Origin: Candidatus Saccharimonadota bacterium
Lineage (GTDB): Bacteria; Patescibacteriota; Saccharimonadia; Saccharimonadales; Saccharimonadaceae
NCBI GenBank assembly: GCA_027492735.1
Contig: JAPUEE010000011.1
Location: forward strand, 1 to 64,000
Reading direction: 5' to 3'
Length of the DNA: 64,000 bases
Part shown: one piece after another, positions 1 through 64,000 of the stretch
Layout: each line of letters opens with the position of its first letter
Position numbering within the stretch: the first letter of the stretch is position 1
The notes under the pieces: generated by a model
Seen by the model: the letters and a program-made list of their open reading frames with translations, nothing else
Told to the model about the DNA's origin: nothing
The model's database searches: none
Program-made: the position numbers and the translations under genes

Positions 1-450
1 CGCCTCCGTGATGCGTTAAAAACCGTATCGAGCGAGTATGACTATATCATTATTGATTCGCCGCCATCTCTCAGCCTCCTAACGGTCAATGCCTTGATTG
101 CTGCTGGACATGTACTATTGCCAGTTCAGGCCGAGTTTTATGCGCTCGAGGGCCTCGGTCAGTTGCTCGAAACGATGCAGTTAGTTCGAAAGGGCCTGAA
201 TCCAACACTAGAGCTACTCGGTGTATTGGTGACAATGATGGACTCGCGTACCACATTATCTGGTCAGGTGTACGAAGAAGTTGCGAAACACTTCCCAGGC
301 AAAGTCATGAATACCCGTATTCCACGAAACGTTCGATTAGCTGAGGCGCCATCACATGGATTACCAGTAGGCGCCTACGATCGGTTCAGTAAAGGCTCAC
401 GTGCCTACAAAGCTGCAGCCGAAGAAATCGTAAAGCGTTTAGGGGCATAA
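1..450 (+). CDS. parA: ParA/Soj chromosome-partitioning ATPase, 3' part
   Basis: The frame is open from the window edge, so the N-terminus with Walker A lies outside. The visible 149 residues carry the Walker B-like [10 protein letters not shown], followed by [16 protein letters not shown] and the [16 protein letters not shown] segment typical of ParA/Soj. ParA is a dimerising ATPase that moves ParB-bound origin regions on the nucleoid. parB lies 750 bp downstream on the same strand, with two small membrane-associated genes inserted between them. It ends in TAA at the start of a GC-rich palindromic repeat. Confidence 0.95.
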
Positions 451-460
451 TCTAGATTGG

Positions 461-493
461 CCTCGGGCGACGCGAGGCGGGGCAGGACCCGAG
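461..493. repeat. GC-rich palindromic intergenic repeat, copy 1
   Basis: CTCGGG at 462-467 can pair with CCCGAG at 488-493. The core GACGCGAGGCGGGGCAG (469-485) recurs exactly, in inverted orientation, at 36678-36694, and the right arm GGCAGGACCC recurs inverted at 36618-36627. It sits directly after parA and may act as a terminator-like or REP-like element. Confidence 0.6.
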
Positions 494-510
494 CAAGTTT
501 AAAGTTAAGC

Positions 511-539
511 TTGACAACTGAAAGCGTTTGTGCTAAAGT
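511..539 (+). promoter_or_regulatory. sigma70-type promoter before the small membrane gene
   Basis: TTGACA (511-516) and TAAAGT (534-539) are separated by 17 bp. The transcript would have a leader of roughly 85 nt containing the inverted repeat TCCGACA (583-589) / TGTCGGA (611-617), whose 3' arm lies against the GGAGAAAGG Shine-Dalgarno region of the gene at 634. Confidence 0.6.
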
Positions 540-633
540 GGTAATAAGTTGACCGGATCAACAACAAACACTATACTAACAGTCCGACAAACATTCATAG
601 CTAGAATATCTGTCGGAGAAAGGAAAAGCCACT

Positions 634-855
634 ATGCAAGATGTACAAACAGCGATTGTGCTACTAACAACACTTGTGACGGTCTTGTCGATTGTCATGA
701 TACTGATGATTGTTCTCATCATTGTGCTGCTCGTAAAATTACGTAAAATTGCAAATAACGTACAAACAATCAGCGCAAACATGGCGAGCGCAACCGAGTG
801 GCTGTCCCCTGCAAAAGTTATGGGACATGTAGTTAAACTATTTAAACAACGGTAA
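634..855 (+). CDS. small single-pass membrane protein
   Basis: 73 residues with one long hydrophobic segment (about residues 8-35) followed by a basic turn (KLRKIANN) and an amphipathic tail. This layout resembles small DUF948-like membrane proteins, but I cannot assign a family. GAGAAAGG lies upstream at normal spacing. It is followed after 31 bp by a YtxH-like gene, and such pairs are often associated with the envelope. The position inside the par locus is shared with the next gene. Confidence 0.75.
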   Translation: MQDVQTAIVLLTTLVTVLSIVMILMIVLIIVLLVKLRKIANNVQTISANMASATEWLSPAKVMGHVVKLFKQR

Positions 856-886
856 CTAACTAATAAACGAAAAGGAATCAATTATC

Positions 887-1102
887 ATGAAAAAATTACT
901 CGTAGTAGTCGGTGCAGCAGTAGCAGGGTTTACAGCTGGTATTTTGATGGCACCAAAGAGTGGCAAAGAAACTCGCCAAGACATCAAAGACAAGACAAGT
1001 TCGATGAAAAGCAAAGCTGACAAACAAGTCAAGCAAGCCAAAACAGCCGCCAAAGAGGGGCTCGAATCAGTCAAGGCGAGTGCGAAAAAAGCTACGAAAT
1101 AG
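887..1102 (+). CDS. YtxH-like small membrane protein
   Basis: 71 residues: an N-terminal glycine-rich transmembrane segment (VVVGAAVAGFTAGILMAP) then KSGKETRQDIKDK and a Lys/Ala-rich helical tail. The AP(K)SGKETR junction is the hallmark of YtxH-type (Gas-vesicle/YtxH) proteins, whose biochemical role is unknown although family members are linked to envelope stress. AAAAGGA before the start gives the ribosome site. A 9-bp-stem hairpin follows. Confidence 0.8.
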   Translation: MKKLLVVVGAAVAGFTAGILMAPKSGKETRQDIKDKTSSMKSKADKQVKQAKTAAKEGLESVKASAKKATK

Positions 1103-1128
1103 TTTTTAGCCTGTTGTAATACTGTAGC

Positions 1129-1160
1129 GAACCGGCATTCCTATCACGGAGTGCCGGTTC
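1129..1160 (+). terminator. hairpin terminator after the YtxH-like gene
   Basis: GAACCGGCA (1129-1137) pairs perfectly with TGCCGGTTC (1152-1160) across a 14-nt loop. There is only a short T-rich tail, so termination strength is uncertain. It separates the two small genes from parB, which has its own promoter. Confidence 0.6.
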
Positions 1161-1183
1161 TTGGTTATGCTGGTGATAAAGTG

Positions 1184-1189
1184 TATAAT
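1184..1189 (+). promoter_or_regulatory. -10 box of a leaderless parB promoter
   Basis: TATAAT ends 7 nt before the ATG at 1197, so transcription should start at or next to the start codon. No Shine-Dalgarno is present. This decides the start at 1197 rather than an upstream in-frame ATG at 1161 that would lie upstream of the promoter. Confidence 0.65.
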
Positions 1190-1196
1190 AGACCTT

Positions 1197-2099
1197 ATGA
1201 CAAAAAGGGGATTAGGGAAGGGCTTCGAGTCTCTCATACCGACTGATTTAGTCGAGGAGGACTTCGATCCAACTGCAGCCGAAGACGAAAAGATTTCGGA
1301 TCTCAGAGTAGTGGCTATTGATACTGTCGTACCTGATCAGGATCAGCCGCGACGACATTTCGACGAGGAGGCACTCCAGACCTTGGCTGATTCGATTCGC
1401 GAGCATGGTATTTTACAGCCTATTGTCGTAGTACCGAGCAAACATGGCACCTTTGAGATCGTTGCGGGTGAGCGACGCTGGCGCGCAGCAAAACTAGCGG
1501 GTCAGGCGAAGATTCCAGCTATTGTTCGCACTCTCGGTGCACAGCACAAACTAGAGCTCAGTATTATCGAAAACGTACAGCGATCTGATCTCAATCCTCT
1601 AGAGACCGCAACGGCTTATTTGAAATTGAAGAATCAGTTCAACATGACTGATTCCGATATCGCAAAACGGGTCGGCAAGGCTCTCAGCACTATTTCTAAC
1701 CAAATGCGCCTACTGGGGTTGCCAGACTACGCCAAAGAGGCACTCATTGGTGGTAATCTGAGTGAAGGTCATGCGAGACAGATCTTGGCGTTGCCGGATG
1801 AAAAAGCTAGGCGTCAGTTATTCGATAATATCCTAAAAGACGGTTGGTCAGTGCGCAAGAGCGAGCAGTTTGTGATTGGCTATAAAAAGGGCAACAGTGA
1901 TGAACCAACAGCAGATCGTAGTACCTCAGCTCACAAGGCAACAATGACTGAAACTGATGTCACCAGAGCAATTGCTGCTCGAGTAGGGCTAAAGCCAGAA
2001 TCTATTACTCAGAAAACCACGGCGCACGGCGGGGCAATTATTATCAAATTTGCCGATGAAAAAGAACTAGCTCAGATTCAGCGAGCACTCGGCAAATAA
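1197..2099 (+). CDS. parB: ParB/Spo0J centromere-binding CTP switch protein
   Basis: 300 residues beginning TKRGLGKGFESLIP, the conserved ParB N-terminus. The ParB/sulfiredoxin-like domain contains DQPRRHFDEEAL and the CTP-binding GERRWRAAK box. The central HTH region follows (ENVQRSDLNPLETA, then the DIAKRVGKALSTISNQMRLL recognition helix), and then a C-terminal dimerisation region. It binds parS sites and loads the partition complex with ParA. No obvious parS-like 16-bp palindrome was seen nearby. Confidence 0.95.
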   Translation: MTKRGLGKGFESLIPTDLVEEDFDPTAAEDEKISDLRVVAIDTVVPDQDQPRRHFDEEALQTLADSIREHGILQPIVVVPSKHGTFEIVAGERRWRAAKLAGQAKIPAIVRTLGAQHKLELSIIENVQRSDLNPLETATAYLKLKNQFNMTDSDIAKRVGKALSTISNQMRLLGLPDYAKEALIGGNLSEGHARQILALPDEKARRQLFDNILKDGWSVRKSEQFVIGYKKGNSDEPTADRSTSAHKATMTETDVTRAIAARVGLKPESITQKTTAHGGAIIIKFADEKELAQIQRALGK

Positions 2100-2125
2100 T
2101 TGAGTAATCTTTTTATAGAATGCTA

Positions 2126-2953
2126 TTAAAAGCTGGTCATTTTGTCGAAAGGCCAGACTCGAAAAATTACTGGACCAACAACATTTTCTAGAGGTATAGT
2201 GCCTAAACTAGCACGATCATCTCCGTTGCGACTGTCCATGGAGTAGCTGCCTGCACGATGGTCACCAACGACAAATAACTCATCGTCGGGAACGGTAACG
2301 TCGGTACCGTCGCCATCGACACAGTCGTTATACTCGCTGTCGTTAGTAGCGAGGTTTTTGAAATCGGTATAAGGATCAAAGCCGTCAGGGTTATCTGAGT
2401 TATGAACTTTGAGGACACAATTATTGACCGTTACGCGTTCGCCAGGTAGTCCAATAACTCTCTTTACGACATATTCATCGTCAGTACCACGTACCCATTT
2501 TGGATTGCGAAAGACGATAATTTGACCGCGTTCTGGCACGTACGGTTTTCCTGTGATACTGGCGAGTGTAATGGGGACTCGATTGACAATCAGACGATCG
2601 TTTGGTTCGTCGTTAATACCACCTTCGAGCGTAGGCTCCATACTAGGTCCAACGACATTGAAACTACGAAAGATAAACGTATTGATGAGATAGGCGCCCA
2701 CAATAACGATAACAACAAATACCACTAACCCAAACAGATCATGTAGTTTAGAAGGCGGTTTGCTGGCAGCTGGTTTAGGTGTTTCGATCTTGGTAGCCGA
2801 TAGCGGTTGGTCGGGGATTCTCTGAGTAGCTGCTGAAGCTTGCTTTACAGGGGCAGTGGGTGCTGGCGGCAGAGGCAATCCATCGTAAAAGCTGCCAGTA
2901 GTTTGAGTAGGCGTAACAGTATCTTTTTGGGTATCCTTTTGATTCGGATTCAT
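2126..2953 (-). CDS. lepB: signal peptidase I
   Basis: 275 residues with a long Pro/Thr-rich cytoplasmic N-terminus (about 1-70), one transmembrane helix (LFGLVVFVVIVIVGAYLI), then box B GPSMEPTLEGG with the nucleophilic Ser, box D VVKRVIGLPGE with the general-base Lys, and box E VVGDHRAGSYSMDSR. It removes signal peptides from exported proteins at the outer face of the membrane. The acidic insertion between boxes D and E is larger than in minimal SPases. It is convergent with parB. Confidence 0.95.
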   Translation of the reverse strand: MNPNQKDTQKDTVTPTQTTGSFYDGLPLPPAPTAPVKQASAATQRIPDQPLSATKIETPKPAASKPPSKLHDLFGLVVFVVIVIVGAYLINTFIFRSFNVVGPSMEPTLEGGINDEPNDRLIVNRVPITLASITGKPYVPERGQIIVFRNPKWVRGTDDEYVVKRVIGLPGERVTVNNCVLKVHNSDNPDGFDPYTDFKNLATNDSEYNDCVDGDGTDVTVPDDELFVVGDHRAGSYSMDSRNGDDRASLGTIPLENVVGPVIFRVWPFDKMTSF

Positions 2954-3006
2954 CTCGTATAGTTTACGCTAATGTATCATAAAAGTCCAGCTAGCCCCTC
3001 GTGTGC

Positions 3007-3012
3007 TATAAT
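3007..3012 (+). promoter_or_regulatory. -10 box before the membrane protein gene
   Basis: TATAAT ends 11 nt before the ATG at 3024. With normal -10-to-start spacing the 5' UTR would be only a few nucleotides, another near-leaderless gene. It favours ATG 3024 over the TTG at 3015. Confidence 0.5.
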
Positions 3013-3023
3013 AGTTGCCAGTT

Positions 3024-3803
3024 ATGGTGGAATTGATAAAATCATCAAATCGACGTTCGGTGTTAGCTAGTTTTTTACACGCTTTTTTTTATGTCGTGTA
3101 CGCTATTGCTGTACTCGTGTTGCTCATTGTATTTCCTACGGCACCATGGGCTGCTCTCGCTCTCGTTGTAGTATCAAAATGGCGCGTTGTAGCGGTCCGC
3201 CCACGGTATTGGTGGGCTAATATTCTATCCAATCTACCAGATACGCTATTTGGCATGGGCGTAGTGATTCTCATGTGGGCGAGTGCATCATTACCGCTCC
3301 AAATAGCATTGACGTTAGGACATATAGCATGGTTGATCTATCTCAAACCGAAACATACGAGACATATGATGATGATTCAAGCAGGCGTTTCGCAGTTTAT
3401 AGCGATTTGGGCACTCTTTGTCGTTGGACATGTATTACCACTGTCGGCAGTAGTAGTACTGATGTTCATTATCGGGTTTAGCTCGGCTCGACATGCTCTA
3501 TCGACCTATGACGAAGCCGATAGGGGTTTATTATCGCTGATATGGGGCTTCCTGGCGGCACAGCTAGGGTTTGTCGCGTGGCACTGGACGATCGCCTATT
3601 CAATCGCACCAACACTCAAAATCCCCCAGATAGCAATTATTATAGCGGCGATTGCTATGCTCGCAGAACGAGGCTATGCGGCCTGGTATGATGACGGTAG
3701 AATTAGTTGGAGTGAAATGAAATGGCCGACCATTTTTGTTGGTCTAGTACTAGCACTATTATTACTCATGTTCAGTGGTCTCTGGGACGCTTCGACATTA
3801 TAA
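3024..3803 (+). CDS. polytopic membrane protein of unknown function
   Basis: About 259 residues, almost entirely hydrophobic, with roughly eight transmembrane segments and short basic loops (KPKHTRH). I see no catalytic or transporter signature. It lies between divergent lepB and convergent prmC, so it forms its own transcription unit. The start was chosen from the TATAAT at 3007-3012. Confidence 0.7.
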   Translation: MVELIKSSNRRSVLASFLHAFFYVVYAIAVLVLLIVFPTAPWAALALVVVSKWRVVAVRPRYWWANILSNLPDTLFGMGVVILMWASASLPLQIALTLGHIAWLIYLKPKHTRHMMMIQAGVSQFIAIWALFVVGHVLPLSAVVVLMFIIGFSSARHALSTYDEADRGLLSLIWGFLAAQLGFVAWHWTIAYSIAPTLKIPQIAIIIAAIAMLAERGYAAWYDDGRISWSEMKWPTIFVGLVLALLLLMFSGLWDASTL

Positions 3804-3808
3804 ACGTA

Positions 3809-4612
3809 TTAGTCGCGAGTGAGAACTAGGAGAAAAGGACCACTTTCATCGACACGGTAGTCGTGGTGCTCTGAGAACTTTATCGTTTCAGCTAGTTGTC
3901 TGGTATCTAATTCTAATAATAACGTGCCGTGTTCCGATACATGCTCTTTTGCCTGAACGATGAGCTTCTTGATTAATTCTAGGCCATTATCAGCGGCGAA
4001 TAGAGCTCGTTGTGGCTCGAACGTAGTATCGGGCGAAACTTCCCATGTCGGATCGACATAGGGGAGATTAGCAACAATGATATCGAATTGACCAGATATG
4101 TCGGCTAACAGATCGGATTCTACAAATTTCACTTTGGCGTCTAATTTAGCGGCATTTTTACGTGCAATTTCTAGAGCGACAGGGGAAACATCGCTAGCAG
4201 TGATAGTAGCATTCGGCATCTCCGTGGCTAGGGTGACGGCAATCGCGCCGCTACCCGTGCCGACATCTAGAATATTGGCATTTGAAAAATCGCCATTTAG
4301 CACGAATTCGATCAGAGCTTCGGTTTCAGGTCGGGGAATCAATACGTCAGGCGTGACAGTGAAGTTACGACCATAGAACTCTCGTTGACCGACTAAATAG
4401 GCAATTGGGTGGTGCTGCGTTCGCTGTGCGACCAGGTCATCGAATAGCTTTCGTTCTTTGTCATGTAGTTCCTGGTCGTTATGGGCGTGTAGCCATGTAC
4501 GATCGACTTTTAGGACAAATGCTAACAGAATTTCAGCATCGAGACGGGCCGATGCACTATGTGTTCTATACAGGCGGTCTGTCGCTAGGTCTATTGCAGT
4601 TTCTATCGTCAC
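3809..4612 (-). CDS. prmC: release factor glutamine methyltransferase
   Basis: 267 residues with the PrmC/HemK layout: an N-terminal helical domain ending in PIAYLVGQREFYGR and VTPDVLIPRPETEALIE, SAM motif I ILDVGTGSGAIAV, and the catalytic motif NLPYVDP (NPPY in most homologues). It N5-methylates the Gln of the GGQ motif in RF1 and RF2, both of which are in this window (prfA at 8563, prfB at 29825). Pro to Leu in the second motif position is the one deviation. Confidence 0.92.
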   Translation of the reverse strand: MTIETAIDLATDRLYRTHSASARLDAEILLAFVLKVDRTWLHAHNDQELHDKERKLFDDLVAQRTQHHPIAYLVGQREFYGRNFTVTPDVLIPRPETEALIEFVLNGDFSNANILDVGTGSGAIAVTLATEMPNATITASDVSPVALEIARKNAAKLDAKVKFVESDLLADISGQFDIIVANLPYVDPTWEVSPDTTFEPQRALFAADNGLELIKKLIVQAKEHVSEHGTLLLELDTRQLAETIKFSEHHDYRVDESGPFLLVLTRD

Positions 4613-4690
4613 GCAATAATTGTATCACATTGACACAAACGTTAATTTATGATAGTATATAATCATAGTAATGATACATAAAAAGTAACT

Positions 4691-5344
4691 ATGAAAAAGA
4701 TCCATCAAACACTGTTGTCACCTCGTAGCATTGAACGATCGTCCAATTTGTATCGAGGAATTATCATGAAGTTGTCTGATGTAGCGCTGAATGGTCTGGT
4801 TGCTTCCGGTACTACCACGAGAAGCGACGAAGAGGGTGGTTTCGCAAACTGGGGTGAGAATTCCGGAACATACGCTAGTAGTGATATTCGCACGGCACGT
4901 CTCTACGCTGATACTGGTGCGCTCATAAATCGACAAACTAACCAACTCTCGACACGTGATCAGGATGATTGGACCGTGGGTGTGGTTCGTCGCATCGATA
5001 ACGAGCATAATGACCTGGGTTTTGATCGTGCGCGACCTCAAAAATGGTTGATGAAATTAGACAAATGGATTGCTCATTACGTTATGGGCCGCACTGAATA
5101 TATTACCGTAGAGGAAATACCAGAGGATAAAACGTCAGTGAGAGAAGTCTATTTGTTTCAGGGTGGAACATTGTATGCCAAGTTCGACACTGATGCGGTG
5201 GCACTAGAATCAATTTCGAATACTTTACGAGCCCATCATGGTTATCTGAACGGCGAAGAGGGTGGTGTACAGATCGCTCGGAGCAAGATACGGCGAATTG
5301 ATAGGGTATTTAGCTCTATAGGCGTCAATGAAAAGAAAAGGTAA
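4691..5344 (+). CDS. possible ADP-ribosyltransferase-fold protein
   Basis: 217 residues without a clear family match. Three features in order resemble the ART/PARP-like fold: LYRG near residue 20, GTYASSDIRTARLYAD in the middle, and EYITVEEIPEDKTSVREVYLF in the second half, similar to the Arg / Ser-Thr / Glu triad with its E-x-x-V-x-x-I-P context. This is pattern recognition only. An internal ATG at 4766 has a better Shine-Dalgarno (GAGGA) but would remove the LYRG segment. The next gene is a nucleotidyltransferase-like protein, after a hairpin. Confidence 0.4.
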   Translation: MKKIHQTLLSPRSIERSSNLYRGIIMKLSDVALNGLVASGTTTRSDEEGGFANWGENSGTYASSDIRTARLYADTGALINRQTNQLSTRDQDDWTVGVVRRIDNEHNDLGFDRARPQKWLMKLDKWIAHYVMGRTEYITVEEIPEDKTSVREVYLFQGGTLYAKFDTDAVALESISNTLRAHHGYLNGEEGGVQIARSKIRRIDRVFSSIGVNEKKR

Positions 5345-5366
5345 AATGTCAGACAATTGACATTTT
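5343..5366 (+). terminator. hairpin terminator
   Basis: AAAATGTCA (5343-5351) pairs with TGACATTTT (5358-5366) over a 6-nt loop, and the 3' arm supplies the T-run. It starts immediately at the end of the ART-like gene. Confidence 0.7.
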
Positions 5367-5424
5367 ATAATGATTATGCTAAAATGTATTTTGTACGATC
5401 TATATATAAAAAAGGAATCTCGTT

Positions 5425-5976
5425 ATGGCCCTATTTAGAAAACGTTCACCAGACACTACACCATTTACCCCTGTAGAATCAGAAACTACCTACAAGATTT
5501 TGGATACACTCCAGGCTTCGGATCTAGATCCGAAGGCAACGCTACTCGTCGGTAGCGCTGCCTTGGCTTTACATGGAGCAGTGCTGCATGCCGCTCCTGG
5601 TGAAACTCGCCCAGGCGACGTTGATTTACGAGTCACAACCACACTAGCTCAGGATATATTTGCCCAAGGGTCCTTCAATAGTGCGCCTATTACTATAAAA
5701 GATAACGGAAATCACAAAGCGATGACAGTGTTGCGTCTCGAGACTGCGCCGTTACCGATTGATTTGATTACTGCACCTCTCCATACAATGCGTCGCGAAT
5801 CCTACGACGCCAGGCTCGAAAAGAGAATTGCGGCCGCTCGTCCAATCGTAGGTACCAGGGGTTACCGTATTGTATCGCTCGATGATATCATTCGTGCGCA
5901 GAGGAATAATATGGATGACAAGTCGAGAGATGATCTAGCAAGCGCCTATGAGCTGCTCGTCAGACAGCGCTACTAG
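5425..5976 (+). CDS. nucleotidyltransferase-fold protein
   Basis: 183 residues. LLVGSAALALHG followed by RPGDVDLRV matches the G-S-x(n)-D-x-D metal-binding pattern of the pol-beta/MNT-AbiEii-like nucleotidyltransferase fold, and the C-terminal RIVSLDDIIRAQRNN...DDLASAYELL resembles the helical tail of such proteins. Some members are antitoxin or toxin components and others modify tRNA or antibiotics; I cannot tell which. AAAAAGGA precedes the start. It follows the ART-like gene but seems to have its own promoter region. Confidence 0.55.
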   Translation: MALFRKRSPDTTPFTPVESETTYKILDTLQASDLDPKATLLVGSAALALHGAVLHAAPGETRPGDVDLRVTTTLAQDIFAQGSFNSAPITIKDNGNHKAMTVLRLETAPLPIDLITAPLHTMRRESYDARLEKRIAAARPIVGTRGYRIVSLDDIIRAQRNNMDDKSRDDLASAYELLVRQRY

Positions 5977-6018
5977 TGTTAACCGGTAGGGATCAGTGAT
6001 TTCCCCTCCCAACCCCCC

Positions 6019-6050
6019 TTGACACCAGGGGGGGGGGTAGGTGCTATATT
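6019..6050 (+). promoter_or_regulatory. promoter with a G10 tract in the spacer
   Basis: TTGACA (6019-6024) and an extended -10, TG-C-TATATT (6042-6050), are separated by 20 bp, longer than the usual 17. Ten consecutive G residues (6028-6037) lie inside that spacer. Slippage of the tract would change -35/-10 spacing; seven G would give 17 bp. It drives the collagen-like gene at 6117. Confidence 0.65.
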
Positions 6051-6116
6051 ATAAGCTATAACAATTTATAGCTCTATATAAAGAGAGAATATAGAAGAGA
6101 GAGAGGGAATCAAACC

Positions 6117-6812
6117 ATGACTCGTTTACCAACACCAGGCTCCGATGCAGGAGAGTGGGGCACTATCCTCAATGACTACCTATCCCAAGCCCATAACACA
6201 GACGGTACTCTAAAACCCGCTATTATTACCTCAACTAATCTAGCTCCAGGTGCGGTAACATCAGCCAATCTCTCCCAAGACATCCAAGACCAACTCGATA
6301 CCATAGCTGGCCAACAAGGTGCCACGGGTCCTACTGGCCCTGAAGGCGTTCAAGGTCTCCAGGGTGCTACCGGAGCACCAGGTCTCATTGGTTCAACAGG
6401 CCCCAGTGGCTCACCAGGTCAAGCAGGAGCTACCGGTGCAGCAGGTACACCAGGAAGTAATGGCGCTACAGGGGCAACAGGTCCCAGTGGTGCAAGTGGA
6501 ACACCAGGGATAGTTGGTGCAACGGGAGCAAGTGGACCTACGGGTACTCCAGGTTCACAAGGGGCAACTGGTCCATCAGGCCCTTCGGGAACACCAGGCA
6601 TAAATGGCACTAATGGACAAGATGGAGCGACGGGAGCGACGGGGCCGGCAGGAGCGACCGATATCAACGGCATCACTGGCCTTCGTAGCGAACTAGACAA
6701 CAAAGTCACCGGCCAAAACGGTACTACCGCCCTATGGATTGGTATACAAACCGAATACGACGCCCTACCAACCCATAATGCCACAACGCTGTATGTTGTG
6801 CGGGATGCCTAA
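6117..6812 (+). CDS. collagen-like Gly-X-Y repeat protein
   Basis: 231 residues. Residues 1-65 are LPTPGSDAGEWGTILNDYL-type sequence found at the base of tail-like and collagen-like proteins, about 66-180 are an uninterrupted run of Gly-X-Y triplets rich in GATGPTG and GTPG units, and the last 50 residues form a globular cap. Such triplets form trimeric triple helices in bacterial surface proteins and phage fibres. No signal peptide, membrane segment or sortase motif is visible. It sits 18 bp before the LamG protein gene and is probably cotranscribed with it. Confidence 0.85.
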   Translation: MTRLPTPGSDAGEWGTILNDYLSQAHNTDGTLKPAIITSTNLAPGAVTSANLSQDIQDQLDTIAGQQGATGPTGPEGVQGLQGATGAPGLIGSTGPSGSPGQAGATGAAGTPGSNGATGATGPSGASGTPGIVGATGASGPTGTPGSQGATGPSGPSGTPGINGTNGQDGATGATGPAGATDINGITGLRSELDNKVTGQNGTTALWIGIQTEYDALPTHNATTLYVVRDA

Positions 6813-6830
6813 GGCAAAGGGGCTAGACTG

Positions 6831-8525
6831 ATGGCGTTGATAGCAGAGTATGGGTTTGAACAACCGAGTGGGGGAATATTCACCGACCTAACGGGCAACG
6901 GCTATGATTTGACGATGGGCCAGAATGCAGTACGGGTAGAAGGGCACGGCGGCAGTACACAGGCCATCCAGGCGGGGAGCGGCGTACAAATGGACCTCGG
7001 TGCTGCCGCCTATCGTGCGTACCCTGGTGGCTCACCTATGCAAAACGCGACGACGTGGGCGTTTTGGGCCAAGCTTACCGATATGAACGATGGTACTCCG
7101 TTAGTGTGCGTATGGAACGAATCCGGCCGCACCGATCCGATGAATGTATACATTGACTCCGACGGTTCGCTGGAGGCTTGGTGGTATGATGGTGCTGAAG
7201 GGGGCGGCTCGTTAAGCACGGACACTGGGCTTGTTGAAGTCGGTACATGGGTGCATATTGCGGCTGTGTTTGCTCCGGGTACGAGCGTGAAGTTGTATGT
7301 TAACGGGGTGGCGGCGGCAACATGGTCATGGCAACCTGGCAGCAATGCGCTGTATAGTAGCTGGGAAACATTGCTCGTCGGTTCTTCCAGGTGGGGGTCA
7401 AATGCGGCTATCATTGATGATTTGCGTATTTACAACGAAGCATTATCACAGGCTGCAATTGCTGCTTTGATGGACCAGGTGATTGATGAAGGGGAAGCTA
7501 TCAATACTATGAAGGTGGCTGATGCACCTATAAAAAGTTTATACATTGGCGCTGTGCCAGCCGCGCGAGCTTACTTGGGTGATGTTATTGTGTATCAGGG
7601 CAGCGCAACCACTCCGCCTGTAGATGACGGTGGTGATGGCGATGACGAGGAGAGCAATGGCGAGTACCCGACCGTTACTAATACCGGCGTACCAACTGGC
7701 CAGACACTGACGGCAGTGCCAGGGCAGGTGACCTCTGGTCCCGGCTGGGCCTGGATGACTGTCTATGGGCAGCCTTGCGTCAATATTTACGATGATGGCG
7801 CGGTCCTAAGCGGTTTAGATATCGATGGCCCAATCTACAATAATGGCGCCCAAAGCCCGCGTACCGCTTGCTCGAATGTAGTCATAGAGAACTGTCGTAT
7901 ACGCGGGACTGGCGAGGAAAACTGGGTGATTACGCTTGGGCCAAATTCTACCGTGCGAGATTGTGAAATTGGTGGTGGTGCTAATGGCACGACAACAGTA
8001 GCGATAGGTATCCTTTCGGGCTACTACGCGGGAACACAGGCGACGAATACGATACTGCGCTGCAATATTCATCACGTCGAACACGGCATGCGAGTTGATG
8101 GTAATACGATTGTGCAGGATAGCTACTTCCATGATTTTATTATGGATGACCCGGCTAATCATACCGATGCCATTATGTGTACGGCGGGGACAGATATGCA
8201 CTTTATTCATAATACTATCGAGGCGGGCGTGACGAATTCAGGGCTATTTATCCAGTGGCAAACGGGCAATACATCGATAGGTGTTGTGGAAATACGTGAC
8301 AATTATTTCCAATTCTTGTCGAAAGCGGGTGCAGTGCCTTCATGGGGAGTATCGTACGAAAATAAAGGTGTGGCCAACCCGGCCCAAACTACTATCACGA
8401 ATAACCTTTGGGATCTTGCGTTTAAGACCACTAATGGCTCTGGGGCAATCCAGGCACCGGCGGGCTATGCGGCGTCGGGCAATGTTTATACTGACGGAAG
8501 CGTAGTAGTGGTTGAGGACAACTAG
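6831..8525 (+). CDS. LamG plus beta-helix tail/adhesion-like protein
   Basis: 564 residues. Residues 1-215 form a LamG/concanavalin-like domain (LIAEYGFEQPSG, WAFWAKLTD, WVHIAAVFAPGTSVKLYVNG, AIIDDLRIYNEALS). At 230-255 comes KSLYIGAVPAARAYLGDVIVYQ, a motif I associate with minor tail proteins of actinobacterial phages. An acidic Gly/Asp linker follows, then 275-560 reads as a right-handed parallel beta-helix (repeated VVIENCRI, TILRCNIHH, TIVQDSYFHD). There is no signal peptide. Base composition looks more GC-rich than flanking genes, consistent with acquisition. Confidence 0.75.
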   Translation: MALIAEYGFEQPSGGIFTDLTGNGYDLTMGQNAVRVEGHGGSTQAIQAGSGVQMDLGAAAYRAYPGGSPMQNATTWAFWAKLTDMNDGTPLVCVWNESGRTDPMNVYIDSDGSLEAWWYDGAEGGGSLSTDTGLVEVGTWVHIAAVFAPGTSVKLYVNGVAAATWSWQPGSNALYSSWETLLVGSSRWGSNAAIIDDLRIYNEALSQAAIAALMDQVIDEGEAINTMKVADAPIKSLYIGAVPAARAYLGDVIVYQGSATTPPVDDGGDGDDEESNGEYPTVTNTGVPTGQTLTAVPGQVTSGPGWAWMTVYGQPCVNIYDDGAVLSGLDIDGPIYNNGAQSPRTACSNVVIENCRIRGTGEENWVITLGPNSTVRDCEIGGGANGTTTVAIGILSGYYAGTQATNTILRCNIHHVEHGMRVDGNTIVQDSYFHDFIMDDPANHTDAIMCTAGTDMHFIHNTIEAGVTNSGLFIQWQTGNTSIGVVEIRDNYFQFLSKAGAVPSWGVSYENKGVANPAQTTITNNLWDLAFKTTNGSGAIQAPAGYAASGNVYTDGSVVVVEDN

Positions 8526-8562
8526 CAGGAGTAATACGTTTTCTCGACGAATGCGACGGAAA

Positions 8563-9627
8563 TTAGTCTTTTTGTGATTTTAGAACCCGTTCGCGAGCCT
8601 GTAGTTGTTCGATAATATCGTCAATGTCGCCGTTCATGGCCTGTGGAATACCGGAGCGGCTATAGCCGATGCGGTGATCAGTGATACGATCTTGCGGGAA
8701 GTTATAGGTGCGGATCTTTTCTGATCGATCACCTGAACCGATGAGTTCGCGACGTTCGGCGGTAAGTTTGGCGTTTTCCTCATCAATTTTAATCTGGAGC
8801 AGGCGAGAACGTAGGACGCCCAGGGCTTTTTCCTTGTTTTTGATCTGGGATTTTTCATCCTGGTTGGTCACCACGATCCCCGTGGGCAAGTGAGTGATGC
8901 GAACGGCACTGTCGGTCGTGTTGACGCTCTGACCACCATGGCCACCAGCGCGAAATACGTCAATGCGTAGATCGCTCGGGTCGATCTGGACATCTGTTTC
9001 CTCGGCCTCGGGTAGAACTGCTACGGTCACAGTGCTGGTATGAATACGACCTTGGCTCTCGGTGGTCGGTACACGTTGGACGCGATGGACGCCAGATTCG
9101 AATTTGAGTTTTGCGTATGGCTGGTCGCCTTTGACTTTGAAAATAACTTCTTTGTAGCCACCAGCATCATTCATGTTTTCGCCGAGGAGTTCGGTTTTTA
9201 AACTATGGTTTTCAGCGTAGCGTAGGTACATGCGATAGAGTTCAGCGGCAAATAGGGAAGCCTCATCGCCACCAGCCCCAGCGCGGATCTCGACGATAGT
9301 GTTTTTATCGTCATTAGGATCACGCGGGGTGAGCATGTCGGTCAACGTAGCCTCTAGATCACTAATTTGTTTCTCTAGAGTAGGGATTTCTTCGCGGGCC
9401 AGTTCGGCTAATTCATCGTCACTACTCGATAGCTCTCGGGCCTCGACGAGTTGCTTTTCGGCAGTCTGCAGCGCGGTGTAGCTGTTAATGAGAGTTTCGA
9501 GCTCGTTTAGTCGGCGAGTTTTAGTGGCGAAATCAGGATCAGCGAACGCATCGGGGCGTGCCAGAAAATCGGTCAGAGATTGCTGCTCGGCCTGTAATGC
9601 GGATTGATCGATGGTGATAGTACTCAT
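8563..9627 (-). CDS. prfA: peptide chain release factor 1
   Basis: 354 residues of normal RF1 length. The codon-recognition region reads [17 protein letters not shown], with the RF1-specific P-x-T tripeptide for UAA/UAG, and the peptidyl-hydrolysis loop is [19 protein letters not shown] with the GGQ that PrmC methylates. It lies downstream of rpmE on the minus strand, as in many bacteria, but a hairpin separates the two. Confidence 0.97.
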
Positions 9628-9653
9628 ATTCTATTCAATTATACCAAAAAAGA

Positions 9654-9685
9654 AAAAACCGCCCTCATGTGAGAGAACGGTTTTT
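9654..9685 (-). terminator. rpmE terminator
   Basis: AAAAACCG (9654-9661) pairs with CGGTTTTT (9678-9685), with an inner CTCA/TGAG stem. On the minus strand the hairpin is followed by a T-run (A-run at 9653-9658 on the plus strand). It lies between rpmE and prfA. Confidence 0.75.
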
Positions 9686-9696
9686 CTATTCCGTAG

Positions 9697-10020
9697 CTAT
9701 TTTTCAGCTTCGACTTTTTTGCTCTTTGCGGCTGCTGGTTTAGCTTTTTTAGCCAGAGCGGCTTTGTGGGCTTCGGCAGCCTTGAGACGTGCAGCAAAGC
9801 GATCGACGCGACCTTCGGTGTCGATGATCTTTTCTTCGCCAGTGAAGAATGGATGGCTAGCGCTCGAGATGTGAACCTTTACGAGCGGATATTCATTGCC
9901 GTCTTCCCACTTGACAGTTTCAGTGGTTGGCACCGTTGATTTGGTCAAAAAGGAGAAGTTTGCGGACTCGTCCATGAACACAACTAAACGGTAGTCTGTT
10001 GGGTGTAAACTCTTTTTCAT
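9697..10020 (-). CDS. rpmE: ribosomal protein bL31, type B
   Basis: 107 residues. [21 protein letters not shown], then [21 protein letters not shown] and [14 protein letters not shown] are the type-B (zinc-free, Cys-less) bL31 signature. A Lys/Ala-rich C-terminal extension of about 25 residues follows. bL31 bridges the two ribosomal subunits. Type-B forms are usually used when zinc is scarce; no type-A copy is seen in the window. Confidence 0.95.
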
Positions 10021-10070
10021 ACCGGTCTATTATACAGAAGTTTCTCTAAAAGTCAAAGCTGCCGCGTTGA

Positions 10071-10958
10071 CTAGTTAGGATATATCGTATTTAGTTTGTT
10101 TAGCATCGTATCGACACGAGTAGTAAGATCGCTAATACTCTGAACTTTTTTGGTCAGATCTTCATTGGTTTTCGTAAGATCAGTATTCTTTTTCGTCAGA
10201 TCATCAATCTTGGTCTTGTTCTCGTCTAGGGTCTTTTGCTTGGCTTCGTTCTGTGTCGTTAGCTCGGTGATTTTATCCTGTAACGCATCGAACTGTGAAG
10301 ATGTTTTATTCTCGGTATCTGATGTGCTAGTACCGTTGTTTTCTAGTTCAGCTACCTGGGCCTGGTAGGTTTTCATTTTGTCGTAGTTGGCGTTATTCTG
10401 CATATAGTAATACACTGTGCCACCAATACCACCTATAGCTAGGAGGAATAGGATAATGCTGGCTGTTGAAATCGTAAATTGACGAGCTGGTTTGTCGGCC
10501 TTTTTGTCTTTTTTGGCCTTTTTCTTGTCAGCTTTGTTGTCTGCTTCTGCTGGCTTATCGTCAGGTAGCATGCCGGATAGGATAGGGGTGCTATCGTCTG
10601 CTGCGTTAGTGGATGCTGGCGTGCTATTGAGGAAATCACTCGATGTATCGCTATCGTTCAATAGAGAATCGCTGTTGTCAACAACTGGACTAGCGTTTAG
10701 ATCGCCTGCACCAGAACCTTCGAAAGGTCCTTCGTTTGGAGCGAGTGCGCTGCCCATTGTTGCTATGTCTACTGGCGGCGTATTCGGATCGAATGTATTT
10801 GCTGGTGCTGGGCTCACGCCGTCGAGCATTACTGCTGGCCTGGCTGGTTTTGCCGGCATGTTGTCGTTGTTATCGGCCATAAAATCGTCCGGTGCGTTGT
10901 CGGATGGCTCCAACGTAGCTGGCTCGGGCGATACTGGCTCAAAAGGATTGCTGTTCAT
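10071..10958 (-). CDS. single-pass membrane protein with coiled-coil tail
   Basis: 295 residues from the ATG preceded by GGGGAG (an upstream in-frame start at 10970 lacks such a site). Residues 1-145 are Pro/Asp/Ser-rich and disordered-looking, 150-160 are Lys-rich, one transmembrane helix (IILFLLAIGGIGGTVYYYM) follows, and the rest is a heptad-like coiled coil (ITELTTQNEAKQKTLDENKT). The layout suggests a cytoplasmic tail and an external coiled coil. No family recognised. Confidence 0.75.
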   Translation of the reverse strand: MNSNPFEPVSPEPATLEPSDNAPDDFMADNNDNMPAKPARPAVMLDGVSPAPANTFDPNTPPVDIATMGSALAPNEGPFEGSGAGDLNASPVVDNSDSLLNDSDTSSDFLNSTPASTNAADDSTPILSGMLPDDKPAEADNKADKKKAKKDKKADKPARQFTISTASIILFLLAIGGIGGTVYYYMQNNANYDKMKTYQAQVAELENNGTSTSDTENKTSSQFDALQDKITELTTQNEAKQKTLDENKTKIDDLTKKNTDLTKTNEDLTKKVQSISDLTTRVDTMLNKLNTIYPN

Positions 10959-11027
10959 TTTTCTCCCCACCTTATAATTATGTTAATGGTTAGATTTTAA
11001 CAAAGTTTGCCCATCGGTGCAAGCCCC

Positions 11028-11056
11028 TTGACCAACAGAGATGAGTTTGCTATGAT
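11028..11056 (+). promoter_or_regulatory. rpsB-tsf promoter
   Basis: TTGACC (11028-11033) and TATGAT (11051-11056) have an exact 17-bp spacer. Transcription would begin near 11063, giving a leader of about 75 nt. Confidence 0.7.
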
Positions 11057-11083
11057 GGACGGGTAATAATAATTTAAGATACA

Positions 11084-11120
11084 GTTTTCGCGAATCACTC
11101 CTGATTATAGGCGCGAAAAC
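11084..11120 (+). promoter_or_regulatory. structured rpsB leader hairpin
   Basis: GTTTTCGCG (11084-11092) pairs with CGCGAAAAC (11112-11120). Directly on top AATCA (11093-11097) pairs with TGATT (11102-11106) over a CTCC loop, leaving a 5-nt bulge ATAGG. The hairpin ends just before the AAAAGGAG ribosome site of rpsB. It is a candidate site for S2 feedback control. Confidence 0.55.
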
Positions 11121-11138
11121 GAGGCAAAAGGAGTACAT

Positions 11139-11864
11139 ATGCCACAACCAGATATCAAGCAGTTGTTCGAGGCGGGAGCCCATTTCGGACATAAAACCAG
11201 TCGTTGGAATCCAAAAATGGCTGGCTATATTCATAGCAAAAGAGGCGATAGCCACATTATCAACCTAGAGAAAACGGTTGAACAGCTAGAAAAGGCTCTA
11301 CCATTTATTACAGAAGTTGTTTCACGCGGTCGCCAGGTATTATTTGTTGGTACCAAAAAACAAGCCCGCGATGTCGTTGTGAACGCCGCTGCTGCAGCTG
11401 GACAACCATACGTCACTGAGCGCTGGCTCGGCGGCATGCTGACTAATTCTTCGACGATTCAATCTCAGGTTAAAAAGCTGAAATTACTAGAAAAGCGAAT
11501 GGGAACTGGTGAGCTAGCAAATCGCTACAACAAACTCGAGGTCCAGCGTTTCCAAGAGGAAATTGATGCGCTGAATGTAAAATACGGCGGTGTAAAAGAC
11601 ATGAAAGGTCGCCTAGGTGCACTGTTTGTACTCGATGCCGTTGCTGATCGCAATGCTGTTAACGAAGCCGTAAAACTTGGCATTCCAGTGATTGCTATTT
11701 GTGACACCAACGCTGATCCAACAGGGGTTACGTATCCAATTCCAGCTAACGACGACGCGATTTCGAGCTTGTCGGTGATTGCTGACTATGTTGTAGCGGC
11801 TGTCAAAGCCGGTGAGAGCGTAGCTGCTAAAAAATCTGACGACACGAAAAAGGAGGAAAAATAA
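11139..11864 (+). CDS. rpsB: ribosomal protein uS2
   Basis: 241 residues starting PQPDIKQLFEAGAHFGHKTSRWNPKM, with INLEKTVEQLEKA, FVGTKKQA, ERWLGGMLTNSSTI and the late IPVIAICDTNADP motif, all characteristic of bacterial uS2. It belongs to the 30S platform and is the last small-subunit protein bound with bS1. tsf begins at the next base after the stop, the classic rpsB-tsf operon. AAAAGGAG precedes the start. Confidence 0.98.
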   Translation: MPQPDIKQLFEAGAHFGHKTSRWNPKMAGYIHSKRGDSHIINLEKTVEQLEKALPFITEVVSRGRQVLFVGTKKQARDVVVNAAAAAGQPYVTERWLGGMLTNSSTIQSQVKKLKLLEKRMGTGELANRYNKLEVQRFQEEIDALNVKYGGVKDMKGRLGALFVLDAVADRNAVNEAVKLGIPVIAICDTNADPTGVTYPIPANDDAISSLSVIADYVVAAVKAGESVAAKKSDDTKKEEK

Positions 11865-12473
11865 ATGGCAATTTCACTCGACGAAATCAAGAAACTAAAG
11901 GAATTAACGGGTGTTGGTCTGACTGATGCAAAAAAAGCACTTGTTGAGGCTGACGGTGATTTTGACAAAGCTCTCGCTGCGATGCGTGAAAAAGGTCTGA
12001 CCAAGGCTGAAAAACGTGGTGAGCGCGAAGCTCGCGAAGGTATCATTGAATCGTATGTCCACAGTGGTCGTATCGGCGTGTTGGTTGAATTGAACTGCGA
12101 AACCGATTTCGTAGCACGCACCGAGGATTTCAAAAACTTGGCTCATGATATCGCCCTACAGATTGCGGCTATGTCACCAAAGTGGGCTTCGAGCGAAGAT
12201 ATTCCAGAATCGGAAGTCACTCGTAAGAAAGACGAATTGGCTGCTGCTGCACAAGCTGATCCAAAGAACGCCAATAAACCAGCTGAGGTCCTCGATAAAA
12301 TTATCGATGGCCAGCTCAAGAAATACTTTGATGAACTCGTATTGATGAGCCAGCCATTTTGGAAAGATGATTCGCAGACTATTGGTGATCTCGTAAAGGA
12401 AAACATTGCCAAGCTCGGTGAAAATATCGTGGTTCGACAGTTCCGTCGTATTGAGCTCGGCGTTAGCGAATAA
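11865..12473 (+). CDS. tsf: elongation factor Ts
   Basis: 202 residues: N-terminal UBA-like domain LDEIKKLKELTGVGLTDAKKALVEADGD followed by the core ELNCETDFVARTEDFK, and a shortened C-terminal part. EF-Ts recycles EF-Tu by GDP exchange. At about 200 residues it is the short form lacking part of the E. coli second core subdomain. Its GGAGGAAA ribosome site lies within the end of rpsB. Confidence 0.97.
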   Translation: MAISLDEIKKLKELTGVGLTDAKKALVEADGDFDKALAAMREKGLTKAEKRGEREAREGIIESYVHSGRIGVLVELNCETDFVARTEDFKNLAHDIALQIAAMSPKWASSEDIPESEVTRKKDELAAAAQADPKNANKPAEVLDKIIDGQLKKYFDELVLMSQPFWKDDSQTIGDLVKENIAKLGENIVVRQFRRIELGVSE

Positions 12474-12485
12474 TTCCTCGTTACA

Positions 12486-12956
12486 ATGTCCACCGCGGAG
12501 TATCTCAGAGCTAGTGGAGACCCGGGTTGCCTCGTAGATTGGCAAATCAAAGGAACGGGTGAGGATGTTGATGGCTGTGAACAACAGCATCATTCTGATC
12601 CAATCAACTACTTTGCGGGTCGACATGATCTTTCGATGAGTCGAGATGAGGTGCGGGCGCTGAGTGATACTGCTCTACAGGTGGTTGTAGTTGATAGTAA
12701 TCTCTTGCCGTGTAACTACTGTTTGGAGACTGATGTAGTAGGTAGCGATGGGGTTGCGCGTCAGATACATCAGACAGTAACCGTAGCTCTAGAGGAACAA
12801 TTGCGTCGTAATCGAGTGCGTGATCTAGGCGAACCAGAGCAGTATCAATTACTTGCTCGTGCCGTAGTCGGCGTCTCTGCCTGGTGGCGAAAACATCATC
12901 GTAAACCTTTTCCGTCTAGCCAGCCAGTGCCTCCACCCGATTGTTTCAGAGATTAA
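12486..12956 (+). CDS. unknown protein downstream of tsf
   Basis: 156 residues, no family recognised. It has four Cys, with C-x-x-C at LLPCNYCLET and single Cys near each end, plus a basic C-terminal WWRKHHRKPFP. It lies 12 bp after tsf and 27 bp before frr and may be cotranscribed with tsf. No ribosome-binding sequence is obvious before the ATG, so the exact start is uncertain. Confidence 0.55.
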   Translation: MSTAEYLRASGDPGCLVDWQIKGTGEDVDGCEQQHHSDPINYFAGRHDLSMSRDEVRALSDTALQVVVVDSNLLPCNYCLETDVVGSDGVARQIHQTVTVALEEQLRRNRVRDLGEPEQYQLLARAVVGVSAWWRKHHRKPFPSSQPVPPPDCFRD

Positions 12957-12983
12957 TGCACAATCTGTTATAATAGAACTACT

Positions 12984-13535
12984 ATGGATACTAGCCTATA
13001 CGAACAGAAGTTTGCGGCCGCGGTGGCGCACTTCGCCGAGGAAATAAAGAAAATTCGCACCGGTCGAGCTCATCCGGATATGCTTGACGGCATAATGGTC
13101 GAGGTCTATGGCTCCAAAATGCCACTGAATCAGGTCGCCAGCGTATCGGCACCAGAACCACAACAGATTTTAGTAACACCATTTGATCCCTCGAATGTAG
13201 CGGCGATTTCAAATGCTATCCGCAACGACATTAGCCTCGGCTTTAATCCATCAGATGATGGACGTAATGTCCGTGTGCCGATTCCTCCGTTAACCGAGGA
13301 GCGTCGTCGTGATATCGTCAAGATGCTCGGTGGCAAGGTCGAGGAAACTCGAGTGACTCTGCGCAATATTCGTGAAGATGCCCGCAAAAGCGCCAAGGTG
13401 AAAAAAGACGCCAAAGAACTCAGCGAGGACGACCTCAAACGTATTGAAAAGGCGATTGATGACGAAGTCGCAAAAAACAATGCGAACATTGATGAGCTGG
13501 CTCGCGACAAAGAAACCGAAATTATGAAGGTGTAG
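12984..13535 (+). CDS. frr: ribosome recycling factor
   Basis: 183 residues with the RRF hallmarks IRTGRAHPDMLDGIMVEVYGS, NQVASVSAPEPQQI, ISNAIRNDISLGFNPSDDG, VRVPIPPLTEERRRDIVK and a final helical hairpin. It splits post-termination ribosomes with EF-G. TATAAT (12969-12974) ends 9 nt before the ATG, so the mRNA is probably near-leaderless. Confidence 0.97.
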   Translation: MDTSLYEQKFAAAVAHFAEEIKKIRTGRAHPDMLDGIMVEVYGSKMPLNQVASVSAPEPQQILVTPFDPSNVAAISNAIRNDISLGFNPSDDGRNVRVPIPPLTEERRRDIVKMLGGKVEETRVTLRNIREDARKSAKVKKDAKELSEDDLKRIEKAIDDEVAKNNANIDELARDKETEIMKV

Positions 13536-13539
13536 TTTT

Positions 13540-14043
13540 TTGGAACGTGTACACGACCAATCTCCGGCACCAGCTCAGACAGGTAATATAGGAGTGACAG
13601 TTGATTCTCTAGAAAAAGATCCAGAGATCTATTATTCCTGGATGATATGGACTCTCGAGACAGGGTTTGCCGACCAAGATACCGAAGCGATGGTTGATAT
13701 GTTGGGCAAACTGAACGACATGACGTCCGGTCGCGAAGGCCTTTCTCCACAGGTATGGCCGGAAGGAGCTAGGCGGGATATTCGGTCTGCCGCTCAAAAG
13801 TTACGAGCTGAGGTAGAACTGAGAACACGGGAGACAGTAGCTGAACTAAACTTGGCAAGAGAGGTGTACACAGATCAGCTCCCAGATATGTTTGTGAAAG
13901 TAACCGATAGTACGGAGTGGCATCAGGTGGAAGAATTTGTGATCGGCGGCTATTCTGAGATACATCCTGTTATTGACGGCCGGCCGTATACCGATTTTGT
14001 CGTAGAGGTGCAACGGCATCCAGATCTAGACGAACGATATTGA
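13540..14043 (+). CDS. unknown protein following frr
   Basis: 167 residues from a TTG four bases after the frr stop; the start is doubtful because no ATG or ribosome site is close. Mostly acidic and helical in character (ARRDIRSAAQKLRAEVELRTRETVAELNL in parts), with a C-terminal GRPYTDFVVEVQRHPDLDERY. No family recognised. Its stop overlaps the -35 of the next promoter. Confidence 0.45.
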   Translation: MERVHDQSPAPAQTGNIGVTVDSLEKDPEIYYSWMIWTLETGFADQDTEAMVDMLGKLNDMTSGREGLSPQVWPEGARRDIRSAAQKLRAEVELRTRETVAELNLAREVYTDQLPDMFVKVTDSTEWHQVEEFVIGGYSEIHPVIDGRPYTDFVVEVQRHPDLDERY

Positions 14044-14068
14044 CTTTTGTAGTGAAGTGTGCTAGTAT
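14040..14068 (+). promoter_or_regulatory. promoter of the gene at 14110
   Basis: TTGACT (14040-14045) and TAGTAT (14063-14068) with a 17-bp spacer. The -35 overlaps the stop codon of the upstream gene. Confidence 0.6.
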
Positions 14069-14109
14069 TAGATAGTACTAATTACAAATAAAAACAAAAG
14101 GAAATAACA

Positions 14110-14760
14110 ATGGCACAATCTCATGAAACAGGTGACTCGACAGTAGACACTGGTCATAACGCGGTCGCAACAGATCCAAATATTGCTGAAATTCAGGAGC
14201 GTTTTCGCGTTTCAGAACCTACAGCTGAGGTGATTTCAGTTCTCGATGATGGAGGTATTCATGCAGGCGGTGGTGCGCCAGACGAGTGGCGAGAACATTC
14301 GTTTGCCGGTACTACTGCTGGCACCGATGGAGCATGGGCGACAGCTCGAGACAAGAACGGTATGAATAGAAACTGGAGCACGTTGTCTCCTTTGATAGAA
14401 AAGATTGCAAGTGTGGGTAAAGAGCCAGAAGATGGCGTGCGAGCCTTTAGCTCTGACAGCCCAGAAATGGAAAAGCTAACGAGTGCCGGCTTAACCATGG
14501 AAGAAGCGCGTAATTTCGTCGTTTATTCATTAACGCTTGGCCGGGATGTTAAAGCAAAGGATACTGAAATGCTTCGTCCTATGAACATACACCCAACCAA
14601 TCCTACGATTCTACTCGGTAAAGGTACATTTACGCCTCTTGGTGATGGTCGTCCCAAGACACTCGAAGTTACTACGACAGTTAACAGCGAAGGACAGGTG
14701 ATCGGCTTTTCAGCGGCATCTCGTCGGTGGGATTACGACAAGGACGGCGTGGCCGCCTAG
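14110..14760 (+). CDS. unknown soluble acidic protein
   Basis: 216 residues, no transmembrane segment or signal peptide, Thr/Gly/Asp-rich, with an AAAAGGA ribosome site. Sequence such as NPTILLGKGTFTPLGDGRPKTLEVTTTV suggests beta structure in the last third. I do not recognise a family. It has its own promoter and is closed by a strong hairpin, so it is a single-gene unit. Confidence 0.65.
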   Translation: MAQSHETGDSTVDTGHNAVATDPNIAEIQERFRVSEPTAEVISVLDDGGIHAGGGAPDEWREHSFAGTTAGTDGAWATARDKNGMNRNWSTLSPLIEKIASVGKEPEDGVRAFSSDSPEMEKLTSAGLTMEEARNFVVYSLTLGRDVKAKDTEMLRPMNIHPTNPTILLGKGTFTPLGDGRPKTLEVTTTVNSEGQVIGFSAASRRWDYDKDGVAA

Positions 14761-14781
14761 TGCGATGACAGTAAAAACTGA

Positions 14782-14809
14782 CAAAAGACGGTCGAAAGGC
14801 CGTCTTTTG
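14782..14809 (+). terminator. strong hairpin terminator
   Basis: CAAAAGACGG (14782-14791) pairs perfectly with CCGTCTTTTG (14800-14809) over an 8-nt loop. The T-run lies in the 3' arm. It closes the gene at 14110 just before the rseP promoter. Confidence 0.8.
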
Positions 14810-14855
14810 CTATGGTATAATGGTTCTACTTTAATTTGAGAGGGGAAAACGAACC

Positions 14856-16025
14856 GTGGAGTGGTATCAAATTGTCTTGGGGGTGATAGTTGGTCTAATT
14901 TTGCTGATGATTTTGGTGATCATTCACGAGCTGGGTCATGCAATAGCGGCAGTTCGTAATGGCGTCGAGGTCGAAGAGTTCGGTATCGGTTTTCCGCCAC
15001 GCGCAAAGATCCTCGGTAAATACAAAGGGACATTGATCACCATTAACTGGTTGTTGCCACTCGGTGGCTTTTGTCAATTAAAAGGTGAGAGTGATGCAGC
15101 CAAGGAGAAGGGCAGTTTTGGCGCAGCGAGTTTCTGGGCGAAGACGAAAATCTTGCTGGCTGGGGTGCTGATGAATCTGGTTGCAGCGATGGTCATTTTT
15201 ACTATTCTAGCGTTCACAGGCCTACCAAAAGTCCTACCAAACCAGTTTGTGGTGGCTGGCGACAATCGAGGTGATAGTGGCATCGTGTCTATCGCAGGTG
15301 TCGTATCCGGTTCTCCTGCTGAAAAAGCGGGCTTGAAAAAAGGTGATGAACTGCGTTCTATGGCGAGCGAAAATGATCGATCGATAGGCAGTGATATCGA
15401 GCTCGTCGCCCAAGTTTCAGAAGTGACAAAGGCAAATGCTGGGCAAACTATAACGATCGAATATAACAGGGACGGTGCTCCTCACGTTACGCATGTAACG
15501 CTCAATGTATCGTCTGAATCGCATGGATATCTAGGGGTTCAGACTATGCAAAAACAATATGCAAACGTGAAAGCTACGTGGAGTGCGCCACTCGTTGGCG
15601 TCGTTACGACATTGCAGTTCGTTGGGGCTACGTTCTCTGGTTTAGGGGAGATGCTAGCTAATTTATTTAGCGGTATATGGGGCTTTGTTACGGGTAATTC
15701 GGCAGAGACGCAGAATATTGCTGCAGCTGGTGAATCGGTAGCGGGGCCAGTTAGTATACTGGGTGTTATTTTCCCGAGCGCACTAGCTGCTGGGCCAACA
15801 CAATTGTTCTGGTTGATGGGTATTATCTCACTCACTCTGACGGTTATGAATGTATTACCGATTCCAGGACTTGACGGCGGGCGTTGGTATTTACTAGCTG
15901 GGTTCAAGCTTTTCAAAAAGAAACTAACGAAAGAGCGCGAGGCCAAGGTTAACGGCATTGGTATGCTCGTACTATTCGGCCTCATTATAGTGGTAACCAT
16001 ATCAGATATAGTTAAATTATTCTAA
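14856..16025 (+). CDS. rseP: RseP/site-2 intramembrane zinc metalloprotease
   Basis: 389 residues from a GTG preceded by GAGAGGGG. The first helix carries the zinc-binding HELGH, a PDZ domain lies at about 130-215 (GVVSGSPAEKAGLKKGDELRS), and the second metal-ligand motif LPIPGLDGGRWY is near residue 335. Site-2 proteases cut membrane-bound regulators such as anti-sigma factors and signal-peptide remnants. The next gene, another membrane protease, starts within the stop codon (TAATG). Confidence 0.95.
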   Translation: MEWYQIVLGVIVGLILLMILVIIHELGHAIAAVRNGVEVEEFGIGFPPRAKILGKYKGTLITINWLLPLGGFCQLKGESDAAKEKGSFGAASFWAKTKILLAGVLMNLVAAMVIFTILAFTGLPKVLPNQFVVAGDNRGDSGIVSIAGVVSGSPAEKAGLKKGDELRSMASENDRSIGSDIELVAQVSEVTKANAGQTITIEYNRDGAPHVTHVTLNVSSESHGYLGVQTMQKQYANVKATWSAPLVGVVTTLQFVGATFSGLGEMLANLFSGIWGFVTGNSAETQNIAAAGESVAGPVSILGVIFPSALAAGPTQLFWLMGIISLTLTVMNVLPIPGLDGGRWYLLAGFKLFKKKLTKEREAKVNGIGMLVLFGLIIVVTISDIVKLF

Positions 16026-16831
16026 TGACGACAAAACAAGACCCACACCCAACTACGTTCTCGAGATTGCAGATAAAACGCTATCTAATGGCTGCTGGAT
16101 GGGTGCTATGGGTGGGACTAGCGTTTTTTATGGCTAGCTTTGTAGTGGCCCTCGTACTCTATATGTTGCAAAAATCACAATTACTACATGTCAAAGAAAT
16201 TGGCACAGCAGGGGCTTTTTGGATAGATGCGGCGCTCTACATGATAATGTTTGTCATAGTAATATGGCTGCCGTGGCTACACTGGAATCAGGCACGAAAA
16301 GGGAGCAAGTCATCGCGAGAGAAACGTACAGAAAACTGGAACTTCCTGAAAAAGAATGTGGGTTTAACTCGCCCAGTGCGCAGTAAAGATTTGAAATACT
16401 TTTTTGCTGGGTTGCCTGTCTTTTATATAGCTATTCTCGTCCTATCGATCGTAGCATCGACGATATTAGGGGACGACGTGATGAATCAGTCGCAAGCGAT
16501 TGGCTTTGCTGCGACGAATGACATAGGGGGACTGGTTGTTATATTCGTAGCACTCATTATCGTAGCGCCGCTATTCGAGGAAATGATGATGCGTGGATTT
16601 TTGTTTGGTAAACTGCGCCATTATGTTTCATTATGGCCGGCAGCGATACTGGTCTCACTGTTATTTGCACTAGCGCACGGTCAAGTCAATGTCGGTATTA
16701 TGACCTTTGTATTATCGATGTTCGCGTGCCGTATGCGTGAAAAAACAGGGGTTATCTGGGCTGGATTGTTTCTCCATATGACCGTGAATCTAGTTGCCTA
16801 TAGCGTTAGATTTTTAGGCTTAGGTGCATAG
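16025..16831 (+). CDS. CPBP-family intramembrane metalloprotease
   Basis: 268 residues with about six to eight transmembrane helices. The EEMMMRGFLFGKLR motif (E-E-x-x-x-R) and the later FALAHGQ segment are the catalytic Glu/Arg and His motifs of the CPBP (CaaX protease/bacteriocin-processing, Abi) family; the usual third H/N motif fits HMTVNL. Substrates of these enzymes in bacteria are mostly unknown. The one-base overlap with rseP suggests translational coupling of two membrane proteases. Confidence 0.9.
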   Translation: MTTKQDPHPTTFSRLQIKRYLMAAGWVLWVGLAFFMASFVVALVLYMLQKSQLLHVKEIGTAGAFWIDAALYMIMFVIVIWLPWLHWNQARKGSKSSREKRTENWNFLKKNVGLTRPVRSKDLKYFFAGLPVFYIAILVLSIVASTILGDDVMNQSQAIGFAATNDIGGLVVIFVALIIVAPLFEEMMMRGFLFGKLRHYVSLWPAAILVSLLFALAHGQVNVGIMTFVLSMFACRMREKTGVIWAGLFLHMTVNLVAYSVRFLGLGA

Positions 16832-16933
16832 AATTTTTCCTGTTTGATGCTATAACGACACTAACGTGTCGATGTAACACGGCGTCGTCTCTGAAAAGCT
16901 TGCGAAGCAATCTTTTTCCTCGACTCCTTGTGT

Positions 16934-16939
16934 TATAAT
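16934..16939 (+). promoter_or_regulatory. -10 box of a near-leaderless proS promoter
   Basis: TATAAT ends 9 nt before the ATG at 16949; no Shine-Dalgarno is present. It excludes the upstream in-frame start at 16928, which precedes the promoter. Confidence 0.6.
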
Positions 16940-16948
16940 AACTACATT

Positions 16949-18205
16949 ATGAGAGTAACGGAGATTTTTACGAGGACGAGTAAAACTGCGCCTGCCGACG
17001 AAGTGGCAAAGAACGCGCAGTTACTGATTCGAGCTGGATTTGTATATAAAGAAATGGCAGGAGCTTATGCCTATTTACCGCTCGGTTTGCGAGTGCTCGA
17101 TAATGTTAAACAAATTGTTCGCGAGGAGATGAATAGCATCCGCTCTAACGAACTCATTATGACGACGTTACAACGCAAGGACATTTGGGAAAAGACAACG
17201 CGCTGGGACGATGATGTCGTGGATATCTGGTTTAAAACAAAGCTCAAAGACGACACAGAGGTTGGTCTGGGATGGAGCCACGAGGAGCCAATTGTCGAAA
17301 TGATGAAGCAATTCATCCATAGTTACAAAGACCTACCGGTTAGTCTGTATCAGTTCCAGACGAAGATGCGTAATGAACTACGTGCCAAGAGTGGTATTAT
17401 GCGTGGTCGTGAATTTATTATGAAAGACATGTATAGCTTTCACGCGACAAAAGAAGATCTCGACGCCTATTATGACGAGACGATAGAAGCCTATAAACGT
17501 GTATACGATCGATTGGGGATCGGTGATGATACCTACGTGACGTTCGCCAGTGGCGGCGCGTTTACGAAATTTAGCCATGAATTTCAAACCATTTGCGATG
17601 CAGGCGAGGATGTTATTTATTTGCATCGTGAGAAAAATATTGCTATTAACGAAGAAGTTATCGATGATGCTGTAAAAGAGCTCGGAGTGAGCCGCGATGA
17701 GCTAGAGTCGGTTAAAACGGCCGAGGTCGGCAATATTTTCAATTTTGGCACACAAAAGACTGATGAGATGGATCTCTATTATGTTGACGAGAATGATCAG
17801 CAACAGTCGCTCTACATTGGTTCCTACGGCATTGGTGTGACTCGTGTCATGGGCGTTATCGCAGAGAAAATGAGTGACGAGCGAGGCCTTGTCTGGCCAG
17901 AAAATGTAGCACCGTTTCGGGTATATCTCGTACAAATCGGTGAGGATCCAGCAGTGAAGACAGCTGCAGAGGAACTGTATGGCCAGCTAGAAGCGAAAGG
18001 TGTTGATGTGCTCTATGATGACCGAGCTGATGCGCGTCCTGGTGAGAAATTTGCTGATGCCGATCTGATCGGTATTCCGCATCGCGTGGTGATTAGCCCA
18101 AAGACCTTGGCTGAGAACAAGATCGAGTATAAAGCTCGAATTTCTGACCAGAGTACGATATTGACCAGAGATGAGTTGTTTGCTACACTAGGCACTACTG
18201 CCTAG
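16949..18205 (+). CDS. proS: prolyl-tRNA synthetase lacking the editing insertion
   Basis: 418 residues. Motif 2 region MRNELRAKSGIMRGREFIMKDMYSF and motif 3 GSYGIGVTRVMGVIAE are clear, and the C-terminal anticodon domain reads VLYDDRADARPGEKFADADLIGIPHR. Between motifs 2 and 3 there are only about 100 residues, so the INS cis-editing domain of typical bacterial ProRS (total near 570 residues) is absent. Alphaproteobacterial and mitochondrial ProRS share that lack; editing may rely on a free-standing factor. Confidence 0.95.
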   Translation: MRVTEIFTRTSKTAPADEVAKNAQLLIRAGFVYKEMAGAYAYLPLGLRVLDNVKQIVREEMNSIRSNELIMTTLQRKDIWEKTTRWDDDVVDIWFKTKLKDDTEVGLGWSHEEPIVEMMKQFIHSYKDLPVSLYQFQTKMRNELRAKSGIMRGREFIMKDMYSFHATKEDLDAYYDETIEAYKRVYDRLGIGDDTYVTFASGGAFTKFSHEFQTICDAGEDVIYLHREKNIAINEEVIDDAVKELGVSRDELESVKTAEVGNIFNFGTQKTDEMDLYYVDENDQQQSLYIGSYGIGVTRVMGVIAEKMSDERGLVWPENVAPFRVYLVQIGEDPAVKTAAEELYGQLEAKGVDVLYDDRADARPGEKFADADLIGIPHRVVISPKTLAENKIEYKARISDQSTILTRDELFATLGTTA

Positions 18206-18245
18206 ACCTAAGGTATAGCTTCTATAGATTAAAGGAGGATTTGAA

Positions 18246-18707
18246 ATGGCGAAGAAACAATATGATTTAACGATACATGGTAAGCGTGAGCTTGAAAACG
18301 AACTGAAAGATTTGGTTGGTAGCCGTAGTGCGATTGCTGATCGCATCGCCGAGGCTCGATCCTTTGGTGATCTGAGTGAAAATGCTGAATATTCAGCTGC
18401 TCGCGAGGAGCAGGCCCGAGTTGAGAGCCGCATTGCTGAGATTGAGGAGATTTTGTCGAGTGCAGAAATTATCGAGGCTGACAAAACTGATGGCGAAGTA
18501 GGCCTCGGTGATACTGTCGTATTGAAATCGGGCCGATCGACGAATGAGTATGTATTGGTCGGTGCTGTCGAGGCTGACCCAGCTAATGGCAAAATTAGCA
18601 ACGAGAGCCCCCTAGGTGCTCAACTCATCGGCAAAAAAGTTGGCAACAAAGTCTCTATTGAAACGCCAAAAGGTGAGAAGACCTTTGAAGTGCTAGAGAT
18701 TAAATAA
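18246..18707 (+). CDS. greA: transcription elongation factor GreA
   Basis: 153 residues: N-terminal coiled coil with ELENELKDLV, the tip ARSFGDLSENAEYSAAREEQ carrying the acidic pair used for transcript cleavage in backtracked RNA polymerase, then the FKBP-like C-terminal domain (GDTVVLKSG, SPLGAQLIGKKVGNKVSIETP). AAAGGAGG gives a full Shine-Dalgarno, unlike many neighbours. It is 40 bp after proS. Confidence 0.97.
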   Translation: MAKKQYDLTIHGKRELENELKDLVGSRSAIADRIAEARSFGDLSENAEYSAAREEQARVESRIAEIEEILSSAEIIEADKTDGEVGLGDTVVLKSGRSTNEYVLVGAVEADPANGKISNESPLGAQLIGKKVGNKVSIETPKGEKTFEVLEIK

Positions 18708-18721
18708 ATCATAATCTATCG

Positions 18722-18950
18722 ATGAATCACGAAACAGGAGAGAGTATCCAACTGCCGGTATTTAGTGGTAGTGAGCCACAATTTTTGGCACAATTATTGG
18801 AACTTGCAGATCAAAGAGTCGATAACCAGGTTTGGTATGCTGTCGAACGACAGGGTGGCGCGGCGCGTACGATCTGCTCTGGGTGATTCTAGTAGTGGGC
18901 GACAGGGTCGACGACACTACTCTAATTCTCATCACAGACGTCGTCGCTAG
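18722..18950 (+). pseudogene. possible frameshifted small gene
   Basis: An ATG at 18722 opens 54 codons ending in TGA at 18886 (ends ...YAVERQGGAARTICSG). The +1 frame across the same place continues as RRVRSALGDSSSGRQGRR, then a His/Arg-rich tail to TAG at 18950. A single-base shift near 18850-18870 would fuse them into a roughly 75-residue protein with a basic RNA/DNA-binding-like tail. Its end overlaps the convergent regulator gene. Either a broken gene, a sequencing error or a chance ORF. Confidence 0.3.
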
Positions 18951-19359
18951 ATTTTTTATTTGAACATGCTTCACACAGGCCGAATAGTTCAAAATGATGA
19001 TCGGTGATAGTGTAATTATGTTTTTTAGCGATAATGCTGATGAGCTGCTCGAGCTCGGGCGTATCAATAGCGATAAGTTCGTGACATTTAGTACACTGCA
19101 AATGATGATGGTGAGGCTTGAAAGGATCTGCTAGCTCGTAACGCTTTTTCCAGCCAATGTGAACGATATCTATAATATGCAGCTGTTCGTACAGCTCTAG
19201 CGTGCGGTATATGCTGGTTCGATCGGTTCCGGGAGCTAGCGCGAGGAGCCGTTGAAGCGATAATGGCTCGTCCGCTTGCTGTAATGCGGTAAACACTTGT
19301 CGCCGAGGATTTGTGAGCCGATTACCGCTGGTGCGAAGGAGTTCTTCGAGATGTTCCAT
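18922..19359 (-). CDS. Fur-family metalloregulator, possibly Nur-like
   Basis: 145 residues. The winged-helix domain has RLTNPRRQVFTAL and TDRTSIYRTLELYEQLHII, and the dimerisation domain has the metal-site HHHHLQCTKCHELIAID plus C-terminal LCEAC, giving two C-x-x-C pairs for a structural zinc. Fur homologues sense Fe, Zn, Mn, Ni or peroxide. The intergenic palindrome contains TTGCAA-N5-TTGCAA, the form of the nickel-responsive Nur box described in Streptomyces, so nickel sensing is possible. Divergent from the four-gene operon, with which it shares the operator. Confidence 0.88.
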   Translation of the reverse strand: MEHLEELLRTSGNRLTNPRRQVFTALQQADEPLSLQRLLALAPGTDRTSIYRTLELYEQLHIIDIVHIGWKKRYELADPFKPHHHHLQCTKCHELIAIDTPELEQLISIIAKKHNYTITDHHFELFGLCEACSNKKSSDDVCDEN

Positions 19360-19374
19360 GTAGCAATTATACTA

Positions 19375-19399
19375 CTTATTGCAACATATTTGCAATAAG
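19375..19399. promoter_or_regulatory. palindromic operator over two divergent -35 boxes
   Basis: CTTATTGCAA (19375-19384), 5 bp, TTGCAATAAG (19390-19399) is a perfect inverted repeat. The rightward promoter uses TTGCAA 19390-19395 as -35 with TATAGT 19413-19418 (17 bp). The leftward promoter uses the complement of the same hexamer with TATAAT at 19366-19371 (18 bp). A bound dimer would occlude both. Both genes start 6-8 nt after their -10 box. Confidence 0.75.
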
Positions 19400-19426
19400 C
19401 AAGGTCGATAGGTATAGTTATAAGTC

Positions 19427-20368
19427 ATGAGAATTGCATTTGTAGGAAAGGGTGGCAGCGGCAAGACCACCGTTAGTTCACTTTTTATCCGTAGACTTGC
19501 CGAGACGGGCCGCCAAGTGGTTGCTATCGATGCGGATATCAACCAACACCTAGGGGCTGCGCTGGGATTGCATGATGACGATATTCGCTCACTCCCTACG
19601 CTGGGATACAATCTAGATGATATCAAGCGCTATCTAAAAGGTGATAACGAGCGTATCGAATCGCTCGATCTATTCCTCAAGTCGACACCTCCAGCCAGGG
19701 GTTCGCGTCTACTCCGCGCGGGCGAGCCAAACCCCATATTTGACACATACAGTACTGTAGTAAAAGGCGTTCGGCTGATGTCGACGGGTCTTTATGACGA
19801 GCAGGATATTGGCGTACGTTGCTATCATGGCAAGCAGGGTAGTGCGGAGATAGTGCTCAATCACCTACTAGATGGCGAGGATGAGTTTGTAGCGGTTGAC
19901 CTAACTGCCGGAGCGGACTCATTCGCATCGGGTATATTTTTGAAGTTTGACATGACGTTCCTCATAGCTGAGCCGACGACGAAAAGTCTCGGAGTCTATG
20001 CTCAGTACAAACAGTATGCGGCAAGTCATAACATCGCGGTACGCGTGATTGGCAATAAAGTGGAAGACGAAGATGACGAGCAATTTATTCGGCAGCATGT
20101 AGGCGATGACTATTTTGGTACTATGGGGCGGTCGCGCTATGTCAAGCAGATGGAACGTGGCGAAATTTTGCCTCTCGGCGAGTTGGAGCCAGCTAATCTG
20201 CGTACACTTGATGACATGATAGCGTATGCACAACGGGCCACGAGAGACTGGAAAACGTACCACAAAAATAGTATTCGGATTCATACCAAAAAAGCTGAGC
20301 AAGAATCGGATGCAGTAAAGCGAACCAAGTTGCTACAGCAGATTGACGAGCAGTTTATCTATGAGTAA
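19427..20368 (+). CDS. CooC/MinD-like deviant Walker A ATPase
   Basis: 313 residues. FVGKGGSGKTTVSSLFIRRL is a deviant Walker A (KGGxGKTT), ADINQHL follows as in CooC/MinD proteins, and FVAVDLTAGADSFASG is the switch II/Walker B region. CooC-type ATPases help insert nickel into CO dehydrogenase, while other SIMIBI relatives load metals or move proteins. The C-terminal 45 residues are Lys-rich and helical. First gene of an overlapping four-gene operon under the palindromic operator. No CODH gene is seen nearby. Confidence 0.8.
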   Translation: MRIAFVGKGGSGKTTVSSLFIRRLAETGRQVVAIDADINQHLGAALGLHDDDIRSLPTLGYNLDDIKRYLKGDNERIESLDLFLKSTPPARGSRLLRAGEPNPIFDTYSTVVKGVRLMSTGLYDEQDIGVRCYHGKQGSAEIVLNHLLDGEDEFVAVDLTAGADSFASGIFLKFDMTFLIAEPTTKSLGVYAQYKQYAASHNIAVRVIGNKVEDEDDEQFIRQHVGDDYFGTMGRSRYVKQMERGEILPLGELEPANLRTLDDMIAYAQRATRDWKTYHKNSIRIHTKKAEQESDAVKRTKLLQQIDEQFIYE

Positions 20369-21386
20369 TCCGTATGCAGCTACTGCGCAGCAGAATGTTG
20401 GACCGTATAGGCTCGACAGGGGACTGAATCGACATGTGGACCATACACCGCTCCTGCGCGAGCTGTTAGATCCTTCCTTACTGGCCGATTATCCGTCACG
20501 TCCTATTGCTGAGTTGGTCGATGCTTTGGCGCAGTATCATGACGTTTTGCCAGAGCAGATCGTAGTCGGAGCAGGCTGTCAGGAATTGATACAGCTGATT
20601 ATGGCAAATCTTGAGACGCAGCAAGAAGTGTTGCTTACTACGGCTACCTATGATTTTTATGAAGTTGCTGCACGGACTTGCGGCCGCATGGTCAAAAAAG
20701 TGACAACCGATCCGCTCGTCTCGCCACTCTTTGCTATGACTGGTGCGCTTGAGCCAACAACGGGCGCAGTAATAGTTGACTCGCCCTCTAACCCGATGGG
20801 AGTAAGTGTTCGTCTGCACGAGGTGGAGCATTTTGCTCGTACGTCGGACACACTGCTCGTAGTCGACGAAGAATATGTTGAATATGGCGCTAAAAGCTGT
20901 ATCGGCGTAGCAAAGACCACCGATACTGTTGTCGTGCTGAGGAGCTTTAGCAAATGGGCTGGACTACCTGGGGTGCGAGTTGGTTATGCAGTAGCTCCTC
21001 GGCGGATTGCTGGGCGACTTCGTGCTATGCAGGCCGAATTTCCTATTAGCGGCATGAGCGCTGAACTCGCAAAACGTGCGATTACACACAAGACAGCATT
21101 GTTGAATGATATGGGTACGATGCATAGCGACAAGCAGTGGCTAGTAGATACGTTAAGCGCTGTACCTGGGCTGATCGTCCATAGCGGCAGCGTACCGTTT
21201 GTGGTATTTCGTCATTCGGGCGGCGATACGGAAGAGCTTCATGTACGACTGCGAGAGCAGGGTATTTACACAAAACTTGTGTCGGTCAATGACGTAGCGT
21301 GGATTCGCATGACAGTAGCACTTCACGAAGACAATAAACAGATCGTACAGCATATAAGGAGCGCGGCACATGGCCTATCTCGATGA
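20361..21386 (+). CDS. HisC/CobD-like PLP-dependent aminotransferase
   Basis: 341 residues from an ATG that overlaps the previous stop by 8 bp. Fold-type I markers: QIVVGAGCQELIQLI (phosphate-binding loop), VIVDSPSNPMGVSV (N-P pair), LLVVDEEYVEYG (the Asp to pyridine N), RSFSKWAGLPGVRVGY with the Schiff-base Lys. Closest in pattern to histidinol-phosphate aminotransferase and threonine-phosphate decarboxylase, but no histidine or cobalamin genes surround it. Probably acts on an amino acid or keto acid for the operon's product. Confidence 0.85.
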   Translation: MSNPYAATAQQNVGPYRLDRGLNRHVDHTPLLRELLDPSLLADYPSRPIAELVDALAQYHDVLPEQIVVGAGCQELIQLIMANLETQQEVLLTTATYDFYEVAARTCGRMVKKVTTDPLVSPLFAMTGALEPTTGAVIVDSPSNPMGVSVRLHEVEHFARTSDTLLVVDEEYVEYGAKSCIGVAKTTDTVVVLRSFSKWAGLPGVRVGYAVAPRRIAGRLRAMQAEFPISGMSAELAKRAITHKTALLNDMGTMHSDKQWLVDTLSAVPGLIVHSGSVPFVVFRHSGGDTEELHVRLREQGIYTKLVSVNDVAWIRMTVALHEDNKQIVQHIRSAAHGLSR

Positions 21387-22638
21387 TATTCGCACGCAAA
21401 ACGAGCGTATTGGCGGCCAGCTGGGGGCAGGTGATCGAGCATTTTTTGCGCTGCTTCACCACATGAAGGACGGCGAGGGTTTCATTAATGTTAGTTCTGC
21501 GAGTGATATGCATGTATGGCAAGAAGCGTGGCCTGCAGACATGGCGGAACGATTCACGACTGATTTTTCAGTGACTGCGGTGACAAAATATCCTCCGCTG
21601 GTCACGAGGCACGAGTTTATGGAGCGAGAAGCTGCCGAGTTTCTTTCGAGTGTGTTTAGCAAAGACCTTAACCCAACCGAGGTGTTTCTCACAAACGGTA
21701 GCCTCACTTCGCCGTCGATGCTCATGACGGCTTCACCGCGTCCAGTTGTCATATATGCTGACAAATGCTATACCAGCCAGGTAGCTGCTTTTCGTGCTGC
21801 TGGTAAACAGCCTATAGCCTGCCAGACTGATGTGCACGGGCGGCTCCTGCTCGATGATCTCGAAACACTGCTGGCTGGACGAGACGAGGCGGTTGCATAT
21901 ATTTACCTCCATCATAACGAAGGGGCGGCTGCCACGGTAGACTATCTTGACGCGCTCTATGAGTTATGCGAACGCTATGATACCTATCTGCAATACGATG
22001 CTGATGTTATGGCGACACGTCACAGAGACGATGTCGATCCGCTGCTCGCACTCGATAGGCGCTATCGGTCGCGCTTTATCGTGCTAATAAATTTTTCCAA
22101 AGAATTTAATGCTCCGGCCATTCGTATTGGCCTAGCTATTGGCAACAAAGACCTTGTGTACGAAATGAAGGTCTACCAAAAACACAAGATAGAAATGCTA
22201 CCGCTGCCGAGCATTGCGATTGCCAAGTTACTGCTATGCGAAGCGGATGTGCATCGGTCGGCTGCGATATTTCGTCAGCGCATGCAGCAGTTGGTGGCTC
22301 ACCTGCAGAGACGTGGATGGGAAACGCGCGGACCAGACGTTGGTATCAACTGTTTTGTGCCAGTGCCAGATAGTTTTCTAGAGGCGAAACAGGTATCTCC
22401 GGGTGCGCTGTTTAGCTACTACATTATGAAGCAAGCCAAGGTGATGGTTCGGCCTGGCGTGCTGCATGGTGAGGCGCTGAGACATACGGTGCGGTTTGTG
22501 GTGTCGCCGACATACGACGAGATCGATGAAGTGTTTGCACGATTTGACACGGCCGGAATCCATGGCAACATGTCCATGCCAGAAGGGTTGGAGGACGCAT
22601 TTATGCAGGAGGCTGCGCCTTATGCTCACGAAGCCTAG
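21370..22638 (+). CDS. second fold-type I PLP enzyme
   Basis: 422 residues with AAGGAG before an ATG overlapping the previous gene by 17 bp. VFLTNGSLTSPSMLM, YIYLHHNEGAAATVDYLDAL and LQYDADVMATRH occupy the cofactor-loop and Asp positions, and INFSKEFNAPAIRIGLAIG carries the Schiff-base Lys. It is more divergent than the preceding enzyme, and I cannot name a substrate. Two distinct PLP enzymes side by side in a genome of this type, usually poor in amino-acid metabolism, suggest a dedicated small-molecule pathway. Confidence 0.75.
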   Translation: MAYLDDIRTQNERIGGQLGAGDRAFFALLHHMKDGEGFINVSSASDMHVWQEAWPADMAERFTTDFSVTAVTKYPPLVTRHEFMEREAAEFLSSVFSKDLNPTEVFLTNGSLTSPSMLMTASPRPVVIYADKCYTSQVAAFRAAGKQPIACQTDVHGRLLLDDLETLLAGRDEAVAYIYLHHNEGAAATVDYLDALYELCERYDTYLQYDADVMATRHRDDVDPLLALDRRYRSRFIVLINFSKEFNAPAIRIGLAIGNKDLVYEMKVYQKHKIEMLPLPSIAIAKLLLCEADVHRSAAIFRQRMQQLVAHLQRRGWETRGPDVGINCFVPVPDSFLEAKQVSPGALFSYYIMKQAKVMVRPGVLHGEALRHTVRFVVSPTYDEIDEVFARFDTAGIHGNMSMPEGLEDAFMQEAAPYAHEA

Positions 22639-23668
22639 CGCTATTCCTGTTTCCTCGGCAGATCGTGTGCTAGCGGCTGCACGTGAACTTCTATTGGATG
22701 TGCCAAGCGGTCTGACTACTGCTAGGTCTCCAGCGCCTCTAGATGATATTCTGGCGATTCTATTGTCTACCAGGTATCGACGATCGTCGCTAGCCCCAGC
22801 GAGCCAGCAAAAGATACGGGCGTATGTCGAGCGTCAGATGACGGATAGGCTACCAATACGATGCTATGTGATGGTGGGAGGCTACAAACAAGCCCGGCTT
22901 TCGTCGGCACCGCATATTGATTGGGCTGAGGTGTTTAATGTGCGCCATATGCTACGGCTGGCGTGCGAATTGGCTGCTCGCTATGAGTCTGGCGTTGAGC
23001 TGGTGTGGCGGTTTCATACGAGCATTCTCTCGCAGATCAACAACTATTCACTCAGTGATTTTGAGGTGTACGCCCAGGAGTTTGACCGATTGCTTGCTCA
23101 CTATGCGCAGTGTCTAGGTGACATACCGATCACGATGCGTATCGAGTATGCGGGCAACCCACGAGAGGGTGAGTCATATGTAGGGCAGCTTGAGCCTCAG
23201 CTAGAGCAGTATGAACGATGGTTCGATGGGCTAGGCGAGCATGAACAAGCTCAGTTGATTGCAAAGTCGTGGCGTAACATAAAATGGGAGGGGCGCGAGC
23301 AATGGGCTGGACTGAACGAGCACGAAAAATACGACAAAGCAAAGCGTGCTTTGCTGCTCGATAAGGCCTTTCTCGATAATGATCCCATTACCTCGACGCC
23401 GACGTGCGAGACGGGCATAACCATCTACTCGCGTGCGGGCGGCGCGCACGATAGATTGCAGTACGGAGGCTGCTCAGCTTCATCGGTACAATTTTGGGCG
23501 GGCGAGGGTGTATTTGAGGTACGCACAGAGCGTGTTGTGCCAGTTATCATGCCATATTCGAGTAACACTCGTATAGTTCGCGAGCAGATTGCTATACCGG
23601 ATACGACCAGTATAGCCCCGACACTTACGCACGTTTTCTGGTATCAAGACACAGGATACACTAAATAA
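22622..23668 (+). CDS. unknown enzyme, possibly DIT1/PvcA isonitrile-synthase-like
   Basis: 348 residues from an ATG with AGGAGG upstream, overlapping the previous gene by 17 bp. The order LPIRCYVMVGGYKQ, APHIDWAEVFNVRHMLRLA, LAARYESGVELVW, then a long helical region and a C-terminal HDRLQYGGCSASSVQFWAGE recalls the DIT1/PvcA family (strand with a Lys, P-D-x-A-E, Y-x-P-G, C-terminal W-H-x-x-x-x-x-D-G). This is a weak by-eye match without alignment. It is the last gene of the operator-controlled operon; a ZIP transporter follows. Confidence 0.35.
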   Translation: MLTKPSAIPVSSADRVLAAARELLLDVPSGLTTARSPAPLDDILAILLSTRYRRSSLAPASQQKIRAYVERQMTDRLPIRCYVMVGGYKQARLSSAPHIDWAEVFNVRHMLRLACELAARYESGVELVWRFHTSILSQINNYSLSDFEVYAQEFDRLLAHYAQCLGDIPITMRIEYAGNPREGESYVGQLEPQLEQYERWFDGLGEHEQAQLIAKSWRNIKWEGREQWAGLNEHEKYDKAKRALLLDKAFLDNDPITSTPTCETGITIYSRAGGAHDRLQYGGCSASSVQFWAGEGVFEVRTERVVPVIMPYSSNTRIVREQIAIPDTTSIAPTLTHVFWYQDTGYTK

Positions 23669-23697
23669 GGAATCATAGGATATAATAAAGGGACACT

Positions 23698-24522
23698 ATG
23701 GAACTACTCACAGTATTATTTTGGACATTGGTCGGCAGCGTATTCTCGCTTGTCGGTGGTATTGCACTGCTAGGCAATAAAAAGTTGCGTGATATGGCGA
23801 TTCGTTACGGTTTGCCGTTCGGTGCTGGAGCACTGCTCGCGGCAGCGTTTCTGAGCTTGCTACCCGAGGCGTTTGAAGGTAGCGATATTCATACTGTGAC
23901 ATTGTATGCACTGGGCGGGTTTCTGGTCTTTTTTGTCTTGGAGCGCTGTTTGGGTTGGTTTCATCATCACGAATCACATCACCATGACAAAGTACATGGT
24001 CGGCGCAACAAGACACACCAAGCCTTGGTAATTATCGGTGATACGTTACATAATGCGATTGATGGTGTGGCGATCGGCGCAGCATTCCTGGTTAGTCCGG
24101 CTGCCGGTATCGGCACAGCCCTCGCGGTAGCTGCGCACGAAATTCCACAGGAAATTGGTGATTTCAGTATCCTGCTCGGTAAAGGTATGCGTCCGCGCAA
24201 TGTTATTCTAGTGAATCTCTTTAGTGCGCTGGCGACGGTGGTGACTGCACTCGTAACCTATCTGTTGGGTGGTGTGATCGAATTCAATCCCGCGTTGTTG
24301 CTAGCAGTGGCTGCTGGTTTCTTTATCTATATTGCAGCTAGCGATATCATTCCGGACATTCACGAAAAGTCACGTAGCGAGGGTAATGCGCAGTCTATTA
24401 TGCTACTCATCGGTGTAATTGCTATCGGCTGCATTATCAGCCTCACGCCACATAGTCACGAGGCGACAGATCGTCATGATGATCGTGAGCATGGCGTCGT
24501 TCGACACACGTACGACACGTAG
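23698..24522 (+). CDS. ZIP-family divalent metal transporter
   Basis: 274 residues with about eight transmembrane helices. The metal path is visible as HNAIDGVAIGAAF in TM4 and AAHEIPQEIGDFSILL in TM5 (H-N-x-x-D-G and H-E-x-x-x-E), and the TM3-4 loop and C-terminus are His-rich (FHHHESHHHDK). ZIP proteins import Zn, Fe, Mn or other divalent metals. TATAAT ends 9 nt before the ATG, so it has its own promoter, but its place after the putative metal-regulated operon suggests a shared theme. Confidence 0.9.
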   Translation: MELLTVLFWTLVGSVFSLVGGIALLGNKKLRDMAIRYGLPFGAGALLAAAFLSLLPEAFEGSDIHTVTLYALGGFLVFFVLERCLGWFHHHESHHHDKVHGRRNKTHQALVIIGDTLHNAIDGVAIGAAFLVSPAAGIGTALAVAAHEIPQEIGDFSILLGKGMRPRNVILVNLFSALATVVTALVTYLLGGVIEFNPALLLAVAAGFFIYIAASDIIPDIHEKSRSEGNAQSIMLLIGVIAIGCIISLTPHSHEATDRHDDREHGVVRHTYDT

Positions 24523-24586
24523 TGCTTCGAATTATATAACGTTTATCATTCGAAAAAGCTGGAGAATTCTGCTATAATCATATGAT

Positions 24587-26107
24587 ATGGCAACCTTACA
24601 AGATTTTCGCGATGAGCGACTAAAGAAACTAGAGAAACTACGTGAGATAGGTCTGGATCCTTATCCAGCAAAAGCAGCACGAACGGTTTCTGCTCATGAT
24701 GTGACAAAGAAGTTCGACGAATTGAACGGTACTGAACAAACAGTAGCTGGTCGGATTGCAAGCATTCGCAAATTCGGTAAGATTGCGTTTATCGTAGTAC
24801 GCGACCAGAGCGGCGATTTGCAGTTATTCCTTCGTTTGGGCGAGGTAGAATCAACAACAGCAGAATTATCATTGATCGGTATAGAGGATCTCAATTTGCT
24901 CGATACGGGTGATTTTGTTGAGGCAACTGGCGAAGTTATCAAAACCCAAACGGGCGAGATTAGCCTAGGGGTTAAAAGATTACGATTGCTGACCAAGGCG
25001 CTACGGCCGATGCCGAGCCGTCAGGATGGCTTTACGAACAAAGAAGAACGTTTCCGCAGGCGCTATGTTGATATGAACGTCAATCCAGAAGTTCGCGAAC
25101 GTTTTGAGCGCCGCAGTAAATTCTGGCGAGCCACCAGGCAATTTCTCGAAAACGAAGATTTTATAGAGGTGAACAATACAGTGCTCGAAGCTACGGCTGG
25201 TGGTGCTGACGCGAATCCATTTGTGACACATATGGATGCGCTCGATCAAGATTTCTATTTGCGTATTAGTCACGAGTTACCACTAAAGCGATTGTTAGTC
25301 GCGGGATTTGAAAAAGTTTTTGACATTGGCGCGCGTTTCCGTAATGAAAATTACAGCGACGAACATCTGCCCGAGCACAACGCAATGGAATGGTACTGGG
25401 CTTATGCGGACTGGCAAGATGGTATGGAATTGACCGAGCGGATGATTCGCTTTGTCTGTGATCAGACCTGGGGTACGCGCACATTCACACTGGCTGATGG
25501 TCAAGAAGTTGACTTTGGCGAAGACAACGAACATTTTCCAAAGATTAATTTTGTCGAAGTGCTCGCGAATGAATTCAATATCGATGTGTTCGAATCTTCG
25601 ATGCAAGATATCCAGGCTGCACTGCGACAGAACGGACTAGAAGTAGAAAAAATCGATAATCGCATTCGTAGCCTCGATAAACTATGGAAAAAATATCGAA
25701 AAATGATCGCTGGACCAGTCTTTTTGGTGGGAATCCCGGTATTTATGCAGCCCCTCGCCAAAAAACAAGCCGGTGATCCGCGTATGAGCGAGCAATTTAA
25801 CCTCGTATTTGGCGGCAGTGAGATGTGCAAGGCTTTCTCTGAGCTGAACGATCCACTCGATCAACTAGAACGTTTTCGTGAACAACAGGCTATGCGCGAC
25901 GGGGGTGATAACGAGGCACAAATGCTCGATATCGATTTTGTTGAGGCGCTCGAATACGGTATGCCACCAGCGTGTGGTCTGGGCTATAGTGAACGAGTAT
26001 TTTGGAGCCTCGAAGGTATAACTGCGCGTGAAGGCGTGCCATTCCCACAACTCCGCCGTGAAATTGATCAAACAACGCGCGACATTTATCCAGACCTCAC
26101 TATTTAA
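24587..26107 (+). CDS. lysS: lysyl-tRNA synthetase, class II
   Basis: 506 residues. N-terminal OB-fold anticodon domain (VAGRIASIRKFGKIAFIVVRD), motif 1 region RRRYVDMNVNPEVRERF, motif 2 FDIGARFRNENYSDEHLPEHN, and motif 3 GLGYSERVFWSLEGITARE. The family motif LKRLLVAGFEKVFDIG is present. TATAAT ends about 8 nt before the ATG. Motif 3 normally has G-x-G-x-D-R; here it reads GLGYSER, a deviation at the Asp-Arg pair. Confidence 0.9.
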   Translation: MATLQDFRDERLKKLEKLREIGLDPYPAKAARTVSAHDVTKKFDELNGTEQTVAGRIASIRKFGKIAFIVVRDQSGDLQLFLRLGEVESTTAELSLIGIEDLNLLDTGDFVEATGEVIKTQTGEISLGVKRLRLLTKALRPMPSRQDGFTNKEERFRRRYVDMNVNPEVRERFERRSKFWRATRQFLENEDFIEVNNTVLEATAGGADANPFVTHMDALDQDFYLRISHELPLKRLLVAGFEKVFDIGARFRNENYSDEHLPEHNAMEWYWAYADWQDGMELTERMIRFVCDQTWGTRTFTLADGQEVDFGEDNEHFPKINFVEVLANEFNIDVFESSMQDIQAALRQNGLEVEKIDNRIRSLDKLWKKYRKMIAGPVFLVGIPVFMQPLAKKQAGDPRMSEQFNLVFGGSEMCKAFSELNDPLDQLERFREQQAMRDGGDNEAQMLDIDFVEALEYGMPPACGLGYSERVFWSLEGITAREGVPFPQLRREIDQTTRDIYPDLTI

Positions 26108-26127
26108 AAAAGGAGAAAAAACCTCTC

Positions 26128-26385
26128 ATGAATCCACTTCCAACTGACCAAGAAGATACGTACGCAGTGTCGGTAGGGGCACTGTCGGCTTCGTCTCGTG
26201 CCTCGAAATTTACTCGAACAACGCTATATCTCATCATTGCCTTTGTTATCGTCGTAGTGGGATCGGCAGCTCTGGTAGTTCCAAAGATCATTTCTAACAA
26301 CAGCCAAGCCGAAGAAGTAGATACGTTACAAGCTCAGATCGATGAACAATCACGAAAGTTACATAACTCTTCGCCCGATCAGTAA
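26128..26385 (+). CDS. small single-pass membrane protein
   Basis: 85 residues with a central hydrophobic helix (LYLIIAFVIVVVGSAALVVP) and a short coiled-coil-like tail (EEVDTLQAQIDEQSRKL). Located 20 bp after lysS with an AAAAAGGAG ribosome site, so probably cotranscribed with it. No family recognised. Confidence 0.65.
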   Translation: MNPLPTDQEDTYAVSVGALSASSRASKFTRTTLYLIIAFVIVVVGSAALVVPKIISNNSQAEEVDTLQAQIDEQSRKLHNSSPDQ

Positions 26386-26451
26386 GCTTTTTGTGGTACA
26401 ATTGTTGGGAGTGGGACAAGGGATCTATTATCCGAAACTAGACCAGAATAT

Positions 26452-27732
26452 ATGCAATACGAAGTTAGTGAATTCATCTTAAAAGACAATGGGCGCGGTT
26501 TGATTGTAAACGTGCCCTCGGCGCCAGTAATGAGCGCCCAGTTTCATTTCCGGGCAGGTAGTCGATTTGTGCGCGACTTTGACAAAAAATGGGAGACAGC
26601 ACATATCATGGAGCATATGGCGTTCGGTGCCAATAACGGATTTGCTACCGGTTCTGATTATGATGCAGTATTTACTGAAAATGGGGCATACCACAATGCG
26701 TGGACGAGCGATGTTAGTATGTGTTATGTGGCGGAATGTGCTTCGTTTGAGTGGGAGAGGATCCTCGGTCTCCAAAAGTCAGCTATTTGTGATCCGAAAT
26801 TCACCGAGGAAGAGTTTGATGCTGAGTATGGCAATGTCAAAGGCGAACTGACAGGCTATCTATCTAATGCTAATCGGGTATTATGGCCAAAAATATCTCA
26901 GAATCTCGGAGATAATACATTAGGATACCAAGAGCGTCTCGAGATCATGCCAAATATTACGGTGCGAGACATACGAAATCACTATCGTGATACCCACACC
27001 AGCGGCAATTTGCGTTTCGTAGTGGCAGGCGATTTTACTGGCAAATTGACTCGATTGCGCGAACTTTTAAATAGTTTTGAACTAAAGATAGGCGATCGAC
27101 CGCCACTACCAGTTGATGAGATGCATTCATTTGCACCATTTGCGATTCGCCGCAAAGATGTTCCCGACATCACCTTTGGCTGGACGATGAACTTGCCGCG
27201 TCGATTGTCTGATGACGAAGATACTGCCATGAGTGTACTTGACCATATTTTAAACGGCACACTTCATTCTAGAATCCAAGGTGAAGCTCGGCAAAAAGGG
27301 CTCGTTTATGGTATTTGGTCTGAAACGAGTGCGAGCGAGCACAACTCGACATGGGATTTCGGTGCCTCAGTAGAGGCAGACAAGCTCGATCGACTATTTG
27401 ATTTGATAGTACGCGAAATAAAACGAATCCAAGAGGGCGATATTACCGAGGCGGAGATCGAGAGCGCCAAACAATATGCGCTCGGTCGTCATCAAATGGG
27501 TATTCAGACGGTAGGACAGCTCAATAACTGGCTGGCTAATCGCTATTTCTTTGATGGTCGTATCGAGGATTTCGCTGCTCAGCCTGATCGTATCCGGGCT
27601 GTTACCAAAGAGCGTATTATTGCCACGGCGCAAGAATTCTTTTCAGTAAATTGTTGGGGTCTGGGTATCTATGGTAACACTGAGAAAGCAGTTGCCGAAC
27701 GCCTAAATGACAAACTGAGCAAATTATTTTGA
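26452..27732 (+). CDS. M16-family zinc metallopeptidase
   Basis: 426 residues. The inverted zinc motif H-x-x-E-H appears as HIMEHMAFG near residue 52, and the distal Glu ligand region as EEEFDAEYGNVKGEL. The second half contains the RIQGEARQKGLVYGIWS substrate-binding R/Y segment of M16 (insulinase/PqqF/mitochondrial processing peptidase-like) proteins. Single-domain M16 enzymes usually pair with a second copy; none is seen here. Ends in TGA. No signal peptide. Confidence 0.92.
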   Translation: MQYEVSEFILKDNGRGLIVNVPSAPVMSAQFHFRAGSRFVRDFDKKWETAHIMEHMAFGANNGFATGSDYDAVFTENGAYHNAWTSDVSMCYVAECASFEWERILGLQKSAICDPKFTEEEFDAEYGNVKGELTGYLSNANRVLWPKISQNLGDNTLGYQERLEIMPNITVRDIRNHYRDTHTSGNLRFVVAGDFTGKLTRLRELLNSFELKIGDRPPLPVDEMHSFAPFAIRRKDVPDITFGWTMNLPRRLSDDEDTAMSVLDHILNGTLHSRIQGEARQKGLVYGIWSETSASEHNSTWDFGASVEADKLDRLFDLIVREIKRIQEGDITEAEIESAKQYALGRHQMGIQTVGQLNNWLANRYFFDGRIEDFAAQPDRIRAVTKERIIATAQEFFSVNCWGLGIYGNTEKAVAERLNDKLSKLF

Positions 27733-27746
27733 ACGGGAGGGATAGT

Positions 27747-29072
27747 ATGAGAATTGCAATAGCTGGGTTTGGCGCAGAAGGGCAATCAAGCTACCGCTAC
27801 TTTACCGCTAGAGGCGATGATGTAACGATTGTGACTACCAAGATCAGCGATCAGTATCCGATTCCTGCAGATGCCAAAGCTATAGTGAGTGACGATGCAT
27901 TTGATCGACTAGCTAATTTTGATCTCGTTCTCCGCACGCCGCCTATGCCGCCTCAGTCTATCCGTACTCGCGGTAAAATATGGTCCCAGACCAATGAGTT
28001 TTTTGCTACGTGTCCTGCGCCGATTATTGGAGTAACGGGATCAAAGGGCAAGGGAACAACGAGCAGTTTTATTGCCGAGATTATGAAGGCGCATATCACG
28101 CACGACTCGGAGAATAACGGGCGACGGGTTCACCTTGTCGGCAATATTGGCGTTCCAGCTCTCGATATACTCGATAGTGTTCGGACTGAGGATATTGTAG
28201 TATTCGAACTCTCGTCATTTCAATTATGGGATCTCGAACGTTCACCAGCAGTGGCGGTGATGACACTTCTCGAGCCGGATCATCTCGATGTGCATACTGA
28301 TATGGCTGAATATGTAACAGCAAAGAGTCAGATTTTTGCCCATCAAATTCCTCGTGATTTTGCTGTCTATAATGAGCAGGACGATAGGGTGCGGCAATTG
28401 GTTGAAAATGCCCTACGGACTACTCATGCGACAGGCCTACCATTTTTGAACAAAAAATTTGTTCACATTGAAGAGAGAGTATTTTACTATGCTGATCAGG
28501 AGATTGGCTCGACTGAGATAGTCACATTACCTGGGGAGCATAATTTGCGCAATGCAGCAGCCGCAATTGCGGCAACGTGGCATATGACGAATGGTGATGT
28601 CGAGGCGATTCGGCGAGGCCTCGGTAGTTTTACTGGATTGCCGCACCGACTCAAATTGGTAGAAACGATAAACGATATAAAATTTTATGATGATAGTATT
28701 GCAACTACACCAGGCTCGGCCATCGCGGCTATACGATCGTTCGATGCGCCAACCATATTGATACTGGGTGGTCACGACAAAGGTGCTGACTATACTGAGT
28801 TAGGGCAGGCTATCAATAAATCAACAGTAAAAATGATCTATACTATTGGTGCTAATCGCGATAAGATTGAAACTCAAGTCAGAGCAGTTTCGGATATACC
28901 TATCAAAAAATTAAACACGAGTGCCATGACTGAGATTGTGCATGAAGTCTATCAGGCAGCCACGCCGGGCGATATAGTCATTTTATCTCCAGCTGCCGCT
29001 AGCTTCGATATGTTTACCAGTTACAAGGATCGTGGAGACCAGTTTATCGCAGCGGTGAAAGGGTTGTGCTAA
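27747..29072 (+). CDS. murD: UDP-MurNAc-L-alanine--D-glutamate ligase
   Basis: 441 residues. The N-terminal Rossmann segment GFGAEGQSSYRYF is followed by ATP loop GVTGSKGKGTTSSFIAEIM, VFELSSFQLWD, LEPDHLDVH, and C-terminal ILILGGHDKGADY, which together mark MurD rather than other Mur ligases. It adds D-Glu to the peptidoglycan precursor. GGGAGG lies before the ATG chosen, and the upstream TTG in frame was not used. It is separate from the mraY-ftsW cluster at the right end. Confidence 0.93.
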   Translation: MRIAIAGFGAEGQSSYRYFTARGDDVTIVTTKISDQYPIPADAKAIVSDDAFDRLANFDLVLRTPPMPPQSIRTRGKIWSQTNEFFATCPAPIIGVTGSKGKGTTSSFIAEIMKAHITHDSENNGRRVHLVGNIGVPALDILDSVRTEDIVVFELSSFQLWDLERSPAVAVMTLLEPDHLDVHTDMAEYVTAKSQIFAHQIPRDFAVYNEQDDRVRQLVENALRTTHATGLPFLNKKFVHIEERVFYYADQEIGSTEIVTLPGEHNLRNAAAAIAATWHMTNGDVEAIRRGLGSFTGLPHRLKLVETINDIKFYDDSIATTPGSAIAAIRSFDAPTILILGGHDKGADYTELGQAINKSTVKMIYTIGANRDKIETQVRAVSDIPIKKLNTSAMTEIVHEVYQAATPGDIVILSPAAASFDMFTSYKDRGDQFIAAVKGLC

Positions 29073-29086
29073 AATAGGCAGGTATT

Positions 29087-29815
29087 ATGGAACAAATTTG
29101 GCTGAATGAACTGTCGCGTAACAAATCTTTGACTCTAGAGGATATTGAGCGCTCGTCGCGCTATGCCAAAGACCTCACTGCAGGCCTCGAAACGATAAAA
29201 ACCTACCCGCAAGGTGTTACGGTATTTGGGTCGGCACGATTACCTGAGGATAACCCGTACTATATCAAAGCCCGCGAACTAGGGCAGAAATTAGCTGTTG
29301 CAGGTCATCCAGTTATTACTGGGGGCGGCAATGGCATTATGGAAGCTGCTAATCGCGGAGCTTTTGAAAAGGGTGGTCGCTCAATTGGCCTCAATATTCA
29401 GCTACCTATGGAACAAACATTAAATCAATATACGACTGATCATCTCGAATTTCATTACTTCTTTGCTCGCAAAGTTATGCTGGCGGCATCGAGCAAGGTC
29501 TATGTTTATTTTCCAGGCGGTTTCGGCACAATCGATGAATTTAGTGAAATCATTACTCTCATACAGACGAAAAAGATTGATCATGTACCAATTTTCCTAT
29601 TTGGTAGCGATTTTTGGAAACCGCTCGATGCGTTCTTTTACTGGAAGATGGAAAAAGAAGCCGGAACTATTGGTCCGAATGACCGTAGTCTCTATACCAT
29701 AACCGATGATGTTGATGCGATTGTTGAAATGGCTGGCAAAGTGTCTCCACGACAACCGAGCGAGTTAATCTCCCAAGTTTTAGACGAAACAACTAATAGT
29801 CAATCGGCTAGCTAG
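29087..29815 (+). CDS. LOG-family nucleotide phosphoribohydrolase
   Basis: 242 residues. GGGNGIMEAANRGA and the catalytic PGGFGTIDEFSE (P-G-G-x-G-T-x-x-E) define the LOG/TIGR00730 family, formerly annotated as lysine decarboxylases. Members hydrolyse nucleoside 5'-monophosphates (cytokinin-type or general) to base and ribose-5-phosphate. The N-terminal 40 residues are helical and include VFGSARLPEDNPYY. Fifteen bp after murD and 9 bp before prfB, so likely in one transcript. Confidence 0.9.
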   Translation: MEQIWLNELSRNKSLTLEDIERSSRYAKDLTAGLETIKTYPQGVTVFGSARLPEDNPYYIKARELGQKLAVAGHPVITGGGNGIMEAANRGAFEKGGRSIGLNIQLPMEQTLNQYTTDHLEFHYFFARKVMLAASSKVYVYFPGGFGTIDEFSEIITLIQTKKIDHVPIFLFGSDFWKPLDAFFYWKMEKEAGTIGPNDRSLYTITDDVDAIVEMAGKVSPRQPSELISQVLDETTNSQSAS

Positions 29816-29824
29816 GGTTTATTG

Positions 29825-30910
29825 ATGAAATCTGATCTAGAGACTAGACTACAACGTGTTTCAGAGGAGGTTTCGGCGGCTCTCGAGAAGTTAAACATAC
29901 CGGCCAAAGTCAGCGAGATCACTGCACTGGAAGACAATCTAGCTCAACCTGAGACATGGCATAATCCCGAAGCAGCTCAAGCTAGCGCAAAGAGATTATC
30001 GGATCTTAAAAACCAGGTTGATCCGTGGCAAATCTTGGCGACTCAGGCACAGGATTTTACAGAATTAGTCGCACTCGCTGATGATGAAATGATGACAGAA
30101 TTATCTGGTCAAGTCGATGCACTAGAGGAGCATCTAGCTTCGCTCCAGGAGCAACTATTGTTTGATGGCCAGTATGACTCTGGTGACGCAATTGTGCGTC
30201 TCAGCGCTGGTGCTGGTGGCGATGACGCCCAGGATTTTACAGCGATGCTTGAACGTATGTATTTGCGTTGGGCGGAAAAGAATGGCTATAAAACAACCAT
30301 TCTGGAACGATCGGCCGGCGAGGTTGCAGGGGTGAAAACATCAGTGATTGAAATTTCCGGTCCATTTGTCTATGGCAAACTCATGAGTGAAAATGGTGTT
30401 CATCGCCTCGTACGCCTCAGTCCATTTAATGCTGAGTCGCGAGAAACATCATTTGCGCTCGTCGAAGTACTGCCAAAAATCGACACGCCAGATGCGGTGA
30501 AAATTGATGACAAGGATCTCAAAATTGATGTCTATCGAGCGGGTGGTCACGGTGGCCAGAGTGTTAACACGACTGATTCAGCGGTGCGTATCACCCATGT
30601 GCCGACCGGAATTGTTGTGGCGATCCAAAACGAACGTTCCCAGCTCCAGAACAAAGAAAAAGCCATGGAAATTTTACGTGGGAAATTAGCTGCATTGCAG
30701 GTTGAACAACACGTTGAAAATTTGAGTGAGCTCAGGGCAGGTGAGAGCGCTAGTTGGGGCGCGCAGATCAGGAATTATGTTTTGCATCCGTACAAATTAG
30801 TCAAAGATACTCGTACCAAATACGAGGAAAAAGATACCGACGCAGTACTCGACGGTAAAATCGATGGCTTTATCCGAGCCTATTTAGAGAATCGCTCTAT
30901 CGTAGGCTAA
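29825..30910 (+). CDS. prfB: peptide chain release factor 2
   Basis: 361 residues. The codon-recognition segment is HRLVRLSPFNAESRETSF, with the RF2-specific SPF for UGA/UAA, and the GGQ loop is [19 protein letters not shown]. It starts at ATG 29825 in a single open frame, so the programmed +1 frameshift found in many prfB genes is absent. Presence of RF2 shows that UGA is a stop codon in this organism. Confidence 0.96.
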   Translation: MKSDLETRLQRVSEEVSAALEKLNIPAKVSEITALEDNLAQPETWHNPEAAQASAKRLSDLKNQVDPWQILATQAQDFTELVALADDEMMTELSGQVDALEEHLASLQEQLLFDGQYDSGDAIVRLSAGAGGDDAQDFTAMLERMYLRWAEKNGYKTTILERSAGEVAGVKTSVIEISGPFVYGKLMSENGVHRLVRLSPFNAESRETSFALVEVLPKIDTPDAVKIDDKDLKIDVYRAGGHGGQSVNTTDSAVRITHVPTGIVVAIQNERSQLQNKEKAMEILRGKLAALQVEQHVENLSELRAGESASWGAQIRNYVLHPYKLVKDTRTKYEEKDTDAVLDGKIDGFIRAYLENRSIVG

Positions 30911-30925
30911 GTGATATTTTAGTAC

Positions 30926-30954
30926 TTGCATTCTAAAAATTAGTACGATATAAT
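30926..30954 (+). promoter_or_regulatory. promoter of the sortase-like gene
   Basis: TTGCAT (30926-30931) and TATAAT (30949-30954) with a 17-bp spacer. It gives a leader of about 50 nt before the gene at 31011. Confidence 0.65.
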
Positions 30955-31010
30955 CATAAGCATAGCCATAAAACAAACAGGCTAAAACAGGAACAAACAG
31001 GGGACAAACA

Positions 31011-32270
31011 ATGGCAGATCAAAATTTTTTTAGTGGGACATCTCGTCGTGATCATTCGATGAGGATTGAACCTAGAGGTAGGGTGATTGTTCCAGAACAT
31101 CACGTGAGGAATATTCATGCTGTATTTGGATCAGCGACGGTAGCTACTCAGGCTCCGGTAGCCGACCATCCGAAAACTCACGTAGCAGAGCCGGTCATAC
31201 ATAAAAAACCAGAGAAGTTAGAGAAGCCAGCTGTTCATCGTGCAACTCCCGCGCGACCGGTATCTGCAGCTATTGATGGTGTTGTTCCACAAATCGCAAC
31301 AAAACCTGTTATCAAACCCGTGAGCCAGGTAGCAGCAGTACAACCAAAAGTATCAAAAATAGATCACGCAGCGAACCACAAAGCGACTCATGCGACGACC
31401 GCCAATCATCATAAAACGTACAGCAACGGCAGCCTCGCGAGCAAGGTTCTGGCTTCGGCTGCGGAAACAATGCCGACAACCGCCGAATCGAGAGGTGCTT
31501 CAACAATTATTGATACTGGTGGCGCAGGAGCTTTGGCTAATGAGTCAGCCGAGCAAACATGGCTACGCCATCTGAATTCAAAAGTAACGTTCGAGGTAAA
31601 GATTGATCATCGAAAGATCGGTAAATTCCTAAAATACTTCATCATAACGTCACTCATAGCAGTGAGTGGTTATTTGGCATGGGATACCTGGTTTACTAAC
31701 AAACCGATCAACTACATTTTTTCCCAAGCCGTCGGTGCGGTATCTATAGATGACACTAATCCGTTTAGTGTTGATCCTACGACTGTTAGCAATCAAGCTT
31801 GGGCAGCTCATACTGCACCAGCTGATCAACCACGCTATCTCTATCTGCCTTCGATCGGCATCCAGTCTAGAGTCAATAGCGTCGGGATCAATAGTAGCGG
31901 TAATATTGATTCGCCAAAAAATGCCAATGACGCTGCTTGGTACGATGGTAGTGCCAAACCAGGTCAGGACGGACAGGTCTTTGTCAATGGCCACAAATCA
32001 TATTCGTCTTCGTACACATCTGCTTTTGATAAACTAGATCAAATCAAGGTCGGTGACACCATCGTACTAGAGAATGGCAACGGTGATAGGTTTACCTATA
32101 AAGTAGTCAGCAACCAAACAGTACCTACCGACGACGTTGATATGAATAAAGCACTGAATGTGCCGGAAAATGCAAAACAGGGCGTAACATTAATGACGTA
32201 TGCTGGAAAGTACAATTATCGAGACCAGAGTACTGAACAGCGTGTTGTTGTGTATGCTGTACGACAGTAA
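31011..32270 (+). CDS. sortase-fold membrane protein with Cys replaced by Tyr
   Basis: 419 residues. Residues 1-205 are a Lys/Pro/Ala-rich, disordered-looking cytoplasmic region, a transmembrane helix lies at about 210-227 (FLKYFIITSLIAVSGYLAW), and the sortase domain follows (YLYLPSIGIQSRV, WYDGSAKPGQDGQVFVNGHKS, FDKLDQIKVGDTIVLENG). His328 and Arg411 occupy the catalytic positions, but the usual T-L-x-T-C reads TLMTYAG, with Tyr397 (TAT) instead of the nucleophile Cys. It probably cannot transpeptidate by the known mechanism, unless this is a sequencing error (TGT to TAT). Confidence 0.85.
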   Translation: MADQNFFSGTSRRDHSMRIEPRGRVIVPEHHVRNIHAVFGSATVATQAPVADHPKTHVAEPVIHKKPEKLEKPAVHRATPARPVSAAIDGVVPQIATKPVIKPVSQVAAVQPKVSKIDHAANHKATHATTANHHKTYSNGSLASKVLASAAETMPTTAESRGASTIIDTGGAGALANESAEQTWLRHLNSKVTFEVKIDHRKIGKFLKYFIITSLIAVSGYLAWDTWFTNKPINYIFSQAVGAVSIDDTNPFSVDPTTVSNQAWAAHTAPADQPRYLYLPSIGIQSRVNSVGINSSGNIDSPKNANDAAWYDGSAKPGQDGQVFVNGHKSYSSSYTSAFDKLDQIKVGDTIVLENGNGDRFTYKVVSNQTVPTDDVDMNKALNVPENAKQGVTLMTYAGKYNYRDQSTEQRVVVYAVRQ

Positions 32271-32333
32271 TTCTATGATAGCAGTATGAGAGTCTGTCGG
32301 GACAATAAAGGTTATGATATAATAGAAACATAG

Positions 32334-33017
32334 ATGATATTACTAGATAGGGTAACCAAAACATATCATCGCGGTATCAGGCCGGCACTCGATAAAGTGT
32401 CGTTACATGTGGCGCCGCGTGAGTTTGCGATTATTGTCGGTGCTTCGGGCGCTGGTAAATCAACATTGCTAAAACTATTAACCCGCGAGGAAAAACCAGA
32501 TTCTGGCAAGATCGTTGTTGGCGGCATTGATTACGATACGTTAGACGATCGTGACGTTCCGCTGCTCCGCCGACGTATCGGCGTAGTGTTTCAGGACTTT
32601 AAATTATTACCTAATCGTACGGTGTTTGAAAACGTAGCACTCAGTCTCGAAATCTCTGGCCATACTAATAACGAAATTAAAACCAACGTGCCAAAGATCC
32701 TAGAGCTTGTTGGTTTGTATGGCAAACAAAAGAACTTTCCTAGAGAATTATCGGGTGGTGAGCGCCAACGTGTCGCCATCGCTAGGGCTATGGTGCGTCA
32801 GCCAAAGATTCTCATTGCAGATGAGCCGACAGGTAACCTCGATCCTAAAAACAGCTGGGAAATCGTTCGTTTGCTCGCCAAAATTAATAAATTTGGCACA
32901 ACTGTTCTATTGATTACCCATAGTACGGAAATTGTTAACCGTCTCAATACCCGCGTTATTACGTTAGATGAGGGCAAAGTAGCTAGCGATGTAGCTCATG
33001 GAGGATATCGTCAATGA
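32334..33017 (+). CDS. ftsE: cell-division ABC ATPase FtsE
   Basis: 227 residues. Walker A GASGAGKST, Q-loop VFQDFKLLPNRTVFENVA, signature ELSGGERQRVAIARAM, Walker B ILIADEPTGNLD and the H-loop THS are all intact. FtsE-FtsX transmits ATP hydrolysis across the membrane to activate a septal hydrolase. TATAAT (32317-32322) ends 11 nt before the ATG. It overlaps ftsX by 4 bp. Confidence 0.96.
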   Translation: MILLDRVTKTYHRGIRPALDKVSLHVAPREFAIIVGASGAGKSTLLKLLTREEKPDSGKIVVGGIDYDTLDDRDVPLLRRRIGVVFQDFKLLPNRTVFENVALSLEISGHTNNEIKTNVPKILELVGLYGKQKNFPRELSGGERQRVAIARAMVRQPKILIADEPTGNLDPKNSWEIVRLLAKINKFGTTVLLITHSTEIVNRLNTRVITLDEGKVASDVAHGGYRQ

Positions 33018-34033
33018 GTGAGTCAAAGATGCCTAACAAATCAACTACCACGAAAAGTTCAGCACCAAAGGTTCGACGTTTGCAATCGAGGCGGCAACAT
33101 CGTTTGGTTACTAATGTGCGTGTATTTCGCTATGGTGTCCGTAACTTTACACGTAATTCCTGGCTGACTGTTGCTGCTACGGCAGTCATGACTATTACTT
33201 TGTTAATCATGTTCGTTACTATTGCCGCTAGCCAAATGCTGAATAGTACCGTAGTGAGTTTGCGAGAGAAGATTGATATCTCAATCTACCTCGATCCATC
33301 GGTGAGCGACGATACCCTGCGCAATTTAAAGGGCAAGATGCAACTGGTTGAAAACGTCCGTACTGTTTCTATCAGTAATAGCAAACAGCAATACCAGGAT
33401 TACGTACAGCAATATCCAGACAAGTTAGAAACGCTCGCTACGTTGGCCGAGCAAGGCATAGATCCATCAGAGAAGTTTCCGGCGGTAATGAATGTAAAAG
33501 TCAATGATCTCAGTAACCTAACGCCCATTAAAAAAGTAGTCGGAGAAGACCCGCAGTTTAAACAATGGCTCTATTCAAAACGTGCACCGTCTTATGCCGG
33601 GGAACAGCAGGACACGATTAATCGAATCGCTAGTTGGGCCTCGTTTGCAAAACAACTCGGCTTGATACTGGGTTCGGTCTTTCTCGTTATATCAGTCCTG
33701 GTGATTTTCAATACGATTCGTATGGCAATATTTAGTCGCCGCGATGAGATTAGTATGATGCGAGCAGTTGGCGCTGATCGACACTTTATTCGTGGACCGT
33801 TTCTCATTGAGGCGGAAATGTATGGAATATTAGCAGCCATTGTCGCTACAGTTATCGGGTACTTCTTGTTCATCTGGGTGACGCCTGGTCTAGAAGCCTA
33901 TGGTATTGCGACTGCCGAAATTCGCGACATTTTATCGAACTGGATGATAGCTATTTTTGCCGCCATGATAGCGGTTGGTCTATTGATTGGCTATGTATCG
34001 GCTCGTCTGGCAGTACGACGCTATTTGAAATAG
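33014..34033 (+). CDS. ftsX: cell-division membrane protein FtsX
   Basis: 339 residues: basic cytoplasmic N-terminus, TM1 (SWLTVAATAVMTITLLIMFVTI with flanks), a large extracellular domain (EKIDISIYLDPSVSDDTL, EKFPAVMNVKV) and three C-terminal helices containing the FtsX permease motif (RRDEISMMRAVGADRHFIRGPFLIEA in parts). The external domain contacts the hydrolase encoded next. ATGA overlap with ftsE. Confidence 0.95.
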   Translation: MSESKMPNKSTTTKSSAPKVRRLQSRRQHRLVTNVRVFRYGVRNFTRNSWLTVAATAVMTITLLIMFVTIAASQMLNSTVVSLREKIDISIYLDPSVSDDTLRNLKGKMQLVENVRTVSISNSKQQYQDYVQQYPDKLETLATLAEQGIDPSEKFPAVMNVKVNDLSNLTPIKKVVGEDPQFKQWLYSKRAPSYAGEQQDTINRIASWASFAKQLGLILGSVFLVISVLVIFNTIRMAIFSRRDEISMMRAVGADRHFIRGPFLIEAEMYGILAAIVATVIGYFLFIWVTPGLEAYGIATAEIRDILSNWMIAIFAAMIAVGLLIGYVSARLAVRRYLK

Positions 34034-34061
34034 TTTTCCACAGAAATTACCGTAACCACGT

Positions 34062-34091
34062 TTGACAAACATGAGCACTTTAGTGTACAAT
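34062..34091 (+). promoter_or_regulatory. promoter of the CHAP hydrolase gene
   Basis: TTGACA (34062-34067) and TACAAT (34086-34091), spacer 18 bp, so the hydrolase can be made independently of ftsEX. AGAAGGAGG then precedes the GTG start. Confidence 0.65.
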
Positions 34092-34136
34092 TGATGCTAA
34101 GGCTCCTCGCCACCACTGAAAGAAGGAGGGTTACCA

Positions 34137-35309
34137 GTGCGATACAGAAAACCAGTTGCAAACAAGCAACGCAATCAACAACTCAAAACAAGCACCAAGC
34201 GTTCGGCAATTATTCTTGTTGCAGTAGCAGTGCTCGTTGGCGTTATTGCACCATCTTTTTCTCCTGATACACCAGTGGCGGCTCTCGATAATAGCGCGAA
34301 AATCAAAGCTCTCGAATCTCAGATTAGCACTTATAATGAACGGGCGAGGGAATTATCGGCACAATCTGACTCGTTGACCAAAGCTATCGACGTTCTAAAA
34401 AATGAGCAAGCTCAATTACAAGCTGAAATTGATCTCAATAATGCCAAGGCTGTAGATCTAAAGGCGAAGATCGCTGATAACGAGGCAAAGATCAAAGTTC
34501 GTGGTAATGATCTCAGTGAGATTATGGCGGAAATGTATCTAGATAATAAAGTTACTCCACTAGAGATGCTTGCAAGTAGCAATAATCTCAGTGACTACGT
34601 CGATAAACAGTCACAGCAGGCGACAGTCCAGGATCAGTTAAAAGATGCAATCGAGGAAATCAAAGAGCTCAAAGCTCAGCTCGAAAGCCAGAAAAAAGAC
34701 GTTGATGCAATTCTCGTTGACCAAAAAGCACGAAATGCACAGTTGGCTAGTAAACAGGGTGAACAGCAGTCATTGCTAAATAAAACGCAAGGTCAAGAGG
34801 CTGCCTATGCTAAATTAACCGCTGATAATCGCGACAAAATTCGTCAGTTACAGGCCGAGCAGGCTCGTGCTAACCAAACTAGTACTGGTGGCGGTAAAGT
34901 TGTTGCGGGCGATCCGAACCATGGCGGCTACCCAGCATACCTGAACAATGCTGCCAAAGACGCTCTCGTAGATCCATGGGGAATGTATAATCGCGAGTGT
35001 GTGAGTTACGCTGCCTGGAAAGTATACCAAACGTATGGCAATATGCCGTACTGGGGCGGTCGTGGCAATGCTAATCAGTGGGATGATAACGCACGTGCAG
35101 CAGGTATTCCAACTGGCTATACACCAAAGGTCAAATCTGTCGCTGTTTGGCATATCGGCTACTATGGTCACGTGGCTTGGGTAGAGTCTGTGAACAGTGA
35201 CGGTACATTCAATGTTTCAGAATACAACCGTGGTGGCGATGGTCAGTACCACGAGCGCGTCAATATTAGTACGAGCGGTGTCGTCTTTATCTACTTTGGC
35301 GAACGATAG
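34137..35309 (+). CDS. PcsB-like coiled-coil CHAP peptidoglycan hydrolase
   Basis: 390 residues from a GTG with a full AGGAGG upstream. A signal/anchor helix (AIILVAVAVLVGVIAPSF) is followed by a long coiled coil (about 50-240, e.g. KALESQISTYNERARELSAQ) and a C-terminal CHAP domain with Cys in YNRECVSYAAW and His in YYGHVAWVE. In streptococci and actinobacteria FtsEX activates exactly this type of coiled-coil hydrolase (PcsB, RipC) at the septum, and the gene directly follows ftsX. Confidence 0.93.
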   Translation: MRYRKPVANKQRNQQLKTSTKRSAIILVAVAVLVGVIAPSFSPDTPVAALDNSAKIKALESQISTYNERARELSAQSDSLTKAIDVLKNEQAQLQAEIDLNNAKAVDLKAKIADNEAKIKVRGNDLSEIMAEMYLDNKVTPLEMLASSNNLSDYVDKQSQQATVQDQLKDAIEEIKELKAQLESQKKDVDAILVDQKARNAQLASKQGEQQSLLNKTQGQEAAYAKLTADNRDKIRQLQAEQARANQTSTGGGKVVAGDPNHGGYPAYLNNAAKDALVDPWGMYNRECVSYAAWKVYQTYGNMPYWGGRGNANQWDDNARAAGIPTGYTPKVKSVAVWHIGYYGHVAWVESVNSDGTFNVSEYNRGGDGQYHERVNISTSGVVFIYFGER

Positions 35310-35355
35310 AATAGCAGGGTAGTTCCGCGGTATCGTTTATGCTAAAATAGAGGCA

Positions 35356-36603
35356 ATGAAAGTGAGTTTAAATCCTATGCAACCAGGTAGATCTACATTG
35401 CCAACTTCTTCTAATAGAAATACAGGAAAGAATCGAAAAACAGTCACTATTAGTATCATGTCGGTGATAGTGACAAGCCTGATCGTCGGTACGATTGGCT
35501 TTGCTATTGGCACCAGGTACCAGACCATTTTAGCTAGAACGAATGGCAGTTTGGACTATAGCAAGCTCAACGAGATCTATGGCGAGCTATCTCAGAATTT
35601 CGATGGCAAACTGGATAATGACAAACTAGTCCAAGGCGCAGCTGCGGGTATGGTGAATGCTGCAGGTGACCCGTATACAACGTTCTTTACAGCAGCCGAG
35701 GCCAAGGAATTCAATAGTGATCTATCCGGCACATTCGAAGGTGTTGGTATCGAACTAGGGCAGAACAGTGACAACCAGCTAGAGGTAGTATCACCGATCG
35801 ACGGTAGTCCTGCCAAGGCAGCCGGCATTAGGGCTCGTGATGTTATCGCTGGCGTTGACGATGTTAGTTCGGTGAGCTGGACTCCGGAAAAGGCAGTGAC
35901 AAAGATTCGCGGTAAAGCCGGTACGGTAGTTAAACTTACAGTGCTCCGAGACGGGGAGACAAAAGAGTTCAAAGTAACTCGTTCCAAAATCACCGTTCCT
36001 AGTGTTGAGCACGATATAAAAGACAATATTGGCTATCTCCGTATTTCGCGTTTTGGTGATGATACGGCTGGTTTAGCGGCCAAAGCGACTGACGCATTCC
36101 ACTCGGCTAATGTTCGCGGTGTTATTCTCGATTTGCGTGGTAATGGTGGCGGATATGTCGATGCTGCAAAAGCAGTGGCGAGTCTATGGCTACCATCAGG
36201 CCAGGTGATTGTGCAGGAACGTCGTGGTAACCAAGTGGTAGGAACAGAAACGTCTTCCGGAGAGGCAACACTCCAAGGCATTGCTACTGTTGTCCTCATT
36301 GATGGCGGTTCAGCCAGTGCTAGCGAAATAGTCGCGGGTGCACTAAAAGACAACGAGGCCGCAACGTTGGTCGGTACGACATCATATGGTAAAGGTAGCG
36401 TTCAGAAATTAGTGCCATTATCGAGCGGCGCTGAGCTCAAAGTCACGATCGCTAAATGGTATACGCCAAAGGGTCAAAATATCAATGGTAACGGTATTAA
36501 ACCAGATATTGAGGTAAAAATGACCTCAGATGAGTATAATGCCGGTAATGACACTCAACGCATCAAAGCTACCGAGATTTTGAATAAGAGAGAGACCCTC
36601 TGA
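35356..36603 (+). CDS. ctpA: S41-family C-terminal processing peptidase
   Basis: 415 residues: an N-terminal membrane anchor (ISIMSVIVTSLIVGTIGFAI), a PDZ domain (VSPIDGSPAKAAGIRARDVIAGVDD), then the protease core with the catalytic Ser in DGGSASASEIVAGALKD and Lys in TSYGKGSVQKL. CTPs trim or degrade envelope proteins and often control peptidoglycan hydrolases, fitting the position after the FtsEX-CHAP module. TAAAAT is 9 nt before the ATG. Confidence 0.95.
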   Translation: MKVSLNPMQPGRSTLPTSSNRNTGKNRKTVTISIMSVIVTSLIVGTIGFAIGTRYQTILARTNGSLDYSKLNEIYGELSQNFDGKLDNDKLVQGAAAGMVNAAGDPYTTFFTAAEAKEFNSDLSGTFEGVGIELGQNSDNQLEVVSPIDGSPAKAAGIRARDVIAGVDDVSSVSWTPEKAVTKIRGKAGTVVKLTVLRDGETKEFKVTRSKITVPSVEHDIKDNIGYLRISRFGDDTAGLAAKATDAFHSANVRGVILDLRGNGGGYVDAAKAVASLWLPSGQVIVQERRGNQVVGTETSSGEATLQGIATVVLIDGGSASASEIVAGALKDNEAATLVGTTSYGKGSVQKLVPLSSGAELKVTIAKWYTPKGQNINGNGIKPDIEVKMTSDEYNAGNDTQRIKATEILNKRETL

Positions 36604-36613
36604 TAATTACGAA

Positions 36614-36702
36614 CCCCGGGTCCTGCCGCTCGGTCCGCCCCTAAAATTTTTTATCTCTGGTAAAAACATTTTAGGGGCTGCCCCGCCTCGCGTCACCCGG
36701 GG
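36614..36702. repeat. GC-rich palindromic repeat, copy 2 with internal hairpin
   Basis: Outer arms CCCCGGGT (36614-36621) and ACCCGGGG (36695-36702) enclose an 11-bp perfect stem GCCCCTAAAAT (36637-36647) / ATTTTAGGGGC (36668-36678). CTGCCCCGCCTCGCGTC (36678-36694) is the exact reverse complement of 469-485 after parA, and GGGTCCTGCC (36618-36627) of 481-490. The middle hairpin is absent in copy 1. Possible REP/MITE-like element that also ends the ctpA transcript. Confidence 0.65.
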
Positions 36703-36734
36703 TAGGTGTGAGCAAGCAATAGTTTCACAAAAAT

Positions 36735-36764
36735 TTGACTCAATGGTTTCGTTTGGTGTACACT
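36735..36764 (+). promoter_or_regulatory. promoter of the leader-peptide transcript
   Basis: TTGACT (36735-36740) and TACACT (36759-36764) with an 18-bp spacer, followed by GAGGAAAG at the expected distance before the leader ATG at 36784. Confidence 0.65.
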
Positions 36765-36783
36765 AGTATTCGAGGAAAGTACT

Positions 36784-36882
36784 ATGACGAAGTTTGCAGA
36801 CAGCCAGACCCCAGTCACGCACCATAACATGGTGTGCTTGCTAGGTTTGATTGTACCGCGTCCTTCGGCTGTTGCTTTCTAG
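36784..36882 (+). CDS. 32-codon leader ORF
   Basis: A short ORF with its own promoter and a strong Shine-Dalgarno (GAGGAAAG, about 6 nt spacing), ending in TAG. The peptide begins MTKFADSQTPVTHH and ends IVPRPSAVAF; there is no run of a single amino acid that would point to tRNA-based attenuation. Its last codons overlap the 5' arm of a hairpin (36862-36871) that competes with a downstream terminator, as expected of a regulatory leader peptide. Too short for product assignment. Confidence 0.5.
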   Translation: MTKFADSQTPVTHHNMVCLLGLIVPRPSAVAF

Positions 36883-36937
36883 TACCACATACAATTTATA
36901 AACGAAAAGCAGCCGAAGGGAAACCTCCGGCGTTTTT
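36862..36937 (+). promoter_or_regulatory. attenuator with competing hairpins
   Basis: CCTTCGGCTG (36862-36871) can pair perfectly with CAGCCGAAGG (36910-36919). The latter also forms the 5' arm of a terminator, GCCGAAGG (36912-36919), GAAA loop, CCTCCGGC (36924-36931), with one A/C mismatch, followed by T5 (36933-36937). Only one can form. A ribosome at the leader stop codon (36880) would cover the upstream arm and favour termination. Confidence 0.6.
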
Positions 36938-36971
36938 GTTTATAAAAAACCAAAGAGAAGGGAAAAGTACG

Positions 36972-37229
36972 ATGACCGTTCGAAAGAGGGTCGAGGCATT
37001 CCTCGATCAGCGCCTATGCGGCATGGACTTCGTTTCATGGCGAAATGCCATGCGAGCGATGTCTGAGTTCGGCATTCGCAAGCGCGACGTAGGTCGCGCC
37101 ATCCGGAAAGGGTGGCTAAAGGTCTACTGTGGGTTTGATACCCACAATGGACACGGCGGCGGATCGACGGGGTGGGTGCTCCTTGCAAAGGGGCCAAACC
37201 TCTCCACCGGGGAGCCGAGCCTTACCTAG
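36972..37229 (+). CDS. 85-residue basic protein behind the attenuator
   Basis: Starts at an ATG with AGAAGGG upstream. Basic N-terminal two-thirds (VRKRVEAFLDQRL, FGIRKRDVGRAIRKGWLKV) with a Trp and helix-turn-helix-like spacing, then a Gly/His-rich NGHGGGSTGWVLLAKGPN. Third codon positions are mostly G or C, unlike most neighbours, which hints at transfer. I recognise no family. Expression should depend on read-through of the terminator at 36912-36937. Confidence 0.55.
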   Translation: MTVRKRVEAFLDQRLCGMDFVSWRNAMRAMSEFGIRKRDVGRAIRKGWLKVYCGFDTHNGHGGGSTGWVLLAKGPNLSTGEPSLT

Positions 37230-37453
37230 GCTGAGCTCTCAGTAGGAGGCATGGTCACATCTCCTCACGAGGGAGAATCTGGCCAGAGGGGATGGCGGCA
37301 TACGGCCACAAGCTGAAAACCGCCACCCCGGGCCTCGTCCACTTTTTCCTCTCTCTGACAACATAGTGTCGTCCTCGCAGGCTGTTTTTAGCCTCGGACG
37401 ACACTTCGCCTCTCTACTTGCACAAAGTTAGCGAAACCTTTATACTGATAGGC
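37230..37453 (+). other. GC-rich structured intergenic segment
   Basis: No ORF of note. It contains short inverted repeats such as GAGGCATGG/CATCTCCTC-type pairs and ends in a large hairpin described separately. It may be the 3' UTR of the 85-residue gene or a separate small RNA. The -10 box of the response regulator (TATACT, 37441-37446) lies at its end. Confidence 0.4.
37365..37405 (+). terminator. large two-part hairpin
   Basis: AGTGTCGTCC (37365-37374) pairs with GGACGACACT (37396-37405), and inside it AGGCT (37379-37383) pairs with AGCCT (37390-37394) over a GTTTTT loop. It likely ends the attenuated transcript, although the U-run is in the loop rather than after the stem. Confidence 0.6.
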
Positions 37454-37843
37454 ATGGAACATGGAACAAAGCACAAGATTTTATTGGTCGAAGACGATGA
37501 AGTACTGGCTACTGTCTATAAACAGCGACTGGAACTCGAGGGTTTCGAAGTTCAGCGTGTTGATAACGGCGAGGATGCTTTGCAGACTGCACTAGAGTTC
37601 CAACCCGAGCTTATTCTATTAGATGTTATGATGCCAAAACTAAACGGTTTCGATGTGCTCGATATCTTGCGAAACACCCCAGCGACCCACAATATTCATA
37701 TTATTATGCTAACAGCGCTCAGTCAGCCAAAAGATGCCGAACGCGCCAAAGAACTTGGTGCTGACGATTTCCTCGTTAAATCTCAAGTTGTCATTAGCGA
37801 TGTGGTGGATCGTATCAAACACCAACTCAGTATCAAAGACTAA
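37454..37843 (+). CDS. single-domain response regulator (CheY-like receiver)
   Basis: 129 residues, receiver domain only. The acidic pair is in LLVEDDEVLA, the phosphoacceptor Asp in LILLDVMMPKLNGFD, the Thr in IIMLTALSQ, and the Lys in DDFLVKSQV. Start chosen at ATG 37454, 7 nt after TATACT; the in-frame ATG at 37418 precedes that box. No output domain and no adjacent kinase; the next gene is an FHA protein. Confidence 0.92.
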   Translation: MEHGTKHKILLVEDDEVLATVYKQRLELEGFEVQRVDNGEDALQTALEFQPELILLDVMMPKLNGFDVLDILRNTPATHNIHIIMLTALSQPKDAERAKELGADDFLVKSQVVISDVVDRIKHQLSIKD

Positions 37844-37896
37844 TAACAAGACCCGCATTGCCCAGCGGCTTCGAAGGAAATGCAAGCAATAGTTCA

Positions 37897-37925
37897 TTGA
37901 CTTTTTATCGTTTCTGTGCTACAAT
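37897..37925 (+). promoter_or_regulatory. promoter of the FHA-protein gene
   Basis: TTGACT (37897-37902) and TACAAT (37920-37925) with a 17-bp spacer. Confidence 0.6.
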
Positions 37926-37953
37926 TGTAGCTAGAAAACAATAACATAAACAT

Positions 37954-39657
37954 ATGACTACCACTGATCCATCGTATAATCACAAGAACGACCAGCCTGT
38001 ATATCCGGAGATTCCATTAGAGTTTGCTCACAAACTGGAAAAGAATCAGCCTCAGAGGCTAGCAGTTGGTCCAGAAATACCTAATTATCCCAAACCGCTG
38101 TTGTTGATACAGGTTGAAGCGGTAAAAGACGCTGCGCCGGTGAATCTAGCAGTGTTTGATGTGAGAGGTCTTGCTTTCGCACCAAGTGATTTTGCAATTT
38201 TTAACCTGGACTCGCCAAAAAACTACAAGGTGTCATTTGGCACTGGAGACAGTGATCGATTTACGCTCGGTCGATCTTCGACAGATGCTAACGAAGAACA
38301 GCGAAAGGCTATGCAAGAACTTGGGCTAGGAGATCATCTCAATGTATCTCGAGACCATCTCATTATTTCTAGTCAAAAGATTGATAATCGAACAGACCTC
38401 TATTTCGAGGATGTCTCGAGTAATGGCACTGTTGTGAGTCGAGATCCAGAACTGTTGATTGCCGCAATGGAGAGTGCCAAGATGCCGACTGCTGACCAAA
38501 TCGCCAAAAATATGCGGACTGAATACAAAGAGACGACGGTGAACGAGGTGATCGCCGAACCCGAACCCCTCTCTGCAATTGGTGATACGGTGGACCGCTC
38601 AAAACTCGAGCAGCCAGCAGAGTCGTTTGAACATCGAAAAACTATCAAGACTCAGCCCGAATGGATTAAAACAGCCGAGGAAAAGATTGGTTGGATCCTG
38701 AATAGTCCTGGTGATACTAGTATGGCACGTGACTTTTTGCGTACCCTCGGTGCTACGCCAGAGGAAATTCGCGCCAAACTTGATCCTAATACCGGAGATC
38801 CGGAGGCAAGAGTGGGACTTCAGAATATTATTCGACGTACTATCGATGAGTTGGGTGATCAGAATCTCTTGCCCGAACGCGTACAGGCTAACCTCCTGGA
38901 TCCTTATGGTCAGGGCGGCAAGGCAGATGACTTCGGCTTTAGCTTCGACTCAAAGCAAAAATATGAATCGAGAGATTATTCGGCCATGCTCGCAGTAGCG
39001 ATGCTCGATGGCCGGTTCAATACCGAGCGATCAGATAGAGAAGAGCAGTCTATCGGTGCAGGTCATCACCGCACGGCGGCTAAAATGGCTCTAAAACAAA
39101 TCGGCGCTGACGAGAGCTATGCTAACGCTCCTGATACCGCCAACGAAGAGCTTTCGGCTGAGCAGGATAGCATTCGTGAATTACACCGCACATTAACGGA
39201 ATACATCAATAACAGCGGTATAACCGAAGAGATCAAAGGAATTATGACTATTGCTCGCGATCTCGAAAGTATCGTTAGTCCCGATAGGATCGATGTAGAT
39301 ACTCTTCGTGATCGCGCGGTATTTTTCGTAGACAAGATCGAACAACTCACCAATCGTCTCCATGAACTGCAGACTATACCGGGCAAAGTTGAGCAGGAAA
39401 TAGATCTACGCCAGTCTAGCAAGGATGAGCAGCGAACCTTTGAAAACATAGGGCACGAACTGAGAGCGATAACTTCGAGATCTGATAGTATTTCTCATCA
39501 GGATCACCTCGTGCGATTATTGTCGAGTCTCAAATATACTGACGACGGTATGCATATATTACAGATCAAGGGACTCATCCGTCGTGGCCAGCTCAATGAA
39601 ATCGCTCGAATACTCCATGATATAGGTAACAAGGTAGAGACGCTGGCCAATAGATAA
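37954..39657 (+). CDS. large FHA-domain protein
   Basis: 567 residues. About residues 85-160 form a forkhead-associated domain: FTLGRSSTD, LNVSRDHLIIS and YFEDVSSNGTVVS match the G-R-S, S-x-x-H and S-S-N-G-T core that binds phosphothreonine. The remaining 400 residues are charged and helical with no recognised domain. It suggests Ser/Thr phosphorylation signalling, yet no Hanks-type kinase or phosphatase lies in the window. Closed by a strong bidirectional terminator. Confidence 0.85.
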   Translation: MTTTDPSYNHKNDQPVYPEIPLEFAHKLEKNQPQRLAVGPEIPNYPKPLLLIQVEAVKDAAPVNLAVFDVRGLAFAPSDFAIFNLDSPKNYKVSFGTGDSDRFTLGRSSTDANEEQRKAMQELGLGDHLNVSRDHLIISSQKIDNRTDLYFEDVSSNGTVVSRDPELLIAAMESAKMPTADQIAKNMRTEYKETTVNEVIAEPEPLSAIGDTVDRSKLEQPAESFEHRKTIKTQPEWIKTAEEKIGWILNSPGDTSMARDFLRTLGATPEEIRAKLDPNTGDPEARVGLQNIIRRTIDELGDQNLLPERVQANLLDPYGQGGKADDFGFSFDSKQKYESRDYSAMLAVAMLDGRFNTERSDREEQSIGAGHHRTAAKMALKQIGADESYANAPDTANEELSAEQDSIRELHRTLTEYINNSGITEEIKGIMTIARDLESIVSPDRIDVDTLRDRAVFFVDKIEQLTNRLHELQTIPGKVEQEIDLRQSSKDEQRTFENIGHELRAITSRSDSISHQDHLVRLLSSLKYTDDGMHILQIKGLIRRGQLNEIARILHDIGNKVETLANR

Positions 39658-39676
39658 TTCACTGCACATTTAAACT

Positions 39677-39705
39677 AAAATCTCCCTGAGAAATAGGGAG
39701 ATTTT
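39677..39705. terminator. bidirectional terminator
   Basis: AAAATCTCCCT (39677-39687) pairs with AGGGAGATTTT (39695-39705) over a 7-nt loop, with A-run and T-run on opposite sides. It serves the FHA gene on the plus strand and rpmA on the minus strand. Confidence 0.85.
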
Positions 39706-39721
39706 TTAGAAAATGATTCTA

Positions 39722-39994
39722 TTACTCAACGCACACTTGGGTGCGCCAGGTAGTTTTACCGGTGAAATTCTTTATCTTGCGGCGAACAAACTTGACGACG
39801 CCATCTTTGTCGGCGTGAATAGTAAAGTTGCGGCTGACGTAAGTGCCAGGACCAGCAATTTTTGTAGCGCCAACTTGACGTACGATAACTTGACCAGCGT
39901 TAACTTTCTGACCACCGAAAACCTTGACGCCGAGGCGCTGACCGGCGTTGTTATGGATGTTTTTGGACGAACCGCCCGCTTTAACATGAGACAT
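39722..39994 (-). CDS. rpmA: ribosomal protein bL27
   Basis: 90 residues: SHVKAGGSSKN, QRLGVKVFGGQKVNAGQVIVRQ and HADKDGVVKFVRRK are the bL27 core; the usual N-terminus AHKKGGGS is recognisable. The N-terminal tail reaches the peptidyl-transferase centre. A C-terminal basic extension (KNFTGKTTWR) is longer than in E. coli. On the minus strand, TTGCAC (40054-40049) and TACAAT (40031-40026) form its promoter; rplU is not adjacent. Confidence 0.93.
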   Translation of the reverse strand: MSHVKAGGSSKNIHNNAGQRLGVKVFGGQKVNAGQVIVRQVGATKIAGPGTYVSRNFTIHADKDGVVKFVRRKIKNFTGKTTWRTQVCVE

Positions 39995-40058
39995 ACTTTA
40001 AAACACTCCTTCGTTATTTTCGTCCATTGTACACTAAAAAGACTTTTTGTGCAAGCGA

Positions 40059-40087
40059 TTGACATGTAGTAAAATCTAATGTAATAA
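40059..40087 (+). promoter_or_regulatory. promoter of the HAD-like gene
   Basis: TTGACA (40059-40064) and TAATAA (40082-40087), 17-bp spacer, divergent from and interleaved with the rpmA promoter. Confidence 0.6.
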
Positions 40088-40110
40088 TATGCTCTAATAG
40101 TGGAGAAAGG

Positions 40111-40755
40111 ATGAGAATGGCAAGAGGGGAACGAGAAACCTGGGCGATAGATATTGACGATGTGTGTTTAGATTATGGTGGTGGGTTTACTCGCTTTAAT
40201 AATCGGGTTGGTTGGACATCTGGCATGAGGCCGCATGACTACAGCGAGCAATGGGGGCAGTTATGGGGGGGGGTCGGCTCGGAAGAAATAGCTAGACGGA
40301 CGACTTCTATGAATCGTGGCATGAATCCATTTTTGCGGCCGGTCAGAGATTCACAGCTAGCTCTCGCGGCTCTCGCGAAGCATCACGATTTAATAATACT
40401 AACCTCTAGGCCGAGGGATATTCATGAAATCACAAAATCGACTATAGACAGACATTTTCCTGATATATTTCGAGATATACGCTATCTCGAAGGTGGCTGG
40501 GGTGATCGAGGGGCTAACGAAGCAGTCACCAAAGGCGAAACTGCCATAGAGATCGGTGCTTCGACATTAGTTGATGATCAACCGCGCCATGCCATTGGCA
40601 TGGCTATGGCTGGTGGTGTTGGTCTATTGTTTGGCGGTAGTCAGTTAGCGGCCACTACTGTCTCGGACGAGGCCGGAGTAATAAAGGTGGCCACGTGGAG
40701 AGAGGTTCTAGATCATGCTGGAATCGAACCTGACTCAGCGCTTCCTCAGGACTAA
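40111..40755 (+). CDS. HAD-superfamily 5'-nucleotidase-like protein with G9 tract
   Basis: 214 residues. AIDIDDVCLDY is HAD motif I (D-x-D), LIILTSRPRD motif II, and GASTLVDDQPRHA motif IV, in the arrangement of NT5C-like (deoxy)ribonucleotidases. ATG 40117 has better spacing to GAGAAAGG than 40111. Nine consecutive G (40265-40273) encode Trp-Gly-Gly-Val about residue 52; a one-base slip would truncate the protein. The 3' end overlaps the convergent methylase by 21 bp. Confidence 0.7.
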   Translation: MRMARGERETWAIDIDDVCLDYGGGFTRFNNRVGWTSGMRPHDYSEQWGQLWGGVGSEEIARRTTSMNRGMNPFLRPVRDSQLALAALAKHHDLIILTSRPRDIHEITKSTIDRHFPDIFRDIRYLEGGWGDRGANEAVTKGETAIEIGASTLVDDQPRHAIGMAMAGGVGLLFGGSQLAATTVSDEAGVIKVATWREVLDHAGIEPDSALPQD

Positions 40756-41850
40756 CAGCTCGCGGCCGACAACTTGGTCTTCGCGATGATAGACGAGGGG
40801 AATTGATTTGTCTGAATAATATAGTTGTTCAAATCCTATCTCTGATAAATCACGAATAAGTGGGAGATGATGAACGTTTCCGTGGACAAACCAGCAGGGC
40901 ACTGCGATGGTCATGCCAGTGTCGGACGAGACCTGCGTGCGGAGATTTGCTAGGAATTTTGACAGAATGATATTACAAGTATTCATTACTTCATTCAGAA
41001 CTGCTGGTGGTGGAACAGCGGTGAAAGCGCGACCAAGATAGGTTTCGGTAGCGATGATATCTATCGGTGCTTGCCAGCGGTGCGATGTGGCGTCGCCGAC
41101 TTCTAATTTGGATGCAAAATCTATATGATGAGTTGATTTTAGCCACTTCAGATTGGCTTCTGAGTATTCGATCATGCGTGGCTCTAGATCAGTACCATAG
41201 ACTGACAATCCCATGAGGGCTGCCTCCTGGAGAACGACGCCCGTACCACAGAAAGGGTCGAGGAGCATGGGTGTAGTGGCTTTGTCTAGCTTGGCGACGC
41301 CAGCGGCCAGGTTGACCATGGTTTGAGCTAGTTTTGGCGGCAGCATCCCAACGCGGGCGTCGCGCTTTGGCCGCGATCGGTCTCGAAAGGTATAGGCAGG
41401 TATGTCTTGGACGAATATGGTTTTTGCGAGCAACTCGCGACCGTTTATGTGGGCAAAAATAAATTCAATTTTGTTTGGCTTGGTTAGTTTGTTATGGAAA
41501 ACGGTAGCGCTCGATAGAGCAGCTTCGGTGCTGGGGACGAGCCGGACCGACCCACGACGTTTTTTAACATCGAGCCCAAAACGAAACAGCTCACGCGGCG
41601 AGAGTTTTGTGCCATAGGTGGACAGTCCGAGCGTCACTTTACCCTCGACCGGAAGATGCTCGGCAATATTTTTCCAGGTATTATCAACCACGGTCGCTAC
41701 TTTGACGACAGAACCGAGACGGCTGAAATCGACGTCTACTGCTGTCTCGAGCAGAGCGATAGGGCCATAGAGTTGGACCTCTGATCCAAACACTGCTCGC
41801 AGCTCAGCAAAGCCAATTTCTGGCTGACGGCCTAAAACGAATAATAACAT
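40735..41850 (-). CDS. Trm11/UPF0020-like RNA guanine methyltransferase
   Basis: 371 residues. The N-terminus LLFVLGRQPEIGFAELRAVFG and following region resemble the THUMP-containing part of Trm11/TrmG10 proteins, and the Rossmann domain has LLDPFCGTGVVLQEAALMG then VYGTDLEPRM. The motif IV position, normally D/N-P-P-Y-G, reads IATETYLGRA, so the catalytic P-P-Y is missing. It may still bind SAM and RNA. Homologues N2-methylate guanosine 10 of tRNA. Confidence 0.75.
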   Translation of the reverse strand: MLLFVLGRQPEIGFAELRAVFGSEVQLYGPIALLETAVDVDFSRLGSVVKVATVVDNTWKNIAEHLPVEGKVTLGLSTYGTKLSPRELFRFGLDVKKRRGSVRLVPSTEAALSSATVFHNKLTKPNKIEFIFAHINGRELLAKTIFVQDIPAYTFRDRSRPKRDARVGMLPPKLAQTMVNLAAGVAKLDKATTPMLLDPFCGTGVVLQEAALMGLSVYGTDLEPRMIEYSEANLKWLKSTHHIDFASKLEVGDATSHRWQAPIDIIATETYLGRAFTAVPPPAVLNEVMNTCNIILSKFLANLRTQVSSDTGMTIAVPCWFVHGNVHHLPLIRDLSEIGFEQLYYSDKSIPLVYHREDQVVGRELLVLRKR

Positions 41851-41938
41851 GATGCCTATTGTAACAGTTTTATGATATGCGTACTAGCTAGGGTCGTCAT
41901 TGACATAGGTCAAAGGAAGAGGATATACTCTTTACTAT

Positions 41939-42400
41939 ATGAATATGCTTATCCTTAATAAGCAAAGAGGATTTACCATTATTGAAGTTGTTCTGGTACT
42001 CGCTATTGCTGGGTTAATATTTCTCACCGTGTTTCTCGCTCTTCCAGCCATGCAAAAATCCCAACGGGATAATGCTAGGCGCCAAGATGTCGGCAGAGCC
42101 ATCGCTGCACTGCAAAAGTACTGGGCCGATAATGGTACGCGACCTCCTGGTGGTACGCAGCCAGCAAATAGCGAGTATTTCTCTAGTTTTGGACAAGCCA
42201 ACACCGTATATGTTCGCACTACCGATGCCTGCCAAGCAGTTCCTACCGGATCTACCTACGAAGGCTGGATAATCATTAGTCCGGGCTGTTCTTGCGCACA
42301 GAGCATCTCTAATATGGGATCAGGGATAACAAATGCCAAATACGGTAGCGCAGGGATCATTCTCGAAACTACCAATAGAATGTATTGTAAGGATTATTAA
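41939..42400 (+). CDS. type IV prepilin-like protein
   Basis: About 153 residues. KQRGFTIIEVVLVLAIAGLI is a textbook prepilin leader and transmembrane stem: short basic leader, Gly before the cleavage site, Phe at +1, Glu at +5. The globular part has four Cys in the last third (DACQAV, GCSCAQ, MYCKDY), consistent with disulfides. It stands alone, without pilus assembly genes, and may be a minor pilin or pseudopilin. ATG 41945 is an alternative start. Confidence 0.88.
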   Translation: MNMLILNKQRGFTIIEVVLVLAIAGLIFLTVFLALPAMQKSQRDNARRQDVGRAIAALQKYWADNGTRPPGGTQPANSEYFSSFGQANTVYVRTTDACQAVPTGSTYEGWIIISPGCSCAQSISNMGSGITNAKYGSAGIILETTNRMYCKDY

Positions 42401-42462
42401 ACCAGGGATTATTCAGGTAATTCGTTAGCGCGATGCTCGTCTTTACTGTATAATAGTCGATA

Positions 42463-43569
42463 ATGTCGAAAAAATTCGGTGAACGAACAGGAAAAACGGT
42501 GAAGCGTTTCAGCGGTCGTTCTTGGCTGAATATTATCACTATTGTGCTCATCGTCATTGTATTAGTGGCAGCACGAAAACAGCTTTACGAAGCCTGGAAG
42601 TTGCTCGGACAGGTTAATATCTGGATATTATTGCTACTCATACCATTACAATTTGCGTCGTATTATACTAATTCCGAAATCTTTTTCACCTACTTGCGGG
42701 CGAGAGGCCAGTTGAAAAAAACGAGCGCACTCGAAGCCACTAGCATGGCGCTAGAGCTCAATTTTGTGAATCACGTTTTTCCGAGCGGTGGCGTATCCGG
42801 CATTTCCTATATGGTGTGGCGTCTCGGTAAATTAGGGGTGAGTGCGGGTCAGGCAACTATGGCGCAACTCATGCGTTACGTAGTACAGCTGGGAACATTC
42901 GCGTTATTGTTGGCGATCGCTCTCGTCGTTGCGACACTTGAGAATCGGACGAGTAACTGGGTGGTTATGATCGCAACTGGTGTTGTGACCTCGATAGTGT
43001 TCCTCGTTGTGTTCGGTAGTTATTTAATTGGTAGCGAAGATCGGATGAAGAGTTTTGCTCGTTGGCTCACACGTACAGTTAATGCTATAGTGAGCAAACT
43101 CACGTTCAAACGACGTAACGCAGTGCTATCTATTGAAAAGACAGAAAAGTTTTTCTCAGAATTTCATGACGATTACATGATATTACGCCGTGACAAAAAA
43201 ATGCTCATAAAGCCTATTGTTTGGGCTGTGGCTTTTAACTTGGTCGATGTAGCGCTATTTATGGTTAGTTTCTGGGCGCTCGGTATTTCATTCAACCCCT
43301 CTGTGCTACTCATAGCCTACGGAGCTGCTGCTGCCGCCGGCTTCCTCGTGCTGACTCCGGGTGGTGCAGGAGCCTATGAGGCGATCATGGTAGCAGTGCT
43401 GACGGCAGGTGGTATGAGCGCTGGAGCAGCGTTTGCTGGCGTGGTATTGACGCGGGCAACGTTAATAGCTGGCTCATTATTGACTGGGTTTATGGCGTAT
43501 CAGCATGCGCTAAAGAAATATGGTCAACCAAAGCTTGACGAGGTAGATTTTGCAAGCGCCAGCAAATAA
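42463..43569 (+). CDS. flippase-like LPG-synthase-TM-domain protein (UPF0104)
   Basis: 368 residues with about eight transmembrane helices. FVNHVFPSGGVSGISYMVWRL and the late LTPGGAGAYEAIMVA are the conserved motifs of the UPF0104/AglD/MprF N-terminal flippase-like family, which move or help synthesise lipid-linked amino acids or sugars. No soluble aminoacyl-transferase domain is attached. TATAAT (42449-42454) ends 8 nt before the ATG. Confidence 0.88.
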   Translation: MSKKFGERTGKTVKRFSGRSWLNIITIVLIVIVLVAARKQLYEAWKLLGQVNIWILLLLIPLQFASYYTNSEIFFTYLRARGQLKKTSALEATSMALELNFVNHVFPSGGVSGISYMVWRLGKLGVSAGQATMAQLMRYVVQLGTFALLLAIALVVATLENRTSNWVVMIATGVVTSIVFLVVFGSYLIGSEDRMKSFARWLTRTVNAIVSKLTFKRRNAVLSIEKTEKFFSEFHDDYMILRRDKKMLIKPIVWAVAFNLVDVALFMVSFWALGISFNPSVLLIAYGAAAAAGFLVLTPGGAGAYEAIMVAVLTAGGMSAGAAFAGVVLTRATLIAGSLLTGFMAYQHALKKYGQPKLDEVDFASASK

Positions 43570-44689
43570 CAGTTCTCCTGATCCGGTATTTGGCGTTTCA
43601 GATGCGGTTGCACTGTTTAACCAGATGCTGGAAACGGCAACGCCACATATTACGATAGTTGGTGAGGTTGCGAATTTTAAAATCAATCATAATAAATGGG
43701 TATTTTTCGATATAAAGGACGAAGAGTCCACACTTAATTGTTTTATGTCGACATTCAACCTGCGCGTGGCTATCGAGGATGGGATGAAGGTTGTGGTGAC
43801 GGCTCGACCGAATATAACGCGTTGGGGTAGATTTAGTCTAACGGTGCAGACTATTCGGCCGATGGGCGAGGGGAGTATTAGGCGTTCATTTGAACTGCTA
43901 AAGGCCAAGCTGGATCAGGAAGGTTTGTTTAATCCAGAGCGCAAGCGGCCTTTACCAGATATACCGCAGGTAATTGGTGTGATTTCGTCGACCGGAGCTG
44001 CTGGATATGTCGATTTTACGAAAATTATTGGAGAGCGGTTTTCGGGTCTGACATTGCAGGTTGCTAATGTGCAGGTCCAGGGTGATAGCGCGCCTCAGCA
44101 AATAATCGCTGCGCTAGAATATTTCAATGAACTTGCGCTGCCGCCAGAGATAATTGCGATTTTGCGTGGCGGTGGTTCTAGGGATGACCTCGTAGCCTTT
44201 GATGACGAACCGCTCGTGCGGGCGATCGCTAGCTCGCGCGTGCCGGTAATCACCGGTGTCGGTCATGAAATCGATGTGACACTGGCGGATCTCGTGGCCG
44301 ATGTGCGGGCGGCGACGCCATCAAATGCCGCGCAATTGCTCGTGCCGTCGCGTCACGAAATAGCGGATCGGATCGATAGTTCTTTGAAACGCGTGTTGTC
44401 CCAGATGGATCATACGATCGCCGATCTAGCCGATCATGTGAACGAGCGCGAAAAAAGTTTACTCGAAACGATAGAACGACACCTGGATGATTTGACTCGG
44501 CGGTATGATACTATGCGTCAAGTTATGCGACAGATTGATCCGCGGGCGGTATTGAAGCGAGGCTATGCACTAGTTCGAGATCATATGGGTGGCGTAGTAA
44601 AATCTAAACCGCTCATTGGTGATAGTTTGACGATTGAAACGGCGCAATTTATAATCGAAACGGAGGTGAAGAATGCCAGAGAAAAGTAA
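43550..44689 (+). CDS. xseA: exodeoxyribonuclease VII large subunit
   Basis: 379 residues from a TTG overlapping the previous gene by 20 bp. N-terminal OB-fold (ITIVGEVANFKINHNKWVFFDIKD), nuclease domain with VIGVISSTGAAGYVDF, AILRGGGSRDDLVAFDDE and PVITGVGHEIDVTLADLVAD, then a coiled coil and KRGYALVRD. It degrades single-stranded DNA with XseB. Shorter than the E. coli protein, mainly in the coiled-coil region. Confidence 0.95.
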   Translation: MQAPANNSSPDPVFGVSDAVALFNQMLETATPHITIVGEVANFKINHNKWVFFDIKDEESTLNCFMSTFNLRVAIEDGMKVVVTARPNITRWGRFSLTVQTIRPMGEGSIRRSFELLKAKLDQEGLFNPERKRPLPDIPQVIGVISSTGAAGYVDFTKIIGERFSGLTLQVANVQVQGDSAPQQIIAALEYFNELALPPEIIAILRGGGSRDDLVAFDDEPLVRAIASSRVPVITGVGHEIDVTLADLVADVRAATPSNAAQLLVPSRHEIADRIDSSLKRVLSQMDHTIADLADHVNEREKSLLETIERHLDDLTRRYDTMRQVMRQIDPRAVLKRGYALVRDHMGGVVKSKPLIGDSLTIETAQFIIETEVKNAREK

Positions 44690-44894
44690 AAGTTTACGTC
44701 AATTACTCGATGAATTTGAGACCATCGTGGAATGGTTTGATAGAGACGATCTCGATATCGATCAGGCAATTAGTAAATTCGAAGAAGGATCGAACTTGGC
44801 CGAAACTATCAAGCAACAACTAGCGACCGCCAAAAACAAGATCGAGATCGTCAAAGCTGACTTTGCCGCTAAAGCAGCACAACCGAAAGAATAA
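44673..44894 (+). CDS. xseB: exodeoxyribonuclease VII small subunit
   Basis: 73 residues; SLRQLLDEFETIVEWFDRDDLDIDQAISKFEEG is the conserved XseB helical hairpin, with Glu/Asp-rich spacing. It overlaps xseA by 17 bp and has GGAGG before the ATG, so the two subunits are probably translated in a coupled way. Confidence 0.92.
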   Translation: MPEKSKSLRQLLDEFETIVEWFDRDDLDIDQAISKFEEGSNLAETIKQQLATAKNKIEIVKADFAAKAAQPKE

Positions 44895-44896
44895 AC

Positions 44897-45406
44897 GTGG
44901 TGGTATTGTGGCTGGTGCTCGGAATACTGATCATCGTGGCGATTGGTATTGGCGTATTGTTTGGTGGAGCGCCATTTGTGCCGACTCGACGGGCGTGGAT
45001 CAAACAAGCGCTAGACCTGTCTCGTATAGGAAAAGATGACGTGATTGTTGATCTAGGATCTGGTAATGGCGCGGTGCTAGGACTCGCGTTAGAGCGCGGA
45101 GTAAAATATGCTGTCGGCTACGAGATAAATCCTGGGCTGGCATTTTGGTCGCGACTGCACCTTCGTCGATTTAGGGGTCGTTTTTCTATTAGAATGACGG
45201 ATTTTTTTCGATCTGATTTGCCACCTGATACGACCGTTATCTATATGTTCCAGACGTCTGGCGTGATGCGACGGATAAAGCCGTATCTGTTGAGTCAAAA
45301 ATCTCATTTGCGCTGTAAAAGAGTGAGAGTGGTCTGTTTTGGCTTTTCTATACCAGGGGAAGCAGTGGTGCGAGCCTTGGGCGGCATGAACTTGTATGAA
45401 TTCTGA
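44897..45406 (+). CDS. membrane-anchored SAM-dependent methyltransferase
   Basis: 169 residues from a GTG two bases after xseB. One N-terminal transmembrane helix (LWLVLGILIIVAIGIGVLFG) precedes a compact class I methyltransferase with motif I VIVDLGSGNGAVLGLA and GYEINPGLAFWSR. The layout resembles membrane-tethered KMT-like small methyltransferases. Substrate unknown. No long gap or ribosome site, so translation is probably coupled to xseB. Confidence 0.8.
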   Translation: MVVLWLVLGILIIVAIGIGVLFGGAPFVPTRRAWIKQALDLSRIGKDDVIVDLGSGNGAVLGLALERGVKYAVGYEINPGLAFWSRLHLRRFRGRFSIRMTDFFRSDLPPDTTVIYMFQTSGVMRRIKPYLLSQKSHLRCKRVRVVCFGFSIPGEAVVRALGGMNLYEF

Positions 45407-45441
45407 TTGCAAGGCTAGGGTGCTTGTGATAGACTTGTTTT

Positions 45442-46131
45442 ATGATAACGCTCATGCCTAAACAGAAATTAGTTGACGAGAGAGGAGAATCGAATTCTTT
45501 TCTCATCACTACGATTATTTTTGTCATACTGGCTGTCGGCCTCGGTATTGGTTTTGGGTGGGCCTATATGCAGATGGTGGATTATCGTGACAATGTGACG
45601 AGCAAAGTAGATGTCGCAGTAAAAGCAGCCAAAGAAGATCAGAAGAAAGCCGACAAGGCTGAATTTACCGAGGAGTACAAAAAGCCTAATCTGACCTATG
45701 AAGGTCCATCGGAATCTGGTTCGGTGACATTCAATTATCCTAAAACTTGGGCAGCCTATGTCGAAAAAAGTGGTGCAGGCGGTAGCGAGTTGTCAGTCTA
45801 TTTCAATCCAAAAATGGTACCAACCCTCAACAAGGGAACGGTCTATGCACTCCGTGTTACTATCAATAATAGTTCCTACGGATCAGTACTGCAATCTTAT
45901 AACAACGGTATACAAAAGGGTCTATTAAAAGCCAAAACCGTCACTGTTGGCAAGACGGATAGTTTCAGCGGGTACGAAGGTATGCGGATAGATGGTCAAT
46001 TCGGTGATAACATCAATGGATCAGTCGTCATATTCAAAATTCGCGACAAGACCTTGCGCCTCTATGTCGACAGCCAAGATTTTATGACTGATTTCGATAC
46101 AGTTCTCAATTCTCTACAGTACGAATCCTAA
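45442..46131 (+). CDS. membrane-anchored extracytoplasmic protein
   Basis: 229 residues. A signal-anchor (FLITTIIFVILAVGLGIGFGW) is followed by a Lys/Ala-rich linker and a domain starting FNYPKTWAAYVEKSG, which resembles PsbP/DcrB-like folds (F-x-Y-P-x-x-W). No enzymatic motif is seen. Probably exposed on the outer face and held by the anchor. Confidence 0.7.
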   Translation: MITLMPKQKLVDERGESNSFLITTIIFVILAVGLGIGFGWAYMQMVDYRDNVTSKVDVAVKAAKEDQKKADKAEFTEEYKKPNLTYEGPSESGSVTFNYPKTWAAYVEKSGAGGSELSVYFNPKMVPTLNKGTVYALRVTINNSSYGSVLQSYNNGIQKGLLKAKTVTVGKTDSFSGYEGMRIDGQFGDNINGSVVIFKIRDKTLRLYVDSQDFMTDFDTVLNSLQYES

Positions 46132-46176
46132 AAAGCATCAGCGCCATCAAATCGAAAAACTTGCTATACTAGTTGT

Positions 46177-46872
46177 ATGAGCGAGCTGGAGGGTAGTGCA
46201 GTCGCCGTGGCGCACGAGCTAAAGACGCCACTGGTATTGTTGCGTCAATTGACGCTATCCTTGGAGCGGTCGGATAATGTGTCCGAACAGTTAGAAATTA
46301 TCAAGCGGCTCCGATTTACCTCGGAGCGGTCATTGCGATTAGTCGACTCTTTGACGAAAACAGCACGGCTAGAAGACGCTCTATTTGAGCTGGAGCCGGT
46401 GCAGCTCCATACGGTATGTGTGTCGGTGGTTGATGAGTTGTCGCCGTTAGCTAAAGCTCACAAACAACACCTGAAATTACGTTCAATACACCAACCGCTA
46501 GTAGCGGTGGGAAATCGAGAGCTTCTCAGTTCGTTATTGTCAGGATTGATCGACAACGCTATTCAGCATAATCCGATCGGTGCTAGCGTAGAAATTGCGA
46601 GCAAAATACATCATGGCGAAGCAGTGCTGACGGTACGAGATTTTGGTTCTACAATAGATCTATCAGACTTCAGAGCATTAAAAGATTCACTCGGCAAGAG
46701 GGCTCTCCCAATATCATCTCGACCAATGTCCTCTGGCTTGGGGCTCTTTATCGCCAGTCAATTCTTGGCAGCTATGGATGGCCGTCTGTCTGTACAGCGA
46801 CATTATAGCGGTGGTATGACATTCTCGGCGCATTTGCCACTCAGTCGACAGTTAAGTCTATTGGAGGTGTGA
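46177..46872 (+). CDS. soluble histidine kinase
   Basis: 231 residues, no transmembrane or sensor domain. The H-box is AVAHELKTPLVLLRQLTLSL, the N-box SGLIDNAIQHN, and the G2-box SGLGLFIASQF, with the DFG-like VRDFGS G1 region. It autophosphorylates on His and probably passes phosphate to the receiver encoded 1 bp downstream. With only about ten residues before the H-box, its signal must come from a partner or from the receiver itself. TATACT lies 8 nt before the ATG. Confidence 0.9.
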   Translation: MSELEGSAVAVAHELKTPLVLLRQLTLSLERSDNVSEQLEIIKRLRFTSERSLRLVDSLTKTARLEDALFELEPVQLHTVCVSVVDELSPLAKAHKQHLKLRSIHQPLVAVGNRELLSSLLSGLIDNAIQHNPIGASVEIASKIHHGEAVLTVRDFGSTIDLSDFRALKDSLGKRALPISSRPMSSGLGLFIASQFLAAMDGRLSVQRHYSGGMTFSAHLPLSRQLSLLEV

Positions 46873-46873
46873 T

Positions 46874-47266
46874 ATGTCAGAGCAGCGCGCAACACTGCTA
46901 ATCGTCGATGACGATGCCTGGTTTAGCGATACTTTGACCGCGAGTCTCGATAGCTACGTGGTTATTAGGACGCCAGATCCTGACGAGGTGTTCGATTTAA
47001 TTGAACGGCATCATCCGGATCTCATTATTGCTGATGTTATGTTGGGTGCTCGTAATGTCTTTGCGTTACTGCAGGAAATGCAGAGCTACCTCGACACTAG
47101 AGACATTCCTATTGTTATCTTGTCAGCACTCGCGGGGCAAATTGATCTGGACGATGTCAAACAGTTGGGCATCCAGGCGGTACTTGACAAGGCCGAAATC
47201 ACGCCGGAAACTTTGGTCGATTGTATCAATGATGTCATACGATCTAAAAAAGGGCTGGCGCCATGA
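46874..47266 (+). CDS. single-domain response regulator paired with the kinase
   Basis: 130 residues, receiver only: LLIVDDDAWFS acidic pair, phosphoacceptor Asp in LIIADVMLGARN, Ser in IVILSALAG, Lys in VLDKAEI. Directly follows the kinase stop and overlaps recO by 4 bp (ATGA). With no output domain it may act by protein contact. The kinase-receiver-recO arrangement is unusual. Confidence 0.9.
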   Translation: MSEQRATLLIVDDDAWFSDTLTASLDSYVVIRTPDPDEVFDLIERHHPDLIIADVMLGARNVFALLQEMQSYLDTRDIPIVILSALAGQIDLDDVKQLGIQAVLDKAEITPETLVDCINDVIRSKKGLAP

Positions 47267-47952
47267 GTCAGACGATTCGGACCAAAGCTATTGTATTACG
47301 CCGGACTAATTATGGCGAAGCCGATCGCATTATTCAGACGATCACACCTGATCACGGACGTTTATCTATCATGGCCCGCGGAGTACGTCGAGAAAAGTCT
47401 CGATTAGCTGGTGGCATCGAGCTATTTGCGATTTGTGATCTAGTGCTAACACGGGGTACAAAGTCGACTAGTAATTTGTGGACCTTGACCGGAGCGCGCC
47501 TCGATACATTCTTTGATCAAATTATGTCTGACTATAATCGACTGCAATTTGGATACGAAGCCATCAAGCAAACTGCCAAGGCTGCCGAAACGATCGACGA
47601 GCCCGAGTTTTATCATTTGCTCGAGGCAACATTTTCGTCGTTACATAATCTCAGTGTTAATTTGACGATAACCGAAACGTGGTTCTATCTGAGACTAGCT
47701 AAACTGCTTGGCAACGAATTAAATACGGCAACTGATGCGAGCGGCATGAAACTGGTCGAAGATGCTAGATATAATTTCGATCAATCTGATCAAGTATTTG
47801 TATTTAACGAATCTGGTCGTTATGGCTCGGATATCCTAAAAATTCTCCGTCTCCTAGGCGCCAATGACCCGCAGATTGTCAGTCGAATTCAGGGAATCGA
47901 TGACTTGATCGATGATGGACTAGTTCTGGCACGCGCGGTCGCGAAAATCTAA
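47263..47952 (+). CDS. recO: DNA repair protein RecO
   Basis: 229 residues. The OB-fold N-terminus (IRTKAIVLRRTNYGEADRII, HGRLSIMARGVRREKSRLAG in parts) is diagnostic, followed by the helical C-terminal domain. RecO anneals ssDNA and with RecR loads RecA. The zinc-finger Cys residues found in some RecO C-termini are absent. Translation is probably coupled to the receiver gene by the ATGA overlap. Confidence 0.92.
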   Translation: MSQTIRTKAIVLRRTNYGEADRIIQTITPDHGRLSIMARGVRREKSRLAGGIELFAICDLVLTRGTKSTSNLWTLTGARLDTFFDQIMSDYNRLQFGYEAIKQTAKAAETIDEPEFYHLLEATFSSLHNLSVNLTITETWFYLRLAKLLGNELNTATDASGMKLVEDARYNFDQSDQVFVFNESGRYGSDILKILRLLGANDPQIVSRIQGIDDLIDDGLVLARAVAKI

Positions 47953-47974
47953 TTTATAGTGTATACTATCAGAT

Positions 47975-49300
47975 ATGGAAGAGATTGTTAGTCTAGCAAA
48001 GCGGCGCGGATTTATTTATCAAGGCTCAGAAGTGTACGGCGGGTTATCCGGTACCTGGGACTATGGTCCACTTGGCGTGGCCTTGAAACGCAACATCATG
48101 CAACTCTGGTGGAAGATGTTTGTCGATGAGCGTGATGACATGTATGGTGTTGACGCAGCAATTCTGATGAACCAAAAGGTCTGGCAGGCGAGCGGTCACG
48201 TCGATACGTTTGTTGATCCGCTTTGCGAGGATACAGTGAATCATCGTCGTTATCGTACGGATCACATTTTAAAAGATAATGGCGTCAATCCGGATGGTAT
48301 GACCATGGAGCAGATGGACGCAGCGATTATCGAAAAGAGAATCAAGAGTCCCGATGGTAATCCGCTCAGTAAATCTCGAACGTTCAATATGATGTTCAAG
48401 ACGCATGTTGGCGCAACGGAGAGTGACGATTCAATCAGCTATTTACGACCAGAAACTGCCCAAGGCATTTTTACGAACTTTAAAAATGTCGTCGATAGTT
48501 TTTACCCTGATCTACCATTTGGTTTGGCGCAGCAGGGCAAAGCGTTTCGCAATGAAATCAGTCCGCGCGATTTCGTATTCCGTAGTCGCGAGTTCGAACA
48601 GATGGAAATTGAGTATTTTGTCCATCCTGACGCATGGCAAGAGGCATTTGAAATGTTGCTCGCAGCCACGCATCGTTATCTCGAGGCTTTGGGGCTACCG
48701 GCGGCATCAATTCATGAGCTCGAGGTTCCGGCTGAAGATCGCGCGCATTACTCGAAACGGACTATTGATATCGAGTTCGATTATCCAATTGGGCGCTCAG
48801 AGCTGATGGGTATCGCGTATCGTACTGACTTTGATCTCGGTAATATTCGGCGTGTCGCTGGTAAATCGATGGAATATACCGTCAAAGGCACCAATGAAAA
48901 GTTTGTACCGCATGTTATCGAGCCAAGTTTTGGCGTTGAGCGAGCATTGATGGCGGTCCTATGCAGTAGCTACCGCGAGGATGAGCAGAATGGTGAAAAG
49001 CGTGTCTATTTGGCACTACCAGAACATCTAGCTCCATATAAATTCTGTGTGTCACCACTACTGAAAAACAAACCTGAACTGGTTGAAAAGGCTCGCGAAG
49101 TTTATCAGGCTCTAAAGGCGAAATACGGCAATGTAACCTGGGACGATAATGGTAACATCGGTAAACGCTATCGCCGTCAGGACGAAATCGGCACGCCGCA
49201 TTGCATTGTGATTGACTTTGACACACTCGAAGACGGCACAGTGACCGTCCGTGACCGCGATACGACTGAACAGAAGCGTGTAGCTAGCCAGGACCTATAG
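47975..49300 (+). CDS. glyQS: glycyl-tRNA synthetase, alpha2 type
   Basis: 441 residues. The N-terminus LAKRRGFIYQGSEVYGGLSGTWDYGPLG, motif 2 region QGKAFRNEISPRDFVFRSREFEQME in parts, and motif 3 EPSFGVERALMAVL define the single-chain dimeric GlyRS of archaea, eukaryotes and some bacteria, not the alpha2beta2 GlyQ/GlyS form. The C-terminal anticodon domain ends VRDRDTTEQKRV. TATACT lies 8 nt before the ATG. Confidence 0.96.
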   Translation: MEEIVSLAKRRGFIYQGSEVYGGLSGTWDYGPLGVALKRNIMQLWWKMFVDERDDMYGVDAAILMNQKVWQASGHVDTFVDPLCEDTVNHRRYRTDHILKDNGVNPDGMTMEQMDAAIIEKRIKSPDGNPLSKSRTFNMMFKTHVGATESDDSISYLRPETAQGIFTNFKNVVDSFYPDLPFGLAQQGKAFRNEISPRDFVFRSREFEQMEIEYFVHPDAWQEAFEMLLAATHRYLEALGLPAASIHELEVPAEDRAHYSKRTIDIEFDYPIGRSELMGIAYRTDFDLGNIRRVAGKSMEYTVKGTNEKFVPHVIEPSFGVERALMAVLCSSYREDEQNGEKRVYLALPEHLAPYKFCVSPLLKNKPELVEKAREVYQALKAKYGNVTWDDNGNIGKRYRRQDEIGTPHCIVIDFDTLEDGTVTVRDRDTTEQKRVASQDL

Positions 49301-49307
49301 TAGCGTT

Positions 49308-50039
49308 ATGACAACAATTGGTATTATCGGCTTTGGTAGCTTTGGCAAATTTTTGGCTGAAAAGCTCAGTTCGCATTGTGCCGTAAAGGTTTATGATCGA
49401 CGTGAACGGCCGACGACATGGCGGGCAGATTTTGATGACGTAGCAGTCTGCGACTACGTCGTGCTGTCGGTGCCGCTCGGTGCCTATCCTGAAACGTTGG
49501 AGCGCTTGGCTACGGTGATATCACCCGACAGTGTGCTTGTCGATGTCTGTTCGGTAAAGGAGCGTCCAGTCGAACTCATTCGCCAGTATGTACCAAAACA
49601 GCCACTCGTCGCCACCCATCCGTTATTTGGCCCCGAATCAGCGAGTGGTTCACTCCAGGGAATGACGATAGTGATGTGTCCAGAGGTTTCTGATGTCGAG
49701 TCTTATGCGAAAATAAAAGATTTTTCCGAAAAACTCGAGCTATCAATTGTTGAGATGAGTGCCGCAGAGCACGACAAAGAGATGGCGGTTGTACAGGGAT
49801 TGACCTTTTTTATCGCGCGAACACTCGATGATATGAAACTGCATAGCCAACAGCTTTCGACACCATCGTTTGAGCGACTACTTCACCTGGCCGAGTTGGA
49901 ACAGCATCATTCGGCTGAGTTATTTCGGACGATTCAGCAGGGCAATTTGTATGCGCGATCGGCACGTCGGGCTTTTCTCGGTGCGGCACGGGCAATTGAT
50001 AGCGAGTTGGATAATGACGAAGAAAGCGAAGTGGTCTAG
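49308..50039 (+). CDS. tyrA: prephenate/arogenate dehydrogenase-like protein
   Basis: 243 residues. The Rossmann motif IGIIGFGSFGKFLAEKL, VVLSVPLGAY, VDVCSVK and ATHPLFGPESASG are TyrA hallmarks (H-P-x-F-G-P), and the helical domain has HDKEMAVVQGLTFF. It oxidatively decarboxylates prephenate or arogenate on the way to tyrosine. Slightly shorter than typical TyrA and without an ACT or chorismate mutase domain. pheA lies 3.2 kb away on the opposite strand. The stop overlaps the next GTG. Confidence 0.9.
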   Translation: MTTIGIIGFGSFGKFLAEKLSSHCAVKVYDRRERPTTWRADFDDVAVCDYVVLSVPLGAYPETLERLATVISPDSVLVDVCSVKERPVELIRQYVPKQPLVATHPLFGPESASGSLQGMTIVMCPEVSDVESYAKIKDFSEKLELSIVEMSAAEHDKEMAVVQGLTFFIARTLDDMKLHSQQLSTPSFERLLHLAELEQHHSAELFRTIQQGNLYARSARRAFLGAARAIDSELDNDEESEVV

Positions 50040-50764
50040 TGAAAAAGGTATTACTCCTCCAGTCGCGGCCAGAGCTAGAGGCGAGTGATGATGAATTCCG
50101 AGCTTTCCGTCGATTCGGTGGATTAGATGAGAAGCAAGTGGTGCGCCTGCAGATGCATGAAGTACAACCGACGATCGATTTAAACGACTATGCGGTGATA
50201 CTCATGGGCGGCGGACCAGCTAATTTTGCCTATGATGACGATCACAAATCGTCTGAACAAAAAGCGTTTGAACCATGGTTGTGGCGATTACTTGATCGAA
50301 TTATCGCCGAGGATAAGCCATTTTTCGGAGCGTGTTTAGGGCTCGGTGCATTAGTGACGCATGCTGGTGGACGGATGGATTTTCGGGCTGGTGAGCCAGT
50401 AGGCGCGGTTGATATTCGTTTGGTCGCCGAAGATCCGATATTAGCAGATGCACCCCAGGAATTTGCGGCCTTTGTCGGTCACAAAGAAGGTGCTAGAGAA
50501 GTTCCATCCGAGCTAACAGTGCTAGCTAGGAATGATACCTGTGTGCAAATGGTTCGTCGTGGCCAAAATGTCTATGGCACACAGTTCCATCCCGAGCTTG
50601 ATCCGGCAGGTCTCGAGCTACGAATCAATACTTATCGTCATGCCGGCTACTTTGAACCCGAAGAGGCTGACGATTTGATTGCAAAGGCTAGGCAGTCTGG
50701 TATTGGCGATGTGCCAACAAATATATTGCGAGCATTTATTGTACGTCATGTAGCAACGGTATAA
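50039..50764 (+). CDS. class I glutamine amidotransferase-like protein
   Basis: 241 residues from a GTG overlapping the tyrA stop by one base. The GATase1 triad is present: Cys in FGACLGLGAL, His and Glu in YGTQFHPELDP. The stand-alone form resembles the GuaA-N-like amidotransferases annotated as GMP synthase-like, whose acceptor is often unknown; no synthetase subunit is fused or adjacent. Confidence 0.88.
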   Translation: MKKVLLLQSRPELEASDDEFRAFRRFGGLDEKQVVRLQMHEVQPTIDLNDYAVILMGGGPANFAYDDDHKSSEQKAFEPWLWRLLDRIIAEDKPFFGACLGLGALVTHAGGRMDFRAGEPVGAVDIRLVAEDPILADAPQEFAAFVGHKEGAREVPSELTVLARNDTCVQMVRRGQNVYGTQFHPELDPAGLELRINTYRHAGYFEPEEADDLIAKARQSGIGDVPTNILRAFIVRHVATV

Positions 50765-50772
50765 AAATTTTA

Positions 50773-50784
50773 ACATGTTGAACG
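50773..50784 (+). repeat. direct repeat, left copy
   Basis: ACATGTTGAACG here recurs exactly at 51558-51569, each preceded by a similar A/T-rich AAAA(G)TTT(A) stretch. The pair brackets the riboswitch-like leader and the PQ-loop gene. Confidence 0.5.
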
Positions 50785-50834
50785 TCTAGGACTAGTAAAA
50801 ACGTCAGTGATATGATATGATTAAGAGTGAAATA

Positions 50835-50939
50835 GTTACATCTCGCGCTCGCGATAGGGGTATGCTCCCTAAGGATGTAGCACTTGGTCAGTTCAGCACT
50901 AGCTGACCGGCAATAGCAATATCGTCGGCCAGCTTTTTT
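50835..50939 (+). ncRNA. riboswitch-like three-way junction with terminator
   Basis: P1 GTTACATC (50835-50842) / GATGTAGC (50874-50881); P2 TCGC/GCGA (50843-50854, loop GCTC); P3 TAGGG/CCCTA (50855-50871). Downstream, GGTCAG (50886-50891) pairs with CTGACC (50903-50908), and the same segment AGCTGACCG (50901-50909) alternatively pairs with CGGCCAGCT (50926-50934), a terminator followed by T6. TATGAT -10 boxes lie at 50811-50821. No known riboswitch consensus recognised. Confidence 0.6.
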
Positions 50940-51021
50940 GGTGCGGTGATGTTGCAAACAAAAAATAATAACTAGCCACGGCATGTACCTCAGGACGTTG
51001 TTCGTGGCGGAAAGGATCTTT

Positions 51022-51513
51022 ATGATATCGGCTTTAGTAACAATTGGCGCGCTCGTTTCAGCGGCAGCATCAATACCGTATATATTGGCAGTTATTCGTG
51101 GTACAGTGCGTCCACGGCTCGTATCATGGACGGTATGGGCTGTTTTAGCAGGGGTGAGCCGGCTTGACATCCTCTGCTTGGTGGGTGCTGCAATGGGCAT
51201 TGCATCACTCGTGGTATTTAAGAATCCGCTGATCGCCTTGGGCGTATCGGTGGCGGTGGATATTGTCGCGTTTATACCGACATTAGTGCATGCTTGGGTT
51301 AGTCCACACGAGGAATCATTAGCATGTTTTGCGCTCAGTGCAACTGGGGGTATCTTGGCTGTAATGGCTGTAGTGATGGGCGATATATCGCTCGCAGCGT
51401 TGCTATATCCAGTGTATTCTATGATATTTAACGGCGTAGCGGCCTTGTTAATACTGAGCGGACGCACTAAATTATTACCGTGGCAACAACAGCGCTACGG
51501 CGAAGAAGTCTAA
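51022..51513 (+). CDS. PQ-loop/SWEET-like small membrane protein
   Basis: 163 residues from the ATG preceded by GAAAGGA (the upstream in-frame start at 50983 has no such site). Five to six hydrophobic helices in two similar halves; ASIPYILAVIRGTVRPRLVSWTVWAVL in parts resembles a PQ-loop repeat (P-Q-x-x-x-x-x-R...S-x-W). Such proteins transport sugars, amino acids or other small solutes. It directly follows the riboswitch-like leader, so its substrate may be the ligand. Confidence 0.65.
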   Translation: MISALVTIGALVSAAASIPYILAVIRGTVRPRLVSWTVWAVLAGVSRLDILCLVGAAMGIASLVVFKNPLIALGVSVAVDIVAFIPTLVHAWVSPHEESLACFALSATGGILAVMAVVMGDISLAALLYPVYSMIFNGVAALLILSGRTKLLPWQQQRYGEEV

Positions 51514-51557
51514 ACTGTTTGTTTATTGTACGTTACATGGCAATGGCATAAAAGTTT

Positions 51558-51569
51558 ACATGTTGAACG
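51558..51569 (+). repeat. direct repeat, right copy
   Basis: Exact second copy of ACATGTTGAACG (50773-50784), abutting the GC-rich hairpin that starts at 51568. Confidence 0.5.
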
Positions 51570-51622
51570 CCCCGGGAATGGAGCGCCCAACGTGATGTCG
51601 GGTCCGCTCCACGCGCGGGGCG
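51568..51622. promoter_or_regulatory. GC-rich long hairpin
   Basis: CGCCCCG (51568-51574) pairs with CGGGGCG (51616-51622) and GGAGCG (51580-51585) with CGCTCC (51605-51610), with short internal loops. No T-run follows, so it is not a standard terminator. It lies between the PQ-loop gene and the convergent GC-rich orphan. Confidence 0.5.
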
Positions 51623-51656
51623 CATGGGGTAGGACGGTGGGTGTGGGTAGGGTCAG

Positions 51657-52181
51657 TCAGCAGGGGGGGGGGTTCTCCCCATCGAGGAACTCGAACAGCC
51701 GCTCGTCGAAGTCAGCTGTGACTTCGAGTTCGTCGTTTGCCCACTTGGAGCTGACGTTGCCGACGATCTCGGCTCCTCGCGGATCAGGGTTTGAATCCCC
51801 GACCAGGCCACTGATGACGTGACAGCTCCTTGAACGGATGTGGCGGTAGGCCCAGTTGAGAGCTGTGACCACATGGTCGGCCAGCTCGAAGTAGTCCTGG
51901 GCGCAGAGCAACTGCGTCTGGATATTCGCAGGCTGCTGGCGCAGCGCTGCGACATCGTGCTCGTTCGGCATGACGAAGCCGAACTTCGTGACCGGATTGC
52001 CGGTGTTGAACTGCGGCATCGGCTCACCGGTGAGGTGGACCGCGACGAACACTGAGCCGTCGCCACCTCCCGAGCCGATCAGCAGACCGTTGCTCGAGGC
52101 GACGAGTTTTCGCACGGCGACTTCTGCGAAGTCATTGTACTCGTTGTACACCGTCTCGATCGCATATGCAACCGAATCCAT
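51657..52181 (-). CDS. GC-rich orphan gene ending in a C10 tract
   Basis: 174 residues. AGGAAGGGA lies 8 nt before the ATG. The sequence (DSVAYAIETVYNEYNDFAEVAV, GLLIGSGGGDGSVFVAVHL, DYFELADHVVTALNWAYRHI in parts) matches no family I know; it looks globular and acidic. Codons are strongly GC-ending, unlike neighbours, suggesting transfer. Ten consecutive C on the coding strand (G run 51663-51672) encode the last Pro-Pro-Pro, so slippage would change only the extreme C-terminus. Confidence 0.65.
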   Translation of the reverse strand: MDSVAYAIETVYNEYNDFAEVAVRKLVASSNGLLIGSGGGDGSVFVAVHLTGEPMPQFNTGNPVTKFGFVMPNEHDVAALRQQPANIQTQLLCAQDYFELADHVVTALNWAYRHIRSRSCHVISGLVGDSNPDPRGAEIVGNVSSKWANDELEVTADFDERLFEFLDGENPPPC

Positions 52182-52248
52182 AATGGAACTCCCTTCCTAG
52201 TCCTATCTATAATTATATCACTATTAACTATAATTGTCAAATTCATGC

Positions 52249-52254
52249 TACAAT
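52249..52254 (+). promoter_or_regulatory. -10 box of a leaderless FKBP promoter
   Basis: TACAAT ends 7 nt before ATG 52262 and overlaps an in-frame ATG at 52253, which therefore cannot be the start. No Shine-Dalgarno is present. Confidence 0.6.
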
Positions 52255-52261
52255 GACAAGG

Positions 52262-52645
52262 ATGAAATACGAAGGAACAAAACTACACGATTTTGAGCCG
52301 CGAAATGGGGTTCAGGAGCTAGAGATTATCGATATTGAAGTCGGTGATGGAGAAGAGGTCAAGCCAGGCGCGACTATAACGGCGCATTATACTGGAGCAC
52401 TATGTAAAAATGGCATTATTTTCCAGAGCAGCTTTGATTTTGGCAATCCGATAACGTTCGGACTAGATCAGGTGATAGCGGGCTGGACACATGGCGTACC
52501 TGGCATGAAAGTCGGCGGTACTCGTCGATTGATTATTCCAGCTGAAATGGCCTACGGTGCAGCGAGCCCAGCCAAGAATATTCCAGCTAACAGCGACCTC
52601 GTATTTGATATTGCCTTGACGGCAATTCCACGAAACGGAGAGTAA
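52262..52645 (+). CDS. FKBP-type peptidyl-prolyl isomerase
   Basis: 127 residues with a single FKBP domain: ITAHYTGALCKNGIIFQSSF, VIAGWTHGVPGMKVGGTRRLIIP and AYGAASPAKNIPANSDLVFDI retain the active-site aromatic and hydrophobic residues. It is cytosolic (no signal peptide) and may act as a folding chaperone. Six bp before the CYTH gene. Confidence 0.95.
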   Translation: MKYEGTKLHDFEPRNGVQELEIIDIEVGDGEEVKPGATITAHYTGALCKNGIIFQSSFDFGNPITFGLDQVIAGWTHGVPGMKVGGTRRLIIPAEMAYGAASPAKNIPANSDLVFDIALTAIPRNGE

Positions 52646-52651
52646 TATCGC

Positions 52652-53242
52652 ATGAATACTGAGATCGAAGTCAAATTCATCCAGGTTAATCACGATACCA
52701 TTCGGAGCCAACTACAGGCATTGGGTGGAATATGTACGCATCCGATGCGGTTAATGAGACGGGTAGTCTTTGTTAATGAGGCGCTAGAATCTCGCCATGG
52801 TTGGCTGCGAGTGAGAGACGAGGGTGACCGGGTGACGGTATCGTATAAACAACGAGATAGCCTGGATATTCATGGAACAAAGGAGATCGAAACGGTTGCC
52901 GAGGATTTTGAGGCGATAACGCAGATTATTCGTCAACTCGGTAACTGGATTGAGTCATATCAAGAGTCGAAACGGGAAACGTGGCGCGTGGGCGAGGTGG
53001 AGGTAGTGCTCGATGAATGGCCATGGCTTGATCCGATCGTAGAGATCGAAGGGCCGACGGCGGAGTCGGTAGAACATATCGCTACGAGTCTCGGTTTTTC
53101 GATGGAAGATGCTCAGTATGGTAGTGTTATGAGTGCTTATCGAAAACAATATCCGAATTTGGATTCTAGCTTTGAAATCGGGAATATTCCGATAGTGAAA
53201 TTTGGTGATCCTATGCCGCCAGAGCTAGAATCGGCTATTTAG
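52652..53242 (+). CDS. CYTH-domain phosphohydrolase/cyclase-like protein
   Basis: 196 residues. The E-x-E-x-K signature is TEIEVKFI at the N-terminus, followed by WLRVRDEGDRVTVSYKQR and VEVVLDEWPWLDPIVEIEG, matching the triphosphate-tunnel (CYTH) fold of thiamine triphosphatases and class IV adenylate cyclases. Bacterial members usually hydrolyse triphosphates. Convergent with pheA, 4 bp apart. Confidence 0.9.
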   Translation: MNTEIEVKFIQVNHDTIRSQLQALGGICTHPMRLMRRVVFVNEALESRHGWLRVRDEGDRVTVSYKQRDSLDIHGTKEIETVAEDFEAITQIIRQLGNWIESYQESKRETWRVGEVEVVLDEWPWLDPIVEIEGPTAESVEHIATSLGFSMEDAQYGSVMSAYRKQYPNLDSSFEIGNIPIVKFGDPMPPELESAI

Positions 53243-53246
53243 GTAA

Positions 53247-54071
53247 TTAGTAATTACCCAGGAATACTACGGCATTGTCGAGTGATTCCAGGTCGTGGAT
53301 AATACGCATGGTTTCCTCCAGATTCGCTTCGAAATCGAGATAGAACCGATAATGCCACTTTTCGCCAGCAATAGGGCGAGACTGTAGTTTAGTGAGATTG
53401 ATTTGATGCGAGACAAATATACCGAGAGCTTCGTAGAGGGCACCAGGTTGATGTCCGGTTGTTAAAATGATACTAGATTTGCCGGCCAGAGGTTCTCTGA
53501 TTAGCTGGCGATCGCGTTCTGGATTGCGTGACAAGGCGGCGAATTTGGTGAAATTGACTGCATTATCCTCGATCTGCGGAGCGAGAATCTGAACATCATA
53601 TAGATCAGCAGCACTGTGTCCGGCGATCGCGGCGAGAGTCGGATCATTTTGTTCGACAATATAGCGAACGGCGGCTGCGGTGTCTTCATATTCAATTTTT
53701 TCAGCCTGTGGCACGTTATCCGCTAGATATTTTTCACACTGCGCCAGTGCTGCAAAATGAGAGTAGACTTTGCGAATATCTGCGACAGCAACTCCAGGCA
53801 AGGTAATCAAATTCTGATGGATTGAGAGTTCGGTTTCGGCGATAATCTGCATTTTTGATGTCTCGAGACCGTCGGATACTTCGTTAATGTTGCCATAGAG
53901 TGAGTTTTCGATTGCGACGAGCGCGAGCTCCGCATCGTTATTCTCTAGGCGTGCAAATACGTTAGCAAAGCTAGGGCAGGGAATAATTTCGACACTATCC
54001 TGACCAAATAATTTGACAATAGCCTCGTAATGGAATGAACCAAGCTCACCTTGGGTTAGTATCTTTTGCAT
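53247..54071 (-). CDS. pheA: prephenate dehydratase with ACT domain
   Basis: 274 residues from the ATG chosen because TATGAT lies 8 nt before it on the minus strand. The PDT domain shows TQGELGSFHYEA, LALVAIENSLYGN, TVxx-like YEDTAAAVRYI and the N-F-T-K-F-A-A-L-S-R version of the catalytic T-R-F box. The ACT domain (SIILTTGHQPGALYEALGIF, then the ESRP-like LQSRPI) binds Phe. It converts prephenate to phenylpyruvate. No shikimate or chorismate genes are in the window. Confidence 0.92.
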   Translation of the reverse strand: MQKILTQGELGSFHYEAIVKLFGQDSVEIIPCPSFANVFARLENNDAELALVAIENSLYGNINEVSDGLETSKMQIIAETELSIHQNLITLPGVAVADIRKVYSHFAALAQCEKYLADNVPQAEKIEYEDTAAAVRYIVEQNDPTLAAIAGHSAADLYDVQILAPQIEDNAVNFTKFAALSRNPERDRQLIREPLAGKSSIILTTGHQPGALYEALGIFVSHQINLTKLQSRPIAGEKWHYRFYLDFEANLEETMRIIHDLESLDNAVVFLGNY

Positions 54072-54093
54072 GAGGAATATCATAGCACAATCC

Positions 54094-54208
54094 GATACGA
54101 TATCGCTACGCTCCTCTACTCGAAAAGGGTCGAAAACGAGTTTTCGCTTCCTTTTCGAGCTCCGCCGAACGTCTTTTGCTAATGCAAAAGCTACGTTCTC
54201 ATCGTATC
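54094..54208. repeat. nested triple palindrome
   Basis: Outer arms GATACGAT (54094-54101) / ATCGTATC (54201-54208). Inside are hairpin 1, CTCGAAAAGG (54119-54128) / CCTTTTCGAG (54150-54159) with CGAAAAC/GTTTTCG in its loop, and hairpin 2, GAACGT (54167-54172) / ACGTTC (54193-54198) with CTTTTGC/GCAAAAG. It lies between the pheA start and tRNA-Arg; no ORF. Confidence 0.65.
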
Positions 54209-54220
54209 TCGATCAATAAC

Positions 54221-54262
54221 CAAGAAAAAAGAGCCAGATTGAACTGACTCTCTTTTCTTGGT
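54221..54262 (-). terminator. tRNA-Arg terminator
   Basis: On the minus strand, directly after the tRNA, AGAGTCAG pairs with CTGGCTCT (one wobble) over TTCAAT and is followed by T6. Longer flanks CCAAGAAAA/TTTTCTTGG also pair. Confidence 0.75.
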
Positions 54263-54335
54263 ATGCCCGATACGATTCGAACGTACGACCTTTTGCTCCG
54301 CAAGCAAACGCTCTATCCAGCTGAGCTACGGGCAC
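54259..54335 (-). tRNA. tRNA-Arg (anticodon GCG), CCA encoded
   Basis: Reading the minus strand: acceptor GTGCCCG / CGGGCAT, D-arm GCTC...GAGC, anticodon arm TTTGC-TTGCGGA-GCAAA with GCG at 34-36, T-arm GTACG-TTCGAAT-CGTAT, discriminator A, and an encoded CCA (54259-54261). GCG reads CGC and CGU. All cloverleaf stems form with few wobbles. Confidence 0.92.
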
Positions 54336-54345
54336 TCATCAGTCA

Positions 54346-54428
54346 GTGCCCTCCGCTTTTATATAGCTGGATAGAGCAACGCTGGTCATTATAACCGGCT
54401 TGCGCCTAGGCAGCTGAGCTACGGGCAC
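54346..54428. pseudogene. scrambled tRNA-Arg remnant
   Basis: CAGCTGAGCTACGGGCAC (54411-54428) is identical to the 5' end of tRNA-Arg (54318-54335) in the same orientation, while AGCTGGATAGAGC (54365-54377) is identical to its D-arm (54310-54322) in opposite orientation. Ends GTGCCC (54346) and GGGCAC (54423) are complementary. No coherent cloverleaf with a T-arm can be drawn on either strand. Confidence 0.6.
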
Positions 54429-54533
54429 ATAACGTGGTAGATTATAGCAGTTCAGACACGTTAACGCAAGATTTGACCTCTCTATACTCGTGTAGTACAA
54501 TATAATGATAAAGCTAATTTTTATTTAGTAATA

Positions 54534-55538
54534 ATGGCGAAAAAGAAAACGAAATATAACAAGTGGTTGCTGGTAGGTCTTTTATCAGTAGTAATTGGTG
54601 CGCCCAACGGCACTATTATAAAGAGTACCCTGGGCGAAATTAACAGTACAACGTTCACATTTCTAAAACTTGCTATGATGGCCGTTGCATTTTTACCTGC
54701 AGTAATAGTATCTGTACTCAGGCACTGGAAGGTCATAAAGAGGAACGCATTTAACCTAACGGTGTCGATAATCGGAACGGTTGTTAGCCTGATAACATTT
54801 TACAAGGCAATTGAATATAGTGCTGCGAGCTATGCCTCGATTATTTCGCTATTGTCGCCGATAGTATTAGTTATCATGTCGAGCAAGCTAATCAAGGAAA
54901 AAGTTGGCCCTAGAGCTGTTGCTGGTATTACACTGGCTGCGATCGGCGGGCTGCTCGTCGTGGCGGTACCGGCTATTTTTCACGGTTCGGCAGCGTCGGT
55001 GTTTTATCCGCTTGCAACAGTTCTGGTACTCATTAACTGCGTATCATCGCCACTCTCCATCATTTACCAGCGAAAGGCGAATGATAACGGGGTATCTTTT
55101 TCGGTATATGCCGGGCTATCTGCTATAGCAACAGCTGTAGTTGCACTAGTGATGTCGTGGATTGAGAGTGGCTCTGGTGAAATTATCGCTCAGGCTGCGA
55201 ATTTATCGTTATGGGGCTGGGTTGGTATTGCCTACAGTGCCTTTGCGGTGTCGTTTGCCTCTCGCTCGCTATGGATTGTAGCCTATCAACGCATGGGTTC
55301 AACAGTATCTGGTGGTTTATCCTATCTAGAAACGCTGATGGCAATTGCGTTACCAATTATTCTACTGGGCGAGAAATTATCACTAGAGTTAGTCACTGGA
55401 GCATTACTGATATTACTCGGTATCTATGTCGCCGAGTCGCGACCGAGGCGGAACAAGCCTAGGAGGCGAGCAAAACGCAAGCGTCCATCTCGTACTACTC
55501 GAGCACATGATCTTCAAAATCGCCATCACTTGCGCTAG
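54534..55538 (+). CDS. EamA/DMT-family transporter
   Basis: 334 residues with ten hydrophobic helices in two halves, each an EamA repeat (GAPNGTIIKSTLGEINSTTFTF in parts; second half WGWVGIAYSAFAVSFASRSLW), and a basic C-terminal tail (SRPRRNKPRRRAKRKRP). DMT carriers export or import metabolites such as amino acids and nucleotide sugars; substrate unknown. Its own promoter region follows the tRNA remnant (TATAAT near 54501). Confidence 0.9.
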   Translation: MAKKKTKYNKWLLVGLLSVVIGAPNGTIIKSTLGEINSTTFTFLKLAMMAVAFLPAVIVSVLRHWKVIKRNAFNLTVSIIGTVVSLITFYKAIEYSAASYASIISLLSPIVLVIMSSKLIKEKVGPRAVAGITLAAIGGLLVVAVPAIFHGSAASVFYPLATVLVLINCVSSPLSIIYQRKANDNGVSFSVYAGLSAIATAVVALVMSWIESGSGEIIAQAANLSLWGWVGIAYSAFAVSFASRSLWIVAYQRMGSTVSGGLSYLETLMAIALPIILLGEKLSLELVTGALLILLGIYVAESRPRRNKPRRRAKRKRPSRTTRAHDLQNRHHLR

Positions 55539-55572
55539 GTGGATAATACATTGAGATGTTAGAATAGAAACC

Positions 55573-56016
55573 ATGATAACGTATTATACTGATGGTAGTG
55601 CTAGCCCGAATCCAGGCCCAGGCGGTTTTGCTGTGATTAAAAATGGCCAACCTTGGCTCATTGGCGGGGAAGCCGAGCCAGTAGAAACGACGAATATTCG
55701 TATGGAGGGGATGGCGCTCTTTGCAGCACTAAAAGATGCGGCGGGGCAGAACTGCGAAATTTGTTCGGATAGTGAGTTTTGGATCAATGTTCTGAACAAA
55801 TGGGCACCAAACTGGGAGGCAAACGGGTGGGTTAAAAAAGGTGGTATCAAAAACCTGGACATCGTAAAGCCGCTATATGCTGAATATCAGGCATCAAAGG
55901 CAAAACTAACCTGGGTACGTGGTCATGTCGGGACCGAGCTCAACGAGCTCGCAGACGAATGGGCTAACCGGGCTCGTGAACAAAAAGTCCGTGGTATTTC
56001 GAGCGTCACCGGCTAG
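55573..56016 (+). CDS. rnhA: ribonuclease HI
   Basis: 147 residues. Catalytic residues in order: Asp in YYTDGSASPNPGPGG, Glu in IRMEGMALFAAL, Asp in EICSDSEFWIN, His in WVRGHVGTELNELADEWAN and the final Asp in the same segment. It removes RNA from RNA-DNA hybrids. WVKKGGIKN corresponds to the basic protrusion region. Confidence 0.95.
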   Translation: MITYYTDGSASPNPGPGGFAVIKNGQPWLIGGEAEPVETTNIRMEGMALFAALKDAAGQNCEICSDSEFWINVLNKWAPNWEANGWVKKGGIKNLDIVKPLYAEYQASKAKLTWVRGHVGTELNELADEWANRAREQKVRGISSVTG

Positions 56017-56036
56017 ATGTAGTATAATTATGTACC

Positions 56037-56999
56037 ATGGACGAACAACAAACTACCAAACCAGTTGATATTTTTGAATGGGCAAACAATGCCGGGCGCT
56101 TTAAAAAAGAATTCGATGTCGAATTCTTTCTCGTTAACAAACGATACACCGTATTTCATTTGCCGATGGCGGGCGATTTGAAACCACAAGTAGCTCCCGT
56201 GTTTCTCCTAGAGATTTTAAACGAAGTTGAAAAGGGTGCAGGACTAGGACTAGAGCCACGACCATTCGAGGAAAGTGAAGACGAGCCCGGCGTATTATTA
56301 TGGTCGACGCGCGAGCGGGTAGCGAATGCTAAAATGGTGCTCGATCAGATTGAAACATCGCGGAGCGCTATCGAAACATTTAACGAATATGATCATGAAT
56401 TCAAAACGATCAAAATGATCATCGCTCGTTTCTCACATAAAAACACCACACCATTTTATGTTATCAAACAGGTCACCGGGTCGAGCTCGCTCAGCGAACG
56501 TAATGCCTGGCAAATCGGACAAGACGGCAAAGTATCGGCGCTCGAACCAGCGGCAGCATTCAAGATAGCAACTGATAATCAGGTATTGGTCGTCCATGAG
56601 CAAATTTTTGCCTTTAATTCAAAGAAATTTGAGGCTATATTTAGTTATAGCTACAAAAAACAGGCAATTGCTGATAAAAAAGTCGAACAAATCCTCGATC
56701 GCTATCAACTAAACTTCCCAGAAGGCCAGGATCTCAACACCTTGATTGCGGGTCGGGCAAAATCGATCAACAAACTGCAGAATCTGGAACTTGGCACCAA
56801 GACCCAAGAGGAGCTGGTTCAATATAGCGAAGATATGGCACTGGATCTCATGACGGCTGACGATGGAGCGATTATTATTCTCGATGGGCGAGATGTCGAT
56901 ACATTCGTAGGTCTCCTCAATGATGATTATATGACGAGCGATCTAACGGGATTACGATACGAAATCAAGGGCAAAAAGCTCCTGAAGGGCGATGAGTAG
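56037..56999 (+). CDS. KwaB-like DUF4868-family protein
   Basis: 320 residues. Features typical of DUF4868: a mid-protein strand block (IIARFSHKNTTPFYVIKQV), then QVLVVHEQIFAFNSKKFEAIFSY, and the C-terminal LLNDDYMTSDLTGLRYEI-KGKKLL motif. KwaB of the two-gene Kiwa antiphage system has this domain together with the membrane protein KwaA. Here no KwaA-like gene is adjacent; neighbours are rnhA and yvcK, with which it overlaps by 8 bp. TATAAT (56022-56027) lies 9 nt before the ATG. Confidence 0.55.
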   Translation: MDEQQTTKPVDIFEWANNAGRFKKEFDVEFFLVNKRYTVFHLPMAGDLKPQVAPVFLLEILNEVEKGAGLGLEPRPFEESEDEPGVLLWSTRERVANAKMVLDQIETSRSAIETFNEYDHEFKTIKMIIARFSHKNTTPFYVIKQVTGSSSLSERNAWQIGQDGKVSALEPAAAFKIATDNQVLVVHEQIFAFNSKKFEAIFSYSYKKQAIADKKVEQILDRYQLNFPEGQDLNTLIAGRAKSINKLQNLELGTKTQEELVQYSEDMALDLMTADDGAIIILDGRDVDTFVGLLNDDYMTSDLTGLRYEIKGKKLLKGDE

Positions 57000-58035
57000 T
57001 AGAGGAACGGGGGTTCTCATGGAAACGAGCAAGGTTTTAGGCGCAAAAATAGTCGTCATCGGTGGCGGCACAGGATCTTTCGTAGTCTTGTCCGGGCTAA
57101 AACATTACGCAACTGATATTACGGCGCTCGTGAATATGGCAGACGATGGCGGATCGACAGGGCAGTTACGTGATGAGCTGGGCGTGTTGCCGCCTGGTGA
57201 CGTTCGGCAATGTCTAGTGGCTCTCAGTAGTTCACCGAGGGCTCGCGAATTGTTCAATTACCGATTCGACGAGGGAAGTTTTAGCGGTCATGCTTTTGGC
57301 AATTTATTCCTCACGGCCCTAGAAAAGATGACCGGCAGCTTTGCCTCGGCTATCGATCTAGCCGAGGAAGTGTTGCGTGTTGATGGCAAAGTAGTACCAG
57401 TGACATTAGATAGTATTATAATGAGCGCCAAACTAGGACACCATGTCTATCATGGCCAGTCAGAGATAGAACGGCAACATTTTGGTGAGTCGCGTCGACC
57501 GAAAATTACTGTGGCAAAGACGAGTGGCGGTCGTGTGCGTGTCAATCCACAGGCAATCAAGGCTATCGAGGAGGCTGATCTGATTGTTATAGCCCCGGGT
57601 AATCTATATTGCTCGCTAGGACCAGTGCTAACGACGCCGGGTGTCGGTAAGGCACTTCGTGAAGCCTCGGCGCGCAAGGTGTATGTTTGCAATCTGGTTA
57701 CCAAACCGGGGCAAACTGAAGGGTTTGCCGTGCATGATTTTGCCTCCGAGATAGAACGGCTCGCTGGCGGTGCGTTCCTAGACTACGTCATATACAATGT
57801 AAATAAACCTTCCAAGGTATTATTGGATAAATATGCGGCTGATGGTGAGCTACCAGTGGAAATTGATGCAACTATGTTCAAAGGCAAGCACTATCGAGCC
57901 AAAGGTGCCGAGTTGCTCGCAGGTCAAATTTGGCAGAACCCAAACAAAAAAGATCCGATTGCCTATAGGCGAACACTCATTCGGCATGATCCAGATGCAA
58001 TAGCACGATCTATTATGAAAATTTATTTCTCGTGA
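56992..58035 (+). CDS. yvcK: YvcK/CofD-like cell-wall and carbon-metabolism factor
   Basis: 347 residues. IVVIGGGTGSFVVLSGLK, LVNMADDGGSTGQLRDELGVLPPGDVRQCL in parts and SGHAFGNLFLTALEKM are the YvcK signature; APGNLYCSLGPVLTTPGV follows. YvcK binds UDP-sugars and is needed for peptidoglycan balance in gluconeogenic growth. Translational overlap with the KwaB-like gene; a second in-frame ATG at 57019 is possible. It precedes the division cluster. Confidence 0.93.
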   Translation: MSSRGTGVLMETSKVLGAKIVVIGGGTGSFVVLSGLKHYATDITALVNMADDGGSTGQLRDELGVLPPGDVRQCLVALSSSPRARELFNYRFDEGSFSGHAFGNLFLTALEKMTGSFASAIDLAEEVLRVDGKVVPVTLDSIIMSAKLGHHVYHGQSEIERQHFGESRRPKITVAKTSGGRVRVNPQAIKAIEEADLIVIAPGNLYCSLGPVLTTPGVGKALREASARKVYVCNLVTKPGQTEGFAVHDFASEIERLAGGAFLDYVIYNVNKPSKVLLDKYAADGELPVEIDATMFKGKHYRAKGAELLAGQIWQNPNKKDPIAYRRTLIRHDPDAIARSIMKIYFS

Positions 58036-58151
58036 GATAATTCTACTATTTTCGTGAGCCAAGCATGAATGGCCTTCTTTACCTATACCAGATAGAAATA
58101 ACTAAAACAGGGCACTTTTCCACAGCTTTGCTGTAATTTTGTCATAAAAAG

Positions 58152-58205
58152 TGGGTAAAATGTATCGAAAAAGGCTTGCATGTGGGTGGTTGTGGGTAGT
58201 ATAAT
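58152..58205 (+). promoter_or_regulatory. mraZ promoter with MraZ-type TGGGT boxes
   Basis: TTGCAT (58176-58181) and TATAAT (58200-58205), 18-bp spacer. Inside the spacer TGGGT occurs at 58183-58187 and 58193-58197, exactly 10 bp apart, and a third at 58152-58156 upstream. TGGGN direct repeats with 5-bp gaps are the known MraZ recognition motif, so MraZ should repress its own cluster. Confidence 0.75.
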
Positions 58206-58275
58206 AAATCCAGTGGCAAATGAATGAAACAAAAACCACTGAACCACACCACAAATAACTTAACGGGAAAGGGCG

Positions 58276-58641
58276 ATGACCAAAATCGATTACTTTGAGC
58301 GAAAGCTAGACGACAAACGACGATTAACCGTTCCGTCTGAGCTGCGCGCCGAGTTCTCGGGTGGCATCGTTATCACACGCGGTTTCGGTACCTATCTCCA
58401 CCTATACCAAAAATCAGTATGGGACGAAGATATGGAAACAGCGCTCCAAGGTGATATTCTCGATGAACGGGTAGCTGATCTCAACGTCCAGTTCCGTACC
58501 GGCAAAGTCGAAACCGAACTAGACGCCAAACAGGGGAGAATCACCCTTGAAACGCATCAGCTAGAGTACGCCGGGATTGATCGCGAAGTAGTAGCTGTCC
58601 GAGCTGGCAAATACTGGCGACTCAGTGCCAAACCCGACTGA
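58276..58641 (+). CDS. mraZ: transcriptional regulator MraZ
   Basis: 121 residues with two SpoVT/AbrB-like halves: DYFERKLDDKRRLTVPSELRAEF and KQGRITLETHQLEYAGIDREVVAVRAG in parts, each with the D-x-K-G-R-hydrophobic-x-hydrophobic-P-like motif (DDKRRLTVP, DAKQGRITL). MraZ forms ring oligomers on TGGGN repeats at the division cluster promoter. GGGAAAGGG precedes the ATG. About 15-20 residues shorter at the C-terminus than E. coli MraZ. Confidence 0.93.
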   Translation: MTKIDYFERKLDDKRRLTVPSELRAEFSGGIVITRGFGTYLHLYQKSVWDEDMETALQGDILDERVADLNVQFRTGKVETELDAKQGRITLETHQLEYAGIDREVVAVRAGKYWRLSAKPD

Positions 58642-58933
58642 TATATGGTTTACTCAGCGCTAAACGCTGGATAGACTGTAGAAAAGCACCTTAACAATTA
58701 CAGAGGCCAACTACTCGGCAATCAGCTGGAAAGCAATCGCCAGCTTGAATGGATTGCCGCACTTCGGTTTATGGTGACATAAACCTAAGGAAAAAACTCC
58801 ACCTCACACATAAGTCTCTCATATGGTTGCGCTTTCGTCACCCGACGAAAGTGTAAACATCTTGAAAATCTAAAACAAACAATCAGAAAATAAATACTGA
58901 TTGCCGAATAGGTGGCCTCCGTAAAGAAAGAAT
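58642..58933 (+). ncRNA. structured mraZ-rsmH intergenic leader
   Basis: A 292-nt gap without an ORF but with several clean hairpins: CAGCG/CGCTG near 58653-58668, GGTTTAT/ATAAACC near 58765-58786, and CTTTCGTC/GACGAAAG near 58830-58850, plus a longer pair around GCAATC...GATTGC at 58716-58756. It may be an internal regulatory leader or a small RNA; no known family recognised. Confidence 0.4.
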
Positions 58934-59827
58934 ATGACAACACCACAACAACTCCATATTCCAGTCTTGCTCGATGCAGTGATTGATTTGTTGCATCCAG
59001 AAAAGGGCGAACGCTATTTGGATTTGACAGCCGGTTACGGCGGTCATGCCCAGGCGGTAATTGCTCGCATAGGCTCTGCGAACTTGGCGACACTAGTAGA
59101 TCGAGATGCATTCGCGATCAGCCAGCTAGAGTCACTAGGGCAGCAGGGAGCTAGACTGATACACAGCGACTTCTTGCAAGCTAGTCAAACACTCGCTTCT
59201 GAGAATCAGCAATTTGATATGATCTTGTTGGATTTAGGTGTTAGCTCTCCGCAGCTCGACAAAGCGGAGCGCGGGTTTAGTTTCCGTCTGGAATCGGATC
59301 TCGATATGCGCATGGATCAATCGCAAGATATATCTGCTGCAACTATCGTCAATCACTATTCAGAAAAGGAACTCAGTCAGATTATTCGTAATTACGGAGA
59401 AGAGCCATCAAACAGAGCGCATCGGATCGCTCGAGCAATTGTTACGAGACGTGCTAAACAGCCAATTGTGACAACGACCGAACTAGCCGATACTATCGCT
59501 CAAGTCTTGCCGCGACGGGGCAAAATCCATCCCGCGACACGCACCTTTCAAGCTCTACGGATCGAAACCAACGATGAACTAGGTCAGATTGAGCGGACAT
59601 TACCGCTACTCATCAAACTCTTAGCTCCAGGTGGGCGACTGGCGGTAATTAGCTTCCATAGCCTCGAAGATCGATTGGTAAAGAATTTCCTGAAAGAGCA
59701 ACTGAATTCCGGTTTGGAGGCAGATTTGACAGTACTAACCAAGCATCCAATTTCCGGCACTGATGATGTTTACAATCCGCGCGCTCGTAGTGCTAAATTA
59801 CGAGCCGCAGCAAAGATAAATAACTAA
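58934..59827 (+). CDS. rsmH: 16S rRNA m4C1402 methyltransferase RsmH
   Basis: 297 residues. HIPVLLDAVIDLL, YLDLTAGYGGHAQAV (SAM motif I), DMILLDLGVSSPQLDKAERGFSF and the late LAVISFHSLEDRLVKNF define RsmH/MraW. It N4-methylates C1402 in the ribosomal P site. Second gene of the division cluster, as in most bacteria. Confidence 0.96.
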   Translation: MTTPQQLHIPVLLDAVIDLLHPEKGERYLDLTAGYGGHAQAVIARIGSANLATLVDRDAFAISQLESLGQQGARLIHSDFLQASQTLASENQQFDMILLDLGVSSPQLDKAERGFSFRLESDLDMRMDQSQDISAATIVNHYSEKELSQIIRNYGEEPSNRAHRIARAIVTRRAKQPIVTTTELADTIAQVLPRRGKIHPATRTFQALRIETNDELGQIERTLPLLIKLLAPGGRLAVISFHSLEDRLVKNFLKEQLNSGLEADLTVLTKHPISGTDDVYNPRARSAKLRAAAKINN

Positions 59828-59844
59828 AAAGAAAGGACTTGCTT

Positions 59845-59904
59845 ATGCCAATTCAAGTCGTAAACAAGTCACGCGCACAGAAAATTGTGGTCCGCCACAA
59901 ATAA
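59845..59904 (+). CDS. 19-codon ORF before ftsL
   Basis: GAAAGGA lies 7 nt before the ATG; the peptide is basic (starts MPIQVVNKSRAQ, ends VVRHK) and ends in TAA four bases before a strong hairpin. It could be a leader peptide, a tiny protein, or chance. Confidence 0.35.
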   Translation: MPIQVVNKSRAQKIVVRHK

Positions 59905-59907
59905 GGC

Positions 59908-59951
59908 GCGAGACCAAAAGCGAGCCTCGACCCACACGGTCGAGGTCTCGC
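59908..59951 (+). promoter_or_regulatory. strong hairpin between rsmH and ftsL
   Basis: Inner stem CTCGACC (59926-59932) / GGTCGAG (59938-59944), outer stem GCGAGAC (59908-59914) / GTCTCGC (59945-59951) with an 11-nt bulge on the 5' side. No U-run follows. The remaining 59952-60068 holds AT-rich sequence and the AAAAGGAAAAC ribosome region of the next gene. Confidence 0.55.
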
Positions 59952-60068
59952 ACGGTTCCGTTACAAAAACAAACACTTTATAAACAAAATTTACACGCGG
60001 ATCTTTGCGAGGGTAGGGTACAGGCGCAAACATCCATGTATAAATAAAAAGGAAAACGAAAAACAACA

Positions 60069-60431
60069 ATGACTAACCAACGAACACAATTCATCTCAAC
60101 TCGCGGACGCGGTACTGTGCCAGCTGCAGGATGGGGCAGAAATCAGAACCTAACAGCTTTTCGATCTGAGCGTCGACTCGGCCCAGTAGCAAATACCGTT
60201 ATGATCGTTCTGCTGACGGCGTTCCTAGGCCTACTATATTTGACGCAATTGACAAAAACGAGTGCGTTTGGCTACGAGATGAATGCCATCGATGAAAAGA
60301 AAACCCAACTAGCAGCTGAACGAGATGATCTGAAGATCGAAAATGCTCGTTTACAATCAATTGCCCGTGTCGAAAGTAGTAGCGTAGCGGCAGCTATGAC
60401 AGCTCCAACCGACATCCAGCAATCGGAGTAG
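60069..60431 (+). CDS. ftsL: FtsL-like septal membrane protein
   Basis: 120 residues: basic N-terminus, one transmembrane helix (VANTVMIVLLTAFLGLLYLTQL), then a heptad-type stretch (NAIDEKKTQLAAERDDLKIENARLQSIARV in parts). Topology, size and position between rsmH and ftsI match FtsL, which with FtsB and FtsQ activates FtsWI. Sequence identity in this family is always low, so the call rests mostly on layout. Confidence 0.75.
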   Translation: MTNQRTQFISTRGRGTVPAAGWGRNQNLTAFRSERRLGPVANTVMIVLLTAFLGLLYLTQLTKTSAFGYEMNAIDEKKTQLAAERDDLKIENARLQSIARVESSSVAAAMTAPTDIQQSE

Positions 60432-60440
60432 AATTAAACT

Positions 60441-62198
60441 ATGACCAATCAGTCTGAACAATTATCGCGTGCGAGCCGACTGACACTCGGTCTATTTTTG
60501 ATTTTAGCAATATTTTTAGTGCGATTGTTCTATATCCAGGTTATTAGTCACGAAGAGTTTTTGGCCAAAGCTAACCAGATGCAGATTAGCAAACGAACTA
60601 TCAATCCAGAGCGAGGGCAAATCTATACAAAAGACCAAAATGGTGAAATTGTACCGCTCGTTCTGAATCAGACGGTTTATACGGTATTTGCTGACCCTAC
60701 ACAGGTAAAGAGCCCTGAAAAAGTGAAACAGTTAGTGACCGAGGTTGCAGGTAGTCAGGTGATCAAATCCAATTTTGACAAGCTGAGTAGTACGAGTTTG
60801 CAATACGTGGTTCTGGCTCGTCAAATCACCCATAGTCAAGCTGAAAAAATCCAAGAAGCCGACCTTGCTGGTATAGGTCTTCAGTCTAGTAGCCGTCGAG
60901 TCTATACCGAAGGAAAACTAGCGAATCAGGTGCTCGGCTTTGTCAATGCTGACGGGAAAGGCCAGTATGGTCTAGAGCAATATCTCAACACCGAATTATC
61001 AGGCAAAGCTGGGTTACTGCAGTCAGTCACTGATGTTCGTAGAATACCGCTGACTATTGGTGTTCACGATGTTAGTATTCCAGCCGAAGACGGCACTGAT
61101 TATGTTCTCACGATTGACCGTAGTGTCCAGGCCCAGGCCGAAGCGGTTCTCCAGGAAGGTCTCAAAAACGTAAACAGCGACAGTGGTAGTATTATCGTGA
61201 TGAATCCGAATAACGGACATATTATGGCTATGGCGAACTATCCGGATTTTGATCCGAGCGATTATACCAAGGTTACCGATGCAACAGCTTTTCAAAATCA
61301 TGCCGTGAGCTATGCATTTGAGCCTGGTTCTGTCATGAAGACTATGACCACCTCTATGTCACTAGACCTCGGTAAAATTAATCCAGACACCACATTTACT
61401 GACCCAAATTGTGTGCAGATCGATGACGCAAAGATCTGTAATGCAGAGGGTGATGAAAAATTTAAAGGTCGGACGTTTACTATGACAAAAGTGTTGCAGT
61501 ATTCGCTCAACACCGGTGTTATTTGGCAACTCGAACAGATTGGGGGCGGCGATATCACAAAAGGCGCACGCCAGACGATGTATGAATATTTCCACGATAA
61601 ATATCGTTTTGGTCAGACAACAGGTATAGAGCAGCCGGGCGAGGTGAAAGGTACGATCTTTTCACCGGATAATGTGCAAGGTAACAAAGTCCGCTATGCG
61701 AACATGACGTTTGGTCAGGGTGTATCAGTCACGATGGTGCAAATGGCGACGGCCTTTTCGGCTACGGTCAATGGCGGAACGTATTATCAACCTACACTCA
61801 TTGAGGGGACACTAGACAAAGACGGCAAAGAAACTACCCGAGACCCCAAAATTATCAGCGATACTGTTGTTAGCGATGGTGCTAGCCGTGATATTCGAAA
61901 AATGATGTTTGAGGCTAGACGGGGTAGCTGGCCAACCGCTGATGGTGGCTACTATGTTGGATCAAAGACCGGTACAGCGCAGATTTACGACGACACAACG
62001 CGAACCTACTCAAAAGATAGAACGACCGGTACTACCATCGGCTTTGGTGCTGACAAAGACGGTAACGCTCAATATGTTATAATGGTCAGGATCGAATACA
62101 GTGGTAATCAGGGTTTTGCTGGCTCAGTTGCGGCAAATCCAGTGTTTACCAAAATGAGCAATTGGCTAGCTCAATATGAAGGGATGACAAAACCATGA
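60441..62198 (+). CDS. ftsI: septal penicillin-binding protein (FtsI/PBP2x-like)
   Basis: 585 residues. N-terminal membrane anchor (LTLGLFLILAIFLVRLFYIQV), the pedestal/dimerisation domain with INPERGQIYTKD, then the transpeptidase with S-x-x-K in FEPGSVMKTMT, S-x-N in QYSLNTGVI and K-T-G in GSKTGTAQI. It cross-links septal peptidoglycan together with FtsW. The stop overlaps mraY by 4 bp. Confidence 0.96.
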   Translation: MTNQSEQLSRASRLTLGLFLILAIFLVRLFYIQVISHEEFLAKANQMQISKRTINPERGQIYTKDQNGEIVPLVLNQTVYTVFADPTQVKSPEKVKQLVTEVAGSQVIKSNFDKLSSTSLQYVVLARQITHSQAEKIQEADLAGIGLQSSSRRVYTEGKLANQVLGFVNADGKGQYGLEQYLNTELSGKAGLLQSVTDVRRIPLTIGVHDVSIPAEDGTDYVLTIDRSVQAQAEAVLQEGLKNVNSDSGSIIVMNPNNGHIMAMANYPDFDPSDYTKVTDATAFQNHAVSYAFEPGSVMKTMTTSMSLDLGKINPDTTFTDPNCVQIDDAKICNAEGDEKFKGRTFTMTKVLQYSLNTGVIWQLEQIGGGDITKGARQTMYEYFHDKYRFGQTTGIEQPGEVKGTIFSPDNVQGNKVRYANMTFGQGVSVTMVQMATAFSATVNGGTYYQPTLIEGTLDKDGKETTRDPKIISDTVVSDGASRDIRKMMFEARRGSWPTADGGYYVGSKTGTAQIYDDTTRTYSKDRTTGTTIGFGADKDGNAQYVIMVRIEYSGNQGFAGSVAANPVFTKMSNWLAQYEGMTKP

Positions 62199-63229
62199 AC
62201 GAAGCTCTAGACCAACTAGCGCAGGCAATGCTGCGAATTTTACTCTTGGGTGGATCGGCCTTTATTATGGCTATGGTGCTGACTCCAGTTTATACGTATT
62301 TTGCCTATCGATACAAGTTCTGGAAAAAGCAGAAAACCGTCACACTCGACGGCAAAGTTCTCGAGGTGATATCTAAATTACATGCTCATAAAATTGCCCG
62401 TCGTATCCCAACTATGGCTGGACTAGTGTTCGTGATAGCGATAGCGGTAACAACGCTCATTTTTAATTTTAGTCGACCTCAAACCTGGTTGCCGCTCGCG
62501 GCACTCATCGCTGGAGCGGTCATAGGTCTCATTGATGATATATTGAATCTCCGTTCTAATGGTGGGGTAGCAGGGCTCAGAGCCCCAGTGAAATTCACCA
62601 TGGTGACGGTCGTAGGATTGCTGTTAGGATGGTTCTTTTGGCAAAAACTGGGCTTTACGACGGTCCATATCCCGTTTGTCGGCGGATGGGACCTCGGTAT
62701 ATGGATTGTCCCGGTCTTTGCTTTTGTCGTGGTGGCTACTGGAAATGCGGTCAATATCAGTGACGGTCTCGATGGTTTGGCGGGTGGTTTGGCTGCATCG
62801 GCATTTGTCATGTTTGCGGTTATTGCGGTCATGCAGCAGCAGTTTGGGCTGGCAGCATTCTGTATGACTATCGTCGGAGCATTATTGTCGTATTTATGGT
62901 TCAATGTGTATCCAGCACGATTCTTTATGGGGGACGTGGGTTCATTTGCTCTCGGTGTTAGCCTAGGGGTAGTGGCGATGCTGACGAACTCGCTCTTTCT
63001 CCTGCCGGTCATTGGCTTGATGTTCGTCGTCGAGGCAGGATCAGTGATTATTCAGCAGGTGAGCAAGCGGTTGCGTGGCGGTAAAAAAGTTTTCCTAGCG
63101 GCTCCGTTGCACCATCATTTTGAGGCGAAAGGCTGGCCTGAAACCAAAGTTACTATGCGTTTCTGGGTCGTCGGGAACATCGCCGGGATCTTGGGAATAA
63201 TCATAGCGTTAGGCGGGGGAAATGTCTAA
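62195..63229 (+). CDS. mraY: phospho-MurNAc-pentapeptide translocase MraY
   Basis: 344 residues, about ten transmembrane helices. The catalytic Asp pair is in GLIDDILNLRS, and VNISDGLDGLAGG and FMGDVGSFALG plus the C-terminal PLHHHFEAKGWPE are diagnostic. It transfers phospho-MurNAc-pentapeptide to undecaprenyl phosphate, forming lipid I. Overlaps ftsI and ftsW by a few bases. Confidence 0.96.
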   Translation: MNEALDQLAQAMLRILLLGGSAFIMAMVLTPVYTYFAYRYKFWKKQKTVTLDGKVLEVISKLHAHKIARRIPTMAGLVFVIAIAVTTLIFNFSRPQTWLPLAALIAGAVIGLIDDILNLRSNGGVAGLRAPVKFTMVTVVGLLLGWFFWQKLGFTTVHIPFVGGWDLGIWIVPVFAFVVVATGNAVNISDGLDGLAGGLAASAFVMFAVIAVMQQQFGLAAFCMTIVGALLSYLWFNVYPARFFMGDVGSFALGVSLGVVAMLTNSLFLLPVIGLMFVVEAGSVIIQQVSKRLRGGKKVFLAAPLHHHFEAKGWPETKVTMRFWVVGNIAGILGIIIALGGGNV

Positions 63230-64000
63230 TGAGCAATTGGGCTCAAACAACTAATCGTCCTAGCGAAAGTCGTCGCAATAAATTAGCGGCGGCAGAGATT
63301 AAATCGACCCTGTTTGATACAGCCGGGGCATTGAAACTAGGTCGCAAACATCGACCTGACTATCTGATGGTTGTTTTGATGATCGTACTGTCTTTTGTCG
63401 GTGTAGTGATTTTGTTTTCAATAACACCAGCTCTGACCGGTGGGGATAACGACGCCTCAACTAAATTTATGCTTCGACAAGCTATGTTTCTCGTGGCGGG
63501 TCTCGCGTCTTTTTTCGTAGCTAGTCGAGTACCATTAGATTTCTGGCGTCAGCATGGAGCTAAACTGTTTGTTATAGCACTCGCTATCTGTTTTGTGCTA
63601 CCACTCATGGGGGCGTTAAAAATACCACCGGCCTATTGTACGCTCGGTGCTTGTCGTTGGATCAGCCTAGGTAGCCTGGGGACATTCCAGCCAGCTGAAT
63701 TTTTGAAATTTGGCACGGTATTATTCACCGCAGGCTTTCTAGCGATTCGCTGTGCGCGTGGCGAGTTGAATTCTTATCGTAAAACACTCATACCGCTAGG
63801 TGTAGTGGTTCTAGCGGCTTTATTCGTCCTGGCGATTATGCAGAAAGATCTGGGTACTAGTATCTCTTTGGCTGCGATTGTTCTCGTTCAATTGATTGTT
63901 GCCGGCCTGGAAATGCGAAAGCTTGCCGCCATTCTCGGCGTGGGCGCTGGTTTGGCGATCCTGTCGATTATTATGGCGCCGCATCGTATTGCTCGAGTCG
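63229..64000 (+). CDS. ftsW: FtsW septal glycosyltransferase, 5' part
   Basis: Starts at the ATG overlapping the mraY stop (TAATG) and runs open to the window edge (257 residues visible). A cytoplasmic N-terminus of about 45 residues is followed by SEDS helices; ARWISLGSLGTFQPAEFLKFG-like CRWISLGSLGTFQPAEFLKF and IMQKDLGTSI are FtsW/RodA hallmarks. It polymerises lipid II at the septum with FtsI. The C-terminal half lies outside. Confidence 0.95.
   Translation, partial: MSNWAQTTNRPSESRRNKLAAAEIKSTLFDTAGALKLGRKHRPDYLMVVLMIVLSFVGVVILFSITPALTGGDNDASTKFMLRQAMFLVAGLASFFVASRVPLDFWRQHGAKLFVIALAICFVLPLMGALKIPPAYCTLGACRWISLGSLGTFQPAEFLKFGTVLFTAGFLAIRCARGELNSYRKTLIPLGVVVLAALFVLAIMQKDLGTSISLAAIVLVQLIVAGLEMRKLAAILGVGAGLAILSIIMAPHRIARV

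Follow-up and report, generated by a model that had tools for sequence, protein, structure and literature searches.

A candidate ribosome-mediated transcription attenuator on a putatively acquired islet between ctpA and a response-regulator gene in a member of the Saccharibacteria

Saccharibacteria are minute epibiotic bacteria whose genomes are reduced. In one such genome (817 kb, 26 contigs), we analyzed a window of 64,000 nucleotides in which an 853-bp gap separates ctpA (S41 peptidase, ending at 36603) from a response-regulator gene beginning at 37457. The gap holds a promoter-like sequence, a short leader open reading frame (ORF), a hairpin followed by T residues and an 85-residue frame (ORF85). 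Where does this DNA come from, and could it place ORF85 under the control of a switch that senses translation, as a sequence-only reading of the locus had proposed?

Comparison with relatives points to an insertion. The response-regulator protein is 84%, 80%, and 81% identical to those of the best-matching Candidatus Saccharibacteria loci, and its gene is directly adjoined by ctpA in five of eight relatives' stretches (G020, G006, G003, G013, and G015). A CTP-synthase-like ORF (named by eye) separates the two genes in G037, the start of G042 is similar, and G021 contains no clear response-regulator match. The genes are also adjacent in 8/10 saccharibacterial or patescibacterial GTDB loci, with ctpA placed further upstream in the two exceptions (L104 and L106); GTDB locus L099 is apparently the same contig as G020:C32. 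The intervening islet (~810 bp, 36604–37414, + strand, ends judged by eye) reaches a G+C content of 0.61, compared with 0.40–0.53 in its surroundings, and likeness to the relatives' regulator promoter sequence resumes near 37415 (by eye). Islet DNA downstream of a palindrome at its left end had no match in other genomes among 295 family and 392 order genomes, islet DNA outside the palindrome had no relative among phages and plasmids, and searches of IMG/VR with four exact islet hairpin patterns found none. Short DNA matches at E ≤ 1 in the 295 family genomes, the best of them at the terminator (E 5.5e-4), were taken as chance, as were seven sub-threshold Rfam matches in the islet; the sole Rfam match over the window was a tRNA. 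The islet thus looks like a small, lineage-specific insert of acquired DNA. Its 3′ end carries a hairpin with a perfect 10-bp outer stem (37365–37405, + strand) that is not followed by a T-run.

The left-end palindrome (36617–36699, strand not assigned) is a copy of a dispersed ~83-bp element recognized from matches within the family. A second copy lies in the same genome (G000:C5:93305-93387), a further one at L079 1732-1814, and the islet query matched the element in 45/295 family genomes, its own included (E ≤ 0.001, two candidates scored per genome, some matches partial). Of 19 copies checked, four interrupt an open frame that continues for 60 codons or more in both directions. The G020 copy is in frame within a 449-aa methyltransferase-like ORF, the counterpart of which in the window is shorter (371 aa, 40735–41850). 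We take the element to resemble Rickettsia palindromic elements; a literature search on palindromic elements returned no paper, which does not prove absence in print.

Downstream of the palindrome, the islet presents the elements from which a regulated transcript could start. A sigma-70-like promoter (TTGACT-18-TACACT, 36735–36764, + strand) would initiate transcription near 36771. This promoter had been called good; it is present, with 9/12 consensus matches, and is acceptable rather than exceptional, since 3 kb of sequence holds 10 sites of this quality, itself included, against 3.4 expected from shuffles. The Shine–Dalgarno (SD) sequence that follows (GAGG, 36772–36775, + strand, 8 nt before the ATG), described earlier as strong, is likewise present and is better termed decent: its duplex with the anti-SD has an energy of −5.9 kcal/mol, 17/56 host genes are at or below −6, and 8% of random sites are equally good. 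The 32-codon leader ORF taken from the ORF list was borne out (36784–36882, + strand, ATG at 36784, stop codon ending at 36882); its codon usage has a z of 1.88, and the search for a conserved leader peptide found no relative of the leader or of ORF85. A 13-nt block, GCAAGCAATAGTT, lies upstream of the promoter (36712–36724, + strand) and has two copies in the 817-kb genome by exact-copy count (36712–36724 and 37882–37894), both closely followed by a TTGACT promoter (at 36735 and 37897, respectively). The start sites of the leader and of ORF85 (36776–36788 and 36964–36976) have AAAGTAC-N-ATGAC in common, 12/13 positions being identical, as if one initiation region had been copied from the other.

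Does the leader end in a genuine switch? Its last codons overlap one arm of an antiterminator, and the partner arm (36910–36919) also belongs to a GNRA-capped terminator ending in T5, as the sequence-only reading had stated on both counts. Complementarity and folding place the antiterminator at 36862–36919 (+ strand, 36862–36878 with 36905–36919); the core arms 36862–36871 and 36910–36919 are 100% complementary over 10 nt, and the pairing extends to ~14 bp with a 3-nt bulge. The terminator (36910–36937, + strand) folds as a hairpin with a GAAA loop (36910–36932) followed by T5 (36933–36937), with a local minimum free energy of −14.8 kcal/mol (z −3.2), and a longer A/U stem extends from 36896 to 36945. 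In RNA free of ribosomes a third element forms, a rod (arm 1:2, 36774–36880, + strand) with predicted pairs 36774–36781:36873–36880 and 36788–36792:36863–36867, and favors the terminator; the free fold of 36771–36945 reaches −59.5 kcal/mol (z −4.56), with 0/200 shuffles as good.

Antiterminator and terminator, having one arm in common, are mutually exclusive, and their combination is beyond chance. Among 3000 dinucleotide shuffles of 36771–36945, 12 contained any terminator and none a terminator with an antiterminator of at least 10 bp. Across both strands of the window, the 36910–36937 hairpin is the only one of seven terminator calls with an antiterminator of at least 9 bp, and in 169 other loci (1.41 Mb, both strands counted) 0/111 terminators had one of at least 10 bp. 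These results bear on a simpler explanation, in which the terminator merely ends a short transcript or shields the islet from upstream read-through, and a leader-sized ORF occurs by chance with no switch. Consistent with such ordinary pieces, the hairpin is flanked by A- and T-tracts, as a bidirectional terminator would be, and a simple terminator scanner called it on the − strand only, where the pair that forms an internal A.C mismatch in the + strand stem (36916/36927) is G.T. SD-like sites are also common (8–10% of random sites). An upstream sequence that mimics the terminator arm perfectly over 10 nt, combined with the three-state behavior described below, is not expected from this explanation, which we judge distinctly unlikely.

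The alternative folds respond to the position of a ribosome on the leader. In an in silico model, a ribosome was represented by 29 unpaired nucleotides centered on every leader codon in turn, and we determined which hairpin held for RNA ends from 36931 to 36945. With the RNA ending at 36937, the predicted probability of the terminator was 0.998 without a ribosome and 1.00 with codons 23–33 in the P site, whereas P-site codons 1–13 gave antiterminator probabilities of 0.72–0.99; codons 14–22 gave mixed outcomes. When the RNA was extended to 36945, the longer A/U stem made the terminator win in every ribosome state, so the model requires that the decision be taken at the T-tract, where intrinsic termination is normally decided. 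The proposed architecture of translation-dependent attenuation is thereby supported computationally, with ribosome position deciding the fold, and the leader ORF and its alternative folds would give a three-state switch of the trp/erm type.

The mechanism that we favor, with moderate confidence, is a ribosome-mediated transcription attenuator of this kind on the putatively acquired ~0.8-kb islet. RNA would start near 36771 and a ribosome would load on the 32-codon leader. A ribosome at the leader end would hide 36862–36878, allowing the terminator at 36910–36937 to form and keeping the downstream gene off; an untranslated leader would fold on itself through arm 1:2, and the terminator would form as well. 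A ribosome held within approximately the first 13 codons, by an inhibitor of elongation or initiation or by a shortage of charged tRNA, would leave 36862–36878 free to pair with 36905–36919, whereupon RNA polymerase would read through and ORF85 would be transcribed. The antitermination window is broad (codons 1–13, start codon included) and in the model suits any early block of translation. The sequence-only reading, seeing no tRNA-type codon run in the leader, had favored stalling by a nascent peptide or a drug; this preference gained no support, given the breadth of the window and a search that yielded no relative in which a conserved leader peptide could be seen. The only candidate control codons in the leader are His13-His14 (CAC-CAT; 6.8 and 14.1 per thousand), which form no clear run and stand at the border of the antitermination window, and ORF85 is not recognizably biosynthetic. 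When the A site is occupied by the first His codon (P-site codon 12), the antiterminator probability is 0.94; it is 0.85 for the second (P-site codon 13) and drops to 0.18 at P-site codon 14. A tRNA-type signal through this pair, noticed post hoc, is a weak suggestion to which we give little weight.

Known systems offer partial parallels. In the Escherichia coli trp leader, pairings 1:2, 2:3, and 3:4 compete, and termination ensues whether the leader is left untranslated or is translated in full. The islet resembles trp-type leaders in its three competing pairings and in the predicted termination both without and with full translation; it differs in having a 32-codon leader, no clear control-codon run, and a gene that is not recognizably biosynthetic. 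The leaders of erm genes are upstream-ORF (uORF) attenuators of the same kind as those of ARE ABC-F genes, and WhiB proteins, encoded downstream of another such leader, have four cysteines. Literature sources for the comparisons included PMC12421871 and PMC12121999. In the ARE ABC-F leaders (lmrC, vgaA, msrD, vmlR, and are5sc), a ribosome held in the uORF swaps antiterminator and terminator (PMC12421871). The islet has in common with the ARE ABC-F and erm leaders the uORF and this exchange with a ribosome held in it; unlike them, it encodes no ABC-F protein or methyltransferase, and its leader contains a His-His pair. As in the actinobacterial whiB7/wblC leader, an upstream ORF and a premature terminator precede a small regulator gene; in contrast, ORF85 has two Cys, a predicted winged helix and no Pfam WhiB match, and belongs to a different phylum. 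The unusually structured mRNA is a feature of the islet, and mRNA structure forms no part of the likeness drawn to whiB7/wblC. According to Naville and Gautheret 2010 (PMC2965389), a terminator from the 3′ end of an insertion sequence or prophage may undergo exaptation in front of a cellular gene. Compared with the mobile attenuators treated there, the islet is alike in that inserted DNA would have carried the attenuator to its site, and unlike in that the insert holds promoter, leader, and gene together. Literature searches on attenuation, leader peptides, or riboswitches in Saccharibacteria and on terminators or attenuators in Patescibacteria returned nothing on point, which does not prove absence in print.

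What would the switch control? ORF85 (36972–37229, + strand, from the ORF list) encodes a protein of 14 Lys/Arg, seven Asp/Glu, and two Cys by sequence count. The characterization of its product as a basic protein of 85 residues without known kin stands insofar as no sequence relative was found, and structure prediction makes it more specific, pointing to a winged helix. Single-sequence AlphaFold gave a pLDDT of 76.2 and a pTM of 0.64, with elements in the order H-E-H-H-E-E, which, wing strands included, is that of a winged helix; as a control, an antisense ORF of equal length gave 49.1 and 0.22. Foldseek returned no match to the model with E ≤ 0.001. Many of the best VIA structural matches were winged-helix regulators (MarR-, PadR-, and MexR-type, Z 4.9–5.9), although these matches are tied and weak, some are unrelated, and a Z under 8 may mean merely a common arrangement; ORF85 was therefore placed in no particular family. 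ORF85 is probably a small winged-helix DNA-binding protein, which would have targets on DNA.

No sequence relative of ORF85 was found in 61 relatives, 394 family genomes, and 379 phylum genomes, by peptide patterns in IMG/VR and GTDB, by tblastn against phage and plasmid DNA, or among PDB sequences, and nothing exceeded the cut-offs in Pfam, PHROGs, NCBIfam, and PADLOC (a PHROG match had E 0.012 and a Pfam match E 0.078). Five of nine weak family-genome matches, read in their surrounding frames, showed nothing protein-like resembling ORF85; the − strand match among them, L094, was possibly read on the wrong strand. A match in the phylum genomes (G820, E 7.7e-4) was rejected as lying within a LysM/peptidase-like frame (named by eye). 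Weak matches near ctpA occurred in G037, G042, and G003, that of G037 falling within its CTP-synthase-like ORF (named by eye). Codon usage of ORF85 is atypical and weakly host-like (z 2.13; 172 host 85-codon pieces: 1% quantile 1.96, median 3.64), and its reading frame scores best of six.

Folding extends well beyond the leader. In sliding 200-nt windows across 36800–37399, + strand z values range from −3.4 to −5.9 and are more negative than those of the − strand, and consecutive islet segments have z values of −4.56, −4.44, and −5.30. Outside the islet (33000–41199), most + strand z values, including those of neighboring host genes, lie between −2 and +2; the lowest is −3.48 (39600–39799), and the palindrome has −2.67 and −2.65. 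ORF85 RNA folds better than 300/300 synonymous-codon shuffles (z −3.85), whereas 26 control pieces taken from eight host genes have z values no lower than −1.29 and no higher than 1.53; an antisense control frame gave −2.63, as expected where a duplex contains hairpins. The ~650-nt RNA, its coding part included, is therefore far more structured than neighboring genes and synonymous recodings. The segment 39600–39799 (z −3.48 on the + and −2.45 on the − strand) covers the end of a 567-aa ORF (37954–39657), before an L27-like ORF (named by eye). This 567-aa ORF adjoins the response regulator. It matched nothing in Pfam at 0.01, had no clear counterpart in any of the nine stretches compared, and may represent another lineage-specific insertion at the regulator.

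The same structure may act on ORF85 translation. In the predicted fold, a pyrimidine-rich 3′ strand (37336–37351, + strand) pairs with the SD region of ORF85 (36957–36963, + strand) and so closes the ORF85 domain over it: SD-to-tail pairing reaches 13.2 expected pairs against a mean of 6.8 in shuffled tails (0/200 as high), and the unpaired probability of 36957–36963 is 0.66 in RNA 36946–37330 and 0.10 in RNA 36946–37420. ORF85 translation is thus probably limited a second time, by the finished mRNA closing over its own SD. The predicted burial of the SD by the 3′ end, together with the order promoter, RNA, terminator, and ORF, would also suit a toxin–antitoxin-like arrangement, in which a structured RNA and an attenuating terminator precede a small protein (type III) or an mRNA closed from 5′ to 3′ end is inert (type I). 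No tandem repeats, which type III calls for, were found in the RNA before the terminator, and ORF85 has no toxin or defense family match, is not membrane-like in sequence, and resembles a winged helix in its predicted fold; we regard such an arrangement as very improbable.

High folding and SD burial together imply either an mRNA under strong structural selection or an islet that is primarily a structured RNA. The second option is the main rival to the attenuator, with which, as an account of the 5′ part, it is partly compatible: the islet could be one large structured RNA (~650 nt) made up of two domains, a rod plus hairpin on the 5′ side and a multibranched one on the 3′ side (36955–37351) that a long-range helix closes. 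The 85-aa frame would then either overlap this RNA, making it bifunctional, or be accidental. This rival draws on the + strand z values, the synonymous-shuffle result, and the SD-to-tail pairing; ORF85 may indeed be no ordinary gene, given its atypical codon usage and RNA structure beyond codon needs. The confident and sensible winged-helix order of ORF85, absent from the antisense control, argues against it, as do the lack of an Rfam family match and the oddity of an intrinsic terminator in the middle of a constitutive RNA, and a single sequence offers no covariation. We treat this rival as a tentative alternative of appreciable though minor probability. A combined form, in which a single acquired RNA is gene and structure at once, with a 5′ ribosome-sensing switch and a ~650-nt end-to-end-closed multibranched fold locking the start of the winged-helix ORF, seems to us rather unlikely.

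The attenuator is favored by the exclusive arms, the three-state footprints, the leader fold (z −4.56), the winged-helix prediction, and two SD–ATG starts in similar context; against it stand the A.C mismatch, the terminator's win past 36945, the mixed outcomes at codons 14–22, the lack of relatives found, the atypical codon usage and excess RNA structure of ORF85, and the weak structural matches. The mechanism itself is well known; what would be new is its placement on an acquired islet before an orphan winged helix, with a self-closed structured mRNA. Attenuation joined to an mRNA structured well beyond its protein's needs is an uncommon combination, and it poses the general question of selection for RNA structure within coding sequences. 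If an acquired regulator gene does carry a ribosome-sensing attenuator, Saccharibacteria would be seen to take in and retain genes under signal control, and this reading would supply a concrete signal, translation stress.

Follow-up and report, generated by a model that had tools for sequence, protein, structure and literature searches.

What is the RNA that lies ahead of a small membrane-protein gene in the 64,000-nucleotide stretch of DNA analysed here (the window), and does it govern the reading of that gene? The window comes from a genome of 0.8 Mb in 26 contigs and belongs to the Saccharibacteria, bacteria that are ultrasmall, depend on a host and have few regulators known so far. A preliminary description of the locus had proposed a new riboswitch, namely a three-way junction followed by two mutually exclusive structures, a hairpin and a terminator, ahead of a PQ-loop-like transporter gene. 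In our judgement, the RNA rather probably acts in cis, as a riboswitch-like leader that controls its gene by transcription antitermination and starts at the transporter gene's promoter.

Position and fold of the leader RNA

The structured leader RNA occupies window positions 50832-50939 on the forward strand and comprises, in order, the three-way junction of P1-P3, the P4 hairpin and a terminator (Table 1). The 8-bp P1, the two flush hairpins P2 and P3 and the A-G joiner were all found where they had first been drawn, and the minimum free energy (MFE) fold agrees with them. The proposed competition of GGTCAG/CTGACC with a terminator ending in T6 is likewise present in the sequence, with GGUCAG/CUGACC lying inside P4, but the terminator stem consists of 10 pairs and one A.C mismatch rather than of nine positions. 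A simple terminator scan of the window found none at this place, presumably owing to the mismatch and the wide loop.

Table 1. Features of the leader RNA and its gene in window coordinates.
Feature	Position	Strand	Details	Basis
-10-like boxes	50811-50821	+	TATGAT at 50811-50816 and 50816-50821	sequence
P1, 5' strand	50835-50842	+	8 bp, GUUACAUC paired with GAUGUAGC	sequence, MFE fold, covariation
P2 hairpin	50843-50854	+	variable in size	fold, alignment
P3 hairpin	50855-50871	+	invariant cap GGUAUGCUC at 50859-50867	fold, alignment, cap in 7/7 members
A-G joiner	50872-50873	+		sequence
P1, 3' strand	50874-50881	+	GAUGUAGC	sequence, fold, covariation
P4 hairpin (putative antiterminator)	50885-50909	+	strands 50885-50893/50901-50909; loop CAGCAC 50894-50899	folds, loop in 7/7 members
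Intrinsic terminator	50901-50939	+	stem 50901-50911/50924-50934; T6 50934-50939	pairing, energies
Gene presumed to be controlled	51022-51513	+	membrane protein of 163 aa; orthologues about 200 aa	gene search, alignment, model

The MFE structure of the 212-nt leader contains both the P1-P2-P3 domain and P4, with a folding z-score of -2.2 (7 of 200 shuffled sequences were as good), and the aptamer alone gives -2.8 (3 of 200). Across the seven members of the family described below, such single-sequence folds yield modest z-scores of -1.1 to -2.8, and the folding energy of the window leader is only moderately unusual. What raises the leader above chance is that six homologous leaders show compensated changes in P1.

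A TANNNT box lies 9-13 nt upstream of P1 in all seven members, the distances being taken by eye, and for this reason the RNA probably forms the extreme 5' end of its mRNA. No -35 box was identified, and a promoter scan of the window listed no promoter here. The seven members, the covariation in P1 and the -10-like box together show a structured and conserved aptamer lying in the 5' leader, as a riboswitch would have it.

Homologues and distribution

A BLASTN search of 295 genomes of the family with positions 50790-51021 recovered, at E below 1e-5 and apart from the window itself, four genomes (G176, G133, G207 and G201; E 3.6e-25 to 2.5e-6), all of genus g16; the other matches listed were short and of 7.5e-4 or weaker. 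A covariance model built from the window, G176, G133 and G207 (R1) then added G459 (3.2e-9) and G432 (8.8e-4), both of a different family, f31, in which R1 found the RNA in 2 of 93 genomes and nothing further. Together with the window these make seven members, all Saccharibacteria, and the named relatives carrying the RNA are all 'Candidatus Saccharibacteria'. Searches with R1 or with a further model, R2, over 392 order, 93 f31, 392 class, 394 family and 332 phylum genomes, samples which overlap, gave no member beyond these seven. In particular, R2 matched 6 of the 392 genomes at class level (two of the matches being false), 5 of the 394 at family level and, among the 332 at phylum level, the window's own genome only. 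Within g16 the RNA is convincing in 4 of 13 genomes; in other words, the family is rare and patchy.

Several candidates were set aside. The two false class-level matches, in G514 and G188, both lie inside long open reading frames (ORFs), and a second match in G133 (L057) is without the P4 hairpin and heads no related gene. A match in G118, at E 0.56, was not seen again when R2 was used with a limit of E 5. Viral contigs gave no relative in a protein scan, and pattern scans of them returned 3 and 1 loci, none scoring as a member; the last of these matched the P3 cap alone, at E 0.15, in DNA of gene-like appearance.

Conservation and covariation of the aptamer

With six members aligned to R1 (alignment A4), both sides have changed in 15 of 27 pairs, against a shuffled mean of 6.5, and none of 500 shuffles reaches 15; in P1 this holds for 8 of 8 pairs. 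What is more, 93.8% of the cells are paired, as compared with 28-51% when the structure is slid along the alignment (six of the seven members). Since A4 was fitted to the structure drawn from the window, P1 was also tested without alignment, on strands picked by the analyst. The members' own P1 duplexes range from -4.5 to -9.7 kcal/mol, while the 42 mixed strand pairs average -1.3 and at best attain -5.3 kcal/mol, none of them reaching the own-pair mean. The covariation called for in the preliminary description is thus present in P1, but that of the terminator amounts to a single pair, which 93 of 500 shuffles equal.

Unconstrained folds contain P1 in all seven members and P4 likewise, if only partially in G432, and the complete three-way junction in four (window, G133, G176 and G459). 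P2 is enlarged in G432 and 4 nt longer in G176, and G201 has an additional hairpin between P1 and P4. The stems vary, yet all seven members carry the same letters in the P3 cap (GGUAUGCUC) and in the P4 loop (CAGCAC). The preliminary description stressed the junction, but the invariant letters sit in the P3 and P4 loops instead, and these loops are for that reason the likelier recognition site. UGCU of the P3 cap and AGCA of the P4 loop are complementary, so that kissing pairs are conceivable; as both loops are invariant, covariation cannot test them, and we estimate the chance that two 7-nt loops share four complementary bases at about 6%.

Link to the downstream gene

In all seven cases the first gene downstream of the RNA is orthologous to the transporter gene of the window, with 36-56% identity to the G133 protein, and the window's own genome holds one match to it. 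Because all seven precede one gene family, a ligand cannot be read independently from the gene context. When the species-genome collection was scanned with a profile of the protein, 22 relatives came to light; the RNA precedes 6 of them, exactly those from Saccharibacteria, and R2 gave no match at the loci of the other 16. Among 61 genomes of the order, 20, the window's own included, match the protein at some level. Scanning 29 loci of distant relatives (L003-L031) revealed no convincing RNA, the best E being 1.5. When a query including the gene was compared with four loci (L033-L036), significant DNA matches fell in the leader only, the other pieces being of 18-23 nt at E 0.05, and hence the leader is better preserved than the gene at the DNA level. 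It is very likely that the RNA is, to put it no more specifically, a conserved cis-regulatory leader.

The unit of promoter, RNA and gene stands between the two copies of a direct repeat (window 50735-50784 and 51522-51569), each some 48-50 nt long. Its copies agree at 81% over 36 nt and then share an exact ACATGTTGAACG, which occurs only twice genome-wide; the left copy takes in the last part of the amidotransferase gene upstream. From the position of the repeat, the unit may have arrived by insertion or duplication as a cassette, and the other six loci have no flanking repeat above control. Further on, an ORF of 174 aa on the reverse strand (51657-52181) lies in a visibly GC-rich stretch amid AT-richer genes; it is possibly foreign, with no Pfam match and a weak NCBIfam match.

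The downstream membrane protein

By sequence, the protein is hard to place: no Pfam family scores better than E 0.08 in any of the seven members, NCBIfam gives weak exosortase matches only (E 0.006 or worse, 20 members), and a search of PDB sequences returned no match of note. An AlphaFold2 model of the G133 protein, built with 20 sequences, has seven helices, the first of them split, at a pLDDT of 91.7. Foldseek ranks cystinosin and the KDEL receptor highest for this model (E 0.019-0.056), and structural comparison with VIA gives Z 15.9 for cystinosin (rmsd 2.9, 187 residues aligned), 15.3 for KDELR (rmsd 3.8, 187 aligned) and 10.8 for SWEET (rmsd 4.7, 174 aligned), the first unrelated entry below these scoring 7.3; PnuC follows at Z 5.5, rank 49, a value at which kinship is still possible. 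Judged by this modelled fold, the protein belongs to the PQ-loop/MtN3 superfamily and resembles cystinosin, the KDEL receptor and SWEET. The initial label of a PQ-loop-like transporter is thus upheld by fold but has no counterpart in a Pfam assignment. The window protein is missing about 39 residues around helices 2-3, in-frame, which are present in 6 of 6 orthologues; the gap is either a real deletion or an assembly artefact.

P4 versus the terminator

Four members, namely the window, G133, G207 and G176, use one strand (RCUGACCGRC) twice: it is the 3' strand of P4 and also the 5' strand of the terminator, which is followed by 5-7 T. All of the pairing cells in these four genomes are filled, 40 of 40 in the terminator and 36 of 36 in P4, and the A.C mismatch of the terminator stem is retained in each. 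One terminator pair shifts from A-U to G-C, where P4 retains U.A/U.G. In the same order of genomes, the terminator energies are -15.3, -13.3, -13.8 and -16.3 kcal/mol and those of P4 -11.1, -11.1, -12.0 and -10.9 kcal/mol, the terminator being stabler in all four. When the window transcript is lengthened in silico, the probability of P4, which is 0.89 at 80 nt, has shrunk to 0.11 by 104 nt and to 0.00 by 112 nt, while in the G133 transcript it drops merely to 0.29-0.40. Past the T run, the MFE structure of the window regains P4, since a third hairpin captures the U tract; in the full-length fold, the T6 also fits inside this later hairpin, at about 50915-50954.

The proposal of a mutually exclusive terminator therefore stands for four of the seven members; G201, G432 and G459 do not show the overlap and have platforms of another, less clear kind. 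In the folds of two of these, P4 strands complement downstream sequence, namely the 5' strand a stretch further downstream in G201 and the 3' strand the nucleotides directly following in G459, so that competition may exist there in another form. In G133 (L064, 2840-3000), the 3' strand of P3, AUGCUCCCU, complements AGGGAGCAU in the Shine-Dalgarno region, and since the full-length fold pairs the two, translation may also be controlled in that genome.

Discussion

Structure, conservation, gene link, strand overlap and energy order are all computed results, and they suggest the following course of events. RNA polymerase would make the P1-P2-P3 domain first and then P4. As long as P4 held, its 3' strand would be barred from the terminator and the gene would be read; were P4 to fail, the stabler terminator would take the shared strand and transcription would stop at T6. 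Since the terminator is stabler than P4, and since the probability of P4 falls as the terminator emerges, the models point to termination as the default and to an RNA acting as an ON switch. The invariance of the P3 cap and the P4 loop suggests, in turn, that the aptamer could hold P4 by docking the one onto the other (UGCU/AGCA kissing); this docking would be stabilised by a ligand, the likeliest candidate being a small molecule or an ion connected with the transporter's substrate. The docking, the ligand and the ON direction are what we infer here. Transcription antitermination by P4 in the window is, we think, quite likely, and for a true ligand-binding riboswitch we would put the case at even or slightly better.

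Could P4 be held against termination not by a metabolite but by a small RNA or by a regulator protein, after the manner of RAT-type antitermination? A hairpin overlapping a terminator would be expected equally for protein-stabilised antiterminators, the invariant loops could contact protein or RNA, and the single gene context is compatible with such an arrangement. However, RAT-type antiterminator hairpins are not known to need a separate three-way junction such as the covarying one found here; nor was a common regulator gene seen beside the seven genes (flanks of about 1.5 kb, by eye). We regard a protein or small RNA as unlikely. An unregulated structured leader, stabilising the RNA or terminating partially and constitutively without any sensing, would accord with the three members in which no terminator overlaps P4, with the fact that no ligand is known and with the protection that structure by itself could give to an mRNA. 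It would leave unexplained the invariant loop letters beside fully compensated stems, which speak for recognition, and the two-state overlap conserved in four genomes, and we hold it to be quite improbable.

Attenuation by a leader peptide, in which translation of a small ORF from the invariant AUG of the P3 cap would set the balance between P4 and terminator, draws on the invariance of this AUG and the following CUC in 7 of 7 and on an ORF of 14 codons whose end, in the window and in G176, falls within P4. Yet the ORFs are of 4, 6, 14, 14, 18, 30 and 31 codons, the reading frame over the CAGCAC loop varies among members, and the purine run stops 1 nt before the AUG, too near for a Shine-Dalgarno site. 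With neither frame nor length conserved, we rejected this mechanism as very improbable.

Does a riboswitch-like leader of this kind belong to a family already described? At the gathering threshold, Rfam 15 matched no leader: its sole match in the window was a tRNA (54262-54335), and at the six homologous loci it found two tRNAs and a SAM riboswitch, in agreement with the preliminary comparison by eye, which saw no match to the consensus features of purine, TPP, SAM, guanidine, fluoride, ZTP and c-di-GMP riboswitches. At E up to 10, the leaders of the window, G133 and G459 gave sub-threshold matches only, and no purine model reached even that value. A T-box was rejected, as no T-box model matched up to E 10 and P4 is without the UGGN bulge that a T-box antiterminator carries. 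Purine-type riboswitches (RF00167 and relatives) have a P1-closed three-way junction and a contact between two hairpin loops; the leader shares the former and is merely proposed to have the latter, but its loop partner P4 lies outside the junction, and its junction is not the conserved part. The SAM riboswitch mentioned above, a SAM-I (S box) element at L065 6034-6132 (59.6 bits) before a metK-like gene of Saccharibacteria UBA669, shows that riboswitch control exists in this group; in sequence and structure it is unrelated to the leader.

By analogy, the closest working system found is guanidine-IV (the GGAM-1 or mepA motif), described in the parts of the reports consulted as an ON switch of transporter genes in which kissing of two loops works against an intrinsic terminator (PMC7736828, PMC11611296). 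According to the same parts of the first report, it occurs in Firmicutes and six other phyla, sugE being the gene that it most often precedes, and the terminator stem forms part of the structure proposed for its ligand-bound state (PMC7736828). The two are alike in the ON direction and the loop-loop contact, both of which are proposed here for the leader. Going by the portions consulted, they differ in that the leader has a three-way junction and a P4 that excludes the terminator, a distinction drawn from description and not from sequence, and in that its gene is neither sugE nor mepA. NAD+-II (the pnuC motif) is, in the portion of its literature consulted, almost exclusively tied to one transporter gene, a link which the leader shares; the leader, however, is without an Rfam match and its protein is nearer to cystinosin than to PnuC in the comparison given above. 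The portions of the open-licence literature searched, including PMC8040213, PMC11109978 and PMC8632094, do not contain the motif.

We are thus probably dealing with a new and rare riboswitch-like RNA family, in which the family is new and the kind is already known. The fullest version of this reading, a new riboswitch class, so far seen in Saccharibacteria only, that reads its ligand at the kiss of P3 cap and P4 loop and switches on the cystinosin/SWEET-like transporter of that same ligand, seems to us evenly poised. The identity of the ligand, once found, would suggest the substrate of an uncharacterised transporter. Moreover, a natural ON switch could be put to use for controlling expression: in the part consulted of a review on Saccharibacteria, inducible expression is described as still awaiting development, and riboswitches are singled out as promising (PMC11665869). 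Finally, a riboswitch working by a kissing contact, if the proposal is true, would provide a ligand probe into the metabolism of these host-dependent bacteria.
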